Below are positions 1 to 64,000 of a stretch of DNA of 64,000 bases, piece after piece. The translations under genes were made by a program, and so were the position numbers. The DNA is taken from NCBI RefSeq assembly GCF_000942395.1, contig NZ_LN812102.1:217358-281357 (forward strand). Direction: 5' to 3'. Numbering within the stretch: position 1 is the first letter of the stretch; each line of letters begins with the position of its first letter. Source of the stretch: Risungbinella massiliensis (GTDB taxonomy: Bacteria > Bacillota > Bacilli > Thermoactinomycetales > Thermoactinomycetaceae). Below the pieces are notes generated by a model. The model searched no databases. It saw only the letters and a program-made list of their open reading frames with translations, and was not told the origin of the DNA.

Positions 1-854
1 AAGACACGTCGCAGCTGGAGAAATGCTTGTAATTGTTCCATCCAAGAAGAATCTAGCGCTTTTTCTGTCTGATATCCTGCAAGAAAAAAGCGGAGGAATC
101 TTCTTGTGAAGGTAACTTCATCCTTTCCTGCTAGAGGAGGCTTTCTTAAACGGGTAAGCGCATGGTATAGGGAAACAGCAATATCTTGGAGATAATAATG
201 GTAGCAACAATCTTCAAAATCAAAGGCACAAAGAACGCCATCATCAGTCATATGGAAGTTACGGTTATGCAGATCATAATGAATAAGCCCGTAGGTAAAG
301 GGAGTTTGCGGAAATGATTGAATCTGCTCTATTAACTCAGTTGCACGCTGATATACAAGGCACTGATCTTTTGGGAGATACTTATCTAACTGGAACCATT
401 CCTCTTGATCCCATTGCTTCCGTGTCGGTGAGGGTGCTTGGTATTCCATAGCTAGTTGATGAAATTGACCTGTCATTTTACCCCATTTCAAAAAGTACTC
501 ATCTGTCCAATCCTCGAACTCTAATGGGATCCCTGATGCCTTTTCAAAACAGACTACATAAAAACCGGCAACTTCGATCATTTTTGCCCCTGTTTTGGTT
601 GAGAATATACTTGTTGCGGATGCCCCATTTTTTGCTAAGTAATCAACAAAGTGAACTTCCGCCTCCACATCCCAAGGCTCTCTACGATGATTCGGAGAAC
701 ACCGTAGGATAATGGTTTTATTGTTCGTTTGTAACTCATAGACGATATTTACACTGCCTCTTCGTAATCTCATTGATAGGATCTTCCAGCCATATTGCTC
801 CTCGATCTCATGGAATACCTCATCTGTGACTTGATAGATTCTTTTTTTCTCCAT
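1..854 (-). CDS. Aminoglycoside phosphotransferase-like kinase (3' end outside window)
   Basis: The reverse strand reads open from an ATG at 854 to the window edge, about 284 codons, with no stop. A GGAGGGAG ribosome site sits just upstream (859-866). The translation contains HYDLHNRNF followed about 12 residues later by CAFDFED. This is the catalytic-loop and metal-binding pattern of the APH/choline-kinase fold, with Tyr where Gly is usual in HGDLH. N-terminal strands resembling a nucleotide-binding lobe (VNIVYEL, TIILRCS) fit. The substrate cannot be told: homoserine kinase-like, CotH/CotS-like and drug-kinase relatives all share this motif. The C-terminus is missing because of the window boundary, not because of a mutation. 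Confidence 0.75.
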   Translation of the reverse strand, partial: MEKKRIYQVTDEVFHEIEEQYGWKILSMRLRRGSVNIVYELQTNNKTIILRCSPNHRREPWDVEAEVHFVDYLAKNGASATSIFSTKTGAKMIEVAGFYVVCFEKASGIPLEFEDWTDEYFLKWGKMTGQFHQLAMEYQAPSPTRKQWDQEEWFQLDKYLPKDQCLVYQRATELIEQIQSFPQTPFTYGLIHYDLHNRNFHMTDDGVLCAFDFEDCCYHYYLQDIAVSLYHALTRLRKPPLAGKDEVTFTRRFLRFFLAGYQTEKALDSSWMEQLQAFLQLRRV

Positions 855-883
855 GCATCTCCCTCCTATAATTCATTATATTG

Positions 884-915
884 AAAAACCACCTCCTATT
901 AGTAGAAGGTGGTGG
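884..915 (-). terminator. Intrinsic terminator of the IolW-like gene
   Basis: Read on the minus strand, ACCACCT (913-907) pairs with AGGTGGT (894-888) and is followed by TTTTTC. It lies 13 bases past the dehydrogenase stop codon. Confidence 0.7.
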
Positions 916-927
916 AATGAAGTGGTT

Positions 928-1968
928 TTATGAAAGGGATATAACCCGTTTTTCTCGATGAGACTTCATCGCAAGCTCGATGATTTGGATCACACACAGC
1001 CCTTCTTCAGCAGAAACAGGTAAAGTAACATTCTCTGAAATAGCTGCTGCTATCCCTTGATAATAGGACTCATAACTTCCTGGTAATAGCTCTGTTTTTT
1101 TCATGCCGTTTTCTAGAGTTACTACTGTTCCATGTTGGGATTCAGTTGCTGCTCCCCATCCATTCATCCCTGGACGAGATCCAGCTTTTAAGGCATCTTC
1201 TTGTCCATCAATTCCATACTGAACAAAACTACCTTGTGTACCATGAACCTCATAGCGCGGTCCTGGTTGGAGAGAAAGCGAACCAGATCGTAAGATAACT
1301 TTCCGTTCATTTGGATAGTAGAGTGTTAGATGAAAACCATCTGGAGCTACTGCTTCTTTACGTTGTGTAAAAATATCTGCATAACCTGCTTCCGGCTTCC
1401 CAAATAAAATAAGTGCTTGATCAATCAAATGAGAACCTAGATCATATAACACCCCTGCACCTTCCGGGTCTTGTTCTTTCCAACGCGCCTGCACTTCAGG
1501 GCGGAAACGATCAAAATGGGCATAGTAGGTATGTATATCTCCTAGCTCGTTGGTTTGAATCAGATGACGCATTGTTAAAAAATCGTTATCCCATCGACGG
1601 TTATGAAAGACACTCAAAATCTTGTTCTTTTCTTTACTAAGGCGGATTAGCTCTTCTCCTTGCTCGGAACGAACAACAAACGGCTTGTCCACCACAACAT
1701 GTTTTCCGGCTAGAAGCGCCGCTTTGGCTAATTCATAATGACTAGAATTAGGCGTTGCTATTACTACGAGATCAATGCTAGGATCGTCTAAAATCTCACT
1801 CGTCTCTAATACCGCCTCTACTCGATTTCCTAAACTCTGTTTTACTTTTTCTTTTTGACTGGTTCGTACTTTCGTAAGTTGCAGTGATTCGGTAGACTGA
1901 ATAAGTGGAGCATGAAATACTTCTCCTGCAAGACCAAATCCTATTAATCCAACTGATAATTTTTCCAT
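928..1968 (-). CDS. iolW: Gfo/Idh/MocA oxidoreductase, scyllo-inositol 2-dehydrogenase-like
   Basis: This 346-residue NAD(P)-dependent dehydrogenase has an N-terminal Rossmann motif (GLIGFGLAGEVFHAPLI), the family lysine in VVVDKPF near residue 95, and the active-site YDLGSHLIDQ near residue 175. The stretches HNRRWDNDFLT, RPEVQARW and YGIDGQEDAL closely match my memory of Bacillus YvaA/IolW, an NADP-dependent scyllo-inositol 2-dehydrogenase, and the length is similar. It is transcribed divergently from endonuclease V, with about 50 bp between starts, and ends at its own terminator. No other inositol genes are in the window, so it probably acts alone. The exact sugar or inositol substrate is inferred by similarity only. 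Confidence 0.8.
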   Translation of the reverse strand: MEKLSVGLIGFGLAGEVFHAPLIQSTESLQLTKVRTSQKEKVKQSLGNRVEAVLETSEILDDPSIDLVVIATPNSSHYELAKAALLAGKHVVVDKPFVVRSEQGEELIRLSKEKNKILSVFHNRRWDNDFLTMRHLIQTNELGDIHTYYAHFDRFRPEVQARWKEQDPEGAGVLYDLGSHLIDQALILFGKPEAGYADIFTQRKEAVAPDGFHLTLYYPNERKVILRSGSLSLQPGPRYEVHGTQGSFVQYGIDGQEDALKAGSRPGMNGWGAATESQHGTVVTLENGMKKTELLPGSYESYYQGIAAAISENVTLPVSAEEGLCVIQIIELAMKSHREKRVISLS

Positions 1969-2020
1969 TATGAATCACTCCCTTTTCTTCCCTATTATAA
2001 CGAAACAAAGGAGAAAACAA

Positions 2021-2698
2021 ATGCATATAGAAATGCGCCATTCTTTTGATTTGAATGAATACGAACAACAAGAGCTGCAATCGCAACTTCGTCAAGAGAT
2101 TAGAATACCTGATCAATTTTCCCTGACACCAAAAGTGGTCGCTGGGATCGATCTCGCCTACTGGGATAATCAGGCGATCGCAATCGTACTTGCCATGGAC
2201 TACGAAACAAAGGAAGTTCTGGAAGTAGTGCATCACCAGGCGACAGTCTCTCAAGATTACATCCCTGGACTTCTCGCTTTTCGGGAATTGCCTGTTTTGC
2301 TACCCGCTTGGGAAAAACTTCAGACAACACCTGATCTGGTCTTTTTAGATGGAAATGGGATTCTCCATCCGAGACGGATGGGACTGGCTACCCATGCATC
2401 CTTTTTCTTTGGACTTCCTACTATCGGAGTTGCCAAGACTTCATTCGCACGGGAATATCCTGAACCCGAATTAGCTGCTGGTAGTATCCAATATATACAA
2501 GATGGAGCAGAAACCCTCGGCGCAGTAGTCCGCACTCAAACACGAGTAAAACCTGTCTTTGTCTCAGTAGGGAATCGAATCAACTTAGAGAGTGCCGTTC
2601 GTTTTGCCCTTCACTTTGTAGGAAAACATAGTCGTATTCCGGAGATCACCCGACAGCCGGATATCTGGTCTCGTAAACTTCGCAAACAGCATCAATAG
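2021..2698 (+). CDS. nfi: Endonuclease V (deoxyinosine 3'-endonuclease)
   Basis: Endonuclease V nicks DNA one base 3' of deoxyinosine in repair of deaminated adenine. The protein shows the family blocks in order: VAGIDLAYW with a catalytic Asp, YIPGLLAFRELP, VFLDGNGILHPRRMGLATH, and FGLPTIGVAK. The start chosen is the ATG at 2021 because AAAGGAG lies at 2007-2013. An in-frame extension back to 1970 has no ribosome site. The resulting 225 residues are typical for the family. The gene is monocistronic and followed by a long perfect inverted repeat. It is divergent from the IolW-like gene. Confidence 0.93.
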   Translation: MHIEMRHSFDLNEYEQQELQSQLRQEIRIPDQFSLTPKVVAGIDLAYWDNQAIAIVLAMDYETKEVLEVVHHQATVSQDYIPGLLAFRELPVLLPAWEKLQTTPDLVFLDGNGILHPRRMGLATHASFFFGLPTIGVAKTSFAREYPEPELAAGSIQYIQDGAETLGAVVRTQTRVKPVFVSVGNRINLESAVRFALHFVGKHSRIPEITRQPDIWSRKLRKQHQ

Positions 2699-2717
2699 TT
2701 AACACATATCAATCACA

Positions 2718-2762
2718 GTGACGTCGATGCAATTTGCAAAACTGTCACATCATCGACGTCAC
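2718..2762. repeat. Perfect 12-bp inverted repeat downstream of nfi
   Basis: GTGACGTCGATG at 2718-2729 is mirrored by CATCGACGTCAC at 2751-2762 across a 21-base spacer. It lacks a following T-tract, so it is a poor intrinsic terminator. It lies between nfi and the ABC-F promoter and may be an operator or a processing/termination hairpin. Confidence 0.5.
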
Positions 2763-2803
2763 CATCCAAACGGATATGAAACCGTTGGTGATCTTTTTCC
2801 TCT

Positions 2804-2832
2804 TTGACTTTTTGTTATCGGATCACTATAAT
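2804..2832 (+). promoter_or_regulatory. Vegetative promoter of the ABC-F leader
   Basis: TTGACT at 2804-2809 and a perfect TATAAT at 2827-2832 are separated by 17 bases. Transcription should begin near 2839, leaving about 380 bases of leader RNA before the resistance gene. Confidence 0.85.
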
Positions 2833-2857
2833 AGCTACTGAACTTTTAAAATTGAGG

Positions 2858-3049
2858 AGGATTATTAAAAAATGACACATTCTATAAGACTGCGTTTCCC
2901 TACTTTGAACTAGTAATTGAATACGTTCAAAGGCTCTGTGCTGTACACAGAGTCAACGGGATCAGTCTGTCCTTTTTTAATAATCTTCATTGCAAATGCT
3001 GTACTATTTTGTACTTGAAGAAAGGCGGATCGTTCTGCCTTTCTTTTTT
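2858..3049 (+). promoter_or_regulatory. Transcription attenuator (leader hairpins plus intrinsic terminator)
   Basis: Several mutually dependent pairings are visible. The leader ribosome site and start (2858-2872) pair with 2973-2987. CTTTGAAC (2903-2910) pairs with GTTCAAAG (2925-2932). CTCTGTG (2934-2940) pairs with CACAGAG (2946-2952). AAGAAAGGC (3018-3026) pairs with GCCTTTCTT (3037-3045), ending in a T-run to 3049. The last is a standard intrinsic terminator 168 bases before the ABC-F start. A ribosome stalled on the ErmDL-like peptide would prevent the upstream pairings, which is the logic of drug-induced read-through. The antiterminator pairing itself was not proven. Confidence 0.7.
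2872..2913 (+). CDS. ErmDL-like macrolide-sensing leader peptide
   Basis: A 13-codon ORF follows GAGGAGG (2854-2860) and encodes MTHSIRLRFPTLN. This is nearly the leader peptide of Bacillus ermD as I remember it (MTHSMRLRFPTLNQ), in which macrolide-bound ribosomes stall at the Arg-Leu-Arg (+X+) motif. Here the motif is residues 6-8. Instead of an erm methylase it precedes an ABC-F gene. Its 3' end (CTTTGAAC, 2903-2910) pairs perfectly with GTTCAAAG (2925-2932). Its ribosome site and start pair with 2973-2987, so ribosome position can reshape the RNA. Stalling here is inferred from the motif. Confidence 0.8.
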   Translation: MTHSIRLRFPTLN

Positions 3050-3116
3050 GTGTGCTAATTGATTACAAAACACTTGGGATCATTTTTACCTAATTTGTAC
3101 TAGTGGAGGGGAAAGC

Positions 3117-3140
3117 ATGCAATTCTTACTTTTCTTTTGA
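3117..3140 (+). CDS. Second leader peptide MQFLLFF of the ABC-F gene
   Basis: Seven codons (MQFLLFF, then TGA) follow a GGAGGGG ribosome site at 3104-3110. The stop codon abuts the first arm of a four-segment RNA switch (3139-3212), exactly where an erm-type leader ORF sits. Very short hydrophobic leaders are known for msrD (I recall MYLIFM). No arrest motif is certain here, so function rests on position, ribosome site and RNA structure. Confidence 0.6.
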   Translation: MQFLLFF

Positions 3141-3219
3141 TACGAGCTTTGGAGAATAAAAGCTCGTATCGGTTCTAGCTACCGATACGAAATCACATAT
3201 TTCGGGGGTAGCGAATATG
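3139..3219 (+). promoter_or_regulatory. Four-segment translational attenuator masking the ABC-F ribosome site
   Basis: Segment 1 (3139-3150) pairs perfectly over 12 bp with segment 2 (3159-3170). Segment 2 (3164-3173) can alternatively pair over 10 bp with segment 3 (3181-3190). GCTACC (3178-3183) and CGAAAT (3188-3193) pair with GGTAGC (3207-3212) and ATTTCG (3199-3204), burying the GGGGGTAG ribosome site in front of the ATG at 3217. This 1:2/3:4 versus 2:3 arrangement is the classical erm attenuator design. Stalling on the MQFLLFF leader would open segment 2 and free the start. Confidence 0.8.
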
Positions 3220-4674
3220 GAGCAAATTTGTTTTGAACTGGAAAATGTCGAAGTGACATATTTAGATAAAGATGTATTAAAAATCGAACGATTAGCAGTT
3301 CACCAATTGGATCGCATTGGGATTGTCGGGAAAAATGGTGCAGGGAAAAGCACATTATTGAAGTTGCTAACAGGTGAAATTCAACCCACCAATGGAAAAG
3401 TAAAACGGCACGTTGAGTGTGGTTATTTTGCGCAACTTGAATCTACAACTGATTTCGAAGCAGATGCAGCCTTACTTGGAAGATTAGCAGTTCCACAAAA
3501 TAGTGAGTCCTTAAGTGGTGGCGAACAAACGAGGCGAAAGCTTGCGCAAATGTTTACACATTACCATGAAGCCTTACTAATCGATGAGCCGACCACACAC
3601 TTGGATCTAGATGGAATCTCGTTCTTGCTTAATGAATTACGATATTACTATGGAGCACTTGTGCTAATTAGTCATGACCGTGCGGTCTTAGACGAGCTCG
3701 TCACAACCATTTGGGAAGTATGCGACGGTAAGGTGCGCGTTTATTCAGGTAATTACAGCAAATATATGGAGCAGAAGCAGTTAGAACGAGAACAGCAGAG
3801 TCGAGCTTATGAACAATACAAAAAAGAAAAAAGTCGTCTTGAAAAAGCAGCACAAGAGAAAATGAAGAAGGCGAAAAAAATTGCACAAGCAGGCAGCATG
3901 TCGAAAAAAGAGTCGAAGGCAAAAGCGAATCATCGCATGTTTGAGTCAAAATCCAAGGGCACGAGCCAAAAAGCGGTGCATCGTGCAGCTAAAGCGATTG
4001 AGCAGCGAATAGAAAAACTTCAGGAAGGCGAATCTGTACAACAGGAAAAGAAAATGGTATTCCGCCAGTCGAAAACATTGGAATTGCATAATAAATTTCC
4101 TATCATGGCAGACCGACTTACTCTTCAAGTGAAGAATCAAGTGTTATTGGATGAAGTAAGCTTTCAACTGCCGCTAGGGAAAACAATAGCGATTACTGGT
4201 GTAAATGGAAGTGGAAAAACTACATTGCTCCACCATATCGCTGTTGATGGTGAAGGTTTAACCATTTCACCAAAAGCCAAAATCGGTTATTTTCGTCAAA
4301 TGAGCTATCAATTTTCAGATGATGAAACAGTACTGGAATTTGTGAAGAATCGCTCCGAATATGATGAAGGATTTCTGAGGAGTTTTTTACATGCAATGCA
4401 ATTTGTCGGTACCGATATACGGAAAAATGTGAAGTCCTTAAGTGGTGGAGAAGCAGTTCGCATACAACTTTGTCAGCTCTTCTTAGGAGAATATAACATT
4501 TTATTATTAGATGAACCAACCAACTTCTTAGATATTCGTGCGATCGAAGCGTTAGAACGATTTATAGATGCTTATAAAGGAACAATTGTACTCGTTTCTC
4601 ATGATCAAGCGTTCATCCGCAATGTTGCAGATTTGCAGTATATCATTCATGAGAAAAAATTGAAGCAAGTGTAG
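3217..4674 (+). CDS. ABC-F ribosomal protection protein, Msr-type
   Basis: A 485-residue cytoplasmic protein with two ABC ATPase domains and no membrane segments, as in antibiotic-resistance ABC-F factors that enter the ribosomal E site and displace bound drugs. Walker A motifs are GKNGAGKST (38-46) and GVNGSGKTT (about 329-337), signatures are LSGGE twice, and Walker B motifs are LLIDEPTTHLD and ILLLDEPTNFLD. A charged, lysine-rich linker (about 190-290, rich in EQYKKEKSRLEKAA-like helix) joins them. Length and sequence are close to MsrD (487 aa), which protects against macrolides. The two upstream leader peptides support drug induction. Drug spectrum is inferred. A terminator follows directly. 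Confidence 0.88.
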   Translation: MEQICFELENVEVTYLDKDVLKIERLAVHQLDRIGIVGKNGAGKSTLLKLLTGEIQPTNGKVKRHVECGYFAQLESTTDFEADAALLGRLAVPQNSESLSGGEQTRRKLAQMFTHYHEALLIDEPTTHLDLDGISFLLNELRYYYGALVLISHDRAVLDELVTTIWEVCDGKVRVYSGNYSKYMEQKQLEREQQSRAYEQYKKEKSRLEKAAQEKMKKAKKIAQAGSMSKKESKAKANHRMFESKSKGTSQKAVHRAAKAIEQRIEKLQEGESVQQEKKMVFRQSKTLELHNKFPIMADRLTLQVKNQVLLDEVSFQLPLGKTIAITGVNGSGKTTLLHHIAVDGEGLTISPKAKIGYFRQMSYQFSDDETVLEFVKNRSEYDEGFLRSFLHAMQFVGTDIRKNVKSLSGGEAVRIQLCQLFLGEYNILLLDEPTNFLDIRAIEALERFIDAYKGTIVLVSHDQAFIRNVADLQYIIHEKKLKQV

Positions 4675-4691
4675 TTTCAAGCTGATATTTA

Positions 4692-4731
4692 AGATAAGCC
4701 ACCAAGGCAATTTCGGTGGCTTATCTCTTTT
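4692..4731 (+). terminator. Intrinsic terminator of the ABC-F gene
   Basis: AGATAAGCCACC (4692-4703) pairs perfectly with GGTGGCTTATCT (4715-4726), followed by CTTTTAT. Confidence 0.85.
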
Positions 4732-4812
4732 ATGTCCACAAAAAAAATGAGGATCATAACTGATCCTTAAATGAAAGCTTCTAAAAACTTTCTGAAAAGT
4801 ATGGTTAATTAG

Positions 4813-4867
4813 TTGACAATGCACAATAAACAGCATATTCTATGAATGAACGAATCGTTCATTCATA
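4813..4867 (+). promoter_or_regulatory. Promoter with a TetR-type operator ahead of the FAD monooxygenase
   Basis: TTGACA (4813-4818) and TATTCT (4836-4841) are 17 bases apart. Immediately downstream is a perfect palindrome with 13-base arms around one base: TATGAATGAACGA (4841-4853), A, TCGTTCATTCATA (4855-4867). It covers the expected transcription start, the usual place for a TetR operator. The TetR gene downstream (6595-7194) is the natural candidate regulator. Confidence 0.8.
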
Positions 4868-4889
4868 ACTCAAGGAGGAATAATCACCT

Positions 4890-6359
4890 ATGTATGGAAA
4901 AACAGAACGGGCTATTATAATTGGAGGAGGCATCGCTGGATTAATGACAGCAAAAGTGCTTTCTGAGTACTTTCAAGAGGTCACTATTGTAGAGAAAGAT
5001 GACCTCCCTGGAAAACCTGAAAACCGTCTTGGTATTCCTCAAGGTTTTCATCCTCATCGTTTCACACCACGTGGTAAGTCGATTACAGAACGTCTCTTTC
5101 CTGGATATGAAGAAGATTTAAAAGCACAGGGCTGTCCATCTTCGCTAAACAAAACCATTCATCAAATGAATCAATACGGAAGCATAGTAGGTCCATACCC
5201 TCGCGATGATATCAAGTTTAGTAGAGCAGTACTAGAATGGGTTCTACGACAGCGTGTAAGAAAAATTTCGAATGTTCGTTTTCTTACAAAGCATGATGTA
5301 ATCAATTTATTATCAACTCCAGACCATTCAACCATTACAGGGATTCGGGTTCGAGAACGAGGACAACAAGAACAAGAGAAAATACTGACAGCTGATATAG
5401 TATTAGATACTAGTGGCCGCTCATCCAAGCTAGCAAAATGGTTAGAAGAATTAGGATATGATGTGCCAACACCAGATCTTTTGAAAGTCGATCTTGGATA
5501 TAGTACTCGCCGTTATCAACTTCCTCCCCATTTAACACATATAGCAGAAAAATGGGATGTCATTAACATTGCAGGTCAACCTGCTAATAGTACAGTCACA
5601 GGAGTTTTTTCCTTTGTTGAAAATCAAACTGCAGAGGTATGTCTTTATCGTCCTGGAGGACACTACCCTCCTACAAATATTGAGCAATTTAATGAGGCGA
5701 TTACTGAGCTACCAAGCCCTATCATCGCAGAAATATTACAAGGGCTAGTACCAATCACAACACCCCGAGGTTATCGCATACAACAATTGTATCGTCATCA
5801 CTATGAACAAATGCAACAATGGCCGTCCGGTTTGATAGTATTAGGTGATGCATTTTGTATTTTTGATCCTATTTTTGGTCAAGGTATGACCGTTGCTGCG
5901 GTCGAAGTGGAAATGATCGAATTATGTTTGCAGGAACAACAGGACGACCCCCACCCTCATTTTGAAAAGAAGGTACTCAAAAAAATACAAGAGGTTATTG
6001 AACCTGCTTGGTGGTACAATTGCGCTGCCGACTTGCAATGGGAAGGTGTTGCATATGTAGGTTCCGAACCTTTGAAAGGGATTGATTTTGGCCAAAAATA
6101 TATGGATCTTTTTCTGAAACATGCAACAATCGAACAAGATTCACAGCTTTATGGATTGTATTGGGCTGTGAATACTTTAGCAATCTCCCCTAATGCTATA
6201 ATGAATCCACAAATGGTAATGACCATTCTGAAAGCATCTACAGATGGTAATCAATTCCTAGCTGAGCTTTTACAAGATGGTAGCCAATCATTGGAGAAAG
6301 TATTGGATGAGATACTACCCTCCTTTTCGGAAACTCTTTTTGAATCAGTAAGCTTATAA
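4890..6359 (+). CDS. FAD-dependent monooxygenase, UbiH/PHBH-like
   Basis: A 489-residue flavoprotein of the group A (p-hydroxybenzoate hydroxylase-like) fold. The FAD dinucleotide motif AIIIGGGIAGLMTA is at residues 8-21, and the second FAD contact GDAFCIFDPIFGQGM lies near 310, matching the GD-x6-P-x2-G motif. The middle carries the expected substrate-binding sheet. Such enzymes hydroxylate aromatic or polyketide-like compounds, or inactivate drugs, but no close named relative was recognised. It is preceded by a TetR-type operator and followed by a TetR gene, which suggests induction by its substrate or a toxic compound. It is not kynurenine 3-monooxygenase by anything visible, despite the nearby kyn operon. 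Confidence 0.8.
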   Translation: MYGKTERAIIIGGGIAGLMTAKVLSEYFQEVTIVEKDDLPGKPENRLGIPQGFHPHRFTPRGKSITERLFPGYEEDLKAQGCPSSLNKTIHQMNQYGSIVGPYPRDDIKFSRAVLEWVLRQRVRKISNVRFLTKHDVINLLSTPDHSTITGIRVRERGQQEQEKILTADIVLDTSGRSSKLAKWLEELGYDVPTPDLLKVDLGYSTRRYQLPPHLTHIAEKWDVINIAGQPANSTVTGVFSFVENQTAEVCLYRPGGHYPPTNIEQFNEAITELPSPIIAEILQGLVPITTPRGYRIQQLYRHHYEQMQQWPSGLIVLGDAFCIFDPIFGQGMTVAAVEVEMIELCLQEQQDDPHPHFEKKVLKKIQEVIEPAWWYNCAADLQWEGVAYVGSEPLKGIDFGQKYMDLFLKHATIEQDSQLYGLYWAVNTLAISPNAIMNPQMVMTILKASTDGNQFLAELLQDGSQSLEKVLDEILPSFSETLFESVSL

Positions 6360-6512
6360 GTAACATTTGATAAATAAATTACATCATTCTATAATGTACG
6401 AGATAAATGAGTAAATTTAGCGATTGAATGCACATGAAATTTAGCAGATAATACTTCCGAATTATTAGAATGGTAGGAATAAATTAGCTAATTTTGATTT
6501 AAATATCGAAAA

Positions 6513-6548
6513 TAAAAGACCCATTGAGCTGTTTTAATGGGTCTTTTA
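6513..6548 (+). terminator. Intrinsic terminator between monooxygenase and tetR
   Basis: TAAAAGACCCATT (6513-6525) pairs with AATGGGTCTTTTA (6536-6548). It ends the monooxygenase transcript 47 bases before the TetR start, so tetR needs read-through or a promoter overlapping the hairpin. Confidence 0.75.
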
Positions 6549-6594
6549 AACAACAATTATAAACAAATGGGATCGTACAGGAGAGTGGAGAGCA

Positions 6595-7194
6595 TTGTCA
6601 CCCTTAAACGAAGAACAACTGCAACAAATTCGTGATGAACGAAAAGAACAGATCATGGAAGCAGCCTTAAAAATTTTTGCTAAACGAGGAATTATCGGAA
6701 CAAAAATGAGTATGATCGCTACGGAAGCTGGCATCAGTCCAGGTCTGCTTTACCGTTACTTTAAATCAAAAGACGAACTTTTCATTACATTGGTTCAGCA
6801 AGCAACACAAGAATCCGTTGCTGGGATTGGGAGTGTATATCAAATACCTGGATCTCCAATTGAAAAAATAAGAACTTTAACAAAAGAAATCCTTGTCGAG
6901 GAAAATAAACTTTATTTTCTACTGATACATCAGGCTCGAACTTCAGATGAAGTTCCAGAAGAAGCACTTCATATTATCGAAAAATACCCGATGGACATTT
7001 ATATTGATCTACTGGAATCCTTATTCTTAGAAGGACAGAAAGCAGGCGAGTTTGCAGCAGGTGATCCACGCAAACTTATATCCTGCTATCTTTCAATTAT
7101 ATCGGGACTGATGGTGTTGGATTTATATAATGATCAAGTTTATCAGATGCCAGATGTTGATCTAATAATGCGGATTCTAACTACCTCTAATTAA
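6595..7194 (+). CDS. TetR/AcrR family transcriptional repressor
   Basis: A 199-residue one-domain repressor. The N-terminal helix-turn-helix is typical: IMEAALKIFAKRGIIGTKMS, IATEAGISPGLLYRYFKSKDELF (residues about 20-63). The C-terminal helical domain is variable and should bind a small-molecule inducer. The start is TTG at 6595, with GGAG at 6587-6590. It is the probable regulator of the monooxygenase, because a perfect 27-base palindrome overlaps that promoter. Its stop overlaps the 3' end of kynB on the other strand by 8 bases, so the two transcripts converge. Confidence 0.85.
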   Translation: MSPLNEEQLQQIRDERKEQIMEAALKIFAKRGIIGTKMSMIATEAGISPGLLYRYFKSKDELFITLVQQATQESVAGIGSVYQIPGSPIEKIRTLTKEILVEENKLYFLLIHQARTSDEVPEEALHIIEKYPMDIYIDLLESLFLEGQKAGEFAAGDPRKLISCYLSIISGLMVLDLYNDQVYQMPDVDLIMRILTTSN

Positions 7195-7810
7195 TAGTCC
7201 GTAAAACAGCTCTCACAGGGCTTCCATCTCCATTGTGAATTGATAGGGGTAGTGCAATCAACTCATACTCCCCTTCTTCCACATGATCTAAAACCAAACC
7301 CTCTAATATGTGAATCCCATACGAATTCATGATATGATGAATCTCTAACTCCTTGCTATCGATAGGATCTACTGAAGGGAGATCCAAACCGATCAATTTT
7401 ATTCCTTGTTCACTTAAGTAGGTTACAGCTTTTGGAGTGAGACAAGGAATATCCGTTGGGAATTGAGCACGATCTTTCCAAAAATCCGTGTGGATAAGAA
7501 GACGCAGTACACCTGATAAGTCATATTTTTGAAGATCTTCTACACAAATGACTCGCGCTTCACTTAAATGAATCACCCGGCATTGCCCTACATAGAGCAA
7601 CAAATCAAGCTGATGAACTTTCTGTCCCTGCTCATCAAAATGAAACGGAGCATCGATGTGAGTCCCTGTGTGGGTACTTAATTGGATTTGACCTACATTG
7701 ACCGAGCCGCTTTGTTCTTTTGTCCAAGTCAACTGAAACGAAAACTCCGTATCTCCAGGCCATACGGCCATTTTAGAATGTAATGGCTGTGAAATGTCGA
7801 GTATCTTCAT
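7187..7810 (-). CDS. kynB: Kynurenine formamidase (arylformamidase)
   Basis: KynB hydrolyses N-formylkynurenine to kynurenine and formate, the second step of tryptophan breakdown. The 207-residue cyclase-type protein carries the metal-binding signature HTGTHIDAPFHF at residues 47-58 and opens with [20 protein letters not shown], typical of bacterial KynB. Its ATG shares one base with the kynU stop (TAATG), so translation is coupled. It is last in the kynA-kynU-kynB operon and its 3' end overlaps the convergent tetR gene. Confidence 0.93.
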   Translation of the reverse strand: MKILDISQPLHSKMAVWPGDTEFSFQLTWTKEQSGSVNVGQIQLSTHTGTHIDAPFHFDEQGQKVHQLDLLLYVGQCRVIHLSEARVICVEDLQKYDLSGVLRLLIHTDFWKDRAQFPTDIPCLTPKAVTYLSEQGIKLIGLDLPSVDPIDSKELEIHHIMNSYGIHILEGLVLDHVEEGEYELIALPLSIHNGDGSPVRAVLRTIN

Positions 7811-9084
7811 TAAGCTACGACTCCTCGTTCCCCTTCAAATTGTTGGTACTTTTTATCTATCATGATCTTCTTTAAGCTTTGAACAGCTTGCCAAACATCT
7901 TCAAAGGAAGTATACAATGCTACTGGAGCTAAGCGGACAACATTCGGTGCCCGATAATCCGGCACAATTCCATCTGCTTTGAGAGCCTTACAGATGCGGA
8001 TCGCCTCAGGATGCTCCAACGCCACATGTCCTCCCCGTTCTTCATCATTCATAGGATTTATAATCCGAAAACCATATTGGCTTAGTTCCTGTTCCACTAG
8101 ATCCATTAGAAATCGAGTGAGACAAAGAGATTTCTTCCGAATCCGCTCCATCCCTGCTTCTTTCAATATAGCAAAAGAACCCAATAGCGGTGCCAAACTC
8201 AAAATATGAGGCGTACCGATTTGGAAAGCCCCAGCATCAGGGGCAGGGGTTAAGTCATGAGACATATCAAATTGCTTGGACTTCTCAGAACTAAACCAGC
8301 CTGCTAAACCTGGAATGATTCCGTGATGACGCTCATGTACAAAGAGACTAGCCACTGACCCCGGACCACCATTTAAATATTTATAGTTACACCAAAAAGC
8401 AAAGTCTACCCCATCCTCATGAAACTGATGCGGTACCGAGCCTGCTGAGTGACAAGCATCCCAGCCAATCACTATTCCTCGCTCGTGTGCTACTTGAGTG
8501 ATCTTCTTTATATTAAGAAGCTGTCCACTCCGATATAATACTGTCGGTAGAAGTACAAGCGCCACTTCATCTGTCATCGCCTCGATGATCGCATCTTCTT
8601 GCAGTGTCACTCCATTATCGCTCTTTACTTGGATCAGATGGTCTTGAGGATCCAAACCATTTAGGTAAAGCTGAGATTTCAACGCATAAATATCTGATGG
8701 GAAATTAAGTTCATCTGCCACTATTTTCGTTTTCTGTGCATTAGGTCGATAGAAAGTAGAAATTAGTTGATGTAAATTAACAGTGGTGGAACCAGTTACC
8801 ACTACTTCCCCTTCCCTGGCTCCGACCAACATGGCCACCTGTTTTCCTAACTGTTCGGAGAGAGTAAACCATGGGTTTGTTCCTTCTGTCCAGCCATCAA
8901 TACCTAGTTCTTTCCACGAATTTAATAGATCATAGACGGATTGTTCTGCACATTTAGATAGTAGTCCAAGAGAGTTACCATCAAGATAAATCGTACCAGG
9001 TTGTACGTAAAATTCTTGCCAGAAATAAGCGAGTTCATCCTCTTGATCAAGTAGAAATGCATGAGTTTTTTCTATATTTGCCAT
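7810..9084 (-). CDS. kynU: Kynureninase
   Basis: A PLP enzyme that cleaves kynurenine to anthranilate and alanine. It has 424 residues, the normal length. Family features include the N-terminal [32 protein letters not shown] and the PLP lysine region [22 protein letters not shown] lies upstream of the ATG at 9084. It is the middle gene of the operon and overlaps kynB by one base. With kynA and kynB it gives a complete tryptophan-to-anthranilate route. No kynurenine 3-hydroxylase is present, so the pathway should stop at anthranilate. Confidence 0.95.
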
Positions 9085-9118
9085 CTTGAATCCCCTCCTT
9101 CGATGCTCAAAATAAATA

Positions 9119-9946
9119 TTATAACTTGGTTCGCAACTCCCACAATTCTGGAAAAAACCGTCGATCGAGAGCTTGTTTTAAGTAACTCACACCCGAGGAT
9201 CCGCCTGTTCCCTGTTTAAAACCGATTATTCTCTCCACTGTTTTCATGTGCCGAAAGCGCCACTGCTGGAACCAGTCCTCTATATCTACTAATTTCTCTG
9301 CTAACTCATAGAGATCCCAATATTTTTTTACATCTCGATAAACAGTTAGCCAAGCTTCTTCTACATCGTCGTGTCGCTGATAGGATTGGGTAACATCCCG
9401 CTTTAATGTACTTTCTAATATTGGAATTCCCGCACGATATAATGCCCCGATGGATGCATCATAGAGACTCGGAGCTCCATACATCTGTTGGAGCTGGTTG
9501 AACAACTCTTCATCATGCCGATAAATATCTAAAATCATCGTACTTTTTTGTCCTAAACTAAACTCGATCATTCGATATTGATAGGATTGGAAACCGGAAG
9601 ATTGTCCAAGATAATCACGAAACTCTATATATTCACTTGGTGTAAGCGTTGCCAAAACATCCCACGACTGAATGATTTGAGATTGGATTTTGGATACCCT
9701 TGCTAACATTTTAAACGCAGAAGATAAGTCTCCGTTTTGAATAGATGACGTTGCTGCTTGTAATTCATGTAAAATCAACTTCATCCAAAGCTCACTTGAT
9801 TGGTGAATAATAATAAAAAGCATTTCATCGTGATGAGTGGATAATCGCTGTTGACTTGTTAAGATACGATCTAACTTCAAATAATCTCCATAAGACATCG
9901 CTTTACTGAAATCAGTATGAATGAACTGTTTGTTTTCAGAGTCCAT
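9119..9946 (-). CDS. kynA: Tryptophan 2,3-dioxygenase
   Basis: A heme enzyme that opens the tryptophan indole ring to N-formylkynurenine. The 275-residue protein shows [31 protein letters not shown] and, near the C-terminus, [13 protein letters not shown] and [13 protein letters not shown]. The His in the RHMKTVER block is the expected heme ligand. GAGGGAG precedes the ATG at 9946. It is first in the operon, with a -10-like TATAAT on the minus strand at 9988-9983. Only 34 bases separate it from kynU. Confidence 0.95.
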
Positions 9947-9982
9947 CAGCTACACTCCCTCTCCAACTTTGTACTCATCTAA

Positions 9983-9988
9983 ATTATA
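9983..9988 (-). promoter_or_regulatory. Likely -10 element of the kynAUB operon
   Basis: A perfect TATAAT on the minus strand lies about 37 bases upstream of the kynA start. No good -35 was seen at 16-18 bases, so an activator or a weak promoter is possible. Confidence 0.35.
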
Positions 9989-10226
9989 GAGAGAAAGTCC
10001 TAGATAATGCTAGCAAAAGAATTTTGATTGGTAAGAGAAATGAATGCACTGACTCCAAGAGTAATTAGATATTATGTTGTTACTAAAAGGTATCCAGAAT
10101 ATAATAGTATAAACATTTTGATAAATATAAAGATCTACTAGAGTCTGTTAGTAAAATGGAGAGTAATCGTTTGGGCTCTTCTTTTTTGTTCAAATAACTT
10201 CATATGACAAAGGAGCCAATCAACAT

Positions 10227-11003
10227 ATGGACAAGCAGTTTCATAGCATCCGTACCGAATTGAAAGGAGTCTATGGGGAAAGCTACCCCAGATTTGTAAA
10301 GTCAGAGGCTTTATTTTTTGCTATCTATCCCCTAATGGTTTTGTTTTTCATCCCATTTCATCAACCGAAAATCATTAGATTCCTAGATAGTTGGGGTTCA
10401 GTAGGCATTTTCTTCTTCTTGTTATTTCTTAGTTACTTTTTCACTCTCCGTTATATTCAAAAGAGATATGAAATAATATTAGATAAAGAAATGAAACAGA
10501 AATATAAATCAACTATATATTACCGATGGATCAAACAAGGAATGAAACTGGTATTTGGTGCGATGATGATCCTAGGGATATTTTCACTGCATCTACAAAA
10601 TGAACCCAAGCCTATCGCAAAAGCAATTACAGAATATGGGTATCCTGTAAGCCTCCCTACTCAACTACCATTTCAACCAACACAACAACATGGCATCGTA
10701 AAAGCATCAATCTTTTCTTACGATATGGAGATCTTTTACGAAAAAGACAATACTTATTTAATGATTTATATTAGTAAAAAAAACGAGAAAGAGCTATTGG
10801 TATCCAATGTTACTCTGCAAAACGGAATAAAAGCAGACTATGAAGTTTACCATTTTGCCGATACAGAACACTCTTATCATCTTACTTGGTATCAAGATGG
10901 TTTTCGTTATGAATTAATCTATTCAATCCCTGAAGGGGAAACTGTTCCACATAATGACATTTTTTTCAACATCGCAAATTCGTTTAAAACTGTCTATCCT
11001 TGA
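10227..11003 (+). CDS. Membrane protein of unknown function with extracytoplasmic domain
   Basis: No family was recognised. The 258 residues contain three clear hydrophobic segments: about 30-50 (FFAIYPLMVLFFIPF), 60-80 (SVGIFFFLLFLSYFFTL) and 108-125 (LVFGAMMILGIFSLHL). A soluble C-terminal half of about 130 residues follows, probably outside the membrane. The C-terminal half is rich in beta-type, aromatic sequence, which suggests a folded domain. AAAGGAG lies at 10209-10214 before the ATG. The gene stands alone between the divergent kyn operon and a convergent GNAT gene, so context gives no function. Confidence 0.6.
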   Translation: MDKQFHSIRTELKGVYGESYPRFVKSEALFFAIYPLMVLFFIPFHQPKIIRFLDSWGSVGIFFFLLFLSYFFTLRYIQKRYEIILDKEMKQKYKSTIYYRWIKQGMKLVFGAMMILGIFSLHLQNEPKPIAKAITEYGYPVSLPTQLPFQPTQQHGIVKASIFSYDMEIFYEKDNTYLMIYISKKNEKELLVSNVTLQNGIKADYEVYHFADTEHSYHLTWYQDGFRYELIYSIPEGETVPHNDIFFNIANSFKTVYP

Positions 11004-11012
11004 TATCTCTAT

Positions 11013-11480
11013 TCATTCTATTGAATAACGATATACATGACCCTCTTTCCCGTAAAACTCTTCTGAATCAACAAATCCGAAACTTCTATATAATTGTTTT
11101 GCTATCAAATTATCTGGTTTCACTACCAATCGAATTTCTTTACACTGTTTAAAGCAAGTTTGAATATAGTTTACGATTTTGGAAAACGCTGCTTTTCCAT
11201 ATCCTCGCCCTTGATACTTTTCATCAATGAAAAAACCATCAATCCAATACATGTTATGAGAATCTTCCTCATAGGCATGCATCACAAAACCTACTATCTG
11301 ATCATGATGATAGATAGCAAATGGAAGATAGGTAACATTATCTCCATCGGGTTTAATAGACACCTTTGCTAGCGAAACAGCAACAGGTGTTACAAAACCT
11401 TTTTGTTCCTCCTTCATCTTTAAGACAAGTACTTTTTCCCAATTATCCCGTGTAACTGGTTGTAATGTAATGTCTACCAT
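11013..11480 (-). CDS. GNAT acetyltransferase, BltD/SpeG-like
   Basis: A 155-residue single-domain N-acetyltransferase. The acetyl-CoA loop appears as YQGRGYGKAAF (motif A, Q-x2-G-x-G), preceded by the acidic WIDGFFIDEKY strand. The C-terminal LYRSFGF is motif B. The layout WLDRFFID-YQGKG resembles Bacillus BltD (spermine/spermidine acetyltransferase), so a polyamine or similar amine substrate is plausible but unproven. It lies downstream of the terminator of a lipoprotein gene and is convergent with the membrane-protein gene. Confidence 0.75.
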   Translation of the reverse strand: MVDITLQPVTRDNWEKVLVLKMKEEQKGFVTPVAVSLAKVSIKPDGDNVTYLPFAIYHHDQIVGFVMHAYEEDSHNMYWIDGFFIDEKYQGRGYGKAAFSKIVNYIQTCFKQCKEIRLVVKPDNLIAKQLYRSFGFVDSEEFYGKEGHVYRYSIE

Positions 11481-11528
11481 TTTCTCTCTCTTTTCCGCCT
11501 TGATGGCATTATTAATGCACCCATAAAA

Positions 11529-11572
11529 AGAACCCCCATATAATCTACATCCTATGTAGTTATGGGGGTTCT
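11529..11572 (-). terminator. Intrinsic terminator of the lipoprotein gene
   Basis: AGAACCCCCATA (11529-11540) and TATGGGGGTTCT (11561-11572) pair perfectly over 12 bp. On the minus strand the hairpin is followed by TTTTT. Confidence 0.85.
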
Positions 11573-11582
11573 ATATGTTCTA

Positions 11583-12035
11583 TTATTGTTGGAAGTTTTC
11601 TAGTTCTTGTAGAGTGTTGTTAATCCCCTGGATCGTTTGGATCAACTCATTGTTTTGTAAGAGTTGTTGTGGGTTAAAAGTCCCGTCTTGGAAACCCTTT
11701 TCATACGAGTCGATTGCACCGATCATTTGAACATTGGCATCTTCAATCTGTTGGTGAATCTCTTGAATGGACTCAGGTGGAGTTAAGCTATTAAACTCCT
11801 CCATCCCTTGTTTCAATTGGGTAAGCCGGTTCATCAGCTCTTGTGCAGCAGCTGGATCTTGTACTGCTTGGTCGAAAAGATTCGGACCTTCATTCGAAAA
11901 AGCTGTCATCATATTAATATATTCACTAGCTTCGTCAATGTAATCTACTGTATTTGTGACATCCGATATGAGTCCACACCCACTGAGAGCAAACATCAAC
12001 ACTAGACTGATAATCCATATGGAACGTTTCTTCAT
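11583..12035 (-). CDS. Lipoprotein, DUF6376-like
   Basis: A 150-residue secreted lipoprotein. The signal peptide ends in a lipobox (ALSGC, Cys about residue 20) after MKKRSIWIISLVLMF. The mature part is acidic, all-helical and rich in Gln/Asn/Glu, with no transmembrane segment. The pattern VTNTVDYIDEASEYIN and the NxLTPPE-type turn resemble small Bacillus lipoproteins of DUF6376, whose function is unknown to me. The gene has its own terminator and lies downstream of a permease gene on the same strand, 54 bases away. Confidence 0.75.
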   Translation of the reverse strand: MKKRSIWIISLVLMFALSGCGLISDVTNTVDYIDEASEYINMMTAFSNEGPNLFDQAVQDPAAAQELMNRLTQLKQGMEEFNSLTPPESIQEIHQQIEDANVQMIGAIDSYEKGFQDGTFNPQQLLQNNELIQTIQGINNTLQELENFQQ

Positions 12036-12089
12036 GTATCAATAACCCTCACTTTCCTATATCACCCTAACTATACAGGAGCATCGGGT

Positions 12090-13391
12090 TTAGGGCAAGA
12101 AGAGGAGATAACGTAAGTAAATGTAAAGATGAGCCATCCCTAATGCTAAGAGAGTAAACGGAGCACCGACCTTCAGGAATTTCCAATAGGTGATGGGATA
12201 ACCAGAGCGAGCGGCCATATTGGCCACCACCACATTAGCTGAAGCTCCAATTAGCGTTCCATTACCACCGAGACAAGCGCCTAATGCAAGTGACCACCAA
12301 AGAGCATCCATCTGAGGAGAATCGATGGCATAACCCATACCTACCGCCAGATCTTGAATCAGAGGTATCATAGTTGCTACAAATGGGATGTTATCAATTA
12401 TGGCAGAGGCAATCCCTGATCCCCATAGAACATAGATCGCAGTGTCGGCTATATCACCGTTGGTTGCATTAAGTAAGAGCGTTGCCAAGTATTTAATAAC
12501 CCCTACCTCTTGGAGTGCTCCAACCATCGTAAACAATCCTACGAAGAAAAAGATAGTAGTCCATTCAATCTGTTGAAAAGTTTCCTCGATATATTTTTCT
12601 TCCACTGCAATTAGCATTAGGATCGTCGCACCACCAATTGCGATCACCGAAGCTTCTAGGTGTAGAATGGAATGGAGCATAAAACCAACTATCGTGAGTC
12701 CGAGTACGGTCAATGCTTTTCGTAATAGCACTGGATCGTGGATATATTCTTTTTCATCCAATGCCATCAATTTTTGTACTTTTTCAGGATCACTTTTCAA
12801 TTGGTTACGATAAAGGAAATAAAATAACGATACCGTTACTCCTAAAATAATGAAAGCAATCGGAGCAAGGTTGATTAAAAATTGATTGAAGGTCAGGTGT
12901 TTTACTGCAGAGCCGATCATAATATTCGGTGGATCTCCGATTAGCGTCGCCGTTCCACCTATATTGGAAGCGATAATCTGAGAGATTAAATATGGATAAG
13001 GATTGACTCCCAACATTTGCGTGATAGAGAGCGTTAGTGGAACAACTAGCAGGACTGTCGTCACATTATCAAGAAATGCAGATAATAGCGCTGTCAATAA
13101 TGATAGAATGACTAGTATCTGAACAGGATTTCCCTTGACTAGCTTAGCAGCTCGAACAGCCAAATACTGAAAAACGCCCGTCTGATTGGTGATTCCAACC
13201 AAAATCATCATTCCAATCAACAGGGTAATCGTGTTCCACTCTATGTAATGAGTGAAGGCTTTATGGACATCCAAAACGTCGGCTACGATCATCAACACGG
13301 CGCCTAACAAGGCTAATACCGCTCGATTTCCTTTTTCTGTAATAATAAATGCGTACGTAACTAGAAAGATTACCAAAGCAATTGTTGTCAT
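12090..13391 (-). CDS. ArsB/NhaD (SLC13-type) anion or Na+/H+ permease
   Basis: A 433-residue polytopic membrane protein with about 11-12 hydrophobic segments. Two inverted half-repeats each carry the family Asn/Gly-rich hairpin: SAFLDNVTTVLLVVPL with NIGGTATLIGDPPNIMIG in the first half, and SAIIDNIPFVATMIPL with GGNGTLIGASANVV in the second. These are hallmarks of the ion transporter superfamily members ArsB, NhaD and CitM. There is no arsenical gene nearby, so the ion (arsenite, sodium or organic anion) is open. It is divergent from the PHP gene, with 78 bases between starts. Confidence 0.85.
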   Translation of the reverse strand: MTTIALVIFLVTYAFIITEKGNRAVLALLGAVLMIVADVLDVHKAFTHYIEWNTITLLIGMMILVGITNQTGVFQYLAVRAAKLVKGNPVQILVILSLLTALLSAFLDNVTTVLLVVPLTLSITQMLGVNPYPYLISQIIASNIGGTATLIGDPPNIMIGSAVKHLTFNQFLINLAPIAFIILGVTVSLFYFLYRNQLKSDPEKVQKLMALDEKEYIHDPVLLRKALTVLGLTIVGFMLHSILHLEASVIAIGGATILMLIAVEEKYIEETFQQIEWTTIFFFVGLFTMVGALQEVGVIKYLATLLLNATNGDIADTAIYVLWGSGIASAIIDNIPFVATMIPLIQDLAVGMGYAIDSPQMDALWWSLALGACLGGNGTLIGASANVVVANMAARSGYPITYWKFLKVGAPFTLLALGMAHLYIYLRYLLFLP

Positions 13392-13469
13392 GAATATCCC
13401 CTTTCTCTCCCTTCACTGAGTATAAGGCAAAATGAACCTTATATGTACAACCATCTGAAAAGGAGCGAC

Positions 13470-14252
13470 ATGATGCGTATTTACCAGAACTTAACCCTTG
13501 GTACATTTGATCTACATATGCACAGTACGTTTTCCGATGGCAAATTCACCCCAGAAGAACTAGTTGAAATGGCAAAAAATCTGAATCTGTCGACCATCGC
13601 ATTAACCGATCATGATACATTAGCTGGATACCCAAGAATGAAGCAGGCAGCAGAAGCAATAGGGATTCGAGTAATTCCTGGAGTTGAGATCAGTACCAGC
13701 TGGAAAGAGAAAAATGTTGATGTATTAGGATACGAAATCCAAGATGTATCTTGGTTAGATTCCCAATTAGCAGTCTTTCGAGAAGCCAGACTCAATCGAG
13801 CGGGTCAAATAATAGAAAAGCTTGGACAAATGGGCATGTCCATCACGCTTGAAGATGTAAAGCGTTATGCCAAAGAAGGAGTAATAGCACGACCTCACAT
13901 TGCTAGGGCTCTTGTAGAAAAAGGATATGCTTTCTCTGTACAAGAAGTCTTCGAACATTATTTGGGAGACGGTCTAGCAGCAGATGTCCCTAAAAAACAG
14001 CTTCCACTTCAAGAGGGCATAGAACTTATTCGCAAAGCAGGCGGTATAGCAGTCTTAGCCCACCCAATCTATTTAGAAAAGATGGTTGATGAAATTTTAA
14101 CAGAATCGTGGGATGGAATCGAGGTTTGGCACCGAAATCATACTCCCGCCGATGCAAAACGCTTTGCAGAAATGGCGGAAAAACATGGGCTCATCATGAC
14201 TGGTGGATCGGATTACCACGATACCAATCACCAGATGGGAAAATTTTCCTAA
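13470..14252 (+). CDS. PHP-domain phosphoesterase (TrpH/YciV-like)
   Basis: The protein has the PHP metal-binding residues in order: FDLHMHSTFSDG, LTDHDT, IPGVEIST, ARPHIARALVEKGY, VLAHPIYL and GGSDYHD. This subgroup includes 3',5'-nucleotide bisphosphatases and 5'-3' RNA/DNA exonucleases such as E. coli RNase AM. The ATG at 13470 is preferred over the one at 13443 because AAGGAG is at 13459-13464. The reading frame ends seven residues after the SDYHD motif, shorter than many relatives, and a HAD-hydrolase remnant begins at once. The end may therefore have been clipped by the same deletion. All visible metal ligands are present. Confidence 0.85.
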   Translation: MMRIYQNLTLGTFDLHMHSTFSDGKFTPEELVEMAKNLNLSTIALTDHDTLAGYPRMKQAAEAIGIRVIPGVEISTSWKEKNVDVLGYEIQDVSWLDSQLAVFREARLNRAGQIIEKLGQMGMSITLEDVKRYAKEGVIARPHIARALVEKGYAFSVQEVFEHYLGDGLAADVPKKQLPLQEGIELIRKAGGIAVLAHPIYLEKMVDEILTESWDGIEVWHRNHTPADAKRFAEMAEKHGLIMTGGSDYHDTNHQMGKFS

Positions 14253-14273
14253 CAAGGAGCACTGACATCATAA

Positions 14274-14611
14274 ACTCAAGTCTTTCTGCTTCCACCTGTT
14301 GGGGGATTTTCGGATATTTCTGATAGCAAATACTCCAAAATTTTGGTTCCTGCTACTGACACTCTTGCCGAGGAGATTTCTGAGTTAGTTGGGAATCAAA
14401 TTCAACTTCTCATCACGGATCGGAACCAATTGATTCAGATCATGGAAAAAAGCGTGTCCAAGGAAGCTGCTCTCAAGCGAATTTTAAACACCTTATCCAT
14501 GACGAGTTCACAGTGTATTGTTTTTGGAGATGGAACGCAGTCCCAGAGTTAAAAAAATGGGCATCAACAGTGACCGCCTCTCATGACCAAGATGGAGTAG
14601 CTTTAACTTAG
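14274..14611 (+). pseudogene. Remnant of a Cof-type HAD hydrolase
   Basis: Two adjoining frames reconstruct the C-terminal half of a Cof/YkrA-like sugar phosphatase. From 14274 the frame reads through YSKILVPATDTLAEEI and the family signature VSKEAALKRILN to IVFGDG, then stops at 14552. A shifted frame from about 14541 continues as VPELKKWASTVTA and DQDGVALT to 14611. The KG-like VSK and GDG motifs identify the family. The N-terminal half with the DxD nucleophile is absent and a small deletion follows GDG, so no active enzyme can be made. Confidence 0.75.
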
Positions 14612-14737
14612 AAAAAAGGTTCTTAGGAATAGTCTCCTAAATACCATCTTGGGATAAACAAGTATAAGATAAATTATTTATATTTGCCCTGGACGAGTGA
14701 TAAATGAGGAATTTTATGATAGACGATGTATTTCATC

Positions 14738-15205
14738 TCATCGAAACCGATCTGCCGATTTCTTATAAACTATTATCGCTCCACCATTTACACCATATGC
14801 CTCTGTTATATGAGTCCAACCGTATTTTTCGTAGTATCCTTCTAGATCAGTAGTTAGGTAAAGATTTTGGTATCCTTTTTTACCTATCTCTTGAATAGCG
14901 TGTTCGAGAAGTTGAGAACCAATCGCTTTTCCTCTGTGCTCTGGATTAACATATAAGCAGGCAAACCATGGGAACAAGTCCTGACGACTATTAAGATCGT
15001 TTCGAATTAAAGCATATGTTCCGATGATTGATTCATTTAATAGAGCAATATAAAACCTTGGTATTTTCTCAGTTGTTTTGCAAGAATGAAACATGCAATC
15101 GTGATAAAACTTATAGTTTTGTTCATTTCCCCAATTCTCCCAAAATACCCTAACAGCTTCGTCAAATAAATCTGTTCTTTCGCTCAATTCATGTATCTCT
15201 AACAT
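14738..15205 (-). CDS. GNAT family acetyltransferase
   Basis: About 155 residues if translation starts at the ATG at 15205, which has GAGGGAG six bases upstream. A GTG at 15232 is possible but less likely. Motif A is HRGKAIGSQLLEHAI, preceded by the strand FACLYVNPEH. The C-terminus has YYEKYGW, the usual motif B. Its substrate is unknown. It lies downstream of nfo on the same strand but beyond a hairpin, so it is probably a separate unit. Confidence 0.75.
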   Translation of the reverse strand: MLEIHELSERTDLFDEAVRVFWENWGNEQNYKFYHDCMFHSCKTTEKIPRFYIALLNESIIGTYALIRNDLNSRQDLFPWFACLYVNPEHRGKAIGSQLLEHAIQEIGKKGYQNLYLTTDLEGYYEKYGWTHITEAYGVNGGAIIVYKKSADRFR

Positions 15206-15236
15206 CTTTTCTCCCTCGTCTCCTAAAATCACACTA

Positions 15237-15263
15237 GACCTCCATCCTTGCTAGATGGAGGTC
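15237..15263 (-). terminator. Hairpin between nfo and the GNAT gene
   Basis: GACCTCCATC (15237-15246) pairs perfectly with GATGGAGGTC (15254-15263). The T-tract on the minus strand is weak. It lies just past the nfo stop codon. Confidence 0.55.
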
Positions 15264-15300
15264 ACTTCTTATCGTTGGTACTTACCCTACTTGCTGATGC

Positions 15301-16425
15301 TTACGATTGGAACGCATGCTTGCCAGCAAACCAAGCGGTTATTCGATGATTGATCTGCTCTTCTCGTAGATTTGTAAACAGTCTAGCATTTACAACCATA
15401 TCGTACAGCCGTTCCATTGGCTCGCGGCTGTCTTCTTTCTTCGCTTTCGCGTCGTTCTTAAGTAACTTCCATGTGTTAACAACAAAATCACGTCGGTCGA
15501 CCTCTTGCTCGCGGAAAAAGAATTCCAAACGCTCTACATGGTCCAGAAAATCGCTCCCAAACCGTTTTTCCACCTCTCCTCGAAGCAGAGCAATTTCCAT
15601 CTCGTACATTGGACGCTCCATGCCTTTTGTCTTACTAATCCATGGTGTTTCTAGAACAAGCGGCAAATTCCGTATTTTTTCATGATCTACGATATGTTTC
15701 ATCGCATCAAATCCAATCAGTCCGGCACCTACAGGAGCATGGCGGTCTTTCCCCGCTCCGCGGAAGTTTTTACTGTCATTTAGATGGATAACAGCTAGAC
15801 GATCTAAACCGATAATCTCATCAAATTGTTTGATTACACCATCAAAATCATGGACAATATCATAACCTGCTTCGTGAACATGGCATGTATCCATACATAC
15901 TGTAAGTCTGTGATTATCTTCCACTTTCTCCATGATTGCCGCTATTTCCTCAAAACTACGACCCAATTCTGTTCCTTTGCCGGCCATTGTTTCTAGCGCA
16001 ATATTCACTTTTGTGTCTTTGACTCCACTCAATACCCCATTTAGTCCTTCTGCAATTCTCTCAATGCCGTATTTTGCATCTTTGTCGGTAAAGGATCCTG
16101 GATGGAGTACGATGTTTTTCACACCTAGATAGTCAGTCCGCTCAATTTCTTCTTGTAGAAAGCGGACGGCGAAGTCGAACTTGTCATCTTTATAAGTGGC
16201 TAGATTCACAATATATGGCGCATGCACGACAATCTCTTTGATACCATGCTTGTCCATCACGGCTTTGCCTTCCTCAACAAATTGATCTTCAATCGGTTTG
16301 CGCCGTGTATTTTGTGGTGCCCCTGTATATACCATGAATGTACTTGATCCATATGTAATCGCTTCTTCGGCAGCATTTAGCAGTCCTCTGTTTGAGAACG
16401 ATACGTGCGATCCTATTTTTAACAT
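15301..16425 (-). CDS. nfo: Endonuclease IV with C-terminal extension
   Basis: A zinc-dependent AP endonuclease that cuts 5' of abasic sites. The TIM-barrel metal ligands are visible: VVHAPYIVN, IVLHPGS, IALETMAGKGTE, CMDTCHVHEAGYD, VIHLNDSK and DRHAPVGAG. The family normally ends near residue 295. Here the protein is 374 residues, with about 80 extra charged helical residues after LVLETPW. This tail contains FFREQEVDRRDF, ends in HRITAWFAGKHAFQS, and matches nothing I recognise. With nfi at the left end it makes a second base-damage repair enzyme in the window. Confidence 0.9.
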   Translation of the reverse strand: MLKIGSHVSFSNRGLLNAAEEAITYGSSTFMVYTGAPQNTRRKPIEDQFVEEGKAVMDKHGIKEIVVHAPYIVNLATYKDDKFDFAVRFLQEEIERTDYLGVKNIVLHPGSFTDKDAKYGIERIAEGLNGVLSGVKDTKVNIALETMAGKGTELGRSFEEIAAIMEKVEDNHRLTVCMDTCHVHEAGYDIVHDFDGVIKQFDEIIGLDRLAVIHLNDSKNFRGAGKDRHAPVGAGLIGFDAMKHIVDHEKIRNLPLVLETPWISKTKGMERPMYEMEIALLRGEVEKRFGSDFLDHVERLEFFFREQEVDRRDFVVNTWKLLKNDAKAKKEDSREPMERLYDMVVNARLFTNLREEQINHRITAWFAGKHAFQS

Positions 16426-16648
16426 TGAATAAAAAACCTCCTTAATAAATTCCCAGTTTGTCTATGTGAAATCAAACAGTCTGATTTCTTCTTTCCTAGA
16501 TCTAACTCAGAAGCTGTATGTAATTTTATCATGTATGCAGACCGACATCATTAAATGGGAAGAAAAGCATATGAGAACCTTAGGTAATGCATAAAGATAT
16601 AGGTCCCGGTCCAAGACTCGACTTCTCGATTTCTACCATTGTAGTGTT

Positions 16649-17221
16649 CTATTTACTTTGCTTCTCTTCCTGTCGTTTTTGGTGACGGGCTACTTTTGTA
16701 CGATTCCCGCATATCTTCATCGAACACCATTTTCGCCGATCGCTAGTATCCATAAACAATAAAACACAGTCTGGATTGTTACAACGACGAAGGTTTTTCA
16801 AATCTCCTGATGCATGTAATTGTAATGCATCGAACGCTACCAGAGAAATAATTGCATCGACTGGATGACCAACAGGGATCGGCACAAGTTTATTAGATAT
16901 TAGTTTATACGTGAAAGGAGCTCGTTTATTTAGGTTTTCAAGATATGAAAGCCAATCATCACTTACTTGCTCTCCTTCAGCGATTTTCTCAAATCCACTT
17001 CGTAAAAACTGACGAAGTACTAACACAGGATACAACCCATCCGCAAGAACAGATTCTATGTCGAACTGACCATTAAATAAATTTCCAGCATTCTGCATTG
17101 TGTTGATCCAATCAACTAATTCCCCCTCGGAAATGAGTAAGTTCTGCCGAATGCCTCTTTTCACAACTTCCGTGTTTACGAGATCTAGGGATAAATGTCC
17201 AGATACTAGTGGAAAAGGCAT
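16649..17221 (-). CDS. ABATE/CGNR zinc-finger protein
   Basis: The 190-residue protein has an N-terminal ABATE domain (MPFPLVSGHLSLDLVNTEV, a stress-associated helical domain). The C-terminal CGNR zinc finger reads CNNPDCVLLFMDTS, then RRKWCSMKICGNR, giving four cysteines. CGNR proteins are thought to be DNA-binding regulators. The ATG at 17221 has AAAGGAGAG just upstream, so it is preferred over the in-frame ATG at 17239. It is divergent from a DUF1348 gene with overlapping promoters, a typical regulator-target arrangement. Confidence 0.85.
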   Translation of the reverse strand: MPFPLVSGHLSLDLVNTEVVKRGIRQNLLISEGELVDWINTMQNAGNLFNGQFDIESVLADGLYPVLVLRQFLRSGFEKIAEGEQVSDDWLSYLENLNKRAPFTYKLISNKLVPIPVGHPVDAIISLVAFDALQLHASGDLKNLRRCNNPDCVLLFMDTSDRRKWCSMKICGNRTKVARHQKRQEEKQSK

Positions 17222-17272
17222 TTGTTTCTCTCCTTTCATACTTTAAAAAAACAGCCTACCTTTACTAACCGA

Positions 17273-17313
17273 ATTATACGTTATTGACAGGTTAATTCAA
17301 TCATCACTATACT
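17273..17313. promoter_or_regulatory. Overlapping divergent promoters of the CGNR and DUF1348 genes
   Basis: Plus strand: TTGACA (17284-17289), 18 bases, TATACT (17308-17313). Minus strand: TTGAAT (17300-17295), 16 bases, TATAAT (17278-17273). The two face each other and share their -35 region, so both cannot fire at once. Confidence 0.7.
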
Positions 17314-17362
17314 AACCATATAAAAGATGAAAAACAGTTAGTTATGAAAGGATTGTTTACTT

Positions 17363-17776
17363 TTGTCAAAATCTATTAAACCTCCTTTTACTTATGAGAC
17401 TGCTCTAGCCAAGGTAAAAGCTGCCGAAGAAGCATGGAATACACGAAATCCAGAACTAGTAGCTCAAGCTTATACTCCAGATTCACAATGGAGAAACCGA
17501 ACTGAATTTTTTGAAGGTAGGGAAGCAATAAAACAATTTTTGACGCGAAAATGGGCAAAAGAACTGGATTATCGTCTAATGAAGGAACTTTGGTGTTACA
17601 CGGAAAATCGTATATCGGTTCGTTTCGAATACGAGTGGCGAGATGCCGAAACAGGTCAATGGATGAGAACACATGAAAATGAACATTGGGAATTCGATGA
17701 TGATGGCCTCATGAAACGTCGGGATATGAGTGCAAATGACTATCCAATTCAAGAGTCTGAACGCCGATATCGGTAG
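17363..17776 (+). CDS. Nuclear transport factor 2-like protein, DUF1348
   Basis: A 137-residue SnoaL/NTF2-fold protein. Characteristic runs are [34 protein letters not shown] and [18 protein letters not shown], diagnostic of DUF1348. The fold makes a cone-shaped pocket used by small hydrolases and isomerases, but DUF1348 has no assigned reaction that I know. The start is TTG at 17363, with AAAGGA at 17345-17350. It is divergent from the CGNR regulator and probably controlled by it. It is followed by the left end of an IS200/IS605-type element. Confidence 0.85.
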
Positions 17777-17980
17777 AGTAAAAGGAGAATCCTTAGATTT
17801 TAAGATTTGCTCCCTTTCATCTACCCCATTTCAATGGGGTAGATGAAAGGGAGCATTGCTCGGTATCCCCCTTGTGGGGATGCTTAGAGCAATTTATTTT
17901 TTGCACTTTCCTCCTACTATATGTAATATAATTATCCTTATATTTTACTATATTTACCCTATTTTTGTCATACTATATGT

Positions 17981-18388
17981 ATGAGTAAAAACACTGTAAA
18001 ACACGCTAGGACTTGCGTGTATAATGTCAACTACCACATGGTATGGTCGGTGAAGTATCGTAGAGCCGTACTGGATCAAGAGATTGAAACGTATCTAAAA
18101 GTTATTTTTCAAGAGATTGCGGAGGAGAAAGGGTTTGAAGTAGCTATGATGGAGGTGGGAGAGCAAGACCACGTCCATGTCTTTGCTTCTGCTCATCCTA
18201 AAGTAGCTCCATCATACATTGTGAAAATGTTGAAAGGTATTTCCGCTAGGAAGTTATTTCTAAAGTTCCCGAGGCTAAGAAATAAGTTATGGGGTGGTCA
18301 TCTTTGGAATAGCAGCTTCTACATGGAAACCATTGGCTCTATTTCGGAAGAAACGATTCGTAAGTACATTGAAAAGAAAATCAAATGA
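17981..18388 (+). CDS. tnpA: IS200-type Y1 transposase TnpA
   Basis: A 135-residue single-strand DNA transposase that cuts and pastes the element at hairpin ends through a tyrosine. The metal-binding HUH motif is in EQDHVHVFASA, and the catalytic tyrosine is in SSFYMETIG. Both halves and the final helix (ISEETIRKYIEKK) are present, so it appears intact. It starts with ATG at 17981. The stop overlaps the tnpB start as ATGATGA. No clear ribosome site is visible, as in many such elements. Confidence 0.92.
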   Translation: MSKNTVKHARTCVYNVNYHMVWSVKYRRAVLDQEIETYLKVIFQEIAEEKGFEVAMMEVGEQDHVHVFASAHPKVAPSYIVKMLKGISARKLFLKFPRLRNKLWGGHLWNSSFYMETIGSISEETIRKYIEKKIK

Positions 18389-19073
18389 TGAAGTCGTACA
18401 AATTCAAGATAGAACCTAATCGGGTACAAATGGAACGAATCGAAACTACCTTGAATTTGTGTCAACACACTCGACAGGGAAACAAGTCGGTGTTGATCTT
18501 GGTGTTAGACATCTTGCTATTACATCTGATGGCGAATTTTTCGAACACCCTAAGTATTTTAGAAAGTCAGAACGCAAACTAAAACGACTTCAGCGCATAG
18601 TATCTAAACGTAAGAAAGGTTCCAATCGTCGTAGAAAGGCTGTAGCTTTGCTTGCAAAGCTACATGAGTACATAGCAAATCAAAGAAAAGACATTGCCCA
18701 TAAAATTAGTAGGTATCTAGTAGATCGCTATGATCTAATTGCCTTTGAAGATCTGAATATCAAAGGAATGGTCTTGAATCACAAATTAGCCAAAAGTATT
18801 GTGGATGCTGGATGGAATCAACTTGTACAGTTCACTTCCTACAAAGCAGAATATGCTGGTAAGCAAGTAATACAAGTTGACTCATACAACACGTCTCAGA
18901 CTTGCTCAAAATGTGGTCAGATCGTAAAAAAAGAACGAAAAGATAGAGTCCATAGTTGCTCTTGCGGTTATACAGAAGATAGAGATGTAAATGCGGCAAG
19001 AAACATACTACATAAAGCAGTTGGACATGTTCCAACGCTAAAATGCGGACAGTTAGAACTAAACCTAATATAG
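18385..19073 (+). pseudogene. tnpB: TnpB with large internal deletion (RuvC and zinc finger kept)
   Basis: TnpB is an RNA-guided nuclease of about 370-400 residues. Here the first 27 codons (MMKSYKFKIEPNRVQMERIE and a little more) run straight into a different frame that begins at the RuvC-I motif QVGVDLGV. Roughly 150-170 codons of the recognition lobe are missing. The rest is preserved: RuvC-II AFEDLNIKGM, the zinc finger CSKCG...CSCG, and RuvC-III DRDVNAARN. A GTG at 18459 could express a 204-residue RuvC-only protein. Normal guide-dependent cleavage is not expected. A guide RNA would be encoded over the 3' end and right hairpin. Confidence 0.85.
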
Positions 19074-19319
19074 GCATGGAACGTGCCTTCGTGGAGAATG
19101 CGACGTTGGTCGATTCAATGAATCGTGAACTACATCGCCATTTCAATGGCGATGTAGTTCACGATTATCTCTCCAACAAAACACAAAATGCTTGAGAAAC
19201 CACATAGGGAACTCTTGTGTTTAAACATGATTCGCAGGTAAGATGTGTTGATATTCACAGTAGAAACAGGCACTATGATAAAATAGAAGTTTACCTATAT
19301 TGAAAGGTAGGAATAATTT

Positions 19320-19847
19320 ATGCTATTTGACCTTAAACCTAATAAAAATATGGATCAAATTACCGGTCTTTTGCATGCAACTGTATCAGATACATATCTT
19401 CGTCTAAAAGACTTAGTCAAGGGCATGACTCAGGGAGAAATAGAATATACAGGGCCAAATAGAGATTTAAATAGTACAGCCCAACTACTTAGACATCTTG
19501 CTGTAGTAGATTTACATTGGGTTTATCGCTTTAAGGGAGAACCTATTATGGAAGAGCATAAACAAATATATGGACCTATGTTGGATGAGAATGGACGTAT
19601 TCCGTTAGTAAAAGGTGTATCATTAGAGCAACTGTTACATGAATATGATCAAGTCCAACAAATGTTTGAGGCTATCTGTATGGAATTAACTGATTCTGAT
19701 TTGAACCGACGTGTATATTATGAAAATGGCGCAGAAGCTACTACACGTTGGGGTATTTGGCATATAGCGGATCATAGTCGATACCACCAAGCAAATATAA
19801 AACAGTTGAAGTTAATGTATACGAAAGAGGCAGAGCAATTGACCTAA
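19320..19847 (+). CDS. DinB family protein
   Basis: A 175-residue four-helix-bundle protein of the DinB/YfiT type. The likely metal histidines are in LLRHLAVVDLHWVYR and in the C-terminal WHIADHSRYHQANI. Members include thiol-dependent transferases (bacillithiol or mycothiol S-transferases), and many have no known substrate. AAAGGTAGGA precedes the ATG at 19320. It converges on a second DinB-like gene (DUF1572) through a shared bidirectional terminator. Confidence 0.8.
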   Translation: MLFDLKPNKNMDQITGLLHATVSDTYLRLKDLVKGMTQGEIEYTGPNRDLNSTAQLLRHLAVVDLHWVYRFKGEPIMEEHKQIYGPMLDENGRIPLVKGVSLEQLLHEYDQVQQMFEAICMELTDSDLNRRVYYENGAEATTRWGIWHIADHSRYHQANIKQLKLMYTKEAEQLT

Positions 19848-19919
19848 AAAACAAAAGAACTACTAGAAAACGAAAAAGAAACCCAGTCTGAAATATTTGG
19901 GGGTTCTCTATCATCTCAG

Positions 19920-19955
19920 AACCAGACAACCTCCCACTTGGGAGGTTGTCTGGTT
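19920..19955. terminator. Bidirectional terminator between two DinB-like genes
   Basis: A perfect 16-bp stem, 19920-19935 with 19940-19955, separated by four bases, lies between the two convergent stop codons. T-rich sequence follows on the plus side. Confidence 0.85.
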
Positions 19956-19957
19956 GT

Positions 19958-20470
19958 TTAATATTTCTTTTTTGGATATTTCTTTTTTGGAATGGTGAGA
20001 CTGTTCCAGTCTGACCCACAAAACCATTTAGCCAAAAATACGATTTGTCCAACATGATAGGAGTAATGATACATTTGACGCTCAATAGCTTCCATTACGG
20101 TATGAGCCTCTTTTCGAATATAGATCGTTCGGAGTAGGTCATCTTCTGTGATTTGATCGAGAGTTTGAAAGAATGTCCTCCAGCCTAGTTCCCAAAATTC
20201 TAGTAGCTTTTCACGATCTGAGATATAGGCAATAAATTCTTGATCACGGTTACGATCAGGCTTTTCACCATCGGAATCAAAGAAATTGGTCCAACGCGAA
20301 ATCATATTGCCACTCATATGTTGAACAATGACAGCAATACTATTGGATTCTTCATGTATGAGCTGAAATAGCTGTTCAGGATCGATCTGATTCATAGCCT
20401 GTTCTGCTGTCTTCTTCATCTCACCAAACCGTTTGCGTACTGTAGTCAGATACGCATGACCTATACTCAT
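19958..20470 (-). CDS. DinB-like protein, DUF1572
   Basis: A 170-residue four-helix DinB relative. Key runs are ESNSIAVIVQHMSGNMISRWTNF, where the His is a likely metal ligand, and the C-terminal YHYSYHVGQIVFLAKW with two more histidines. DUF1572 proteins are common in Bacillus and have no established substrate. The C-terminus ends in a duplicated PKKKY. It lies 12 bases downstream of a small gene of unknown function and probably shares its transcript. Confidence 0.8.
   Translation of the reverse strand: MSIGHAYLTTVRKRFGEMKKTAEQAMNQIDPEQLFQLIHEESNSIAVIVQHMSGNMISRWTNFFDSDGEKPDRNRDQEFIAYISDREKLLEFWELGWRTFFQTLDQITEDDLLRTIYIRKEAHTVMEAIERQMYHYSYHVGQIVFLAKWFCGSDWNSLTIPKKKYPKKKY
19961..19990. repeat. 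15-bp tandem duplication in the DUF1572 gene end
   Basis: ATATTTCTTTTTTGG occurs twice in direct succession (19961-19975, 19976-19990). It repeats the last residues of the protein (PKKKY PKKKY), an in-frame five-codon duplication. Confidence 0.9.
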
Positions 20471-20482
20471 ACCAGCTCCTCC

Positions 20483-20695
20483 TTACTTCCTCCGAAATAT
20501 ACTAAAATCGACTCCTGTATGATCTTCAAACGATAACTCATCTTCGTCTCGCAGACCGCGAGGGTTATGTAAGGTATCATCTACTAGTTGGCTATTGCCC
20601 TGACTAAGGAAAAAAAGATAGTCATAGGCAGATTGGTATTTTTCCGTCGGCAGCTGAGATATTAGCTCTTCTAATCTACTTTTCGTTACTTTCAT
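20483..20695 (-). CDS. Small protein of unknown function (70 aa)
   Basis: No family was recognised. The start at 20695 has a near-perfect GGAGGTGACC ribosome site, so expression is very likely. The protein begins MKVTKSRLEELISQLPTEKY, a predicted helix with a Leu/Ile face, and continues with an acidic, loop-rich tail (LRDEDELSFEDHTGVDF). The N-terminus looks like a short antitoxin- or sporulation-type helix pair, but that is only appearance. It precedes the DUF1572 gene by 12 bases. Confidence 0.55.
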   Translation of the reverse strand: MKVTKSRLEELISQLPTEKYQSAYDYLFFLSQGNSQLVDDTLHNPRGLRDEDELSFEDHTGVDFSIFRRK

Positions 20696-20766
20696 CTTGG
20701 TCACCTCCACCTTATTTTAGCCTTTCTAGTGGAGAGGTTTAAGCGAAAGTTCCCTGAAAATTAGAA

Positions 20767-21309
20767 TCAGATTTGTAACAGTCCTTCAATAGCAGCTCTC
20801 TTGAGGATTTCCTCAACTGTCTCATCAGGAGTTAGTTCCGTGGTATCTAGCCACATACCGATTTTAGGCGTATCGGTCTGCAACGTGTTATTTAACTCTG
20901 AAATACTCCATAACCCATACCCAGTTTTTTGGCGAGCCATTTCCCGTTCCGCAATCTTTTGTTCATTTGGAGTTAGTACAACAAGAAAGAGCGGTCGGCT
21001 TTTAATAAGAGAGATAAACTCTTCTAGCATAGGTCCAATTATGACGTCTTGTACAACTACATGGAAACCTGCTTCAAAATATGTATCCGCTACAGATGCA
21101 GTAAGTTGGTAGCGGATTCTTAGCTGACGCATAGCTTCACTAGATGGATTTGGGAGAAACTCTTTCCTACCTGTTACAACCATTTTTCGAAACGTATCCC
21201 CACGTACATGAACCGCTTGATCCAGTCGTTCAGCTAATAATTGAGCAACTGTCGATTTTCCGGAGGCCATAATTCCCGTAATAACAAACATACATTGGTT
21301 TTCTCTCAT
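20767..21309 (-). CDS. P-loop kinase, chloramphenicol phosphotransferase-like
   Basis: A 180-residue nucleotide-binding protein with Walker A GIMASGKST at residues 12-20, the strand VHVRGDTFRKM that usually holds a catalytic Asp, and VVVQDVIIGPM as Walker B-like. The lid region has AEREMARQKTGYG. The layout resembles chloramphenicol 3-O-phosphotransferase and gluconate kinase-type enzymes, so a small-molecule hydroxyl may be the acceptor. The drug or metabolite is not known. It stands between two small genes on the same strand. Confidence 0.7.
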   Translation of the reverse strand: MRENQCMFVITGIMASGKSTVAQLLAERLDQAVHVRGDTFRKMVVTGRKEFLPNPSSEAMRQLRIRYQLTASVADTYFEAGFHVVVQDVIIGPMLEEFISLIKSRPLFLVVLTPNEQKIAEREMARQKTGYGLWSISELNNTLQTDTPKIGMWLDTTELTPDETVEEILKRAAIEGLLQI

Positions 21310-21333
21310 ACATCAGGAGGATTATCATCTTTC

Positions 21334-21618
21334 TTACCCAAATATATCAAACATCTTGCCATAAAAGATTTTGGTATGATCGTTCATGTGGTGTTGCTTC
21401 CATTCCATCATTGGCAAATGGATTTCATTCCCGTTCTCGGTCACCATGACGAGTTTCTGTAAATTTACTTTTTTTGGGCGTACAAGACAGATGATCTGTA
21501 CCTCCTCCCTCCCCTCCGTTCTCTCTATTTCGTTTACTTCATGATAGTTTTGTTGCTTGAGATTTAATGTAAAGGAAGCCAATTCCTGTTTTGTTCCTGC
21601 TAATTGCATTCGAATCAT
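21334..21618 (-). CDS. Small protein of unknown function (94 aa)
   Basis: No certain family. The sequence opens MIRMQLAGTKQELASFTLNL, with an alternating pattern that looks like a ferredoxin-like alpha/beta fold, and ends with a Met/His-rich segment (MMEWKQHHMNDHTKIF). The N-terminus vaguely recalls DUF3970. It lies 24 bases upstream of the kinase-like gene and may be co-transcribed with it. It has an AGGAG-type site upstream of the ATG at 21618. Confidence 0.5.
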   Translation of the reverse strand: MIRMQLAGTKQELASFTLNLKQQNYHEVNEIERTEGREEVQIICLVRPKKVNLQKLVMVTENGNEIHLPMMEWKQHHMNDHTKIFYGKMFDIFG

Positions 21619-21869
21619 CTAATACTCTCCTTTTATTCATTTTTCCAGAATTCATACTATCTATTTACAGTTTAGCAATGTACAATAGTTGCAACAAACT
21701 TTGAAAAATTTGTCTTTTCCTGTTATTTCGGTATAAACTTTTCTGAAATTTCCGCTTATAACTCTCCCTTTTTGTGTAAATCATTCTATTTCGATGTGAA
21801 TTTCAGAAATATGATGGTTTGAAAGCCTGTTTTTCTCAAAAAATTTTTTTAGGAGGATCAGATGAATCG

Positions 21870-23249
21870 GTGAAAAAAGAGAGAGTCTTTATCTCCCAAC
21901 AACTTGCTACTGCCATTAAAAAAGCACGGTCTGAAAAAAAGCAGAGCCAGATGGAAATTGCGGCAGAATTAGACGTGTCTCCTTCGATTATCAGTAAGAT
22001 TGAAAAAGGTTCCTGTCAAGATCGCAAAGAGCGTGTGTTACAACTATGCCAGATACTAGGGATTGATTATGATACCGTCAGCATGGAACACGACTCCGAT
22101 ACAGATCAAGTAGAACTAGATAATAAAATGCAAATCATCGAATTAGAGATGGAGGACAATCCAAAGGAAGCCTTGGAAGAACTGCGAAAATACGAGGAAC
22201 AATGGAAGTTTGAAAAAGGGAAACATGATCCAATTATCGTCTACGGTGAATACTTACGCGGAAAATATGCGAGTAAAATACAGAGTTGGACAGATGCGCA
22301 GGAACACTATGAGCTAGCAATAAGAAAGCTAGAACAATTTCCAGAATTAGAACAAACTAATCTTGCAGCTGCATCTTATTCTGCATTAGGACGAATTATG
22401 AATCAACAAAACAATTTTCAGCAAGCGCTTACATATATCGATCAGGGATTTGAAGCATTCTTACCACAAGGAGAGCGATCCTATTTGTACTATCTTTTAA
22501 CTTTTAATAAAGCAAATGTATTGGAAAAGTTAAATCGCGATCCAGAAGCGCTAAAAATAATTGAGGATATATGGGAGCACAAAGAATATCTTCATTTTGC
22601 AGATGAACGACTAAATATGTATCAGATTCGAGTCGAAATCCTAAACAAGCAAGGTAGATATGAGGAAGCGATTCCTCTGGCATTAGAAGGACTCGATCTG
22701 GCACGTTTAGATCGTAACAATGATCGCAAATTTGAACTCCTCTCTTCTCTAGGAGAAGCTTATGCCAAAAAAGGAAATCTACCAACAGCAAAGCTTTACT
22801 ATCAAACGGCGAGTAAACTAGAGAAGAAAATCAGAAAAAAATATCTAGCGATCACAACCTATACACAATTAGGAAAAATTCATCTTCAACAAGGAGAGTT
22901 TGATCTAGCTGAAGAAACACTCTTACAAGCTATTCAACTGGGGCGAAATAAAAAAGATGATTATCGGAACTGCAAAGCCCTACTTGCTCTTGGTGAATGT
23001 TACTATCTACAGCAACGGATTAAGAAAGCTCTAGAAACTCTAGAACAGGCGTATGAATTATCACAAAAATTATCCCTTGACGAGCTTTCGCACGATGTCT
23101 TACTCTTATTAGCAGAAATATCATTTCGTTCCAAATTATCGGGATATGAAAAATACATACATTTGTTACTTCGAGCATTAGTAAAATCCCGCAAAAAAGG
23201 AGGATTTGAAGATATGTTTTTGTTTGATAGCGATCCACCTGAAGAGTAA
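21870..23249 (+). CDS. XRE helix-turn-helix regulator with TPR domain (RRNPP-type)
   Basis: About 459 residues. An N-terminal XRE helix-turn-helix (ISQQLATAIKKARSEKKQSQ, then IAAELDVSPSIISKIEKGS) is followed by some eight tetratricopeptide repeats, for example EAIPLALEGLDLARLD, LGEAYAKKGNLPTAKLYY and LGKIHLQQGEFDLAEETL. This matches peptide-sensing regulators of the Rap/NprR/PlcR group. GTG at 21870 is the likely start. An ATG at 21862 makes only a three-codon ORF (Met-Asn-Arg) whose TGA overlaps the GTG. AGGAGG is at 21851-21856. No secreted signal-peptide gene follows, so its ligand may be encoded elsewhere. Confidence 0.82.
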   Translation: MKKERVFISQQLATAIKKARSEKKQSQMEIAAELDVSPSIISKIEKGSCQDRKERVLQLCQILGIDYDTVSMEHDSDTDQVELDNKMQIIELEMEDNPKEALEELRKYEEQWKFEKGKHDPIIVYGEYLRGKYASKIQSWTDAQEHYELAIRKLEQFPELEQTNLAAASYSALGRIMNQQNNFQQALTYIDQGFEAFLPQGERSYLYYLLTFNKANVLEKLNRDPEALKIIEDIWEHKEYLHFADERLNMYQIRVEILNKQGRYEEAIPLALEGLDLARLDRNNDRKFELLSSLGEAYAKKGNLPTAKLYYQTASKLEKKIRKKYLAITTYTQLGKIHLQQGEFDLAEETLLQAIQLGRNKKDDYRNCKALLALGECYYLQQRIKKALETLEQAYELSQKLSLDELSHDVLLLLAEISFRSKLSGYEKYIHLLLRALVKSRKKGGFEDMFLFDSDPPEE

Positions 23250-23270
23250 CGAAACTCAGAGAGTAGTAAT

Positions 23271-23303
23271 AACCCAGCAACAAATTATTAGTTGCTGGGT
23301 TAT
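23271..23303 (+). terminator. Intrinsic terminator of the XRE-TPR gene
   Basis: AACCCAGCAAC pairs with GTTGCTGGGTT across nine bases, followed by ATATTTTTA. Confidence 0.8.
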
Positions 23304-23493
23304 ATTTTTATTCCGCATTGAACCCGTTGACTTAATTCTCTGTTCTTTTTATTAAGTGTTTACCTCTGCTCTTAACTGGTAATGTGTGAGCCTGTTACAC
23401 GATTGGTTGCTTATACTTTATTGATCACTTTTTTGTTTTTTAAATTATTTGATTGAGTGTTACCTGTGATCCAAAAAAGAGTTCGAATGAATA

Positions 23494-24086
23494 CTAATCA
23501 TTTAATCCTTTTCCATTAAGAATTTGCTGCATACATTTTTCAACCCTTGACTCTCGAGTTTTAGATTGTTTGGGTTGAGGAAAATAAAAAATGTATGCTT
23601 TTTGCCGTCCTGGCGTCAATGCTTCAAAAGCAGTTTTCAAGGCAGGGATTTCATCGAATTTATTTTGAAGTTCTTCAGGAATTATTAGTTCTGTATTCTT
23701 TTTAAAATCCACTTCCAAACCGGCTTTTTCAACTTCAATGGCTTCATAAATATAGGCCTTCAAGATGGTTTCCATTTCAACTATTTCTTGAACATTGGTG
23801 AACCGTACCTGGCGCGCCGCCTGTACATTCTCCGTTTGTTGGATTAGAATTCCATGGGCATCCTATAACAAGGCACCTTTGTGAAACAGAAGCGCACAAT
23901 ATTCTTTAAATCCGTGAATTAAAACTATGTTTTTTTCTCAAATGTGTAACAAAGATGCATCTACTTAAATTCTTCGGTCAACTTACAGTCAAGAACGATC
24001 TTTCGTAACTTCTCATATTCTTCCTTCCACTTTGTAGCTTTACTTAAAAATTCATCAACCTTAGGATTCATTCTACTATTTGTCAT
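23494..24086 (-). pseudogene. Broken YdeI-type (DUF1801/OmpD-associated) protein
   Basis: The N-terminus begins at an ATG at 24086 with AGGAG upstream (MTNSRMNPKVDEFLSKATKW...LTEEFK) and meets a TAG. The frame then shifts by one base in an A-run, continues as NIVLIHGFKEYCALLFHKGALL, meets another TAG, and runs on into TNVQEIVEMETILKAYIYEA through to 23494. Joined together this is a complete YdeI-like protein of about 195 residues, a family linked to bacteriocin or stress protection. Two stops and one frameshift make it a pseudogene. The last 93 codons remain open. Confidence 0.82.
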
Positions 24087-24262
24087 GCAGGAACACTCCT
24101 CTTCGATTTTTCAGCTCACAGTCAAGAATAGTCATTCTCAATCTTTCCACAATGATCGCAATTCACTCAAAATTACGATAAAACCCCTCAAAGGTTTTTA
24201 ATCTATCCGAATTAAAGTGCTCCATTTAGCATTGAGGAAGGAGATAGTTAGTACCGAATGGA

Positions 24263-24685
24263 TTATTGTTCCAACACCTTTTCAAGCTCGCCGCACCATT
24301 TACTCCAGCCATACTTAGCTCCATTTAGTGCTTGAGCATTTGAGATTCCGGTTTGTTCGAGATGAAGGTTAACCTTTCCATCCCCTAAATCTTGCAGCGT
24401 CCAGGTGACCGTGTGCTTCTCCCCTCCACTGGCCCAAGTATAGGACAACCGGTTTGGTGCGTCTACGATAAGCACTTCGCCGTCAACAATTCCATCCCAA
24501 TATTCGGTCGGCTGAGTGCGAAACTGAAAACAATGTCCTACGACGGGCTTAAAATCATTTTCCATCGCCTCACCAGTGTGGATGTTGATCATCCACTTGG
24601 CAAGCTTGCTTGAATCGGTTAAGGCGGACCAAAGCTTCTCAATCGATGTCGTATACTGAAAATCCAAGGATAATGTTAAACTCAT
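24263..24685 (-). CDS. SRPBCC/AHSA1-family protein
   Basis: A 140-residue START-like fold protein of the activator of Hsp90 ATPase homology group. It shows the N-terminal FQYTTSIEKLWSALTDSSKLAKWM and the mid-domain SYTWASGGEKHTVTWTL. These proteins bind hydrophobic ligands in a cavity. The start overlaps the ArsR stop as ATGA (4 bases), so the two are coupled. DoxX, ArsR and SRPBCC genes often travel together in Bacillus, usually under ArsR control. The ligand is unknown. Confidence 0.85.
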   Translation of the reverse strand: MSLTLSLDFQYTTSIEKLWSALTDSSKLAKWMINIHTGEAMENDFKPVVGHCFQFRTQPTEYWDGIVDGEVLIVDAPNRLSYTWASGGEKHTVTWTLQDLGDGKVNLHLEQTGISNAQALNGAKYGWSKWCGELEKVLEQ

Positions 24686-25011
24686 TCTTCTTCCTCCTCT
24701 AATAATTGGTTCAAGCGCAACATATTCGTACTCCAGAACTTACTGTAGAAAGCCAGCCAATCTTGAATTTCTCTGAGCGGAGAGGCGTTTAGCCTAAATC
24801 GCGTTTCTCTGCCGACTTTTCGGTCAAGTACCAGTCCGGCCTCTTTAAGGATTGTTAAATGCTTGGATACCGCTGTACGGCCCATTTGAAACTGTGCCGT
24901 TAATTCATGAAGTGGCATCTCCTCTGCCTCTGCTAACAGACGAATCAGTCGGCGTCTGGTTGGATCTGCAATCGCATCAAACACATCCCGTAACTGGTTG
25001 TTCTCACTCAC
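24682..25011 (-). CDS. ArsR family transcriptional regulator
   Basis: A 109-residue winged-helix repressor. It starts VFDAIADPTRRRLIRLL, with the recognition helix region FQMGRTAVSKHLTILKEAGL (about residues 42-62) and wing LDRKVGRETRFRL. It has no cysteine pairs, so metal sensing as in ArsR/SmtB is unlikely. It belongs to the ArsR-SRPBCC subgroup. It lies in the DoxX-ArsR-SRPBCC operon and is the natural ligand for the duplicated operator at 25592-25638. Confidence 0.85.
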   Translation of the reverse strand: MSENNQLRDVFDAIADPTRRRLIRLLAEAEEMPLHELTAQFQMGRTAVSKHLTILKEAGLVLDRKVGRETRFRLNASPLREIQDWLAFYSKFWSTNMLRLNQLLEEEEE

Positions 25012-25093
25012 AGCACTCCCTCCAAAATATTATTTTCTGTAGTAGAAATCCATTGGTGGTATGAAGGGACAGCCTTTAATTTCATCAACCTCC

Positions 25094-25516
25094 CTAAAGT
25101 TTGCGGCTCATCGGACGTAGCGCCCACGAGGCGATATTTAGTGCAGCATATGAAAGCGGAAGGATAATATAAAACCCGTAAGTACCATAATCGTTAGCAA
25201 ACGTATGAGATAAAGCCGCACCAGTCATTAAAAAGAAGATACCAGTGTGAACCCATTCTTTAAGCCGAGGAAAACCTGGCATGACGAGAGCGATGGCTCC
25301 AAGCACTTTCCAAATCCCGAGAATGGTCAAGACATATAATGGGTAACCAAGATTCGTCACTAACTCGAGGTTTCCTCCATATTTCATCAGTTGCCCGATA
25401 CCACTTAACATAACAGCTGCTGCGAGTAGTAATGTGACTGACCAATAAGCAATCATTTTTCCTCGAGGATGGGTTTCTACTTTCACGGTTGTTTCCGCAC
25501 CGATAATCTTACTCAT
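25094..25516 (-). CDS. DoxX-like membrane protein
   Basis: A 140-residue integral membrane protein with four hydrophobic helices at about 22-42, 58-80, 86-106 and 110-130. The run LGIWKVLGAIALVMPGFPRLKEWVHTG is diagnostic of the DoxX-like family. Its function is unknown; relatives are linked to thiol stress or quinone oxidation. It is the first gene of the operon, directly downstream of the operator-rich promoter, and 82 bases ahead of the ArsR gene. Confidence 0.82.
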   Translation of the reverse strand: MSKIIGAETTVKVETHPRGKMIAYWSVTLLLAAAVMLSGIGQLMKYGGNLELVTNLGYPLYVLTILGIWKVLGAIALVMPGFPRLKEWVHTGIFFLMTGAALSHTFANDYGTYGFYIILPLSYAALNIASWALRPMSRKL

Positions 25517-25591
25517 TTGTTTCCCACCTCATAATTGTTTGAAGTGAAACTTATTCAGATTCCAAACTTTCCATATGACTAACTCCTATTC

Positions 25592-25644
25592 GGACACCAA
25601 ATGGTGTCGTTTTGATAATACGACACCATTTGGTGTCCTGTCAA
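25592..25644 (-). promoter_or_regulatory. Promoter with duplicated operator for the DoxX-ArsR-SRPBCC operon
   Basis: On the minus strand TTGACA (25644-25639) and TATTAT (25620-25615) are 18 bases apart. Two 16-bp palindromes of the form GACACCA-N2-TGGTGTC lie at 25622-25637, filling the spacer, and at 25593-25608, just after the -10. Together they form a perfect 19-bp inverted repeat around a 9-base centre. A repressor bound to both would cage the -10 element. ArsR is the likely binder. Confidence 0.85.
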
Positions 25645-25928
25645 TAACATCTTTTAGTACCGAATGAAAACCGAAGTCAGTATATTGTCCCCTTGCTACA
25701 TGCTGAAAAGCCTCGGCGTTAATGTCGAAGCTTTACGATTGTGACTCGGTTTTATTGGGAGTCAGGACTGGTTTATGAATTATTTTAGATTTATGATTAA
25801 TGGATCTTAGTGATCTTGATTGGACGATTGGATTTAGTTAAAGTTTGTTTTACAGACTAGTTTGGTATTTATCATTGAATATATGCTTGATTTATAATGC
25901 TTAGACAAGAATATATCCATTCCATAGC
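25645..25928. other. Intergenic stretch without recognised features
   Basis: Between the DoxX promoter and the hydrolase gene I see no ribosome site with an ORF, no strong hairpin and no repeat. The sequence is AT-rich and looks degenerate. Confidence 0.5.
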
Positions 25929-26810
25929 TTACCTGTTCTTGAGATACATTGATCCATTTACCAGAACGTCATGCAATCTCTCAGCAAACACTTTATGATG
26001 AATCGTATTGTATCCCCCATGATGACTGGGAAACTCCACGATCTCTGTTCCTAGTTGTTCCGCTAATGCCACTGTACAACGAAAAGGAAATAATCCCCGT
26101 GAATCACTGCCACCAGTTGGAATTACCCGCATCGCTGAGGATTTCAGCACAGTCTTCAATGCGTCGATATCAAATGAAAGGCTACGTATCCCAGGAACTT
26201 CATACGTGATGAAATATGTTAGATTACCAACGATTCGCTCCATTTGTTCAACATTCGATTGATTACTAGAGTCTATACCTAGATTGGACGACAACTTCAT
26301 GACAGCGGAAAAAACACCCTCACGACAAAGATTTTCTTGAAAGTCCTGCAACTCGCGGTGAATATTTTCTTGTAGGTCCTCCAAACTTTTCCTTGCCTGT
26401 ATCTGGTCATTACCGAATAAAAGTTGTAATAAGACAGGTTCATGCGGGATTAGTATTCGTACTTGCTCAGGATGCATTATAGATAAATCAAGTCCAATGC
26501 ATGCACCAGAGCTGCTACCGAATATATACGCTGGTTCATCGGTTAGATTTGCCAATAAGCGGTGAGCGTCATCACTGTGTGTCTCTAATCGGTATTCCTC
26601 CGTCCGATCAACGAGACTACTACGCGAATGACCTCGACGGTCGTAGGTAACAACTGTGTACCAGTTAGCAAGATGGTTGGCGACTCGAAGAAACTTGTCA
26701 GCGTCACCACCTCCGCCATGAATCATCAAAAGGACAGGGCCTGCTCCACGCACCTCGTAGTAGAGACTTGCTCCAGGCACTAGCAACATTCCGTTTTCTA
26801 CCATGCTCAT
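25929..26810 (-). CDS. Alpha/beta hydrolase
   Basis: A 293-residue alpha/beta-hydrolase. The oxyanion-hole region is LLMIHGGGGDADKF, followed by VVTYDRRGHSRS. The nucleophile elbow is IFGSSSGACIG (Ser, about residue 97-98), and the terminal catalytic His is in FPSHHGGYNTI. TGGSDSRGLFPFRC likely holds the acidic residue. The family covers esterases, haloperoxidase-like enzymes and epoxide hydrolases, so the substrate is open. The start at ATG 26810 or the ATG two codons on has AAAGGAG upstream. The gene is monocistronic. Confidence 0.82.
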   Translation of the reverse strand: MSMVENGMLLVPGASLYYEVRGAGPVLLMIHGGGGDADKFLRVANHLANWYTVVTYDRRGHSRSSLVDRTEEYRLETHSDDAHRLLANLTDEPAYIFGSSSGACIGLDLSIMHPEQVRILIPHEPVLLQLLFGNDQIQARKSLEDLQENIHRELQDFQENLCREGVFSAVMKLSSNLGIDSSNQSNVEQMERIVGNLTYFITYEVPGIRSLSFDIDALKTVLKSSAMRVIPTGGSDSRGLFPFRCTVALAEQLGTEIVEFPSHHGGYNTIHHKVFAERLHDVLVNGSMYLKNR

Positions 26811-26955
26811 TTTAACTTTCTCCTTTGCTTTTATCTATCAAAAAAGCCATTAATCCCAATCGTGGTTGTTCTCATAAATTTCTAGCCTCCCTTTACTGTA
26901 TGTGATTTACGAATTATAAAATATGCTGCAAATAACTCAGAAACAAACTCGCCAT

Positions 26956-26989
26956 AAAAAAGCACTGATTGAAAATAATCAGTGCTTTT
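26956..26989 (-). terminator. Intrinsic terminator of the CD3324-like gene
   Basis: AAAAGCACTGATT and AATCAGTGCTTTT flank a six-base loop, just past the stop codon at 26994. Confidence 0.8.
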
Positions 26990-26993
26990 CCCA

Positions 26994-27257
26994 TTATTTC
27001 GAGTAAACAATTTTTTTGATCGTTTCGATGGAAAGATAATACTCGTTTGCTAATTGATCTATAGTCTTGCCATTTTTAAATGCATTTTTAATTGTTGTAT
27101 TTCGATCATGAATCCACTTTCTTGTTCCAGAACATGTACCCCAATTTTTATGGGAGTTTTTCGGTTTCGGAATATATATTGTTTCTCCTTGAACATATTT
27201 TTGAATTTCTGATATTAGCTTTTCAGGTAAAATAGCAGTTGCTTTTCGATATGCCAT
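26994..27257 (-). CDS. CD3324-type small helix-turn-helix protein
   Basis: An 87-residue protein beginning MAYRKATAILPEKLISEIQK and containing VQGETIYIPKP, the pattern of the CD3324 family of small clostridial and bacillar proteins. The C-terminal part (KTIDQLANEYYLSIETIKKI) is a helix-turn-helix, so it probably binds DNA. The target is unknown. It carries its own terminator. A possible tiny ORF lies upstream. Confidence 0.75.
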   Translation of the reverse strand: MAYRKATAILPEKLISEIQKYVQGETIYIPKPKNSHKNWGTCSGTRKWIHDRNTTIKNAFKNGKTIDQLANEYYLSIETIKKIVYSK

Positions 27258-27332
27258 TTTCTCCAGCTCCTTATTCTTTTATAGCAATAAGGTGCAAAGC
27301 CGCTATATCAGAAAAGCTTACTTTAGCGATTT

Positions 27333-27425
27333 TTATAGAGTCCACCCCATGCAAAGTATCGCCTTCCCAATAATAGGCTTTGCATGAGTCGCTCCGATAT
27401 CTAGCATTTTAATCTTACTTGCCAT
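27333..27425 (-). CDS. Possible 30-residue peptide, or gene remnant
   Basis: An ATG at 27425 has an excellent GGGAGGTG site six bases upstream and opens a 30-codon frame beginning MASKIKMLDIGATHAKPIIG. No family was recognised. The strong ribosome site argues for translation. The abrupt end may instead mean this is the start of a degraded gene whose rest is lost. Confidence 0.3.
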   Translation of the reverse strand: MASKIKMLDIGATHAKPIIGKAILCMGWTL

Positions 27426-27550
27426 GTCCATCACCTCCCAAAATCAATTTTTAATCATTCGATAATACTCCGCTTTCTATTATAAAATATATAAAATTCA
27501 TATAAACAAAGGGTTGTCTCCAAAATATTGAGATGAGGTATTATACGAAC

Positions 27551-28026
27551 CTATCTTAATTCTAATATAAACTCCTCCACTTCCCCACCACGTGCATAGG
27601 AATTGCTCTGATCCTCGCCAAAAATACTGAACCCACACTTTTCTAATACTCGAATAGAACCAATGTTATCTTTAGCTACGCGAGCATACAGAGGGCGTAC
27701 CTTTATCTGATTCAGAAATACTGTTAGTGCTTTTGTAGCTATTCCCCTTCCCCCATATTGCTTTCCAATCCAGTAGGCGATACTTGGTTTGCCAAACTGT
27801 TTAAAATGCACGATATTGCCAGCCACATGCCCATTAAAAAGTATCGTCTTTTTGATGATGGCTTGATTACGTAAAATCTTGCTCCAAAACGTCATAAAAG
27901 CTTCCTGATCTGTTGGATCCTTGGCTGCGAAGGCGGCCATATAATTGGCAGTTGGATCTAGCTGATGCTCAAAAATATTGGGAGATCGGCTTCTGTTACA
28001 TCTCGAAGTTGGAAATGGATTGTCAT
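27551..28026 (-). pseudogene. GNAT acetyltransferase with a one-base frameshift near the start
   Basis: An ATG at 28026 with AGGAG upstream begins MTIHFQLRDVTEADLPIF, a normal RimJ/GNAT N-terminus. At a T-run near 27973-27978 the frame must shift by one base to continue as EHQLDPTANYMAAF, then the acetyl-CoA motif YGGRGIATKALTVFL and IGSIRVLEKCGF. The open frame from 28081 lacks a sensible N-terminus. One missing T in the homopolymer explains everything, so this is either a real frameshift or a sequencing error. The core acetyltransferase domain is otherwise whole. Confidence 0.7.
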
Positions 28027-28108
28027 ATGAACACGCTCCTACAATAAGATCTATTACTGTATTCCTGATCTGCTTATGCAAATCACTACAACCAGCGAGG
28101 ATCTTCTA

Positions 28109-28137
28109 TTGACTAAACGTTTATTCAATAATAAACT
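28109..28137 (+). promoter_or_regulatory. Promoter with TetR-like operator for the hydrolase-tetR pair
   Basis: TTGACT (28109-28114) and TAAACT (28132-28137) are 17 bases apart. GTTTATT-CAAT-AATAAAC (28119-28136) is a perfect 7-4-7 palindrome filling the spacer, a good site for the TetR encoded at 28933. Confidence 0.6.
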
Positions 28138-28180
28138 GTAATTGTAAGATAATTCTATAAATATAGGAAGGGAAGCGAAA

Positions 28181-28929
28181 ATGGATTTGTACATGAGATT
28201 CATGGTAACGGAAAGCCTGTCGTACTCCTTCATAGTGGTGGTGCTGATTTGCGGGATTGGATGTTTGTAGCACCACTTTTAGCAAAACATTACAAAGTAG
28301 TCACTTTTGATGGACGAGGAGCCGGAAAATCACCCGATCCAGTAGGAGATGTTAATTGTGTGGAAGATTTGAAAAGGCTCCTCGTCCAACTGAACATTCA
28401 TAGGACCACATTGATCGGACATTCCATGGGGGGACAGATTGCAACAGACTTTTCATTGGAATATCCTGAATACGTATCAGAATTGATTTTAATAGCACCA
28501 GCATTGTCTGGGTTTCACTATTCATCGGAGTTTGTAAAATACATGAATAAGGTAAGTTCAGCCGCACCTGACATAGACAAAATGATTGAGATTTCACAAA
28601 GCGCCCCGTCGTATCGTGTTGTCCAGACTAGTCCTCACAAGAAACTAACTGAGCAAATGCTTAGGCATCATATCGAACGGACATTTCATTGGCCGGATTT
28701 TGAATTGATTTGGCCCAAACCTCCTGCAGCCGAAAGATTGGGAGAGTTGACTGCTAAAACATTATTGATGGTTGGTACGGAGGAATTACCCGATAACATT
28801 CGTGTCGCTGACTACTTTCAAAAGCACTCAGACGCTCACATCGTAGAAATCCTTGGTGCGGATCATATGGTCACGTTAACTCATCCAAAAGATTTATATC
28901 GCAATATTGTGAATTTTATAGAGGGATGA
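28181..28929 (+). pseudogene. Alpha/beta hydrolase with a frameshift right after its start
   Basis: An ATG at 28181 follows GGAAGGGAAG, but five bases later the hydrolase frame (FVHEIHGNGKPVVLLHSGGA) begins in another register. The first in-frame ATG, at 28249, lies after the oxyanion-hole segment LLHSGGADLRDW. The rest is intact: VVTFDGRGAGKSP, the nucleophile LIGHSMGGQIA, and the final His in GADHMVTLTH. The original gene was probably about 250 residues. A product from 28249 (226 residues) would lack the first strands and is doubtful as an enzyme. The TetR gene follows after 3 bases. Confidence 0.6.
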
Positions 28930-28932
28930 GCC

Positions 28933-29517
28933 ATGCCAAGAACACCACAAGAAAACGAGCGCATTCGTCAGTTAGCCAAAGAGAATATTCGCAACGCTGC
29001 CTTGGAATTGTTCATTAGGAAGGGGTATCATGCGACTTCTATAAGTGACATTGCCAAACAAGCTGGTATATCGAAAGGCCTGCTTTACAATTATTTTAAA
29101 GGAAAAGAAGAACTTCTGGCGACAATGGTGAAAGCAAGAGTGGGAGAAATGATTAAAGTCATGAATCATGCAAAGGCTATTGAGACTCCGGCGGAGCAAC
29201 TCAAACACATCATAGAAGGCGCTATAAATAATGTCTACCATAACCCAGAAGTATTCCGTTTCTATCTTCACCTGCAAACACAACCTGAAGCAGATCATAA
29301 GTTGATAAAATACAGTCGTTATATTATTGAAGAGAACACCAGACAGTTTGAATTTCAATGCGATATTTTTGAAAAACTAGGAACAAAAGAGCCGAGAAAA
29401 CGATCGTTATACTTCTCCTCTACCCTTCAAGGAATTATGCTGATGATTTCGACTTATCCTCAGCAGTTTCCCGTTGAAGAGATAAAGGATCAGATCATCC
29501 AGGAATTTTGCAATTGA
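28933..29517 (+). CDS. TetR/AcrR family repressor
   Basis: A 194-residue regulator with the N-terminal helix-turn-helix NAALELFIRKGYHATSIS, then DIAKQAGISKGLLYNYFKGK (residues about 20-63). The C-terminal domain fits ligand-binding TetR_C helices. It follows the alpha/beta hydrolase gene by three bases, so both are one operon. The palindrome at 28119-28136 in the shared promoter suggests autoregulation. An O-methyltransferase gene starts about 50 bases further on. Confidence 0.87.
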   Translation: MPRTPQENERIRQLAKENIRNAALELFIRKGYHATSISDIAKQAGISKGLLYNYFKGKEELLATMVKARVGEMIKVMNHAKAIETPAEQLKHIIEGAINNVYHNPEVFRFYLHLQTQPEADHKLIKYSRYIIEENTRQFEFQCDIFEKLGTKEPRKRSLYFSSTLQGIMLMISTYPQQFPVEEIKDQIIQEFCN

Positions 29518-29570
29518 TCATACAAATATCGATGTCTGGATGGACCAAATCAGAAAGGGACGGTAATTAT

Positions 29571-30248
29571 ATGAGTATCGAAAACACATGGATAACCGTA
29601 GATCACTATCTCACTAATCTTCTAATACCATCTGATCCTGTACTAGATAAAGCTCTGCAAGCCAACAAAGATGCTGGTTTACCTGAAATAGACGTTGCAC
29701 CAAACCAAGGAAAGCTACTGTATCTATTAGCACGTATTCAAGGAGTACGGAGCATTCTGGAGATTGGGACACTGGGGGGATACAGTACTATTTGGCTAGC
29801 TCGTGCCCTACCACAAGATGGGCGATTAATCAGTTTAGAATTAGATCCCAAACATGCAAAAGTGGCTCAGTCTAATATAGATCGGGCAAGATTATCAGAA
29901 AAAGTAGAAATACGAGTGGGAACAGCTTTGGAATCCTTGGAAAAGTTAGCAAAAGAAGAAACAGAACCTTTTGACATGATATTTATTGATGCTGATAAAC
30001 CTAATAATCCTCATTACTTTGAGTGGGCACTAAAATTATCACGTCGTGGGAGCCTGATCATCGTCGATAATGTTGTACGCAATGGTGTAGTCGCTGATGA
30101 ATCTAGTACAGATCCAAGCGTTCAAGGTGTACGAAGCTTCTTGGAGATGGCTGCGGCTGAACCACGTGTTAGCGCCACGGCGATCCAGACTGTAGGCAGC
30201 AAAGGGTACGATGGCTTTTCCATTTTGCTTGTAACAGACGGACAGTAA
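29571..30248 (+). CDS. Class I SAM-dependent O-methyltransferase (family 3)
   Basis: About 225 residues from ATG 29571, where GAAAGGGA stands upstream; earlier in-frame starts lie inside the tetR end. The SAM-binding motif I is ILEIGTLGGYSTIWLA, with FIDADKPNNPHYFEW and IIVDNVVRNGVVAD supplying the metal and catalytic residues typical of caffeoyl-CoA/catechol O-methyltransferases. It methylates a hydroxyl of a small aromatic substrate in known relatives. It is the third gene of the hydrolase-tetR run and ends at a strong terminator. Confidence 0.85.
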   Translation: MSIENTWITVDHYLTNLLIPSDPVLDKALQANKDAGLPEIDVAPNQGKLLYLLARIQGVRSILEIGTLGGYSTIWLARALPQDGRLISLELDPKHAKVAQSNIDRARLSEKVEIRVGTALESLEKLAKEETEPFDMIFIDADKPNNPHYFEWALKLSRRGSLIIVDNVVRNGVVADESSTDPSVQGVRSFLEMAAAEPRVSATAIQTVGSKGYDGFSILLVTDGQ

Positions 30249-30363
30249 TAGATATTCGTTGCTGGTACATGGAAGTAGAACTAGACTTCCGATTTAGTTT
30301 CGTTAACAGTTGTGTAATCTGTAACAATTTTGGAAAACTCTCAATACTGGAATGAATATTCAA

Positions 30364-30401
30364 GAAAGCCCACTCTTTGCTGAAGAAGAGTGGGCTTTCT
30401 A
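30364..30401 (+). terminator. Intrinsic terminator of the O-methyltransferase gene
   Basis: AGAAAGCCCACTCTT and AAGAGTGGGCTTTCT form a perfect 15-bp stem around an 8-base loop. Confidence 0.8.
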
Positions 30402-30413
30402 TGTCATTTAAAG

Positions 30414-30625
30414 TTAGTCTTCCAATTGGACAAACTCATCTGGGTTGATACGGATATACGTACTAATTTCGTTTTATGGTTTGTGTAACACTATTGTGAT
30501 ACTTTTTGAAGAGCTTCGCACGGATGTTCGAATACCCATCCAATTCCTTATCATCCAACGATTCAAGTAACTGCGTTACATCGTCACCAAGGTTATACCT
30601 TTCATCATGAGTATAACTTTTTCAT
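30414..30625 (-). pseudogene. Unrecognised gene remnant
   Basis: The minus strand reads DERYNLGDDVTQLLESLDD and on to VTQTIKRN before a TAG. A shifted frame then gives YIRINPDEFVQLED to a stop at 30414. There is no start codon with a ribosome site. The composition is protein-like (alternating charged and hydrophobic helix), so this is probably the tail of a decayed gene. I do not recognise the family. Confidence 0.35.
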
Positions 30626-30682
30626 ATTGATATAGAAATACCCATTCTATGTGGAACAATCGTTTGCCACTCATACAGATTA

Positions 30683-31297
30683 TTAGATTTTTTGGGAGAT
30701 AGAATTTAGGAACTCTATGCTCTTTTGATTACAATGACCTGTTAGTTCAGCATGATAATGGGAGCTATTTGGATTCGTGAAACCATGTTCTGCATTCAAT
30801 GTGATTACCTCTACGCTATCTTTCTTCTTTAATTGGTCAACTAAAACGGAGACTTGGAATGAAGCCTCTTGTTCTGGAAAAAACAATAAACAAGGACATA
30901 CTGGATCTAGACCTATGTAATCACGTATACGAGACCCATAAAAACAAATCATTCCATCAATCATTGGTGTTTTGGAACTTGCAATCCATGCTGTCGTAGC
31001 ACCTACACTAAATCCTACAATATAAAGATGTTGATAAGAACTACGGATTTGTTGTATATGATCTAGAACAATGGTTGTCGAATGTTGAAAACCGACATTT
31101 TGCATAAAGGATCCATATGCTTCTTTTTCTTGTTCTATTGGAAAAGGTGACTCTTGAGAGAGGAAATTCGGACAGTACACATCCATTCCTTGCTCAAAGA
31201 ACATGTTGCAAACCGCTTCCATATGTTCATTTAACCCGTATATTTCATGTAATACTAATACCGCTGTATCTGTATATTGATGTAATTGTTGAATCAT
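30683..31297 (-). CDS. Dienelactone hydrolase-family protein
   Basis: A 204-residue alpha/beta hydrolase. VLVLHEIYGLNEHM carries the Glu and the region that shapes the oxyanion hole. IVGFSVGATTAWIA is the nucleophile elbow, with Ser where dienelactone hydrolase itself has Cys. NAEHGFTNP carries the catalytic His. Many such proteins are esterases of unknown substrate. The gene lies 21 bases downstream of the aminopeptidase gene on the same strand, so they are likely co-transcribed. Confidence 0.8.
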   Translation of the reverse strand: MIQQLHQYTDTAVLVLHEIYGLNEHMEAVCNMFFEQGMDVYCPNFLSQESPFPIEQEKEAYGSFMQNVGFQHSTTIVLDHIQQIRSSYQHLYIVGFSVGATTAWIASSKTPMIDGMICFYGSRIRDYIGLDPVCPCLLFFPEQEASFQVSVLVDQLKKKDSVEVITLNAEHGFTNPNSSHYHAELTGHCNQKSIEFLNSISQKI

Positions 31298-31318
31298 GTT
31301 CTTTCCCTTTCTACTCTG

Positions 31319-32551
31319 CTAAAAAACCCAGTTGCCTTTCCGTAATATTGCTTCTCTAGTTCCATCATGTAACTCCCCATCCACATCTAAATCAGCAGAT
31401 CCAATCATAAAATCTATATGGATCAAGCTTTTGTTCCCTCCACAGGATATCAGCTCTTCGTCAGATAACTTGCTGCCGTTTACCAAATTAGTTGGGTAAC
31501 ATCCACCAATCGCAAGGTGACAGGAAGCATTCTCATCAATAAGCGTGTTATAGAAAACACGATTCAGTTTCGAGATCGGCGAGTCATGCGGTACTAATGC
31601 GATCTCACCTAGATATCTACTACCTTCATCTGTGTTTAATAAAGCAGAAAGATGTTCCATTCCTTCTGCCGCTTCATGAGCCACAATTTTTCCATTCTCA
31701 AAAGTGAATGAAAACTGATTGATCAATTGACCACTAATATTTAACGGCATCGTACTTCTTACTGTACCGTTGACTCCCGTTCGCTTAGGCATCGTGAATA
31801 CTTCTTCTGTTGGCATGTTTCCCACAAATTGAACGCCTTTTTCATTCTTGTCATTTCCACCTAGCCAAACGTGTCCCACTGGTAATTCGACGGTTAGATC
31901 CGTTCCAGGAGCCGTATAATAGAGCTTCCTATATTGCTTTTGATTCAAAAATTCTATTCTGTTTTTTAATTGATGGATATGGTCTGCCCATGCTATGGTT
32001 GGACTTACTTCCTCGATTCGATTAAATTGTAAAATAGCTTCCCACATTGCCACCATCCGTTCGTTTTCAGGTAGATCGGAAAATACCTTATCCGACCAAG
32101 CTTTCGTAGGAGCGCTAATAATGCACCAGCTGATTTTATTATTCCGGATCGCTTGAAGGTACGAGTCTCTTTTCATTGCCATTGCCTTAGTAGCTCTCGA
32201 TATCAATGTGGTTGAAATACCTTCCGTTAGATCTGGATTGGGTGCCATGATACTGAGTACTGCTCCGTCGTTTTCAACAAATCGTTCCCACATACCCGCT
32301 AACCAGGATGGATAATAATCAAACGAGTTATCTCGTGCTTGTTCAAATCGACTGCGAGTTATTTTGTCATCTTGCCACTCAACATGAACATATTTAGCAC
32401 CTGCCTCATATGCTTTTTTCACCAAAACACGTGTAAATTCAACTGTTTCCAAAGGGGCATCGATGAGGAAATCTTGACCCGGTTGCAGGTTCACTCCTAC
32501 TTTCAGAACGGTTTCTGCATATTTTTCAAGTTTACTTTGAAATACATTCAT
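31319..32551 (-). CDS. ampS: M29 family aminopeptidase (AmpS/PepS-like)
   Basis: A 410-residue metallo-aminopeptidase that removes N-terminal residues from peptides. The N-terminus YAETVLKVGVNLQPGQDFLI is typical. The metal-site segments of the family are visible: EGMEHLSALLNTDEGSRYLGEIALVP (given here as positions about 320-345), FYNTLIDENASCHLAIG, and IHIDFMIGSADLDVDG near the end. The length matches AmpS/PepS. The start is ATG 32551. It precedes the dienelactone-hydrolase-like gene, which probably shares its transcript. Confidence 0.9.
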   Translation of the reverse strand: MNVFQSKLEKYAETVLKVGVNLQPGQDFLIDAPLETVEFTRVLVKKAYEAGAKYVHVEWQDDKITRSRFEQARDNSFDYYPSWLAGMWERFVENDGAVLSIMAPNPDLTEGISTTLISRATKAMAMKRDSYLQAIRNNKISWCIISAPTKAWSDKVFSDLPENERMVAMWEAILQFNRIEEVSPTIAWADHIHQLKNRIEFLNQKQYRKLYYTAPGTDLTVELPVGHVWLGGNDKNEKGVQFVGNMPTEEVFTMPKRTGVNGTVRSTMPLNISGQLINQFSFTFENGKIVAHEAAEGMEHLSALLNTDEGSRYLGEIALVPHDSPISKLNRVFYNTLIDENASCHLAIGGCYPTNLVNGSKLSDEELISCGGNKSLIHIDFMIGSADLDVDGELHDGTREAILRKGNWVF

Positions 32552-32636
32552 CGTTCATTACTCCTCATAGTCAAATGATTTTTATACGGTTTTCCTAACT
32601 TATGAAGCTTCATTATTTTCGCAAATAAAAGAAAGG

Positions 32637-32656
32637 ACATGATCGAATGATCATGT
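32637..32656 (-). terminator. Intrinsic terminator of the GNAT gene
   Basis: ACATGATC (32637-32644) pairs with GATCATGT (32649-32656). On the minus strand it is followed by CCTTTCTTTTATTT. Confidence 0.65.
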
Positions 32657-32666
32657 GCCTACGGTA

Positions 32667-33116
32667 TTATTTTTCCCCTAATAACAGTTCATAACTATAA
32701 AATTCTTCATCTTTCACATAACCTTGACTTTCATATAATCGTTGTGCAGACAGATTGGATTGGGCTGTTTGTAAACTAAGAGATTTCGCACCTGTAGCAA
32801 TAGCATATTCTTTTGCTTTTTCCATCAGTTTTGTAGCGATGCCCTGACCTCTTGATCCTGATGATACAAACAAATCATTGAGAATCCATGTGTGTTGCAT
32901 CGAAACCGAAGAAAAACTTGGATAAAGTTGGGTAAATCCAAGATATTCCCCCTCTGCTACTGCCACAAATAAGACAGAATCTTGTCTGATCAAACGCTCT
33001 AAAAGAAATTGTTGTGCACCAGGAAGATCGCTTGGCTGTTCATAGAATACTCGATACTGATCAAACAAAGGTGCTACCCCTTTCAGATCAGCTTGTGTTG
33101 CTTGGTAAACTATCAT
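32667..33116 (-). CDS. GNAT family acetyltransferase
   Basis: About 149 residues from ATG 33116, which has AGGAGG seven bases upstream. Earlier in-frame starts fall inside the Yip1 gene. The acetyl-CoA motif is RGQGIATKLMEKAKEYA, with WILNDLFVSSGSRG before it and RLYESQGYVKDEEF at the end. The WILNDLFV pattern occurs in acetyltransferases of diverse amine substrates. It overlaps nothing and starts 12 bases after the Yip1 stop, so the two genes are one operon. Confidence 0.82.
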   Translation of the reverse strand: MIVYQATQADLKGVAPLFDQYRVFYEQPSDLPGAQQFLLERLIRQDSVLFVAVAEGEYLGFTQLYPSFSSVSMQHTWILNDLFVSSGSRGQGIATKLMEKAKEYAIATGAKSLSLQTAQSNLSAQRLYESQGYVKDEEFYSYELLLGEK

Positions 33117-33127
33117 ATGTTTGCCTC

Positions 33128-33739
33128 CTATGTACCTAATAAAATAAGCCCTAACATCAGAACTAGAACGATGATGACCACCATCAAACAAGAGAAAAAT
33201 CCTTTCCAAGCAGAAAAATGATGTACTTCTGCAATCGCATGACAAAGGATCGCAACAGTCCAAATGGACAAGATCACTTCTATCACTGCTAGAAGGAAGA
33301 ATACTATTCTCAGGATTGTACTACTTTCCATAGTTGGCATATCGGTAGTGAACATTTCGCTGCCAAATAGGACAAGATAAGGGATCCAGATTAATCCTAA
33401 TAAAACTTTGGAGAGTGTTGCCCAGGAATATGCTTGTACTGTATTCCAATAAGAACCTTTTCCTTTTAACAACTTAGCACCGGCAAATATAACAGCAGGA
33501 ATAAGAAAAACCAGGAGAAATCCACTTATCAGTCCAACTCCGATGGAATATCCTATAACTTCTCCTATTGATCTGATATCGCCCATGTTTTTCATAGAAG
33601 CACGGTCTAACGTATAAAAGACGTTCGCAATTAATGGTAAAACAAACCACCAGGCCGTCCGACGCTGCAATGCTTGATGAATGGTTTTCTTAGGTTGTAG
33701 CCAAATCGTTTTCCATGGTCGAAAAGTGGTAGATTCCAA
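33128..33739 (-). CDS. Yip1-domain membrane protein
   Basis: A 203-residue protein with five hydrophobic helices at about 30-46, 68-90, 104-124, 145-165 and 180-202. The N-terminal FRPWKTIWLQPKKTI (a P-x-x-T-I pattern) is the mark of bacterial Yip1/YIP1 family proteins. Their role is unknown; relatives act in membrane trafficking in eukaryotes. It is first in a two-gene unit with the GNAT gene. Confidence 0.78.
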   Translation of the reverse strand: MESTTFRPWKTIWLQPKKTIHQALQRRTAWWFVLPLIANVFYTLDRASMKNMGDIRSIGEVIGYSIGVGLISGFLLVFLIPAVIFAGAKLLKGKGSYWNTVQAYSWATLSKVLLGLIWIPYLVLFGSEMFTTDMPTMESSTILRIVFFLLAVIEVILSIWTVAILCHAIAEVHHFSAWKGFFSCLMVVIIVLVLMLGLILLGT

Positions 33740-33878
33740 TCAGACACCTCATTTAAATTCAAAATGAAAATAACTTAGTAAATTATATCCTTTTTTCTTT
33801 TAAATTTACAGATACCATCGTTATTCAAAAAAAAATGTTGCATTTTTCATAGAGAAAACTTTCTTATTGATATAACAT

Positions 33879-33907
33879 AAAAAACGGCAGCAAGTGATGC
33901 CACCGTT
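33879..33907 (-). terminator. Terminator of the lac/tagatose operon
   Basis: On the minus strand AACGG-TG-GCA and TGC-TG-CCGTT pair around a 5-base loop and are followed by TTTTTATG, just after the lacC stop codon. Confidence 0.65.
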
Positions 33908-33913
33908 AAATCA

Positions 33914-35715
<1,802 letters not shown>

Positions 35716-35765
35716 TTATTGCCCCCTCTGTAAGGTCGTCCCTAGTGTGATTCGTCTAAAAATGC

Positions 35766-36080
35766 CTACTTCGTACGCTTATAAAGGGTTATCATGTGTT
35801 TCATCATATCTTTGAGGAGCATTGCGTTCATGAGGTGATCTTGTGCGTGGATCATCAACAGACCAATCTCATTCTCTTGCCCTTGGGCTTCTGCATGCAG
35901 TAGATCCGTTTGAGCACGGTGAGCTTTTAGTAAAGCCTCTTCTGCTTCTTTCACTAACTCTTCTACTTGATCGTAATCGCCTTTTTCTGCTTCGTTTAAT
36001 GCAGAAAGTAACTTGGAACGTGCATCGCCTGCAAATGCAACAATTTCAAATGCAACCATGGCAAGTTCTTCTCTATTCAT
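35766..36080 (-). CDS. lacF: PTS system lactose/cellobiose-type IIA component
   Basis: A 104-residue helical phosphocarrier. The His phosphorylated by HPr lies in GLLMIHAQDHLMNA (about residue 78), and FEIVAFAGDARSK matches the N-terminal helix of lactose/cellobiose IIA proteins. It should pass phosphate to a IIB and IIC pair for lactose or a related sugar. No IIB or IIC gene is in the window, so it is an orphan within this operon and must use partners coded elsewhere. AGAGGAGAG precedes the ATG. Confidence 0.88.
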   Translation of the reverse strand: MNREELAMVAFEIVAFAGDARSKLLSALNEAEKGDYDQVEELVKEAEEALLKAHRAQTDLLHAEAQGQENEIGLLMIHAQDHLMNAMLLKDMMKHMITLYKRTK

Positions 36081-36108
36081 CTCGTTTCTCTCCTCTAAAT
36101 TGATAACA

Positions 36109-36627
36109 TTACTCGTCTGGATATCCGCCGTTATCCCATTTTTCTAGGTACTCGTCAAACAGGTTTTCATCCCCAATTTGAGTCTCATCTATCTGAATAG
36201 CATCTATTTTGGCAATCAAGGCATCGCGTTCTGCTGTTGGCTTATACTGGGTTTCAAGGAACACATCCACAATACTCTCAATGAGACCAATCCCAGTAAT
36301 TCGCCCTCCAAATGAGATAACGTTGGCATTGAGTTCTTCTTTTGCATAGCGTGCTGTCTCTACATCTCGAACTAGTGCGGCCCGAATTCCTTTTACTTTA
36401 TTAGCACTATTAGAGATGCCGACTCCCGTGCCACAAAGCACAATCCCGAGGTCTGCTTCCCCTTGCACCACTTTTTCTGCTGTTTTTTTCCCAAAGATCG
36501 GATAGTGCGTTCGTTTATTGTCATACGTTCCATTATCGATTACTTCATGTCCTTTTCCTTGAAGATATCCCACCAAGTAATCTTTCAGCTCTGTTACAAT
36601 GTGGTCACACCCAATCGAAATTCTCAT
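36109..36627 (-). CDS. lacB: Galactose-6-phosphate isomerase subunit LacB
   Basis: A RpiB/LacAB-family sugar-phosphate isomerase subunit of 172 residues. It starts MRISIGCDHIVTELKDYL, has VLCGTGVGISNSANK with the catalytic-site Cys (CGTGVG) and a C-terminal tail IGDENLFDEYLEKW. With LacA it converts galactose-6-phosphate to tagatose-6-phosphate. AAGGAGGGCG lies upstream of the ATG. It lies 17 bases after lacA. Confidence 0.93.
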   Translation of the reverse strand: MRISIGCDHIVTELKDYLVGYLQGKGHEVIDNGTYDNKRTHYPIFGKKTAEKVVQGEADLGIVLCGTGVGISNSANKVKGIRAALVRDVETARYAKEELNANVISFGGRITGIGLIESIVDVFLETQYKPTAERDALIAKIDAIQIDETQIGDENLFDEYLEKWDNGGYPDE

Positions 36628-36643
36628 TTCATCGCCCTCCTTG

Positions 36644-37072
36644 TTAGCACATTCTGTTTAACATATCGACGCGAATTTGGTGTCGTCCACCAGAATACTC
36701 TGCTTCCAAAAAGGCTTGAACGATCTTTTCTGCCAATCGATTTCCAATCAAACCGGAGCCAATCGTAATCATGGAGGAGTTATTATGGTCACGAGTCATT
36801 TGAGCTGAGTGTTCATCTGATACCTCTGCACATACGATGCCTTTGTGCTTGGCTGCTACCATGAAAGAACCTGCACCGTATTCATCAATCGCAATACCCC
36901 GATTTACTGTCCCAGACTGAACTGCTTTTGCAACGAGACTGGCTGCATCGACAAAGTCCAGCTCATCAGTCGGTGTCTGGTCGATAACTTCAAATCCTAG
37001 TTGGATGATAAAAGCTTTTAAATGTTCTTTTAACACAAAACCAGCTTGGTCTGCTCCAATCGCAACTTTCAT
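36644..37072 (-). CDS. lacA: Galactose-6-phosphate isomerase subunit LacA
   Basis: A 142-residue partner of LacB, starting MKVAIGADQAGFVLKEHL at ATG 37072, which has GAGGAGGAG six bases upstream. An ATG at 37087 overlaps the lacR stop but lacks a site. EYGAGSFMVAAKHKGI replaces the cysteine motif of LacB, as in other LacA subunits. The heterodimer makes tagatose-6-phosphate. Its order lacR-lacA-lacB matches Firmicute lac operons. Confidence 0.93.
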   Translation of the reverse strand: MKVAIGADQAGFVLKEHLKAFIIQLGFEVIDQTPTDELDFVDAASLVAKAVQSGTVNRGIAIDEYGAGSFMVAAKHKGIVCAEVSDEHSAQMTRDHNNSSMITIGSGLIGNRLAEKIVQAFLEAEYSGGRHQIRVDMLNRMC

Positions 37073-37086
37073 ATTTCTCCTCCTCA

Positions 37087-37842
37087 TTAAACCGTTAGCA
37101 GTTCAGTGTATTTCGTAATCTGCGCTCCCGTAATCGTATCAGGTCTGGCATCCGAGATAAGTGCATTCACATGATGGAGAGAGTAAAAAGCGTAAAGAGC
37201 TTGTTTCCCGATCTTACTTTCATCACACAAAATATACTTAGCTAGTGCATTATCCAAGATAATTTGCTGTGCCAGACCTTCTTCCTCGTTCGCCGTCGTT
37301 ACCATTCCATGATAGACTCCATTGGTTCCGATAAATGCCTTGTTCACTTTGATCTTTCGCAAAGATTCATTGGCAAAAGTCCCGATAAAGGATCCAGTTC
37401 TCTCGCGATACCTGCCGCCCATCAGAATCAACTCAAATCTCTCGTCGCCTTGAAAACGCTGGAAAACGGTAAGAGAATTGGTCACTACTGTTGCACGTCT
37501 CAGCCGAATGTAGGAATAAATTAATTCATTGGTCGTACCTGGACCAATGAAAACGGTATCATTTTCTTCGACTAAAGAGGCAGCTCGCTTAGCAATCTTA
37601 CTTTTCTCTTCCATATGAAGCGTTAATTTTTCTTGGTGGGAAAGTTCTTCTATTTCTTCTTCTCCGACTCGCTGTGCCCCACCATGTACGCGATGTAACA
37701 CCCCTTCTTCTTCCAATGAAGAAAGATCCCGGCGAACCGTCATCTTTGTTACACCCAATCGATCGGCTAGTTCGGCAATTTTCAGGTATCTTTCTTGTTT
37801 TAATAGCTCCAGTATGATGCGATGGCGTTCTTCCTTTAACAT
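37087..37842 (-). CDS. lacR: DeoR-family repressor of the lac/tagatose operon
   Basis: About 251 residues, starting MLKEERHRIILELLK at ATG 37842. GGGGGAGG lies just upstream; in-frame starts further up are unlikely. The DeoR helix-turn-helix is AELADRLGVTKMTVRRDL, followed by the family LHRVHGGA. The C-terminal sugar-phosphate domain has IGPGTTNELI, VVTNSL and FIGTNGV. LacR responds to tagatose-6-phosphate in the known systems. It is first in the operon it should repress, downstream of a cre-like site and direct repeats. Confidence 0.88.
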   Translation of the reverse strand: MLKEERHRIILELLKQERYLKIAELADRLGVTKMTVRRDLSSLEEEGVLHRVHGGAQRVGEEEIEELSHQEKLTLHMEEKSKIAKRAASLVEENDTVFIGPGTTNELIYSYIRLRRATVVTNSLTVFQRFQGDERFELILMGGRYRERTGSFIGTFANESLRKIKVNKAFIGTNGVYHGMVTTANEEEGLAQQIILDNALAKYILCDESKIGKQALYAFYSLHHVNALISDARPDTITGAQITKYTELLTV

Positions 37843-37870
37843 GAACCTCCCCCGCAAACTTGTATTTTTA

Positions 37871-37905
37871 TGTTTAATTTTGTCGTAATTTGTTTCTTTT
37901 TGACG
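37871..37905. promoter_or_regulatory. Direct repeats, candidate LacR operator
   Basis: TGTTTAATTTTGTCG (37871-37885) and TGTTTCTTTTTGACG (37891-37905) match at 12 of 15 positions and are 20 bases apart, on one face of the helix. DeoR-family repressors commonly bind such TGTTT-type repeats. They lie between the promoter and the lacR start. Confidence 0.5.
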
Positions 37906-37910
37906 ATACA

Positions 37911-37939
37911 AATGTAACATGTAAACGCTTTCTTGTAAA
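37911..37939 (-). promoter_or_regulatory. Promoter of the lac operon with cre site
   Basis: On the minus strand TTTACA (37939-37934) and TACATT (37916-37911) are 17 bases apart. TGTAAACGCTTTCT (37920-37933, plus strand) matches the CcpA-binding cre consensus and fills the spacer. This predicts glucose repression of the sugar operon. Confidence 0.6.
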
Positions 37940-38074
37940 TATGATTGAGTTTATTTTTAATATTGGAAGGAATAAATAGAAGCAAAACATAAAAACCTAC
38001 TTTACTCATCGGATTTATTTGTTTATATTTATATTAAGGAATTTATTTCTAAACATTTTAGGGGAGGTACCACA

Positions 38075-39478
38075 GTGAATGTATTCTATTTAATTGTAAA
38101 TATTGTTGTGTTCTTATTTGTCCTTCTTGGATTGTTCTATATGCAAAAAAAGCATATTTCCTTCTCTAAACGTGTTTTCACTGCTTTAGGACTAGGAATT
38201 ATCCTTGGATTTGCTTTGCAATTTAGTTATGGTGCAAAATCGGAAATAATTAAATCAACCATTGATTGGTTTAATATTGTAGGAAAAGGCTATGTCAGCC
38301 TGTTGCAAATGTTGGTAATACCACTTGTCTTTATCTCCATTCTTTCTGCTTTTACTAAATCAAAACTATCTAAGAATACAGGGAAAGTCAGCGCCCTGAT
38401 TATCGCTGTGTTATTAATTACCACCGCTATTTCAGCAGCTGTTGGGATTGGGGCTGCATTGGGCTTTGATCTGAAAGCAATTGACATTAGTACAACAGAT
38501 GTAGAACTGGATAGAGGAAAAGAAATCCAAGAAACATTTGGTGAAATAGAGGATCAAACATTCCCACAAAAAATGTTAGAGTTACTTCCAGCTAATCCAT
38601 TCTTAGACTTTACAGGGGCTCGTTCCACTTCCACTATTGCAGTCGTAATCTTTGCAGCTATTTTAGGAACTGCTTTTCTAGGAGTACAAAAGAAAAACAA
38701 AGAGCATGCTGATCTATTTGCAAAAGCGGTAGATGTACTCTACTCTATCGTCATGCGCATGGTCACGATTATCCTACGGCTTACTCCATATGGTGTATTA
38801 GCGATCATGATCAAAGCGGTCGCCACAACTGATTTGGATTCTGTCGTAAAATTAGGGAAGTTCGTCGTCGCATCCTACATTGCATTGATTGTGATGTTTA
38901 TCATTCATCTGTTAATCTTGATGATCGCTGGACTAAATCCTATTACTTATATTAAAAAAATCATGCCTGTCCTTACCTTTGCCTTCACATCTCGTTCTAG
39001 TGCTGGAACCTTGCCTCTCAACGTGGATACACAAACGAAACGTTTGGGAGTTCCTGAAGGGATCGCCAACTTGGCAGGTTCACTAGGACTGTCTATCGGA
39101 CAAAACGGTTGTGCTGGGATATATCCTGCTATGCTAGCCATCATGATCGCACCAACCGTTGGGATTGATCCATTAAGCCCTTCCTTCATTCTGTCTCTTA
39201 TCGCAATTGTAGCGATCAGTTCATTTGGTGTCGCAGGAGTTGGGGGTGGAGCAACCTTTGCCGCGATCTTAGTCTTGTCCGCTCTAGACCTTCCTGTTGC
39301 GTTAGCTGGGTTGCTCATCTCTGTCGAACCGTTAATTGACATGGGACGTACCGCACTAAACGTAAGTGGAAGCATGGTATCAGGTGTTATTACGAGCCGT
39401 GTAACCAAAGAACTCGATGCGGATGCTTACAACGCTGAGTCTCAAGAAGTTATAGCAGAACAATCTGCAACCGTATAA
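38075..39478 (+). CDS. tcyP: L-cystine uptake protein TcyP-like symporter
   Basis: A 467-residue member of the dicarboxylate/amino acid:cation symporter family with eight membrane helices and two re-entrant hairpins. The substrate-site segments are FTSRSSAGTLPLNV and GQNGCAGIYPAMLA, where the Asn-Gly-Cys-Ala run is typical of the cystine transporters TcyP/YhcL. VGGGATFAAILVLSAL carries HP2. The start is GTG at 38075, with GGGGAGG seven bases before. It is divergent from lacR and separated by a 230-base region that also carries the lac promoter. A strong terminator follows. Sulfur control was not visible. Confidence 0.85.
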   Translation: MNVFYLIVNIVVFLFVLLGLFYMQKKHISFSKRVFTALGLGIILGFALQFSYGAKSEIIKSTIDWFNIVGKGYVSLLQMLVIPLVFISILSAFTKSKLSKNTGKVSALIIAVLLITTAISAAVGIGAALGFDLKAIDISTTDVELDRGKEIQETFGEIEDQTFPQKMLELLPANPFLDFTGARSTSTIAVVIFAAILGTAFLGVQKKNKEHADLFAKAVDVLYSIVMRMVTIILRLTPYGVLAIMIKAVATTDLDSVVKLGKFVVASYIALIVMFIIHLLILMIAGLNPITYIKKIMPVLTFAFTSRSSAGTLPLNVDTQTKRLGVPEGIANLAGSLGLSIGQNGCAGIYPAMLAIMIAPTVGIDPLSPSFILSLIAIVAISSFGVAGVGGGATFAAILVLSALDLPVALAGLLISVEPLIDMGRTALNVSGSMVSGVITSRVTKELDADAYNAESQEVIAEQSATV

Positions 39479-39489
39479 TTGGTTAATGA

Positions 39490-39529
39490 AAACAAACCCG
39501 TTATCTTGTATATGATAACGGGTTTGTTT
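39490..39529 (+). terminator. Intrinsic terminator of tcyP
   Basis: A perfect 16-bp stem (39490-39505 with 39514-39529) with an 8-base loop stands 11 bases past the tcyP stop. Confidence 0.85.
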
Positions 39530-39860
39530 ATTAGGATGAAAAGAACATCGGCCGATTTTGAAGCTATCTCTCTAATAAATGGAAAAATGACTTGAGAACC
39601 ACATGGGAATGCCACGTTTATATTTTCCTGATCGGTAATTGCCAATTTGAATACACTTCAAGGGTTTACTTATTTTGTCCGCGGCCTACGCTTTTCAAGC
39701 ATGATGGAGTCGCAAGTGTTCATCTTCCTGTATAACCAATGATTTGGGTTTTCAATATATGCATCCGTAAGTCATTTTGGTGTTTATTGAACAGATCCTA
39801 CCAAATTTGGCTTCGCTACCTCTCCCCCGTATGGGTTCGCCGACGGCGCCGACCGTGGAC
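39530..39860. other. Gene-free stretch with a sharp composition change
   Basis: No ORF with a ribosome site was found. The first part is AT-rich like the rest of the window. From about 39800 the base composition turns GC-rich and continues into the neighbouring gene, so a junction of foreign DNA probably lies near 39790-39800. Confidence 0.5.
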
Positions 39861-40358
39861 TCAGTCCCGGGACACAATTTCCAAAGCAATGGGGGCTGCC
39901 GAGTCGAGTTCGATAGCGAACCCTTTGCCCCTATCTTCATCCTCCTCGTCTGTCTCCTCCGATTGATTAACGTGGAGCACGACGAGCGTCGTATGCGGGC
40001 GGGGAAGCCAACCGATGTCCGCCAGAGGGTCGTGGTGGATGACGTCGACGACATGTACGAGCGTCTCTGGGATGCCAACGAGACAGGTGTCTCCAGGTAC
40101 CAGATGTTGGGGCTCAGGATCAGTGTGGAACAGCCCCAACAACCACTCGTACGAATTCGGGTCGGTTGGGAACACCACCTGTCCGTTCCATCCGTACTTT
40201 GAGTCGGGATCGATCTCGCCCCATGGCCAGTCGATGGTCACATAGAAGCTCGAGACCTCTGCAACCAGTGCGGTGGTCGGTGGGCAAGTCACTCGCAGTA
40301 CGTCCCCCACCCGATAGTCTTGTTGGGGGATCCCTTCACTAACTGCCTTTCTCTCCAA
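39861..40358 (-). CDS. GC-rich gene of unknown function, probably transferred
   Basis: No family was recognised in the 165 residues. The DNA is visibly much richer in G+C than all surrounding genes, with C/G-ending codons. The protein is acidic, rich in Pro, Asp and Trp, with VGDVLRVTCPPTTALVAEV, WPWGEIDPDSKYGW and VPGDTCLVGIPETLVHVVDV, which look like small beta-barrel or SH3-like strands. The acidic stretch EETDEEDEDR lies near the C-terminus. The start is TTG at 40358 with GGAGGAG upstream. It looks like an actinobacterial gene. It is the downstream neighbour of the Rieske gene on the same strand. Confidence 0.55.
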   Translation of the reverse strand: MERKAVSEGIPQQDYRVGDVLRVTCPPTTALVAEVSSFYVTIDWPWGEIDPDSKYGWNGQVVFPTDPNSYEWLLGLFHTDPEPQHLVPGDTCLVGIPETLVHVVDVIHHDPLADIGWLPRPHTTLVVLHVNQSEETDEEDEDRGKGFAIELDSAAPIALEIVSRD

Positions 40359-40451
40359 AGGCGCTCCTCCACATAGTTATTCTAATTTCAAAAAAACCTC
40401 CCTGAAAAGTCCGCAATGGCCAAAGAACGAATATCACTTTTTTGAAAGACT

Positions 40452-41516
40452 TTACAGCAAAAGCATTACCTTTTTTTCATAAGGCTTATCGTAGTAGCGC
40501 CCTGTCGTTAGTTGTTCAATGTAGGGGCGAATCAGATCGGCCTGAGTAGAGTGAAAGGATTCTTCACCGTATCGTTGGATCCATTTCTGCTGCAGCTCCA
40601 CAATACGGATATCCTGTTTCAGTGCGATCTTGAAAAAAGGAGTAATGACCAGTTTCTTTATAAAGTTTGGAACAATTCCCCGTTTGACGGTAACGATGGC
40701 ATAGATATCTTGAACCGATTCGGAAGTGAGGCGGGTGACCGCTGTGATCATCATGGATAAACCCTTTTTAGAGCGATATTCAATTTGGGCGATACCCGGC
40801 ATAAAAAATCTCCCGTAACTCGTCTGGCGATCGCGTTCAAGCAGTTGGGAAATCAAGCCTGCCTGCTTTGATTCTCCGCTGTATTCAATCTCAACGCTGT
40901 CGCGGTAAGCGGTAAGTTTGGCGTTAACTTTCTGCCGGTTCTTGTCTGTGCGTATAAGTCCAGCATGGATATAGTGTGTATGCGTCGCATCCAGGAAATT
41001 TTCTACTGTGTTAAGTAGATTCCCTTTTACAGAGGTGCGCCAGATAAATGAATACAGGGAGGGATCATTTAGAAAGGACAAATCAAAAGGCTGATTGGTT
41101 TCGGAATCAGGAAGATCTTCGTCTATCACTTCTGTCGTGGCGTCGATATCTTCGGACAGTCTGACCCAAATAAAACCATCTTGTTGTCTGACCGGCACAG
41201 CCGTCGTGCTTGTATGTGTTCCATGTGTATATTCACAAAGACCCGGTACGCGTTGGCATACTCCTTCGCTGTCAAACTCCCAGCCATGGTAAGGGCAGAC
41301 TAGCATATCCTCTTTCACCCAACCTGCAGATAAAGGAACATTCCGGTGCGGACAACGATCCACTAACGCATGAACTCCCTGCTCCGTTCGAAACAGAACA
41401 ATCGGTTTATCGAGCACTGTAACTCCTAAAGGCTTACGTCCCAGCTCGCTATCTTGGCAGGCCACGAGCCAATGGTTTCTCATCACTTTTTTCATATGTA
41501 CGTAATGGTGCTTCAT
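40452..41516 (-). CDS. Rieske non-heme iron oxygenase
   Basis: A 354-residue Rieske-type oxygenase. The [2Fe-2S] domain has CPHRNVPLSAG and CPYHGWEFD (two Cys, two His; residues about 54-80). The mononuclear iron site is NTVENFLDATHTHYIH, where D-x2-H-x4-H gives the metal ligands. Aromatic-ring or aliphatic hydroxylation, demethylation or desaturation are all possible for this family. It needs an external reductase, and none is coded nearby. Its start overlaps the stop of the acyltransferase gene by 4 bases, making it third in a coupled operon after ATP-grasp and acyltransferase. Confidence 0.9.
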   Translation of the reverse strand: MKHHYVHMKKVMRNHWLVACQDSELGRKPLGVTVLDKPIVLFRTEQGVHALVDRCPHRNVPLSAGWVKEDMLVCPYHGWEFDSEGVCQRVPGLCEYTHGTHTSTTAVPVRQQDGFIWVRLSEDIDATTEVIDEDLPDSETNQPFDLSFLNDPSLYSFIWRTSVKGNLLNTVENFLDATHTHYIHAGLIRTDKNRQKVNAKLTAYRDSVEIEYSGESKQAGLISQLLERDRQTSYGRFFMPGIAQIEYRSKKGLSMMITAVTRLTSESVQDIYAIVTVKRGIVPNFIKKLVITPFFKIALKQDIRIVELQQKWIQRYGEESFHSTQADLIRPYIEQLTTGRYYDKPYEKKVMLLL

Positions 41517-42679
41517 AGTTGATACTTCCTCATGATTGGAGCTCCCAATTTATTTAGTAGTGAACTTAAAAATGTCCAGACCATCTTTCTGGAAGCTGGC
41601 AAATGTCTAGCATAGACAGCACTGTATTCAATCGCGGGCTTTCCGCCACGGAGTCGTTTAAAGTTGGCGGCCCCCGAGCTTAAATGAAGCAACTGGCCTC
41701 GCTCTGCTGCTTCCTGCAAAACGATTGACATTAGCATCCGGTACAGACCCATCTGCTGCGGAAGTGTTGTTTCGTAACCGACAAGCGGCACTGTTATCAC
41801 ATCTCCTCTGATAAAACAGCCAACAATGCCTTGTAGGATACCGTCCCCATCTCGAAGCCCTCTCATCTGGAGCAACTTTTGTTTGTGTGCGTTTTCGATA
41901 TATGCCGTCGTAAACTGCGGATTTATAGGGGAGTATTTATCAATATAGAGAAGGTCGTAAAGCTCTTTGATCCTCAGATAATCATCTGGATGAATCTCAT
42001 CGTGTCCGACGATAGTAAACGGGGCTTTTTCCAACAACTTGCGATCCCACACATTATTTTGTTTTCGCAAATAAGCGGGTGCTCTACCATCGAAAAAATA
42101 TACTTGCCTGCTTGGGACCATCATATAATCCAAACGGAGCAAATTATGGATCATCTCCGCATTCGTCACATTATTTAATGAACGAAAAATTAGGGCATAA
42201 TCCGAAAATTCTTCTGTTAAGCAGTTTGTTATATGTTCAAGTTCTTCTCTTTCAATCGGTTCATATAAATTGGTAGATAGAAGCCAGTTGTTAAGGTGAA
42301 CATTTTGATCAATTTTTGCCTTTTTTAGCAATGGTGAAATTGAGCCAATTACAGCGCCCAGTCCTTTTTGCAGAAAACGGCTTCGTAACAAATACAATTC
42401 CTCAAGAGCATAGCGGATATAGGTTGAATATGGTGAACACACATATGAATTATCATACTCCGAAACATTAATGGTGATTGGTAGGAGGTGTTTGCCTGCT
42501 CGCAACAGTTGAACATCAGTCTGCACATTGCGGACATACACCTCAGCCCCTTCCCTAATAAGCGGCAAAGTATATGCTGTTTCCATCCTCCACCGATCCT
42601 CATGATGCAATGTTTGCAAATCGGGATGGTCATTTCCGATTCTTTCCATCTTCATTTTTATATCTTCTCTCCGTCCCAC
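41513..42679 (-). CDS. GNAT-fold acyltransferase-like protein
   Basis: A 388-residue protein without a certain named family. The C-terminal half has the outline of a GNAT/FemX-like acyl- or aminoacyltransferase, with MRGLRDGDGILQGIVGCFI, a VPLVGYETTLPQQMGLYRML segment and a final LSSGAANFKRLRGGKPAIEY. The N-terminal half contains another helix-rich domain. The start overlaps the ATP-grasp gene by 22 bases, and the end overlaps the Rieske gene by 4. Coupling predicts stoichiometric production with those enzymes. Acyl transfer onto an amine in a small metabolite is the most likely role. Confidence 0.6.
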   Translation of the reverse strand: MGRREDIKMKMERIGNDHPDLQTLHHEDRWRMETAYTLPLIREGAEVYVRNVQTDVQLLRAGKHLLPITINVSEYDNSYVCSPYSTYIRYALEELYLLRSRFLQKGLGAVIGSISPLLKKAKIDQNVHLNNWLLSTNLYEPIEREELEHITNCLTEEFSDYALIFRSLNNVTNAEMIHNLLRLDYMMVPSRQVYFFDGRAPAYLRKQNNVWDRKLLEKAPFTIVGHDEIHPDDYLRIKELYDLLYIDKYSPINPQFTTAYIENAHKQKLLQMRGLRDGDGILQGIVGCFIRGDVITVPLVGYETTLPQQMGLYRMLMSIVLQEAAERGQLLHLSSGAANFKRLRGGKPAIEYSAVYARHLPASRKMVWTFLSSLLNKLGAPIMRKYQL

Positions 42680-43803
42680 TCAATATTCGATGTAGCTGCA
42701 TCCTTGAGGCTAACCCGTTTTGAAAAGCTGTCATACACCGTTTCAAGCAGGCTCAGGAAATGATAGATTATCACACGTGAATCGCGTCGGTCGTACAGCA
42801 CATCATCCGCGTTTGCAAAATCCCTCGCCCAACGGCGTAATCCATTTACACCATGATACAAAGGACGGAGTAGCATCACATAGCCAATCATTTTCGGTTT
42901 CGGAGCCGTATGGTGGCGAATCATTGCTTCCTCCCCCGGCAAAAATGGAGAAACAAGCTCTTTTTGTGACAGAAAATGAAGCCCGCTTGTGGTACGGGGG
43001 TTGCACTCCAACACATACAGGGTTCCATCTGGCGATTTCATGAAGTCAAATGCCAAATGACCGGTAAATTGGAGCTTTTTCGCAATTTCTGAGGAAAATT
43101 GCTCCATTTCCAGATCCTTGACAGGCTGAAAATAGTAACCAGATGCCTTGCCCATTCGATATGCCGGCCGATAGCATGCATGAGCTTTTATGTTGCCATC
43201 CACAGCCAGATGATAACTGCAGTATTCCTCGCCCTGTATGTATTTCTGGGCGATCCAAGGATTGCTCGGATTGGGCTGAATCTGCCGAAGTTGGGAAAGG
43301 TCAGGTCCAAACAAGTTGTGAGCGGCAAAACGGCCGTATACTGGCTTAAATACATATTGTGCTGTAGAACCTTCAAACTGCTTCAGATCTTCTGCTGATT
43401 GCAAAAGAAACGTGGCAGGAGCTTGTACCCGGCATTCACTAGCAAGGCGCGAAAACTCCCATTTATTATGAAGGCAGTTCAGCTTTTCGAAGGAATCGCA
43501 AAAAACCTCACAATAGGTACTGAGCTTGTTCAGGCTACGCCCGATAAAGAAAATTTCTTCGCTGCTAGGCATTAACAGATCAATACGGTACTGTTGAATG
43601 ATCTGAATCAATCCGTCGATGAACCCGTCGTAATTTTCTTTTGGGGATGGCAGAAGAAATGATCGAGTTACCGTGTTGGACCCCCTACAGACAGGATATC
43701 TCACACAATCTGCTACATAAACATCCCATCCTGATCGTCTAAATAGACGCGCCATCTCTAAAGCAGTATAGGATCGGGAGCCTGTAATCAGCATCCTCAT
43801 CAA
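42658..43803 (-). CDS. ATP-grasp ligase
   Basis: A 381-residue ATP-dependent carboxylate-amine ligase. MRMLITGSRSYTALEMARLF forms the first Rossmann-like strand, QYVFKPVYGRFAAHN is the ATP-binding lysine/loop, and FDFMKSPDGTLYVLECNPRTTSGLHFL has the metal-binding Glu/Asn (ECNPR) of ATP-grasp enzymes. The layout resembles carbamoyl-phosphate synthase-like and peptide-ligase subfamilies that form amide bonds via acylphosphates. It is the first gene of the coupled unit with the acyltransferase and Rieske genes. No substrate can be read from sequence. Confidence 0.85.
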   Translation of the reverse strand: MMRMLITGSRSYTALEMARLFRRSGWDVYVADCVRYPVCRGSNTVTRSFLLPSPKENYDGFIDGLIQIIQQYRIDLLMPSSEEIFFIGRSLNKLSTYCEVFCDSFEKLNCLHNKWEFSRLASECRVQAPATFLLQSAEDLKQFEGSTAQYVFKPVYGRFAAHNLFGPDLSQLRQIQPNPSNPWIAQKYIQGEEYCSYHLAVDGNIKAHACYRPAYRMGKASGYYFQPVKDLEMEQFSSEIAKKLQFTGHLAFDFMKSPDGTLYVLECNPRTTSGLHFLSQKELVSPFLPGEEAMIRHHTAPKPKMIGYVMLLRPLYHGVNGLRRWARDFANADDVLYDRRDSRVIIYHFLSLLETVYDSFSKRVSLKDAATSNIEWDGEKI

Positions 43804-44041
43804 TCATCACTCCACCTCACTAGATTATTCAACGCATCCACACAATTTTATAATAGTCATATATATTAACATTTTTCTCACTCAAGGTATTATTACAGAT
43901 ATACGGATATAGATTGTGGTTTGTTCAGTATTGCGGCCTGCTATAAATATATTAGCATCCTTATTGAATTCGAAGAAAGGAATTTTATGATGTACCAATA
44001 AGTTGTTTTTTTAAATATATGCAACTAGTTTCTAGTAAAAA

Positions 44042-44067
44042 GACTATCTACTTAATAGTAGATAGCC
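44042..44067 (-). terminator. Terminator of the DAACS symporter gene
   Basis: CTATCTACT (44044-44052) and AGTAGATAG (44057-44065) pair around a 4-base loop. On the minus strand TCTTTTT follows. Confidence 0.8.
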
Positions 44068-44077
44068 TTAAAATCGA

Positions 44078-45301
44078 TTATGCTGTTTTAGCAATCTTTT
44101 TACTTAACCAGTCTTTTCCTTCCACCAAACGAGTAATCAACATACTTGTCACCGTGTTACCAGTGGAGTTGAGCATGGTCGCTGGTGGATCGATAATCGT
44201 AGAGATCGCAGCAATAATTGGTAGCGCCTCTGGTGGGAAACCATACAGCGATAGGATCAATAGCTCTCCGATCAATCCACCACTTGGAATTGCCCCCATG
44301 ACCGTACCAACCAAAATCCCTACTCCTAAAGCAGTTAACCAATCTGTTGGTTGATTAAAATCCATTCCGAATACTCCAAATAAGAAAGCGATCTTTAGCA
44401 CTCCACCCATTACCGATCCATCTTTGTGGATATTAGCTCCAAGTGGAACAGATGTTTCGCTAATATCGTTTGGAACGCCCATCTTGCGGGTTGCTTCTAA
44501 GTTAACGGGAATCGAAGCAGCACTACTACAAGTAGCCAATGAGGTAATGGTAGGAGAAAGAGAATTTTTCCAGAACGTGCGCACTCCCAATCCTTTTCCT
44601 GCCATAAATGCATAAAGCGTAAAGAAGACAAAGAAATAGATCAAAGAGAGTGGATAATAGATGAGCACTGCACGGAAGTAGTTCCCTAGTAAAGTAGGGC
44701 CAAACTCGCCCACCAATGCAGCAAAAAAGGCTCCTAATCCAATAGGAGCATAGTACATAACGAGAGTGACAATCTTCATCATCACTTCCGAACCGGAGGA
44801 GAGGAACTTAGCAAATGGCTTTCCCTTTTCTCCTGCCAAAGAGACCGCGACTCCTAGTAAAATGGAGAATAAGATCAACTGTAGCATATGATCTTTTGAG
44901 AATAGTGATCCGAAGTTAGAGACCGTAACGGTTTGTACTAATTGGTCAGCTAATGTAGTTTCTTCTACAGATTCTGGTTTCTCTAGCGGAATGTTTACTC
45001 CTTGTGCTGGTGGATATAGAACAACTGCTGCCAGCATCACTAAGCCAGATAAAACTCCAGTTAGAAGAAATGCTCCCATCATCCGAGACATAATCCGCCC
45101 CAGACGTTTTAAGCCACTCATTTGCGCAATAGAGGATGAAATGGTAAAGAAGACAAGTGGAATCACAACCGTAAACATCAAATTAAGAAAAATATCGCCG
45201 AATGGTTTTAAAACAGTAGCTTCTTCCCCTAGCCATATTCCTAGTAAGGCACCTATTACAATAGAAGATAGTAAAATCAATGAGAACCTATACGCTTTCA
45301 A
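44078..45301 (-). CDS. Dicarboxylate/amino acid:cation symporter
   Basis: About 407 residues and eight membrane helices plus re-entrant hairpins, as in GltP/GltT/DctA. The substrate-site segments are LATCSSAASIPVNLE (HP1, serine-rich), GANIHKDGSVMGGVLKIAFLFG (here at about 290-310), and a second hairpin with GGLIGELLIL and DPPATMLNSTGNTVTSML with conserved NTVTSML-type aspartate/asparagine. The start chosen is TTG 45301 because AGGGGGTG is 6 bases upstream; an ATG at 45331 lacks a site. It probably imports glutamate, aspartate or C4-dicarboxylates with Na+ or H+. Confidence 0.85.
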   Translation of the reverse strand: MKAYRFSLILLSSIVIGALLGIWLGEEATVLKPFGDIFLNLMFTVVIPLVFFTISSSIAQMSGLKRLGRIMSRMMGAFLLTGVLSGLVMLAAVVLYPPAQGVNIPLEKPESVEETTLADQLVQTVTVSNFGSLFSKDHMLQLILFSILLGVAVSLAGEKGKPFAKFLSSGSEVMMKIVTLVMYYAPIGLGAFFAALVGEFGPTLLGNYFRAVLIYYPLSLIYFFVFFTLYAFMAGKGLGVRTFWKNSLSPTITSLATCSSAASIPVNLEATRKMGVPNDISETSVPLGANIHKDGSVMGGVLKIAFLFGVFGMDFNQPTDWLTALGVGILVGTVMGAIPSGGLIGELLILSLYGFPPEALPIIAAISTIIDPPATMLNSTGNTVTSMLITRLVEGKDWLSKKIAKTA

Positions 45302-45549
45302 ACCTGCACCCCCTAATATCATAAAACTCAACTCATTTTACAATAATATGTATATATTTTAAAACAAAATAAACTAGTATTTGTTATTTCTTTTATAAGA
45401 GTGATTTTGTCTTAACTAGACATTCCAACTTTCATTTCCATCCATATATGTTTATATGTTTCTTGTTATCTTCCGAAAACTTGGACATTCCACTCGAAAC
45501 AGGTACAATGAGAACATTATGCTTTTGTTAAGATAAAGGAGTCGAACAT

Positions 45550-47049
45550 ATGAAACGCGTTCGCAAGCTATTCCTGGCCAATATTCCGTTTTTTGTTTTC
45601 TTTGTCTCGCTTATCATTTTGAATCACTATGTTCCGTTTTTCGGGGATGATTTTCGTTATGCTACATACTATGGACTAGATTCAAACTTTAATGGTAGAC
45701 CTCTCACTTTTGAGAACGTCTGGGAAAGCCAACTATATGACTATTTTCATTTTAATGGGCGTTTTTTTGTTAACTATGCAACAGTTTGGGTCCTTACTGC
45801 AGGTATCGAAGTGTGGAGAGTACTGAATCCATTTCTTCTCACGTGCCTTGCTTACGCCATCTTTTACACAGTCTATGTTCGATTTCCTAAAAAAGAGGAT
45901 CTTTCTGTAACTTCTATTCTAGTATCTCTATTCTTTCTCTGTAACATCTATATCACGAGACAAACAATTCAATACGCAGTCGGATCGTTTAATTACGTAT
46001 ATCCGATGCTCTTTCTCTTTCTACTTATTTGTTTCTATCGAAGAAGAGATCTCAATCAACCTATGCATTTGTGGGCCATTCCACTTTGGGTACTAGTTGG
46101 ATTCCTAGCTGGCTGGTCTCAAGAACAAATTGGTGCCTTAGCCATAGGATTTACAGGAGTTTGGTGGATTCGCCATCTCTGGCTCAAGCGCCCCTTTTCC
46201 TGGGCAACTTTGATCGTCGCTATCTTTTCCCTTCTTGGCGCTGCGGGACTCTTTTTCTCTCCAGGATCTGAACGACGCGCCTCTGCCAATGCTGACTTTT
46301 ATCAGCTACCTATTTGGCAAAAAATCGCTACTTCCCTACCGGATGTGATACGCTTCTTTTTGTTTCAGCAGACAGTCTATCTCTTGCTATTTGGTATTTT
46401 GGCGGGTATCTTTTTCTATCAACAATCGAAACGACGCCTAGCGATTTTTCTTTGGATCGCAATTACTCCTACTTTTTTCTTTTTAGAAATGATGTCCGAA
46501 ACGTCTCTTTATCAAGCCGTTTTACATCACCCAAGTTGGATGATCTCATACGGTTCTTTTTTATTTCTTTTGTTTTTCATTGTCGGCATCCTAATCGCTC
46601 GTACACACCAAAACTACATACCACTTGCTCTAACAATTGGTTTTCTCGCAGCAGACTTGATGATGACCCTAACTGCTGGAGCTACTGGAGGGAGAGTTGC
46701 TTTTCCTGCTATCCCCCTCGCAATAGCACTTCTCCTCTATCTATTCAAACACCTACGTCCTAATATAATACGCACTGGGTGGATGATATTATTTATCGGA
46801 TATGCCGTCTTTCAATATGGACGATTAGTCGGAAATTATGAACTGAATGCCCATATTCATCGGGAACGCCAACAGATTCTCGAGGTCCATCGTGGCATGC
46901 AACAAGGAGTGATCCAAGTTCCTGCACTTCCCAATGCCTATTTTGCTGCCTATGAACTCGATGAACACTATTGGTTGATTCGAGCAGTACGCGATCATTA
47001 CCAACTAGGACCGGGTGTTCATATCCAACTCGTGGATGGGAAGAGATAA
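45550..47049 (+). CDS. Polytopic membrane protein, DUF6056-like
   Basis: A 499-residue membrane protein with about 10-12 hydrophobic helices. The N-terminal FFGDDFRYATYYGL, just after the first helix, is the acidic DD motif of GT-C-type glycosyltransferase-like proteins. DUF6056 proteins share this. They may transfer sugars from polyprenyl-phosphate carriers in the cell envelope. The acceptor is unknown. AAAGGAG precedes the ATG. The last 100 residues lie outside the membrane. TrhO follows on the same strand, with 77 bases between. Confidence 0.7.
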   Translation: MKRVRKLFLANIPFFVFFVSLIILNHYVPFFGDDFRYATYYGLDSNFNGRPLTFENVWESQLYDYFHFNGRFFVNYATVWVLTAGIEVWRVLNPFLLTCLAYAIFYTVYVRFPKKEDLSVTSILVSLFFLCNIYITRQTIQYAVGSFNYVYPMLFLFLLICFYRRRDLNQPMHLWAIPLWVLVGFLAGWSQEQIGALAIGFTGVWWIRHLWLKRPFSWATLIVAIFSLLGAAGLFFSPGSERRASANADFYQLPIWQKIATSLPDVIRFFLFQQTVYLLLFGILAGIFFYQQSKRRLAIFLWIAITPTFFFLEMMSETSLYQAVLHHPSWMISYGSFLFLLFFIVGILIARTHQNYIPLALTIGFLAADLMMTLTAGATGGRVAFPAIPLAIALLLYLFKHLRPNIIRTGWMILFIGYAVFQYGRLVGNYELNAHIHRERQQILEVHRGMQQGVIQVPALPNAYFAAYELDEHYWLIRAVRDHYQLGPGVHIQLVDGKR

Positions 47050-47126
47050 CACTTGGGTTTGTTGACAATGCGTTATATCATGGTTTAAGAGTGAGATATA
47101 AGAAGAGTTTAAGAAAGGGATATACG

Positions 47127-48020
47127 ATGACTGCAAACTATCAAGTACTTCTTTACTACCAATACACTCATATAGAAGATCCAAAGAAACTGGTAGTAGA
47201 ACAAAAAGAACTATGTCAAAAGCTCAACTTAAAAGGACGAATTTTAATCGCTGAAGAAGGGTTAAACGGAACCGTTTCTGGAACCATGGAGGAAACTACA
47301 CGGTATATGGAAGAAATGCATCAACATCCTTTATTCGAAAATATGCCGTTTAAAATAGATTTACACGATGGACACGCCTTTAAAAAACTAACCGTTAAAC
47401 AGCGTCCAGAGATCGTAGCTTGGCATATGAATGATCAGAAGGTCGACCCTAATCAGTTAACAGGTGTCCATCTCTCTCCAAGCCAGTGGTACCAAGCAAT
47501 GACCGAAGAGGATGTTATCGTGATTGACGGTCGTAATGATTTTGAATATGATCTTGGACATTTTCGCGGGGCGATCCGACCAGATGTATCTACTACTCGA
47601 GAGTTTCCAGAGTGGATTCGTCAACATAAAGAAGACTGGAAAGACAAAAAAATCCTCACCTATTGTACAGGTGGAATTCGATGTGAAAAATTGAGTGGAG
47701 TCCTTCTTCAAGAAGGATTGGAAAAGGTATATCAGTTAGATGGTGGTATCGTAACCTACGGCAAAGACCCAAACGTGCAAGGGGCCTTATTCGATGGTCA
47801 ATGTTACGTGTTCGATGATCGGATCTCCGTGCCAATCAATCAGAAAGAACATGTTATAGTTGGCAAATGTCATCATTGTGGATCACCAGCAGAAAAATAC
47901 CTCAACTGCCGATATGATCCTTGCGATCGTCGTCATCTGGTCTGCCCTGATTGCGAATCAATCCACGGGGGGTATTGTTCCAACTCCTGCCGTAGTCAAG
48001 ATACAACCACATCAAACTAG
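47127..48020 (+). CDS. trhO: tRNA uridine(34) hydroxylase, rhodanese-like
   Basis: TrhO makes 5-hydroxyuridine at position 34 of tRNAs in an oxygen-dependent reaction. The 297-residue protein has an N-terminal TrhO domain (VLLYYQYTHIEDP, GRILIAEEGLNGTVSG), a central rhodanese domain with the active cysteine in ILTYCTGGIRCEKLSG, and a C-terminal zinc-binding, Cys-rich end (CHHCGSPAEKYLNC, CPDCE). The start at ATG 47127 has AAAGGGA upstream; an earlier in-frame ATG lies within the upstream gene. Only a short hairpin separates it from the TrkH gene. Confidence 0.92.
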   Translation: MTANYQVLLYYQYTHIEDPKKLVVEQKELCQKLNLKGRILIAEEGLNGTVSGTMEETTRYMEEMHQHPLFENMPFKIDLHDGHAFKKLTVKQRPEIVAWHMNDQKVDPNQLTGVHLSPSQWYQAMTEEDVIVIDGRNDFEYDLGHFRGAIRPDVSTTREFPEWIRQHKEDWKDKKILTYCTGGIRCEKLSGVLLQEGLEKVYQLDGGIVTYGKDPNVQGALFDGQCYVFDDRISVPINQKEHVIVGKCHHCGSPAEKYLNCRYDPCDRRHLVCPDCESIHGGYCSNSCRSQDTTTSN

Positions 48021-48031
48021 ATATGATTTCG

Positions 48032-48060
48032 CCTCGAAGTGCTAAATGCTTCAAGGCTTC
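48032..48060 (+). terminator. Weak terminator after trhO
   Basis: GCCTCGAAG and CTTCAAGGC pair with one mismatch and are followed by TTCTTCTTTG. Confidence 0.5.
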
Positions 48061-48134
48061 TTCTTTGTTTGGAAAATAAAATTAGGTGGCATTGGTTAGA
48101 ATGACACAGATTAGGTTTAGAGGAGTATAGCATC

Positions 48135-49472
48135 ATGACCAAGTGGTATCGACCCCAACTTACCCCGACCCAGTATCTTTTATCTGGCTTTTTTCTTATT
48201 ATTTGGATTGGGGCTATCTTGCTTAACCATCCGATCAGCTCATCGGATGGTAACAGCATTGGCATCTTAAATGCCTTATTTACCTCCACTTCAGCAGTTT
48301 GCCTCACTGGTCTCGCTGTAGTGGATACTGGATCCACATTTAGCTTAATTGGTCAGATCTTCCTCCTCATTTTGGTGCAAATAGGTGGATTGGGTTTTAT
48401 GACATTTGCTGCTCTATTTGCTGTCCTTTTAAAGAAAAAGATCGGACTTCGTAGTAGGTTACTCATCCAACAATCAACACAATCAATCTCGTCGCAAGGA
48501 ATGGTACGTTTAGTCAAAAGGATTCTTTTTGTTGCGGTTTGTCTAGAGGGTCTGGGTACTATACTTCTTACTGCTTGGTGGCTCCCAGAGTATGGACTAG
48601 CTAAAGCATTCTATCATGCGCTGTTTCATTCCATCTCTGCATTTAACAACGCAGGCTTTTCCCTTTGGAGCGACAGCATGATGGGCCATGTAGGAGATCC
48701 TGTAGTGAATCTCATTATTATGTCTCTCTTCTTCATTGGAGGTATGGGATTCCTTGTCATCTTAGATATCTGGCACAAACGAAAATGGCGACCTCTCACG
48801 CTCCAAAGTAAAATTATTTTATCAGGGTCCCTGGTATTAACCATATTGGGAGTAATCGTGGTCACAGGCCTTGAATATACGAATCCTAAAACACTAGGAA
48901 GTATGGACACATCGCATAAACTATGGGGTGGTTTTTTCCAGGGGATTACTCCCCGATCCGCAGGATTTAACTCAATAGCAATTCATGATATGAAGCCTTC
49001 TACTCAGTTTTTTCTTATTATCTTGATGTTTATTGGGGCCGGTTCCGGATCTACAGGAGGTGGGATCAAGATCAATACAGCTGCTGTCCTGCTCGTCGCT
49101 GTTTGGTCACTTATTCGAGGAAATGAAGACGTACAACTATTCAAGAGAAGAATCGGACTTCCTAATATTTTCCAAGCTTTAGCGGTGGTCGTCATCGCAG
49201 CAAGTTTGGTTCTTCTCATAACCTTTGCACTCTCCATAACAGAAAAACCAGAAACAGACTTTCTTACCATCCTATTTGAGGCTACATCAGCTGTCAGTAC
49301 CGTCGGGCTTAGTATGGGATTAACAACGGAGCTCTCCCCTGCTGGTAAAGTATTGCTGATTCTTGCTATGTATATTGGTAAGCTAGGGACCTTAACTGCT
49401 GCTTATGCCCTTGCGAAAAAACAACTATCTAGTAGGTTCCGCTACCCTCAAGAAAAGGTATTGATCGGATAA
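48135..49472 (+). CDS. ktrB: Potassium uptake channel subunit, TrkH/KtrB family
   Basis: A 445-residue membrane protein of the K+ translocating superfamily. Four pore-loop repeats each carry a filter-type glycine: FTSTSAVCLTGLAVVD, SISAFNNAGFSLWS, GITPRSAGFNSI and TSAVSTVGLSMG. About eight membrane helices frame them. Ktr systems need a cytosolic KtrA/C subunit that binds nucleotides and c-di-AMP. It is not encoded here. GAGGAG stands before the ATG. KtrB and KtrD cannot be told apart from sequence alone. It is monocistronic with a terminator at 49491. Confidence 0.88.
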   Translation: MTKWYRPQLTPTQYLLSGFFLIIWIGAILLNHPISSSDGNSIGILNALFTSTSAVCLTGLAVVDTGSTFSLIGQIFLLILVQIGGLGFMTFAALFAVLLKKKIGLRSRLLIQQSTQSISSQGMVRLVKRILFVAVCLEGLGTILLTAWWLPEYGLAKAFYHALFHSISAFNNAGFSLWSDSMMGHVGDPVVNLIIMSLFFIGGMGFLVILDIWHKRKWRPLTLQSKIILSGSLVLTILGVIVVTGLEYTNPKTLGSMDTSHKLWGGFFQGITPRSAGFNSIAIHDMKPSTQFFLIILMFIGAGSGSTGGGIKINTAAVLLVAVWSLIRGNEDVQLFKRRIGLPNIFQALAVVVIAASLVLLITFALSITEKPETDFLTILFEATSAVSTVGLSMGLTTELSPAGKVLLILAMYIGKLGTLTAAYALAKKQLSSRFRYPQEKVLIG

Positions 49473-49490
49473 ATTCTTTTATTATTCTTA

Positions 49491-49517
49491 GCCAAGTATA
49501 CTTTATGTGTATTTGGC
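49491..49517 (+). terminator. Terminator of ktrB
   Basis: GCCAAGTATAC and GTGTATTTGGC pair with two G-U pairs, followed by TTTCATTTTTT. Confidence 0.65.
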
Positions 49518-49866
49518 TTTCATTTTTTATCGTACGATGGAGATAAATAGGATAGGTCGAGAAGTTTATCTGGTACAAGTAAGGATTAAATCTTCTTTGA
49601 GTTTTTTGATAGGTTTTATTGTTTGTATCTCAAACTAGTTTAAATATTATTTTCAAATTCATATATTATCTGATTCTATAACTATGTTTTTTATTTCCCT
49701 TTTCTATTCTCATAACATTTATTGCATCTTCTTAACCTTGTAATCTGTAGGAAGAACTTAAAAAATAAAATAGTATACCTTACTCTCCCCTGTTTGAAAC
49801 CATTCTTGTATGGGAAACAGTAATTGGTAATAATAATAAACCCATATACAGAAAAAGGAGACCAAA
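49518..49866. other. AT-rich intergenic region before the alcohol dehydrogenase
   Basis: Nothing coding was found. It holds one copy (49622-49644) of a 23-base motif that recurs at 56739-56761 and otherwise looks like AT-rich leader DNA. A start-proximal AAAGGAG at 49856 belongs to the dehydrogenase. Confidence 0.5.
49622..49644. repeat. 23-bp dispersed repeat, copy 1
   Basis: TTTG-N-ATC-N-CAAACTAGTTTAAA, shared with the copy at 56739-56761 at 21 of 23 positions. It contains the palindrome AAACTAGTTT. Confidence 0.55.
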
Positions 49867-51030
49867 ATGGATACATTTCAGTACTATAACCCAACTAAAT
49901 TAATCTTTGGGAGAAATACACTAGCTTCTTTAGAACAAGAAGTACCTGTTTACGGAAAGAAAGTGCTGTTGGTATACGGTGGTGGTAGTATCAAACGGAA
50001 CGGGATCTATGACCGTACCGTTCAACTACTAGAAGGAAAAGGAATTCAACTGTTTGAGCTATCTGGAATTGAACCAAACCCTCGTCTCATTACTGTACAT
50101 AAAGGCATTGAGATCTGCAAAACGGAAGGAATCGATTTTATCCTTGCAGTTGGTGGTGGTAGCGTTATTGATGCTACCAAAGCGATTGCAGCAGGTGCTA
50201 AATTTGATGGAGAAATCTGGGATGTCATCACTAAAAAAGAGACGATTTCAGATGCCTTACCTTTTGGAACGGTCCTCACCCTTGCTGCGACTGGTTCCGA
50301 GATGAACTCAGGTTCAGTTATTACCAACTGGGAAACCAACGAAAAAATTGGTTGGGGATCACCTCACGTCTTCCCGAAATTCAGCATTCTAGATCCTGTT
50401 CATACCTTCTCTGTTCCACGTGATCAAACAGTCTATGGAATCGTTGACATCATGTCTCATGTGTTGGAACAATACTTTAGCGTCTCACCAAACACTCCAT
50501 TAAACGAGCGTTTTGCAGAGTCGATCCTCACTACCGTAATGGAAGCAGCACCACGTCTTGTAGAGAATCTCGAAGATTATCAACTTCGTGAGACCATCCT
50601 CTATTCAGGTACAATGGCCTTAAACGGAACTCTCTCGATGGGAATGATAGGAGATTGGGGTACACACAAAATTGAACATGCTGTCTCTGCTGTATACGAT
50701 ATTCCTCATGGTGGTGGACTTGCAATCATCTTTCCAAACTGGATTCGCTACAATCTCCCAGCAACTGCTCCTAAGATGAAGCAGTTAGCCATCCGGGTAT
50801 TTGGTGTGGATCCAACTGATAAATCTGATAAAGAAATCGCAGAAGAAGGTATTGAGCGTCTACGTGAGTTTTGGTCCAGCATCGGAGCACCTGCTCATCT
50901 ATCTGAATATCAAATAGATGATAGCAAAGTGGACCTGATGGCAAGTAGAGGAGTTATCAATGGGAAAGTCGGTAACGTATTTCATTTAAATGAATCTCAA
51001 GTGGCAGATATCTTACGTATGAGCTTATAA
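49867..51030 (+). CDS. Iron-containing alcohol dehydrogenase, YugJ-like
   Basis: A 387-residue group III alcohol dehydrogenase that oxidises alcohols or reduces aldehydes with NAD(P)H. The start [17 protein letters not shown] and the nucleotide motif [15 protein letters not shown] are typical of YugJ/YugK and butanol dehydrogenase. The metal ligands are in [12 protein letters not shown] (Asp, His) and [23 protein letters not shown] (His, His; near residues 255-275). AAAGGAG precedes the ATG. It is monocistronic, with its own terminator. The natural substrate is unknown. Confidence 0.88.
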
Positions 51031-51034
51031 CTTA

Positions 51035-51068
51035 AAAGCAGAGAGACTATCAGTCTCCCTGCTTTTTT
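51035..51068 (+). terminator. Intrinsic terminator of the alcohol dehydrogenase gene
   Basis: AAAGCAG-A-GAGACT and AGTCTC-C-CTGCTTT pair around a 4-base loop with a T-run after. Confidence 0.8.
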
Positions 51069-51141
51069 CATTTTCTGTCACTTTCCTATGCTAATTTCAC
51101 TATTACAATATGATTATAATAAGAACAAAGGTGGGATGATC

Positions 51142-51642
51142 ATGATACAAATCCGAAAAGCCGTCCCGACAGACATCGACGGAATCCTTCAAATCTATCA
51201 AAAAGAAACCCCTTCCCCCTCTCCCTTTCATATAGAATCAGAGCAAGACTTCTTTATTCCTTCTCCTTCTTATAACAAAAATACTCCTTCTCCAATACAA
51301 TCCATCGAGGGATGGTGGGTCGCGTTGGATCAAGAATATATCGTGGGAGTGATCGGTGGAGAACTAATTGATTACATTAATAGTGAAATCTTTGATTTAA
51401 TGCTCCATCCAAATCGACGTGGAGAGGGCATTGGTACTCAACTGCTCAAAACATTAACTGAACAACATATTGCCCAAGGTGCGTGTGAGCAATGGGTTTC
51501 TATAGACAAAAATTTTGGAACAAATGCCCCCTTCTGCATTGCTCAAGGATTTGAATATGTTCCTGAAACGTTAGAAGGTGCAAAAGAATGGGGAATTGTT
51601 TACCGATATAAAAGAACCATTGGGCCGATGAAACATCCATAA
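51142..51642 (+). CDS. GNAT family acetyltransferase
   Basis: About 166 residues from ATG 51142, where AGGTGGG (51129-51135) is six bases upstream; ATG 51136 is an alternative. The acetyl-CoA motif is HPNRRGEGIGTQLLKTLTEQ, with GEGIGTQLL as motif A. The middle segment has an unusual Ser/Pro-rich stretch (ETPSPSPFHIESEQDF, PSPSYNKNTPSPIQS) that may be a flexible insertion. The substrate is unknown. It is monocistronic. Confidence 0.78.
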   Translation: MIQIRKAVPTDIDGILQIYQKETPSPSPFHIESEQDFFIPSPSYNKNTPSPIQSIEGWWVALDQEYIVGVIGGELIDYINSEIFDLMLHPNRRGEGIGTQLLKTLTEQHIAQGACEQWVSIDKNFGTNAPFCIAQGFEYVPETLEGAKEWGIVYRYKRTIGPMKHP

Positions 51643-51778
51643 ACCAGTATTTACTGGAATGGATGTTTTTTATTTATAATAATCAGAAAATGTTACCTCC
51701 CGACTCATAATAACTAGTCTTTCCTAAAATTCAACTCAAGTCTTTTTTTCAGTACTTTTGGACTATGCCTCAAAACCT

Positions 51779-52336
51779 TTATCCTGATAAGTTTTTAATA
51801 TCTTCAACAAGTACAGATAATCCATTGTGAAAAAGATGTTGATCCCCTGGAATTGGTCGAATATTTGCCTGCGGAAGTCTCTCTGCAAAGAATTCAAGAT
51901 GAGAGAATGGTACAATAGAATCGTTAACGCTGTGGTAGAGAAATATTTGAGGTATTTGAACCAGTTTTGTAGCAAAATTCTCCTGAAGAACAAAATCAAT
52001 TCTTTGCCAATTTTTGTCCTTTCCCCAATATGGTGCTGCAATACTAAATAACCCAGAAATAGATTCTCTGCAAAGTTCTTCAGAAAGATACTTGAATAAC
52101 ACTGACCCACCTAAAGAATGTCCAATAAGAATCACTCTACCGTCTAACTGCTCAAGTTCTTGTGCGAGCTCTTCTTTCCATAATGTGTACTCAGGATCTT
52201 CAGGATTCGGCATTTTAGGATATAGTACATCATAACTAGAACCTAGCGCCTCTTTTAAATATGCTATTAAGCCACTACTTCCTTGGTATGGTTTCTGAGA
52301 TCCGGCACTATGAATAAATAATACTTTCTTTTTCAT
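51779..52336 (-). CDS. Small alpha/beta hydrolase, RBBP9/YdeN-like
   Basis: About 185 residues from ATG 52336, with GGGAGG six bases upstream. VLFIHSAGSQKPYQGS begins the fold, VILIGHSLGGSVLFKYL is the nucleophile elbow (GHSLGG), and the catalytic Asp and His lie in HSVNDSIVPFSH and PGDQHLFHNGL. The PYWGKDKNW stretch is typical of the RBBP9/YdeN group of serine hydrolases. The substrate is unknown. It lies opposite to the GNAT gene and shares a quiet intergenic region. Confidence 0.82.
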   Translation of the reverse strand: MKKKVLFIHSAGSQKPYQGSSGLIAYLKEALGSSYDVLYPKMPNPEDPEYTLWKEELAQELEQLDGRVILIGHSLGGSVLFKYLSEELCRESISGLFSIAAPYWGKDKNWQRIDFVLQENFATKLVQIPQIFLYHSVNDSIVPFSHLEFFAERLPQANIRPIPGDQHLFHNGLSVLVEDIKNLSG

Positions 52337-52561
52337 GATAGGCCTCCCTTTGATCACACAGTCACCTTACCTACCATTTCAGTATATAACTCCTCATAAC
52401 ACGTAATAACATAATAAACAAGAGATAACTTCATTTTACAGTACATTAAACGGAAACATTTCTTTTCAATTGCTTAGTGTGCGAACTATTTGTCTGTCTT
52501 CTGATATTAGGAGTACCGCCAGCGAAACGCGAATTTACAACGTTATGGTTTTGGAACAGCA

Positions 52562-52605
52562 AAATAGCCGATTTTCACCACGCTAAGGGTGAAACCGGCT
52601 TTATT
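52562..52605. terminator. Hairpin downstream of the Tn3 remnant
   Basis: AGCCG-ATTTTCACC and GGGTGAAA-CCGGCT pair around a 7-base loop, giving a terminator-like hairpin with T-rich flanks. Confidence 0.5.
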
Positions 52606-52634
52606 GCTTTAATAGCCATAATGAGTCAAATGTT

Positions 52635-52940
52635 TTAATAAATCTTCTCGTACCTATACTCCCGAGTAGATCCGTGGCTTTTCCTAGATATATTGAGCAG
52701 CATTGACCATTTGATGATACAAGATCCCAGACGTTGCATCTGCCATTTTTGTAAGACCGAAGTTAGTTCCCATCGCCGTGAGTGTTGCCAGAACAATCGG
52801 TTTTTCTTCGGCTTTAAGAGGACGTTGGTCGAAGCATGGATAAGCCGCTCATCAAAACCAGTCCAACTTGCCACTTCTAAAAGTAGATCTGTCCGTTTCA
52901 CTCTTGGCAGCACACCGTAGAGAGTGTCGCCGTTAATATT
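52635..52940 (-). pseudogene. Tn3-family transposase remnant
   Basis: The minus strand encodes VLPRVKRTDLLLEVASWTGFD in one frame and then, one base shifted, RPLKAEEKPIVLATLTAMGTN and FGLTKMADATSG to a TAG at the QYI-stop. This is the distinctive transposase segment PRVK-TDLLLEV-WTGF...NLGLTKMA of Tn3 transposases. Only about 100 codons remain, with at least one frameshift and one stop. No Tn3 terminal repeats were found nearby. A gene fragment of the same kind elsewhere would show the source. Confidence 0.8.
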
Positions 52941-52943
52941 TAT

Positions 52944-54332
52944 CTATGATTCAAAAATCCATGCCTTTTTTAAGAGCTCGACACCAAGCTCAATTTCATC
53001 ACAAGAAAGATGACCAAATCCAAGTTTAATGATTGGGTTATCGGGATTATTTTTAATAAAGTAGAGTGAAGTGGGATACACTTTTACACCATGAGAAAAA
53101 GCGCGCCCAATTAACCATTCTTCTGAACGGTTCAGGTGTAATTTGATTAATAAGTATAAACCAGACTGCTCGCCAATAATAGAAATATTTTGACCGAAGT
53201 GCTTTTTTAATTCAGAAACTAAGTGCAGCATTTTCCTCTTATAAACAAGACGCATTCGTTTAACATGGCGATTCCATTCTCCCAACTCCATAAATTTTGC
53301 CATTGTGAGTTGGCTTAAAAGCGAAGTGGGACTCTCAAAATGAGTAAAATGCTTTTTATAACGAATTAAAACTAACTCTGGCAACACCATATAAGATAAA
53401 CGGATTCCCGGAAGAAATGATTTTGAGAAATTCCCTAAATAAATGACTCTTGCTGAATCAATGGAGGCAAGAGCAGGAAATGGTTTTTGTGTATAGCGAA
53501 ATTCACTATCATAATCGTCTTCGATAATATATCCACACATCTTGTTAACCCAATGAATAAGCATTTGCCGTTGTTGAATAGACATGCTTACTCCAATTGG
53601 ACTTTGATGGGAAGGGGTTACATAGATTAATCTTGATTTCATTTGTTCTAATTGTGAAAGATCAGCACCTGTTTCATAAACCGGCAAAGTTTCAAACATA
53701 AAACGATGGAATTGAAAAGCTTCCCTAGCACCGTCGTAACCAGGGTCTTCCACTATAATACTCTGGAATTCATCCTTCAGTATATGTCCAAGATATACAA
53801 GCATTTGTTGGGTACTACTTCCGATAATAATTGCATTTGCATTTGTTTTCACTCCACGTGATTGGAATAAATATGTGGAGATTTGTTCGCGCAGGCATTC
53901 TTCCCCAAACGGTTCTCCGTATCGAAAGCTATCCTGTAATGTTAATACTTGATTGGCAATTCTCCTCCAAATCTTCAGTGGGAAATGTGTTTGATCAACG
54001 GCATCTGCCATGAAATTAACTATCGGAGGTTTCTTGAACTCTGTTTGCTTTTTATTATGAGAGATTAATGCCTCCTGAAATATTAGGGGTTCTAACTCAT
54101 TTGCAAAGTAACCTTTTCGGCCCTCTCCACGAATATACCCTTCCGCAACCAGTTGTTCATATGCCATTAAAGTTGTATTACGGCTTACATGTAAGGAATC
54201 TGCAAGTTGACGAATGGAGGGCAATGGCTCATTCGCCAAAATGTCTCCTTGTTCTATAAATGATTTAAATTTATCGTATATTTGTTTGTATTTCGGGGAG
54301 TTGTCTTTGAAGGTAAAAATGGTATTTTTCAT
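52944..54332 (-). CDS. MocR-type GntR/aminotransferase regulator 1
   Basis: A 462-residue fusion regulator. The N-terminal GntR winged helix contains PLPSIRQLADSLHVSRNTTL and EQLVAEGYIRGEGRKGYF. The C-terminal aminotransferase-I domain retains the PLP features IVEDPGYDGAREAF, YIIEDDYDSEFRY (Asp) and the PLP lysine in YLGNFSKSFLPGIR. MocR proteins sense PLP or amino-acid adducts. It is divergent from paiB and a LysE-type exporter; the 120-base space between starts has TGACAT (54347) and ATGTCA (54382) flanking an AT-rich core. A role in amino-acid export control is inferred. Confidence 0.88.
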   Translation of the reverse strand: MKNTIFTFKDNSPKYKQIYDKFKSFIEQGDILANEPLPSIRQLADSLHVSRNTTLMAYEQLVAEGYIRGEGRKGYFANELEPLIFQEALISHNKKQTEFKKPPIVNFMADAVDQTHFPLKIWRRIANQVLTLQDSFRYGEPFGEECLREQISTYLFQSRGVKTNANAIIIGSSTQQMLVYLGHILKDEFQSIIVEDPGYDGAREAFQFHRFMFETLPVYETGADLSQLEQMKSRLIYVTPSHQSPIGVSMSIQQRQMLIHWVNKMCGYIIEDDYDSEFRYTQKPFPALASIDSARVIYLGNFSKSFLPGIRLSYMVLPELVLIRYKKHFTHFESPTSLLSQLTMAKFMELGEWNRHVKRMRLVYKRKMLHLVSELKKHFGQNISIIGEQSGLYLLIKLHLNRSEEWLIGRAFSHGVKVYPTSLYFIKNNPDNPIIKLGFGHLSCDEIELGVELLKKAWIFES

Positions 54333-54455
54333 TTATATCCCCTCTGACATGTATATTTATTTGTTATTGTACCTTTTTTTATGTCAGTTTGAATTATATC
54401 ATACCGTGTAAAGGATATCTGTTGTATGTCAAAAATAGGATGGAGGAGAGTTCAA

Positions 54456-55073
54456 ATGTATATCCCAGAGCATTTTACGATGAAAGAAGTAACTGCTGCC
54501 TACAATGTCATACAGGAGAACAGTTTTGCAACATTGTTTTCCATTCATCAAGGAATGCCCTTGGCTACACATTTACCACTGATATTGAATAAGGAAAAAA
54601 CTTATTTGTACGGTCATTTTGCCCGTCCGAATCCGCAGTGGAAGGATATTCAAAACCAGACAGTCTTAACCGTTTTCCATGGTCCTCATTGTTATATCTC
54701 TCCTTCTTCGTATGAGACCAATAAAGCAGTGCCAACGTGGAATTATGTGACGGTTCATGTTTATGGAGAAGTTGAGCTAATTGAGGATGAACACGAGTTA
54801 ATGAGTTCCTTGAATGATATGGTATTGAAGTATGAAGCTCCTGACAGTTCTTACAGATTGCAAGATGTAGATACTGAATTTCTCGTTGGTATGAACAGGG
54901 GCGTTCAAGGATTCAAAATAAAAATCGATAGGATTGAAGGGAAAGAAAAGGTAAGTCAAAATCATTCTTTACACAGACAAGAGCTCGTTATAAAACAGTT
55001 GGAACAGATTCCATTTCCAAACGAGCAACAAATTGCCTCCTTGATGAAAGCGAACCTTAAAAATAAAGTGTAA
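54456..55073 (+). CDS. paiB: PaiB-like FMN-binding protein
   Basis: A 205-residue protein with a split-barrel flavin-binding fold, from ATG 54456, which has GGAGG upstream. [39 protein letters not shown], and the conserved [14 protein letters not shown] and [13 protein letters not shown] identify PaiB, a regulator-like protein once linked to protease and sporulation genes in B. subtilis. The true function may be flavin-dependent chemistry. It is immediately upstream of the LysE-type exporter and divergent from MocR 1. Confidence 0.88.
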
Positions 55074-55143
55074 CCTTGCTTTCATCAATCAAGGAGGAGA
55101 GCGATTAAATCATGTGCAAAAATACAACAAGGAGTTGCATTTT

Positions 55144-55773
55144 ATGGAGTTTTCAACTATTTGGCTATTTGTAATTGCTGCTGCTACATTGTTAATAATA
55201 CCTGGACCAGCTGTGTTCTATATTATGGCAAGAAGTATAGATCAAGGGAAGAAAGCGGGCCTGGTATCAGTCTTTGGTGTATCTCTTGGTGGTTCTGTTC
55301 ACGTTTTAGCTGGAGCAATTGGAGTTTCTGCGATCCTTATGACATCAGCAACAGCCTTTAATATCGTTAAATACTTGGGTACTGCTTATCTTATCTATCT
55401 GGGGTGTAAGACTTTATTATCTACATCTGATAGAACGACTTCAGCAATTCCAAAAGCCCCTCGCAAAAAATTACAAAAGATTTTTTACGAATCAGCGTTC
55501 GTAGAAGTCATGAATCCTAAGACAGCACTCTTTTTTTTAGCCTTCTTTCCACAATTCATATCACCTTCTGCTGGATCAGTCACAGTACAATTTTTGCTTT
55601 TAGGAACTATATTTATTATCCTAGCTTTTATTAGTGATGGTCTGTATGCAGTTCTTGCAGCAAGTATTAGAAAGCGTATTAAAGTGAGTTCAAATTTACA
55701 GAATCGGATAACTGGTTATTTATATATTGTTCTAGGGGTATTCTCCGCCTTTGCGAGCCCCTCCAAAACATAA
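55144..55773 (+). CDS. LysE/RhtB-family amino-acid exporter 1
   Basis: A 209-residue membrane protein of the LysE superfamily with six helices, from ATG 55144, with AAGGAG upstream. The family start AAATLLIIPGPAVFYIMARS and GLVSVFGVSLGGSVHVLAG are typical of RhtB/LeuE. FVEVMNPKTALFFLAFFPQF is the second conserved block. It probably exports amino acids such as threonine or homoserine lactones or leucine. It follows paiB by about 70 bases, so MocR 1 may control both. Confidence 0.85.
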   Translation: MEFSTIWLFVIAAATLLIIPGPAVFYIMARSIDQGKKAGLVSVFGVSLGGSVHVLAGAIGVSAILMTSATAFNIVKYLGTAYLIYLGCKTLLSTSDRTTSAIPKAPRKKLQKIFYESAFVEVMNPKTALFFLAFFPQFISPSAGSVTVQFLLLGTIFIILAFISDGLYAVLAASIRKRIKVSSNLQNRITGYLYIVLGVFSAFASPSKT

Positions 55774-55861
55774 GAGTGTTATGATGAAATTTATCGTGTT
55801 GTGACACAACAAATAGAGATTCTACCAAGACAATACGTAAAATGAAATGGAGAGATATTTT

Positions 55862-56572
55862 ATGCCTAGATTTATCATTGAAGATGATTTTTGGTCGTTA
55901 TTCCCTCATGCAAAAATAGGCACCGTTATTTGCCAGGGGATTGATAATTCAATAAGGGCTGTTGAAATCTATGAGAAGCTACTGCAGGAGGCAGAGAAAG
56001 AAGCACATAAATTCTTAAGTCTGGAGGAATTCAGTAGTAATCCAGTCATATCCGTTTGGCGAGAAGCTTTTCAGAAATTCAAGACAAAGAAAGGGGCAAG
56101 GTGTTCCATTGAAGCTTTATTAAAGAGAGTGAAAAATGGCAATCATATCGGAACAATAAACCCACTTGTTGACATCTATAATTCAATTTCATTGCGTTAT
56201 GGGCTTCCGTGTGGTGGAGAAGATATCGACACTTTTGGAGGCGATATTCGGCTAACGCAGGCAAATGGTAACGAACCGTTTATCCCATTGGGAAATAATG
56301 AAAATGCTTCGCCATATGAAGGTGAGATTGTTTATAAAGATGATGACGGCGCAATATGCAGATGCTGGAATTGGCGTGAAGCTCGGAGGACGATGCTAAC
56401 AGAAAATACGAAAAATGCATTCCTTTGTATTGAATTAATAGATGAAACAAGAAGCGATGACTTTCATATGGCTCTTAAAGCATTGTCTGATTTAGTGTTA
56501 CATAATCTTGGTGGTATCGTGAAGATGGAAGTGTTAGATATTAACAATAAGGAAATTACAATCTTTGGTTAA
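55862..56572 (+). CDS. B3/B4 tRNA-binding-type domain protein
   Basis: A 236-residue free-standing B3/B4 domain, which is the editing domain of PheRS beta subunits that clears mis-charged Tyr-tRNA(Phe). Typical runs are FQKFKTKKGARCSIEALLKR, IGTINPLVDIYNSISLRYG, VGGEDIDTFGG-like CGGEDIDTFGGD and the C-terminal ALSDLVLHNLGG. Start is ATG 55862 with GGAGAG seven bases upstream. Free-standing members occur widely in Bacillus and may edit tRNA or bind free amino acids. It follows the exporter, on the same strand, after about 90 bases. Confidence 0.82.
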   Translation: MPRFIIEDDFWSLFPHAKIGTVICQGIDNSIRAVEIYEKLLQEAEKEAHKFLSLEEFSSNPVISVWREAFQKFKTKKGARCSIEALLKRVKNGNHIGTINPLVDIYNSISLRYGLPCGGEDIDTFGGDIRLTQANGNEPFIPLGNNENASPYEGEIVYKDDDGAICRCWNWREARRTMLTENTKNAFLCIELIDETRSDDFHMALKALSDLVLHNLGGIVKMEVLDINNKEITIFG

Positions 56573-56738
56573 GGTCAAATAATGTATCTTCTTGAATCCA
56601 ACAATGAATCGTGTTTCTTCATAATGATTAAGAGTAGAAAAAGCAGATTTCTTAAATTATAACCTTTATTCAACTGAGTACCTCTGTCGCAGAAACTATC
56701 CCCCTAACTAGATGATTGGGATAGTTTTTGGTTTTCAG

Positions 56739-56761
56739 TTTGAATCGCAAACTAGTTTAAA
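56739..56761. repeat. 23-bp dispersed repeat, copy 2
   Basis: This copy differs from 49622-49644 at two positions (T for A, T for G swaps) and includes AAACTAGTTT. It lies between the B3/B4 gene and MocR 2. Confidence 0.55.
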
Positions 56762-56810
56762 ATATCAAACGATAATACTAATCATATTTGATGACATAAC
56801 GTTTTACTAG

Positions 56811-58232
56811 TTATATCATTTCTTCAACTAACTTTGCTAGACGCTTGATTCCCTCTTCCATTCGGCCCTTTGGCTCATAACAAAATGAGAGACGCAAGTG
56901 ATTTCGATCATCTGGTTGATATATGTATCCTGGATGAAGTAATACCTTTTGCGTTAGTGCTTTGGAAAATAAATGATGTATGGAAATTTTAGTGTGAAAC
57001 CGAAGCCAAATGTAATAGCCGCCGGACGGGTTATTCCATGTAGCATATGGTTTTAGGTAGTTCTCTAGTAATTGAATTAAAAATTCTTTTCGCTCTCGTA
57101 GTTTAGCACGTAGTACTTGAAGATGAGGTATATGATATTTACGTCCAAACCATTCCTTAGCCACCCATTGCGATAAAATACTAGAACCATAATCAGTCTG
57201 CATTTTCAAATCAGCAAGACGATCTATTACCGTTTTAGCTCCGACTACCCACCCAATCCGTAGTCCTGGACTCACTGTTTTGGAAAGAGTTCCTATGTAT
57301 AGGACATTACCACTATTAGGGCGAGCTTTAAGTGATAGTGGAGGTGGAGTCTCCCAATATAACTCTTGATAAGCTCCATCTTCGATGATAGGAAGTTGAT
57401 GAAGTCGAGAAAATGCTAGAATTTCTTCTCTTCTCTGCTCTGGTAAAATGGCTCCCGTAGGGTTTTGATAGGTTGGAATGGTATACAGAAATCCCCTTCT
57501 CTTGCTAATGTCATTTGGGATTCGAACACCCAGTTCATCCAACTCCCATCCCACCATATGAACTCCCGCCGAACGAAAAATAGGAAGTGTATAGAGATAA
57601 GAGCTCTTTTCTGAGAATAGTGTCCACCCTGATTGGACAAGCCCTTGTGAAATTAGCTGAAAAGCTTGCAGAGCACCTGATACGATGAGAATGGAATCTG
57701 TTGATACATTGATCCCCAGTTCTTGAAGATATAATCGTATTTCCTCTCTTAAAAGAGACAAACCTTTCGGTTCGCCATAGCCAAAGGTGGACACATTTTC
57801 TCCTAATTCCTGAAATATTTTTTGAAACTGTTCCTTTGGAAATAGCGTAGAAGCCATCTCCCCTGTACCGAGTCGAATCATATTAGAGTCGGCTTCCATT
57901 TGATTGATCTTTTGAATGGTTGGGATATTGGGCTCCCATACTCCTGCTGAGGAATACTGTTGCCAATCTAGTACCGATTTCTGCTTATTCCAAGCATTCT
58001 GTGCCACTTTGGTTCCTCGACGACCATCTCCTTCTAGATAACCATCTGCGATTAGCTCCTCCACTGCTGTCACAACCGTACTCCGGTTCACTTGCCAGGA
58101 AGCCGCTAAATCTCTTTGGGTGGGAATCGTACTGCCTTCCGCCCATTCACCATTACTAATCTTTTCCTGAATATGTTGCTTGATTTGTCTATAAAGCGGA
58201 GTGGATTTTTTGCGATCAGGTTTCCAATTCAT
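56811..58232 (-). CDS. MocR-type GntR/aminotransferase regulator 2
   Basis: About 473 residues from ATG 58232, or up to 30 more if a GTG at 58322 is used; no good ribosome site settles this. The GntR part has EGSTIPTQRDLAASWQVN and ELIADGYLEGDGRRGTK. The aminotransferase part has GFLYTIPTYQNPTGAILP, IIEDGAYQELYW and the PLP lysine in YIGTLSKTVSPGLRIGW. It is divergent from a LysE/ArgO exporter gene with about 100 bases between. It is distinct from MocR 1 in sequence. Confidence 0.85.
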   Translation of the reverse strand: MNWKPDRKKSTPLYRQIKQHIQEKISNGEWAEGSTIPTQRDLAASWQVNRSTVVTAVEELIADGYLEGDGRRGTKVAQNAWNKQKSVLDWQQYSSAGVWEPNIPTIQKINQMEADSNMIRLGTGEMASTLFPKEQFQKIFQELGENVSTFGYGEPKGLSLLREEIRLYLQELGINVSTDSILIVSGALQAFQLISQGLVQSGWTLFSEKSSYLYTLPIFRSAGVHMVGWELDELGVRIPNDISKRRGFLYTIPTYQNPTGAILPEQRREEILAFSRLHQLPIIEDGAYQELYWETPPPLSLKARPNSGNVLYIGTLSKTVSPGLRIGWVVGAKTVIDRLADLKMQTDYGSSILSQWVAKEWFGRKYHIPHLQVLRAKLRERKEFLIQLLENYLKPYATWNNPSGGYYIWLRFHTKISIHHLFSKALTQKVLLHPGYIYQPDDRNHLRLSFCYEPKGRMEEGIKRLAKLVEEMI

Positions 58233-58337
58233 CCTTACTTCTGCCTTTCTCGTTTGGTTGGGTATAAAAGTTTCCCTTTGGTTGGAGACATCCAAAACTC
58301 TTCTTGTTAGGATAGTACACACTAAGGAGGAACAACA

Positions 58338-58958
58338 ATGGAAGCATTTATAACTGGAATAATCTTAGCTTTTGGGCTTATTTTACCGTTAGGAGTACAG
58401 AATGTCTTTATCCTCAATCAAGGATTTCTTCATTCACGATTTGTCTCGGCATTACCAGCAATCTTAACTGCATGTCTGTGTGATACCATTTTAATCTTAT
58501 TAGCTGTTTTGGGACTCTCTCTACTATTATTACATAACGTTTGGTTTGAACTAATCCTCACGATCGTTGGCGTTTGCTTTTTAGTTTTCATTGGATGGAC
58601 AACTTGGCGGAGCAAGCCAGAAGATTTAGATTCAAAAGAACCTAAAAAGTTCACCGTCTCCAAGCAAATCATGTTTGCAGCCTCTGTCTCCTTACTCAAT
58701 CCACATGCCATCTTAGATACGATTGCAGTAATAGGTACTACTTCTCTTCACTATCAGGAAGAAGAGCGTATTCTCTTTTCATCTGCTACCATACTTGTCT
58801 CTTGGATTTGGTTCTTTAGTCTTGCAATTGCAGGTCGCATCATGGGGAAATCCCCTAAAAAGAATACCTTTTTCCAAATGATTCAGAAGCTATCTGCGCT
58901 ATTTATTTGGGGAACTGCTTTATATCTAAGTGTTACAATGGTAGAAAAATATATATAG
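58338..58958 (+). CDS. LysE/ArgO-family amino-acid exporter 2
   Basis: A 206-residue six-helix exporter. It opens MEAFITGIILAFGLILPLGV followed by QNVFILNQGF, the LysE/ArgO motif (PLGAQN). A conserved ASVSLLNPHAILDTIAVIGT follows in the second half. ArgO and LysE export arginine or lysine. AAGGAGG precedes the ATG. It is divergent from MocR 2 and 17 bases ahead of azlC, so the exporters are probably one operon. Confidence 0.85.
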   Translation: MEAFITGIILAFGLILPLGVQNVFILNQGFLHSRFVSALPAILTACLCDTILILLAVLGLSLLLLHNVWFELILTIVGVCFLVFIGWTTWRSKPEDLDSKEPKKFTVSKQIMFAASVSLLNPHAILDTIAVIGTTSLHYQEEERILFSSATILVSWIWFFSLAIAGRIMGKSPKKNTFFQMIQKLSALFIWGTALYLSVTMVEKYI

Positions 58959-58975
58959 AGAGGAGCATAATCGAG

Positions 58976-59722
58976 TTGAACGAATCTACTATCACAACTT
59001 ATAGCTCTCGTTCTCAGGAATGGTGGAATGGATGGAGAGCAGGCTTCCCCATTGCAATTGGATATCTGCCTATTGCTTTTGCCTTTGGTCTTCTTGCTAA
59101 ATCATCAGGTGTTCCAGCAATGTTAGCAGTATTACTATCACTTTTGGTCTTTGCAGGAGCTAGCCAATTTATTGCAATCAATCTCTTAGCGGTTGGCACA
59201 GCCATCGGAGAAATAATCCTTACTACCTTTATATTGAATTTGCGTCATTTCTTAATGACTACCTCCCTCTCCACTCGGCTCGAAGGAGATCTTTCTCGTT
59301 GGTGGCGGTCCCTTATCTCTTTTGGAGTAACGGATGAGAATTATTCTGTTGCCTCCTTAAGTCAGCATAATCCCCTCTCCAAATACTATCTGTTAGCGCT
59401 CCAATTGATCTCTTTTCTTGCTTGGAATATCGGGACTTGGATCGGACTCCTTTTTGGATCAGTCGTCAGCGAGAATGTTAGTAATAGTATGGGAATTGCC
59501 CTTTATGCCATGTTTATTGCCTTGCTTGTCCCAGCCATGCGAAACTCCCTACCGATTACCCTAGTAGCACTAGTAGCGATCGCAATACATAGCTTTCTAG
59601 TTTGGTTTCCAGTTACAGCTACTCTCTCTACAGGTTGGCGGATTGTCCTTTGTGCATTGGTAGCCTCTGCTTTAGGAGCCTTGTTTTTTCCACAAAAGGA
59701 GGAACACCATGATGAATCTTGA
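58976..59722 (+). CDS. azlC: AzlC family branched-chain amino-acid exporter, large subunit
   Basis: About 248 residues from TTG 58976, with AGAGAGGAG upstream. The family core AGFPIAIGYLPIAFAFGLLA, VFAGASQFIAINLL and LNLRHFLMTTSL is diagnostic of AzlC, with six or seven helices. With AzlD it exports branched-chain amino acids (and 4-azaleucine in B. subtilis). The start site lies inside no other gene and 17 bases after the ArgO stop. It overlaps azlD by 14 bases. Confidence 0.9.
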   Translation: MNESTITTYSSRSQEWWNGWRAGFPIAIGYLPIAFAFGLLAKSSGVPAMLAVLLSLLVFAGASQFIAINLLAVGTAIGEIILTTFILNLRHFLMTTSLSTRLEGDLSRWWRSLISFGVTDENYSVASLSQHNPLSKYYLLALQLISFLAWNIGTWIGLLFGSVVSENVSNSMGIALYAMFIALLVPAMRNSLPITLVALVAIAIHSFLVWFPVTATLSTGWRIVLCALVASALGALFFPQKEEHHDES

Positions 59723-60017
59723 ATTACTTTTACTTGTAATAGGGATGGCAATCGTTACCTACCTCCCACGTATGTTGCCATTAGTATTTTTGCATCAACT
59801 TTCCTATCCACCCTTTTTACAAAACATGCTACGCTATATGCCCTATGCCATCTTAGGAGCCCTTATCTTTCCAGGTATTCTCTCCTCTACAGGAGAAGAG
59901 AACATCTTCCCTGCTCTCCTAGCTGGAATTGGTTGTTGTCTTTTAGCGTGGTATCGAGTACCTACTATTTGGGTTGTGTTAGCTGGAATTTTGATTGTCT
60001 ATATTCAAACACTCTAG
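59709..60017 (+). CDS. azlD: AzlD family branched-chain amino-acid exporter, small subunit
   Basis: A 102-residue four-helix protein, always paired with AzlC. MAIVTYLPRMLPLVFLHQ and FLQNMLRYMPYAILGALIFP match AzlD. Translation is coupled by the 14-base overlap with azlC. The pair needs both subunits for export. A GNAT gene follows after 32 bases and could be in the same transcript. Confidence 0.92.
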   Translation: MMNLELLLLVIGMAIVTYLPRMLPLVFLHQLSYPPFLQNMLRYMPYAILGALIFPGILSSTGEENIFPALLAGIGCCLLAWYRVPTIWVVLAGILIVYIQTL

Positions 60018-60049
60018 CAAGTGATAATGAGAATGGGGAGTGAGAAAGG

Positions 60050-60574
60050 TTGTTGGAACCTGCAAACCTACAGATACGAATTGAGCCTTGGACAGATACC
60101 GATCTTGCCTTGCTACATCGTCTGAATGCACCAGAAATGATGAAGCACCTTGGAGGGCCGGAGAGCGAAGAACAGATCATCAAGCGTCACAATCGGTACA
60201 AGAATATGGGAGATACAGGTTGTATGTTTAGCATTATCCTACATCCAGGGCTCGAAGCGGTCGGCTCTGTGGGGTACTGGGAACGCCTTTGGCAGGAAAA
60301 AACCGTGTATGAAATTGGATGGGCTGTCCTGCCATCATTCCAAGGCAAGGGAATAGCAGGTAAGGCAGTAGCAGCAGCTATAGCCAATGCCAGTGACCAG
60401 CAGAAGCATAGGTACATACATGCGTTCCCATCGATCCACAACGCTGCATCAAACGCGATTTGTCGGAAACTGAACTTTTCTTTCATTGCCGAATGCCCAT
60501 TCGAATATCCACTTGGAAGCATCATGCAATGTAACGATTGGTGTTTCGATCTTAAGTCGCTCCAACTTGAATAA
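60050..60574 (+). CDS. GNAT family acetyltransferase
   Basis: A 174-residue RimJ/RimL-type GNAT. Starting TTG at 60050 has GAGAAAGG upstream. RIEPWTDTDLALLHRLNAPEM is the usual start, YEIGWAVLPSFQGKGIAGKA the acetyl-CoA loop (motif A), and NAASNAICRKLNFSFI motif B. Its substrate is unknown. It follows azlD. Past it lies the IS-end-like hairpin region, so its own terminator is not clear. Confidence 0.8.
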   Translation: MLEPANLQIRIEPWTDTDLALLHRLNAPEMMKHLGGPESEEQIIKRHNRYKNMGDTGCMFSIILHPGLEAVGSVGYWERLWQEKTVYEIGWAVLPSFQGKGIAGKAVAAAIANASDQQKHRYIHAFPSIHNAASNAICRKLNFSFIAECPFEYPLGSIMQCNDWCFDLKSLQLE

Positions 60575-60575
60575 T

Positions 60576-60720
60576 GTCAATGTCATTCGGGAGGATGGAG
60601 AAATTCACGAAGGAAAAAGTACAAAGATAGGCAGGACTTGTGAGAGGGTAGAAACCCTCCCTTGTCCGACGCAGATTCATCTCCCACTTTCGCTACGCTT
60701 AGAAGTGGGAGTATTTTCCG
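60576..60720. repeat. Hairpin-rich segment resembling an IS200/IS605 right end
   Basis: GAGGG-TAGAAA-CCCTC (60643-60658) is followed by CTCCCACTT (60681-60689) pairing with AAGTGGGAG (60703-60711) around a 13-base loop that contains GCTACGCTT. Such GTGGGAG hairpins with an AGCGTAG-type loop are familiar from the ends of TnpB-carrying elements. No transposase reading frame is attached, and a simple terminator is the alternative. Confidence 0.35.
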
Positions 60721-61531
60721 CTATAATAGATAAAAATTGACTAGCATTTAACCTAGCAGAATTTTTCCCCTTAACCTGCTTCAACGTCGATACTATAAGA
60801 AAGCTAACAATCACTAATAAGAGCCATGAACTCACCTTTCCTAAATGAACGAGACTCCATGCATCGGTTTGGTTTGGATATTCCCAAGCTCCAAAGAACG
60901 TTGCGATATTTTCGGCTATCCATATAAAAAATCCGATGAGCACAAACGAAAATGCGAGTGGCATACGGTAACGAGATCCACCAACCTCATATGTGACCCA
61001 TGATTGCCAAAATACGATTATGACAAGTCCAGATAACCACCAACGAACATCCATCCAATAATGGTGGGTGAAAAAATTCAAATAGATCGCAGCTGCAAGA
61101 GGTACTACTACCCAAAACGGAGGCCACTTAACCAGTTCAACCTTTAACCGCCTCCACGCTTGGCAAAGATAACTCGCAACACTCGCGTACATGAATCCGC
61201 TATACAAAGGCACTCCAAAAATTTTGGAACCTTCCTCTGGGTAAGACCAGGAGCCCATATGTACCTTGAAAAGTTCAAGAGCAAGACCAATAAGGTGGAA
61301 CAATGTGATAACCTTAAGCTCATCCCGTGTTTCAAGCCCAGAACGCACCATCCACCACTGCATCAGAAGGCAGATGATGAGTAGCCAATCATAACGTGGT
61401 AGGAAGGGAAATGGCATGAATTGTGTAAAAGCCAAAGAGGCAAAAATAACAACAGGAAACAAACATGATAGGGCCTGTTCCCAACCAAAACGAACGAGTT
61501 GTTTTAGTGCTCTCATAATTTGTGCCTCCAA
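60677..61531 (-). CDS. DUF817 membrane protein
   Basis: A 284-residue protein with about eight membrane helices, among them LFPVVIFASLAFTQF, LLIICLLMQWWMV, VASYLCQAW and LLLVIVSFLIVSTL. The runs FKVHMGSWSYPEEG and YLNFFTHHYWMDVRWW are marks of DUF817, whose role is unknown. The usual family end is near SFLIVSTLKQVKGK. Here about 25 further residues (ARLNASQFLSIIAENTPTSK and on) are coded by the IS-end-like hairpin sequence, so the 3' end has probably been replaced. Confidence 0.82.
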   Translation of the reverse strand: MEAQIMRALKQLVRFGWEQALSCLFPVVIFASLAFTQFMPFPFLPRYDWLLIICLLMQWWMVRSGLETRDELKVITLFHLIGLALELFKVHMGSWSYPEEGSKIFGVPLYSGFMYASVASYLCQAWRRLKVELVKWPPFWVVVPLAAAIYLNFFTHHYWMDVRWWLSGLVIIVFWQSWVTYEVGGSRYRMPLAFSFVLIGFFIWIAENIATFFGAWEYPNQTDAWSLVHLGKVSSWLLLVIVSFLIVSTLKQVKGKNSARLNASQFLSIIAENTPTSKRSESGR

Positions 61532-61588
61532 TTTTGAATGGTTAAATTCATGAGTAACTCCCCTTTTATGACATAACGGACTACTTTA

Positions 61589-61810
61589 TTAATCTTTGGT
61601 ATCTTCATCACTTTGGTATTCTAAAATATCTCCGGGTTGACATTCTAACGCTTTACAAATCGCCTCTAAAGTTGAAAGCCTAATTGCTTTTGCCTTTCCA
61701 TTTTTCAATATAGAAAGGTTAGCCATTGTTATTCCAACCCTCTCCGAAAGTTCTGTTACGCTCATTTTCCTTTTAGCCAGCATCACATCAATATTGATTA
61801 TAATTGCCAT
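61589..61810 (-). CDS. XRE-family small regulator, YozG-like
   Basis: A 73-residue Cro/CI helix-turn-helix protein. MAIIINIDVMLAKRKMSVTE, ELSERVGITMANLSILKNGK and LEAICKALECQPGDILEY are typical of small regulators paired with DUF2975 proteins. ATG 61810 has GAGGTG upstream; a GTG at 61819 is less likely. It is the second gene of a two-gene unit, 10 bases after the DUF2975 gene. Confidence 0.9.
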   Translation of the reverse strand: MAIIINIDVMLAKRKMSVTELSERVGITMANLSILKNGKAKAIRLSTLEAICKALECQPGDILEYQSDEDTKD

Positions 61811-61820
61811 GTTTTTCACC

Positions 61821-62300
61821 TCAGACCGTTAAGTCATTTTCTGATTTTATATCTATGGCATTTTTTAGTAGCTTTTGAAGAACAGCCGCAAAGACAGCAA
61901 CCACCACGCAACCAAAAATAATGACCATTCCGATTAATATAATACCTGGGGCATCGTCTACCTCTGCCATGAGATATAAGAGTGGCATAAATACCACAAA
62001 TAGGGCACTGATGGTGATAGCACAGTATTTGATATTCTTTAAAGAATATACAGATAATTCAGAAAACGCCTGTTTCTTGTCAATATAGCTTAAAAGTTTT
62101 AAAGTCTGGTACAATGCAACGAAAAATACTAACGCTGTTACATACAAGCCGATCAAAAACGGATATTGCAAAAAAGCTAACTTTGGATTTAATTCTGCAA
62201 AAAATTCAGCTATCCTAGGTAACAAAAATATACACAAAGCAAGAACAGGGAGTCCCATGAGAACAACAACGAACTTTAAAAAGAAGGTTTCTCGTTTCAT
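61821..62300 (-). CDS. DUF2975 membrane protein
   Basis: A 159-residue protein with four membrane helices at about 5-27, 42-64, 85-107 and 120-142. It starts MKRETFFLKFVVVLMGLPVL at ATG 62300 with GAGGTG upstream. DUF2975 proteins are nearly always encoded next to a YozG-like XRE regulator. Function is unknown; they may signal to the regulator or form an immunity-like module. It is first in this pair. Confidence 0.87.
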   Translation of the reverse strand: MKRETFFLKFVVVLMGLPVLALCIFLLPRIAEFFAELNPKLAFLQYPFLIGLYVTALVFFVALYQTLKLLSYIDKKQAFSELSVYSLKNIKYCAITISALFVVFMPLLYLMAEVDDAPGIILIGMVIIFGCVVVAVFAAVLQKLLKNAIDIKSENDLTV

Positions 62301-62429
62301 AAAAAAGCACCTCACTTATTTATTGTCAATTTGAATTTAACACACGTTTTATCGTTTTACAATAAATAATTACTGATTATGATTACATTTTTATCGATAT
62401 GTTAATATCTCTTTAATTTTAGACAAAGA

Positions 62430-62463
62430 TAAAAAAGCATTCCTCATTACAAAGAAATGCTCT
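62430..62463. terminator. Hairpin upstream of the DUF2975 unit
   Basis: AGCATT and AATGCT pair around a loop with A-rich flanks on one side. It could end the convergent or upstream transcript. Confidence 0.35.
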
Positions 62464-62655
62464 ATAACTTAAATATTCATGGTTTTAATCAGTCCCACAA
62501 CAAAATAATCTATAACTCCTATACTCGCTAAAATGAAAAAGCACTTTTATAGCTGGTTTATGTTATCTGTTACTCTAAAAATTCTCCAAAAGGTCTAGGA
62601 CTCTCTACTAGCTTAGAAGATTAAAGATGACATCACCAACCCTGTGGAGTCTCCA

Positions 62656-63555
62656 TCATGACTCAACCATCTCCCCACCATTTACATGTAAAATTTGACC
62701 TGACACATAGGCAGAATCATCCGAAGCTAAGTATACGTAAGCAGGCGCCAATTCAAATGGTTGCCCAGCTCGCTTCATCGGTGTTTCTGTACCAAAAGTC
62801 TTGACTCGTTCTTTAGAAAAAGTGGCTGGAATTAGTGGTGTCCAAATAGGTCCAGGCGCTACTCCATTTACTCGAATTCCTTTTTCTATCAAGGAAAGCG
62901 ACAAAGAACGAGTAAAGGAGACGATCGCACCCTTTGTAGAGGAATAGTCGATTAGTTCTCTCTCTCCTCTATACGCAGCGACAGAGGTAGTGTTGATAAT
63001 CGAACTTCCCTTTCGTAAGTAAGGTAGAACAGCTTTTGTCATGTAAAAAAAGGAGAGGATATTAGTCTGAAACGTATTTTGTAACTGCTTCGCTGTAATA
63101 TCTAAGATGCTCTTTTGGGGAAATTGGACAGCATGATTATTCACCAGTGTATCAATCCGTCCAAACTTTTTGATAGCCTTTTTCACAACATAAATACATG
63201 AATCCTCTTTTCTCAAATCGGCTGCAATAATTTTACAACATCGCCCAAGCTCTTTTATTCTTTGTTTCGTCTCCCTAGCATCCCGATGTTCGTCCAAGTA
63301 GGCGATCACCACATCAGCACCTTCTTTTGCAAAAGCGATCGCAACAGCTCTCCCGATTCCACTATCTCCTCCTGTAACAATTGCTACTTTGTTTTTCAGC
63401 TTTTGACTCCCCATATATTTAGGGTTCTCTACAATAGGACGTGGTTCCATAAGATACTCAAAACCAGGTTGTCGATCTTGATGTTGTGGAGGAAACGAAA
63501 TGGGAATATTATCGCATTGTACTTCCCAACCGATATATGGATATGTAGGGTACAT
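62656..63555 (-). CDS. Short-chain dehydrogenase/reductase, YhdF/YhxC-like
   Basis: A 299-residue SDR with the NAD(P) motif AIVTGGDSGIGRAVAIAFA and the catalytic Tyr-Lys in LIDYSSTKGAIVSFTRSL. The first 45 residues are a proline-rich extension (PPQHQDRQPGFEYLMEPRP), the mark of the YhdF/YhxC/GsiB-neighbour group of stress-linked SDRs. VNGVAPGPIWTPLIPATF and YVSGQILHVNGGEMV complete the pattern. The carbonyl or alcohol substrate is unknown. It is monocistronic. Confidence 0.9.
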   Translation of the reverse strand: MYPTYPYIGWEVQCDNIPISFPPQHQDRQPGFEYLMEPRPIVENPKYMGSQKLKNKVAIVTGGDSGIGRAVAIAFAKEGADVVIAYLDEHRDARETKQRIKELGRCCKIIAADLRKEDSCIYVVKKAIKKFGRIDTLVNNHAVQFPQKSILDITAKQLQNTFQTNILSFFYMTKAVLPYLRKGSSIINTTSVAAYRGERELIDYSSTKGAIVSFTRSLSLSLIEKGIRVNGVAPGPIWTPLIPATFSKERVKTFGTETPMKRAGQPFELAPAYVYLASDDSAYVSGQILHVNGGEMVES

Positions 63556-63699
63556 AAATACTCCCCTCTCTGATCACTTAATGGCATTCTATTCCGTTTG
63601 TATACACAGGTGCCCATCGATCATTAGTAGGGATTGAATTAACGATAAATCTAAATCAGAGGGGGCTTCCTTTTCAATTTAATGACTCTAACAAAAACG

Positions 63700-63741
63700 T
63701 AGAAAAGCAGCCCAATAACTAGGATTGCTTTTCTACGTTTT
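63700..63741. terminator. Intrinsic terminator hairpin
   Basis: CGTAGAAAAGCA and TGCTTTTCTACG pair perfectly over 12 bp, followed on the plus strand by TTTTTATGG. Confidence 0.7.
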
Positions 63742-63866
63742 TATGGATTTTATGATAGATTAATCTCTAAATTCCGCTGAATTATTCTCTTCCCTATAGT
63801 CAAAATATTCAAGCTGAATGTATGGCGAATCTCTAACGCTTAGTATCAGTTAAATGAACTATCAAA

Positions 63867-64000
63867 TTAATCTAACGATGCTTCAACCTCTTCTAATTCC
63901 TCAGTAGTCTCCATCAGCTCTTCTCCAATGGTTCCCAATAGTTGTACATTATATATTTGATTTAATGGCAACAGAGCAACAGGATCTTTCTCCTTATCTA
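63867..64000 (-). CDS. 3' end of an unidentified gene (cut by window edge)
   Basis: The minus strand is open from the window edge to a TAA at 63867, about 44 codons. The visible end reads VALLPLNQIYNVQLLGTIGE, then a very acidic tail (MEATTEELEEVEASLD-like). Nothing was recognised. Start and most of the gene lie outside the window. Confidence 0.45.
   Translation of the reverse strand, partial: DKEKDPVALLPLNQIYNVQLLGTIGEELMETTEELEEVEASLD

Follow-up and report, generated by a model that had tools for sequence, protein, structure and literature searches.

The window, a 64,000-nt stretch of the Risungbinella massiliensis genome, carries on its + strand a gene for an msr(G)-like ABC-F ribosomal protection protein of 485 aa (3217–4674). 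Its product scores 765.7 bits against the NF000168 profile, above the curated cut-off of 680, and so belongs to the Msr-family ABC-F proteins; the best plasmid record for the protein is 80.1% identical and annotated as msr(G). Upstream on the same strand, a sigma-70-like promoter, TTGACT-17-TATAAT with 11 of 12 consensus matches, is assigned by consensus match only at 2804–2832.

The leader holds two short frames, each with its own upstream ribosome-binding site, at 2872–2913 and 3117–3140. Because the consensus scan lists no second + strand promoter-like site between 2832 and the msr start, both leaders would be carried on one transcript. Rfam gave no match at gathering score anywhere in the window, and the phage records hold nothing similar to 2843–3216 at E 0.001.

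The first frame, uORF1 (2872–2913, +), encodes MTHSIRLRFPTLN up to its stop codon behind the SD GGAGG at 2856–2860, an ErmD/K-type '+x+' leader peptide. A multi-branched attenuator fold spans 2857–2988 (outer limits approximate) with a T-run at 2973–2978 and a z-score of −7.3, and the terminator scan places the intrinsic terminator of the transcription attenuator at 3017–3046 (hairpin −17.0 kcal/mol), both on the + strand. The MTHxMRLR-type leader and the intrinsic terminators of the erm(D/K) type are both present, with I instead of M as residue 5 in the window. This first lock is, by prediction, an erm(D/K)-type transcription attenuator.

Positions 2852–3051 share 86.7% identity with a leader on a Bacillus licheniformis plasmid, where it stands ahead of a predicted erm(D) gene. 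The transcription attenuators of erm(K)/erm(D) and mef(E) have leader peptides of the same type as uORF1; erm(K) is transcriptionally attenuated, with two adjacent terminators in its attenuator, as described in PMC4335068.

The second leader and its four RNA segments

The original prediction had placed, downstream of the transcription attenuator, a second short leader, MQFLLFF, and four RNA segments with perfect alternate pairings, and both are there. The leader frame, uORF2, occupies 3117–3140 of the + strand (ATG at 3117, TGA at 3138–3140) behind the SD GGAGGGG (3105–3111). On the same strand, segment 1 (3139–3150) starts inside the stop codon, segment 2 occupies 3159–3173, segment 3 3178–3193 and segment 4 3199–3212, the last including the SD-like GGGGG of msr (3204–3208). 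We call the leader together with the segments the LLF element below.

A direct helix search finds 12 Watson-Crick pairs in helix 1:2 (3139–3150/3159–3170) and 10 in helix 2:3 (3164–3173/3181–3190), while helix 3:4 consists of two runs of six Watson-Crick pairs each (3178–3183/3207–3212 and 3188–3193/3199–3204). The helices 1:2, 2:3 and 3:4 are mutually exclusive in that segment 2 pairs with segment 1 or segment 3, and segment 3 with segment 2 or segment 4. Dinucleotide shuffles of 3137–3216 never yielded two helices of at least 10 and at least 9 pairs with a common middle segment (0/2000), and still none did when the demand was relaxed to 7 and 7 pairs (0/2000).

RNA folding, proposed as a check in the original prediction, was run in silico on 3104–3240. 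The minimum-energy fold is 1:2 plus 3:4 at −43.7 kcal/mol with a z-score of −5.1, and none of 200 shuffles is as good. A chance fold is ruled out for the second element by the empty shuffle sets of 2000 and this z-score together. Helix 3:4 had also been said to bury the ribosome site. It does form in the minimum-energy fold, but only three of the five bases of the SD-like GGGGG are paired in it and 3205–3206 lie in an internal loop, so the site is partly paired.

Relatives and conservation of the element

Of 108 loci, 105 yielded a tblastn match at 1e-20 and were searched for the element upstream of the Msr-like gene; it lies directly upstream of msr in 61 of these 105. Sorted by identity to the window protein, it is present in 61 of 66 loci at ≥60% and in none of 39 loci below 60%; the five of the 66 related loci in which it was not found are L041, L042, L043, L046 and L092. 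The 61 rows, among which L002 and L040 are one place, reduce to 56 distinct sequences and, in the pair counts, to 55 distinct rows. These 56 sequences come from Bacillaceae, Caryophanaceae, Paenibacillaceae, one Streptococcus and other genomes of the class. The same element is found in the mef(F)-msr(G) operon on pMiCAN82a, a plasmid from Macrococcoides canis (L136, 6109–6244, 125.7 bits).

The covariance model R1 matches in 23 of 398 class genomes, with the chance-level L131 and the orphan L130 among these, and in 5 of 398 genomes of the phylum set. Three of the latter five are class members and two have E of about 0.008–0.01 per genome; a spread beyond the class is rejected, as the two non-class matches are at chance level for 398 genomes. 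L131 (36.3 bits, E 0.0024 for 398 genomes) is taken as chance as well, the LLF leader being absent in the stretch inspected. In L130, 1501–1600 hold only an orphan 3′ half of the element and the first msr codons, with a different gene about 100 nt on.

None of the 23 element-matching genomes of the class search is another member of the window's own family, Thermoactinomycetaceae, so msr and its leader (2872–4674) were probably acquired. A plasmid record of Stenotrophomonas rhizophila (L139, CP031730) contains an msr(G)-like gene with the LLF element and neighbours like those in Lysinibacillus plasmid L134, which is either a transfer or a mixed sample.

Two further loci show other arrangements at msr. 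In Gracilibacillus timonensis (L092), msr comes directly after a terminator-like hairpin, within about 60 nt, and the translational lock is absent. In Priestia megaterium (L138, 3501–6249), an erm(D)-type leader is followed by a putative RNA methyltransferase gene and then by msr(I), with no R1 match.

An ErmDL-type leader precedes msr or mef-msr in 44 of the 56 distinct loci, 43 by pattern filter plus L077 (MRLRFPTLTQ and stop), which was picked up by another filter that in turn missed L057, its twin L086 and L088. It lies directly before the LLF element in 36 (35 by filter plus L077) and before a mef preceding msr in 8, with mef decayed in L061. Another first-leader type, MAFLQLY, occurs in 6 of the 56; in L070, L071, L081, L094, L095 and L097 a leader like it replaces the ErmDL type before the terminator and the LLF element. 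No first leader was found by the search in L053, L064 and L083 or in the mef locus L093, and the mef loci L002 and L031 end too soon to judge. Among 49 msr-only rows, 39 have a T-run hairpin upstream of the LLF leader (hand count from the list, duplicates included). The LLF element, present in the window, is absent in the single erm(D) locus tested (L135).

The Peribacillus-type loci L070, L094, L095 and L097 have a second, partly degenerate LLF leader with helix 1 about 200–100 nt upstream of msr, making three leader frames in tandem with the degenerate copy upstream of the intact element. Some mef genes have an LLF leader and four-segment switch of their own (L060 1582–1707, L063 863–986, L078 1573–1699, L093 1574–1702 and L132 1501–1634), whose segment 4 differs from that of msr, the pairing logic being alike. 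The mef element is decayed in L061, L104 and L137, and none is found before mef in L067, L068, L073 and L136. Where mef has an LLF element of its own, the mef-msr operon should be gated once at transcription and twice at translation. A single loss of mef is not claimed: the tree, which left out three of 64 proteins (<400 aa before a stop), needs 8 mef changes and shows 22 of its 58 inner branches as open.

The RNA structure is conserved. Over the 55 distinct rows, 97.8% of the cells are paired in 1:2 plus 3:4, against 23–52% in slid controls, and 99.8% in 2:3, against 12–40%. In 1:2 plus 3:4, both-side changes occur in 9 cells against a shuffled mean of 1.3, a comparison inflated by the kinship of the rows, and 4 changed pairs are observed where one slid control reaches 6. 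In 2:3, a single pair accounts for all both-side changes, in two cells; one slid control has just as many, and 51 of 500 shuffles have at least as many changed pairs as observed. Because many helix pairs are invariant across the 55 rows and the controls sometimes match the observed changes, the covariation support for the helices is modest, and conservation bears more weight.

The peptide is conserved at its end. In the last four codons, the first is L in 56 of 56, the second L in 54 (F in 2), the third F in 56 of 56, and the last F in 31, Y in 24 and H in 1; four, five and two synonymous codons are used at L, L and F, respectively. The LLF leaders mostly have 6–7 residues within a range of 6–9 codons, start with ATG in 48 of the 56 sequences, TTG in 5 and GTG in 3, and stop with TGA in 43 and TAA in 13. 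The 13 rows without UGA lose the pair of the stop-codon G with segment 2, and the preference for UGA may come from this pairing.

The position of the helix relative to the frame is kept as well. Helix 1 starts one nt past the first base of the stop codon in 54 of the 56 sequences. Its conserved arm ends at most 15 nt from the first P-site base in 54 of the 56, and at 17 and 19 in two.

The element might be a relic or a simple translational coupling device, with the first, transcriptional lock alone regulating. It is indeed missing from the five related loci named above, and an orphan element was left in L130 after msr loss. Yet all segments, the amino acids despite codon change, and the stop-to-helix spacing are kept in 56 distinct sequences, and the element is retained with or without a mef gene, so that we hold this explanation improbable.

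The leader peptide and the level of control

The leader in the window ends in L-L-F-F-stop and fits the L-[IL]-F-x-stop end of the MsrDL type. MsrDL (MYLIFM) is arrested by erythromycin and azithromycin when M6 occupies the P site and the stop codon the A site; its L3 and I4 are critical, its F5 contributes to keeping release factors out, and UAA is favoured as its stop (PMC10314930). By its sequence the LLF peptide resembles MsrDL, a likeness limited to a short peptide, and its stop is mostly UGA whereas that of MsrDL is UAA. Toeprints are at 16 nt (PMC9226507), and once the last sense codon occupies the P site the ribosome front in the window would reach about 3150, the last base of segment 1.

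As in the erm type, the SD-led short leader frame overlaps segment 1. The label 'erm-type' in the original prediction holds for the RNA topology, with its four segments, 3:4 over the start region and no terminator, but not for the peptide, which follows the MsrDL pattern.

The second leader might nevertheless arrest in elongation, or with lincosamides, streptogramins or pleuromutilins, rather than by a MsrDL-like macrolide block of termination. Its peptide of 6–9 codons is not identical to MsrDL, UGA predominates among its stops, its last residue is F, Y or H and not M, and the folding model permits a range of ribosome positions. What speaks for the MsrDL-like arrest is that the leaders agree with MsrDL in having L-[IL]-F ahead of the final residue and in where the stop lies, that the ribosome front in the window would fall at the end of segment 1 when the P site holds the last sense codon, and that Msr proteins give protection from macrolides and streptogramin B (PMC10201436). 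Arrest of another kind therefore seems rather unlikely.

As to the level of control, a T-run (≥5 T in 8 nt) follows none of the three helices in any of the 56 elements, and the terminator scan lists no + strand terminator-like site between 3047 and 3216. Hence the second element should gate translation, not transcription, and its switch, like that of the erm type, has no intrinsic terminator. Hairpins gating transcription would be in line with streptococcal msrD, since msrDL, the closest msr leader studied that has a peptide of this kind, uses a terminator, but against the missing T-runs and terminators this is very improbable, and the terminator reading of the second element was rejected. A minus-strand terminator-like site at 3191–3163 is helix 2:3 read backwards and was given no weight. 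Because the downstream terminator that a stalled ribosome blocks in the MsrDL type is missing (0/56 T-runs), the element is filed as MsrDL-like in its peptide only and not as a member of that type.

The translational switch was followed in silico. In the free leader, the probability of 1:2 exceeds 0.9 in 51 of 56 sequences and that of 3:4 in 54. A stall was simulated in an equilibrium model by cutting away the RNA as far as the leading edge of a ribosome at the last codon. The probability of 2:3 then rises in all 56 but exceeds 0.5 in only 24, with 0.51 in the window and a value staying near 0 (0.01) in L052, and the mean probability of 3:4 drops from 0.97 to 0.60. Taken in isolation, helix 2:3 has greater stability than helix 3:4 in 41 of 56.

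Mean SD accessibility rises upon the simulated stall from 0.44 to 0.54. With the front shifted by −6 to +12 nt relative to the stop-codon position it is 0.52–0.58, the top (0.58) being at +9 nt. For ermC (pE194 leader), the same method gives 0.58 to 0.66 for the SD and 0.00 to 0.63 for the start codon; SD accessibility was dropped as a switching measure, being weak even for ermC, and helix probabilities were used instead. The switch in silico is partial. It agrees with a switch and is no proof of one, and the model does not point to the stop codon in particular, because SD accessibility is as high or higher with the front 3–9 nt further.

We consider it likely, from the sequence comparison and the folding model, that 3104–3216 is a translational attenuator of the Msr-type gene, in series with the erm(D/K)-type transcription attenuator on the same transcript. 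The comparison supports the original prediction of a second, translational and ribosome-controlled attenuator downstream of the transcription attenuator of one Msr-type ABC-F gene. The basis is the geometry, the conservation, the terminator absence and the partial refolding in silico; we infer the translation of uORF2, its drug-dependent arrest and the arrest site, the shared transcript and the regulatory outcome. The second lock is best read as an erm-like translational switch that is coupled to a MsrDL-like peptide and lies behind a transcription lock of the erm(D/K) type.

With no drug, ribosomes would complete MQFLLFF and depart, so that 1:2 and 3:4 would form and 3:4 would tie up the msr start region. 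A ribosome stalled on the leader would cover segment 1, and segment 2 would pair with segment 3. This pairing would free segment 4, and msr would be translated. As both locks would need opening, leakage would be cut twice.

The two locks may also differ in the drugs that open them. ErmDL stalls also with drugs lacking the C3 cladinose whereas MsrDL needs cladinose (PMC10314930), so that two such leaders in series may admit only cladinose macrolides. By this analogy, the two leaders could make up a coincidence filter (AND-gate), msr being made only if a cladinose macrolide stalls both, a tentative reading that we regard as a serious possibility somewhat short of a probable one.

Precedents and meaning

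The four-segment topology is that of erm(C). The erm(C)-type attenuator is like the window element in having alternate pairings in one leader, and its off state ties up the SD or start of the main gene, as is predicted for the window element. However, ErmCL is unrelated to the leader peptide of the window, and the erm(C) arrest takes place inside the frame whereas the arrest in the window is predicted at the stop codon.

The streptococcal mefA-msrD, as described in PMC10314930, is like the window in several ways. It has an Msr-family gene, a short hydrophobic leader (there L-I-F-M-stop), a ribosome that covers the first half of a hairpin when stalled at the stop (in the window by prediction), and a second, ErmDL-like leader upstream (there MefAL). 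Its two leader peptides are called a 'double-lock' and both are transcriptional, the second leader, that of msrD, acting through an intrinsic terminator, whereas the second lock of the window is a four-segment switch without a T-run. Variants of msrDL are referred to in the supplement of that paper. In Macrococcoides canis pMiCAN82a, the LLF element lies between mef and msr and an ErmDL-type leader before mef, as in the window except that mef stands between the two leaders and the window has no mef there.

Other ABC-F genes are reported to be under both transcriptional and translational attenuation, as is predicted for that of the window. For cplR of Clostridioides difficile, a synergy of the two was shown (PMC10201436). 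For vmlR of Bacillus subtilis, the leader is layered, with one uORF acting on a terminator and a further hairpin partly covering the SD; disruption of the SD hairpin made induction moderately lower and did not raise the uninduced expression (PMC9226507). As described in these papers, a single uORF serves both levels in cplR and vmlR, whereas the window has two uORFs, one per level.

The further background includes msrA, under translation attenuation according to the review PMC8615237, tlrB of Bacillus subtilis, for which the abstract of PMC6851288 names both attenuation kinds, ErmB with its two leaders (PMC8274638), and uORF4u (PMC10219788). The original prediction of a layered control not described before was too strong, since cplR (PMC10201436), vmlR (PMC9226507) and the mefA-msrD double-lock (PMC10314930) precede it.

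An arrangement of two leaders, with transcription gated by the first and translation by the second, was not found in the article texts searched in the open PMC library. Likewise, the strings MQFLLFF, MMTLLFY, MMMLLFY and MQFLLFY occur in no article text of that library. Layered ABC-F control is not new, and its two-leader form of transcription and then translation looks like a new wiring of known parts.

These results suggest that a MsrDL-like arrest peptide is coupled to a translational switch in one msr lineage and to a terminator in another, and that an erm(D/K)-type transcription lock was placed before the MsrDL-like translational switch. Carried by msr and mef-msr genes alike, among them the named mef(F)-msr(G), the element is the mark of a whole lineage of such genes. 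If the coincidence filter is true, a drug AND-gate would have spread through Bacillaceae, Caryophanaceae, Paenibacillaceae and Macrococcoides. The system offers a direct way to ask why two locks are needed on a resistance factor and whether these differ in the drugs that they filter.
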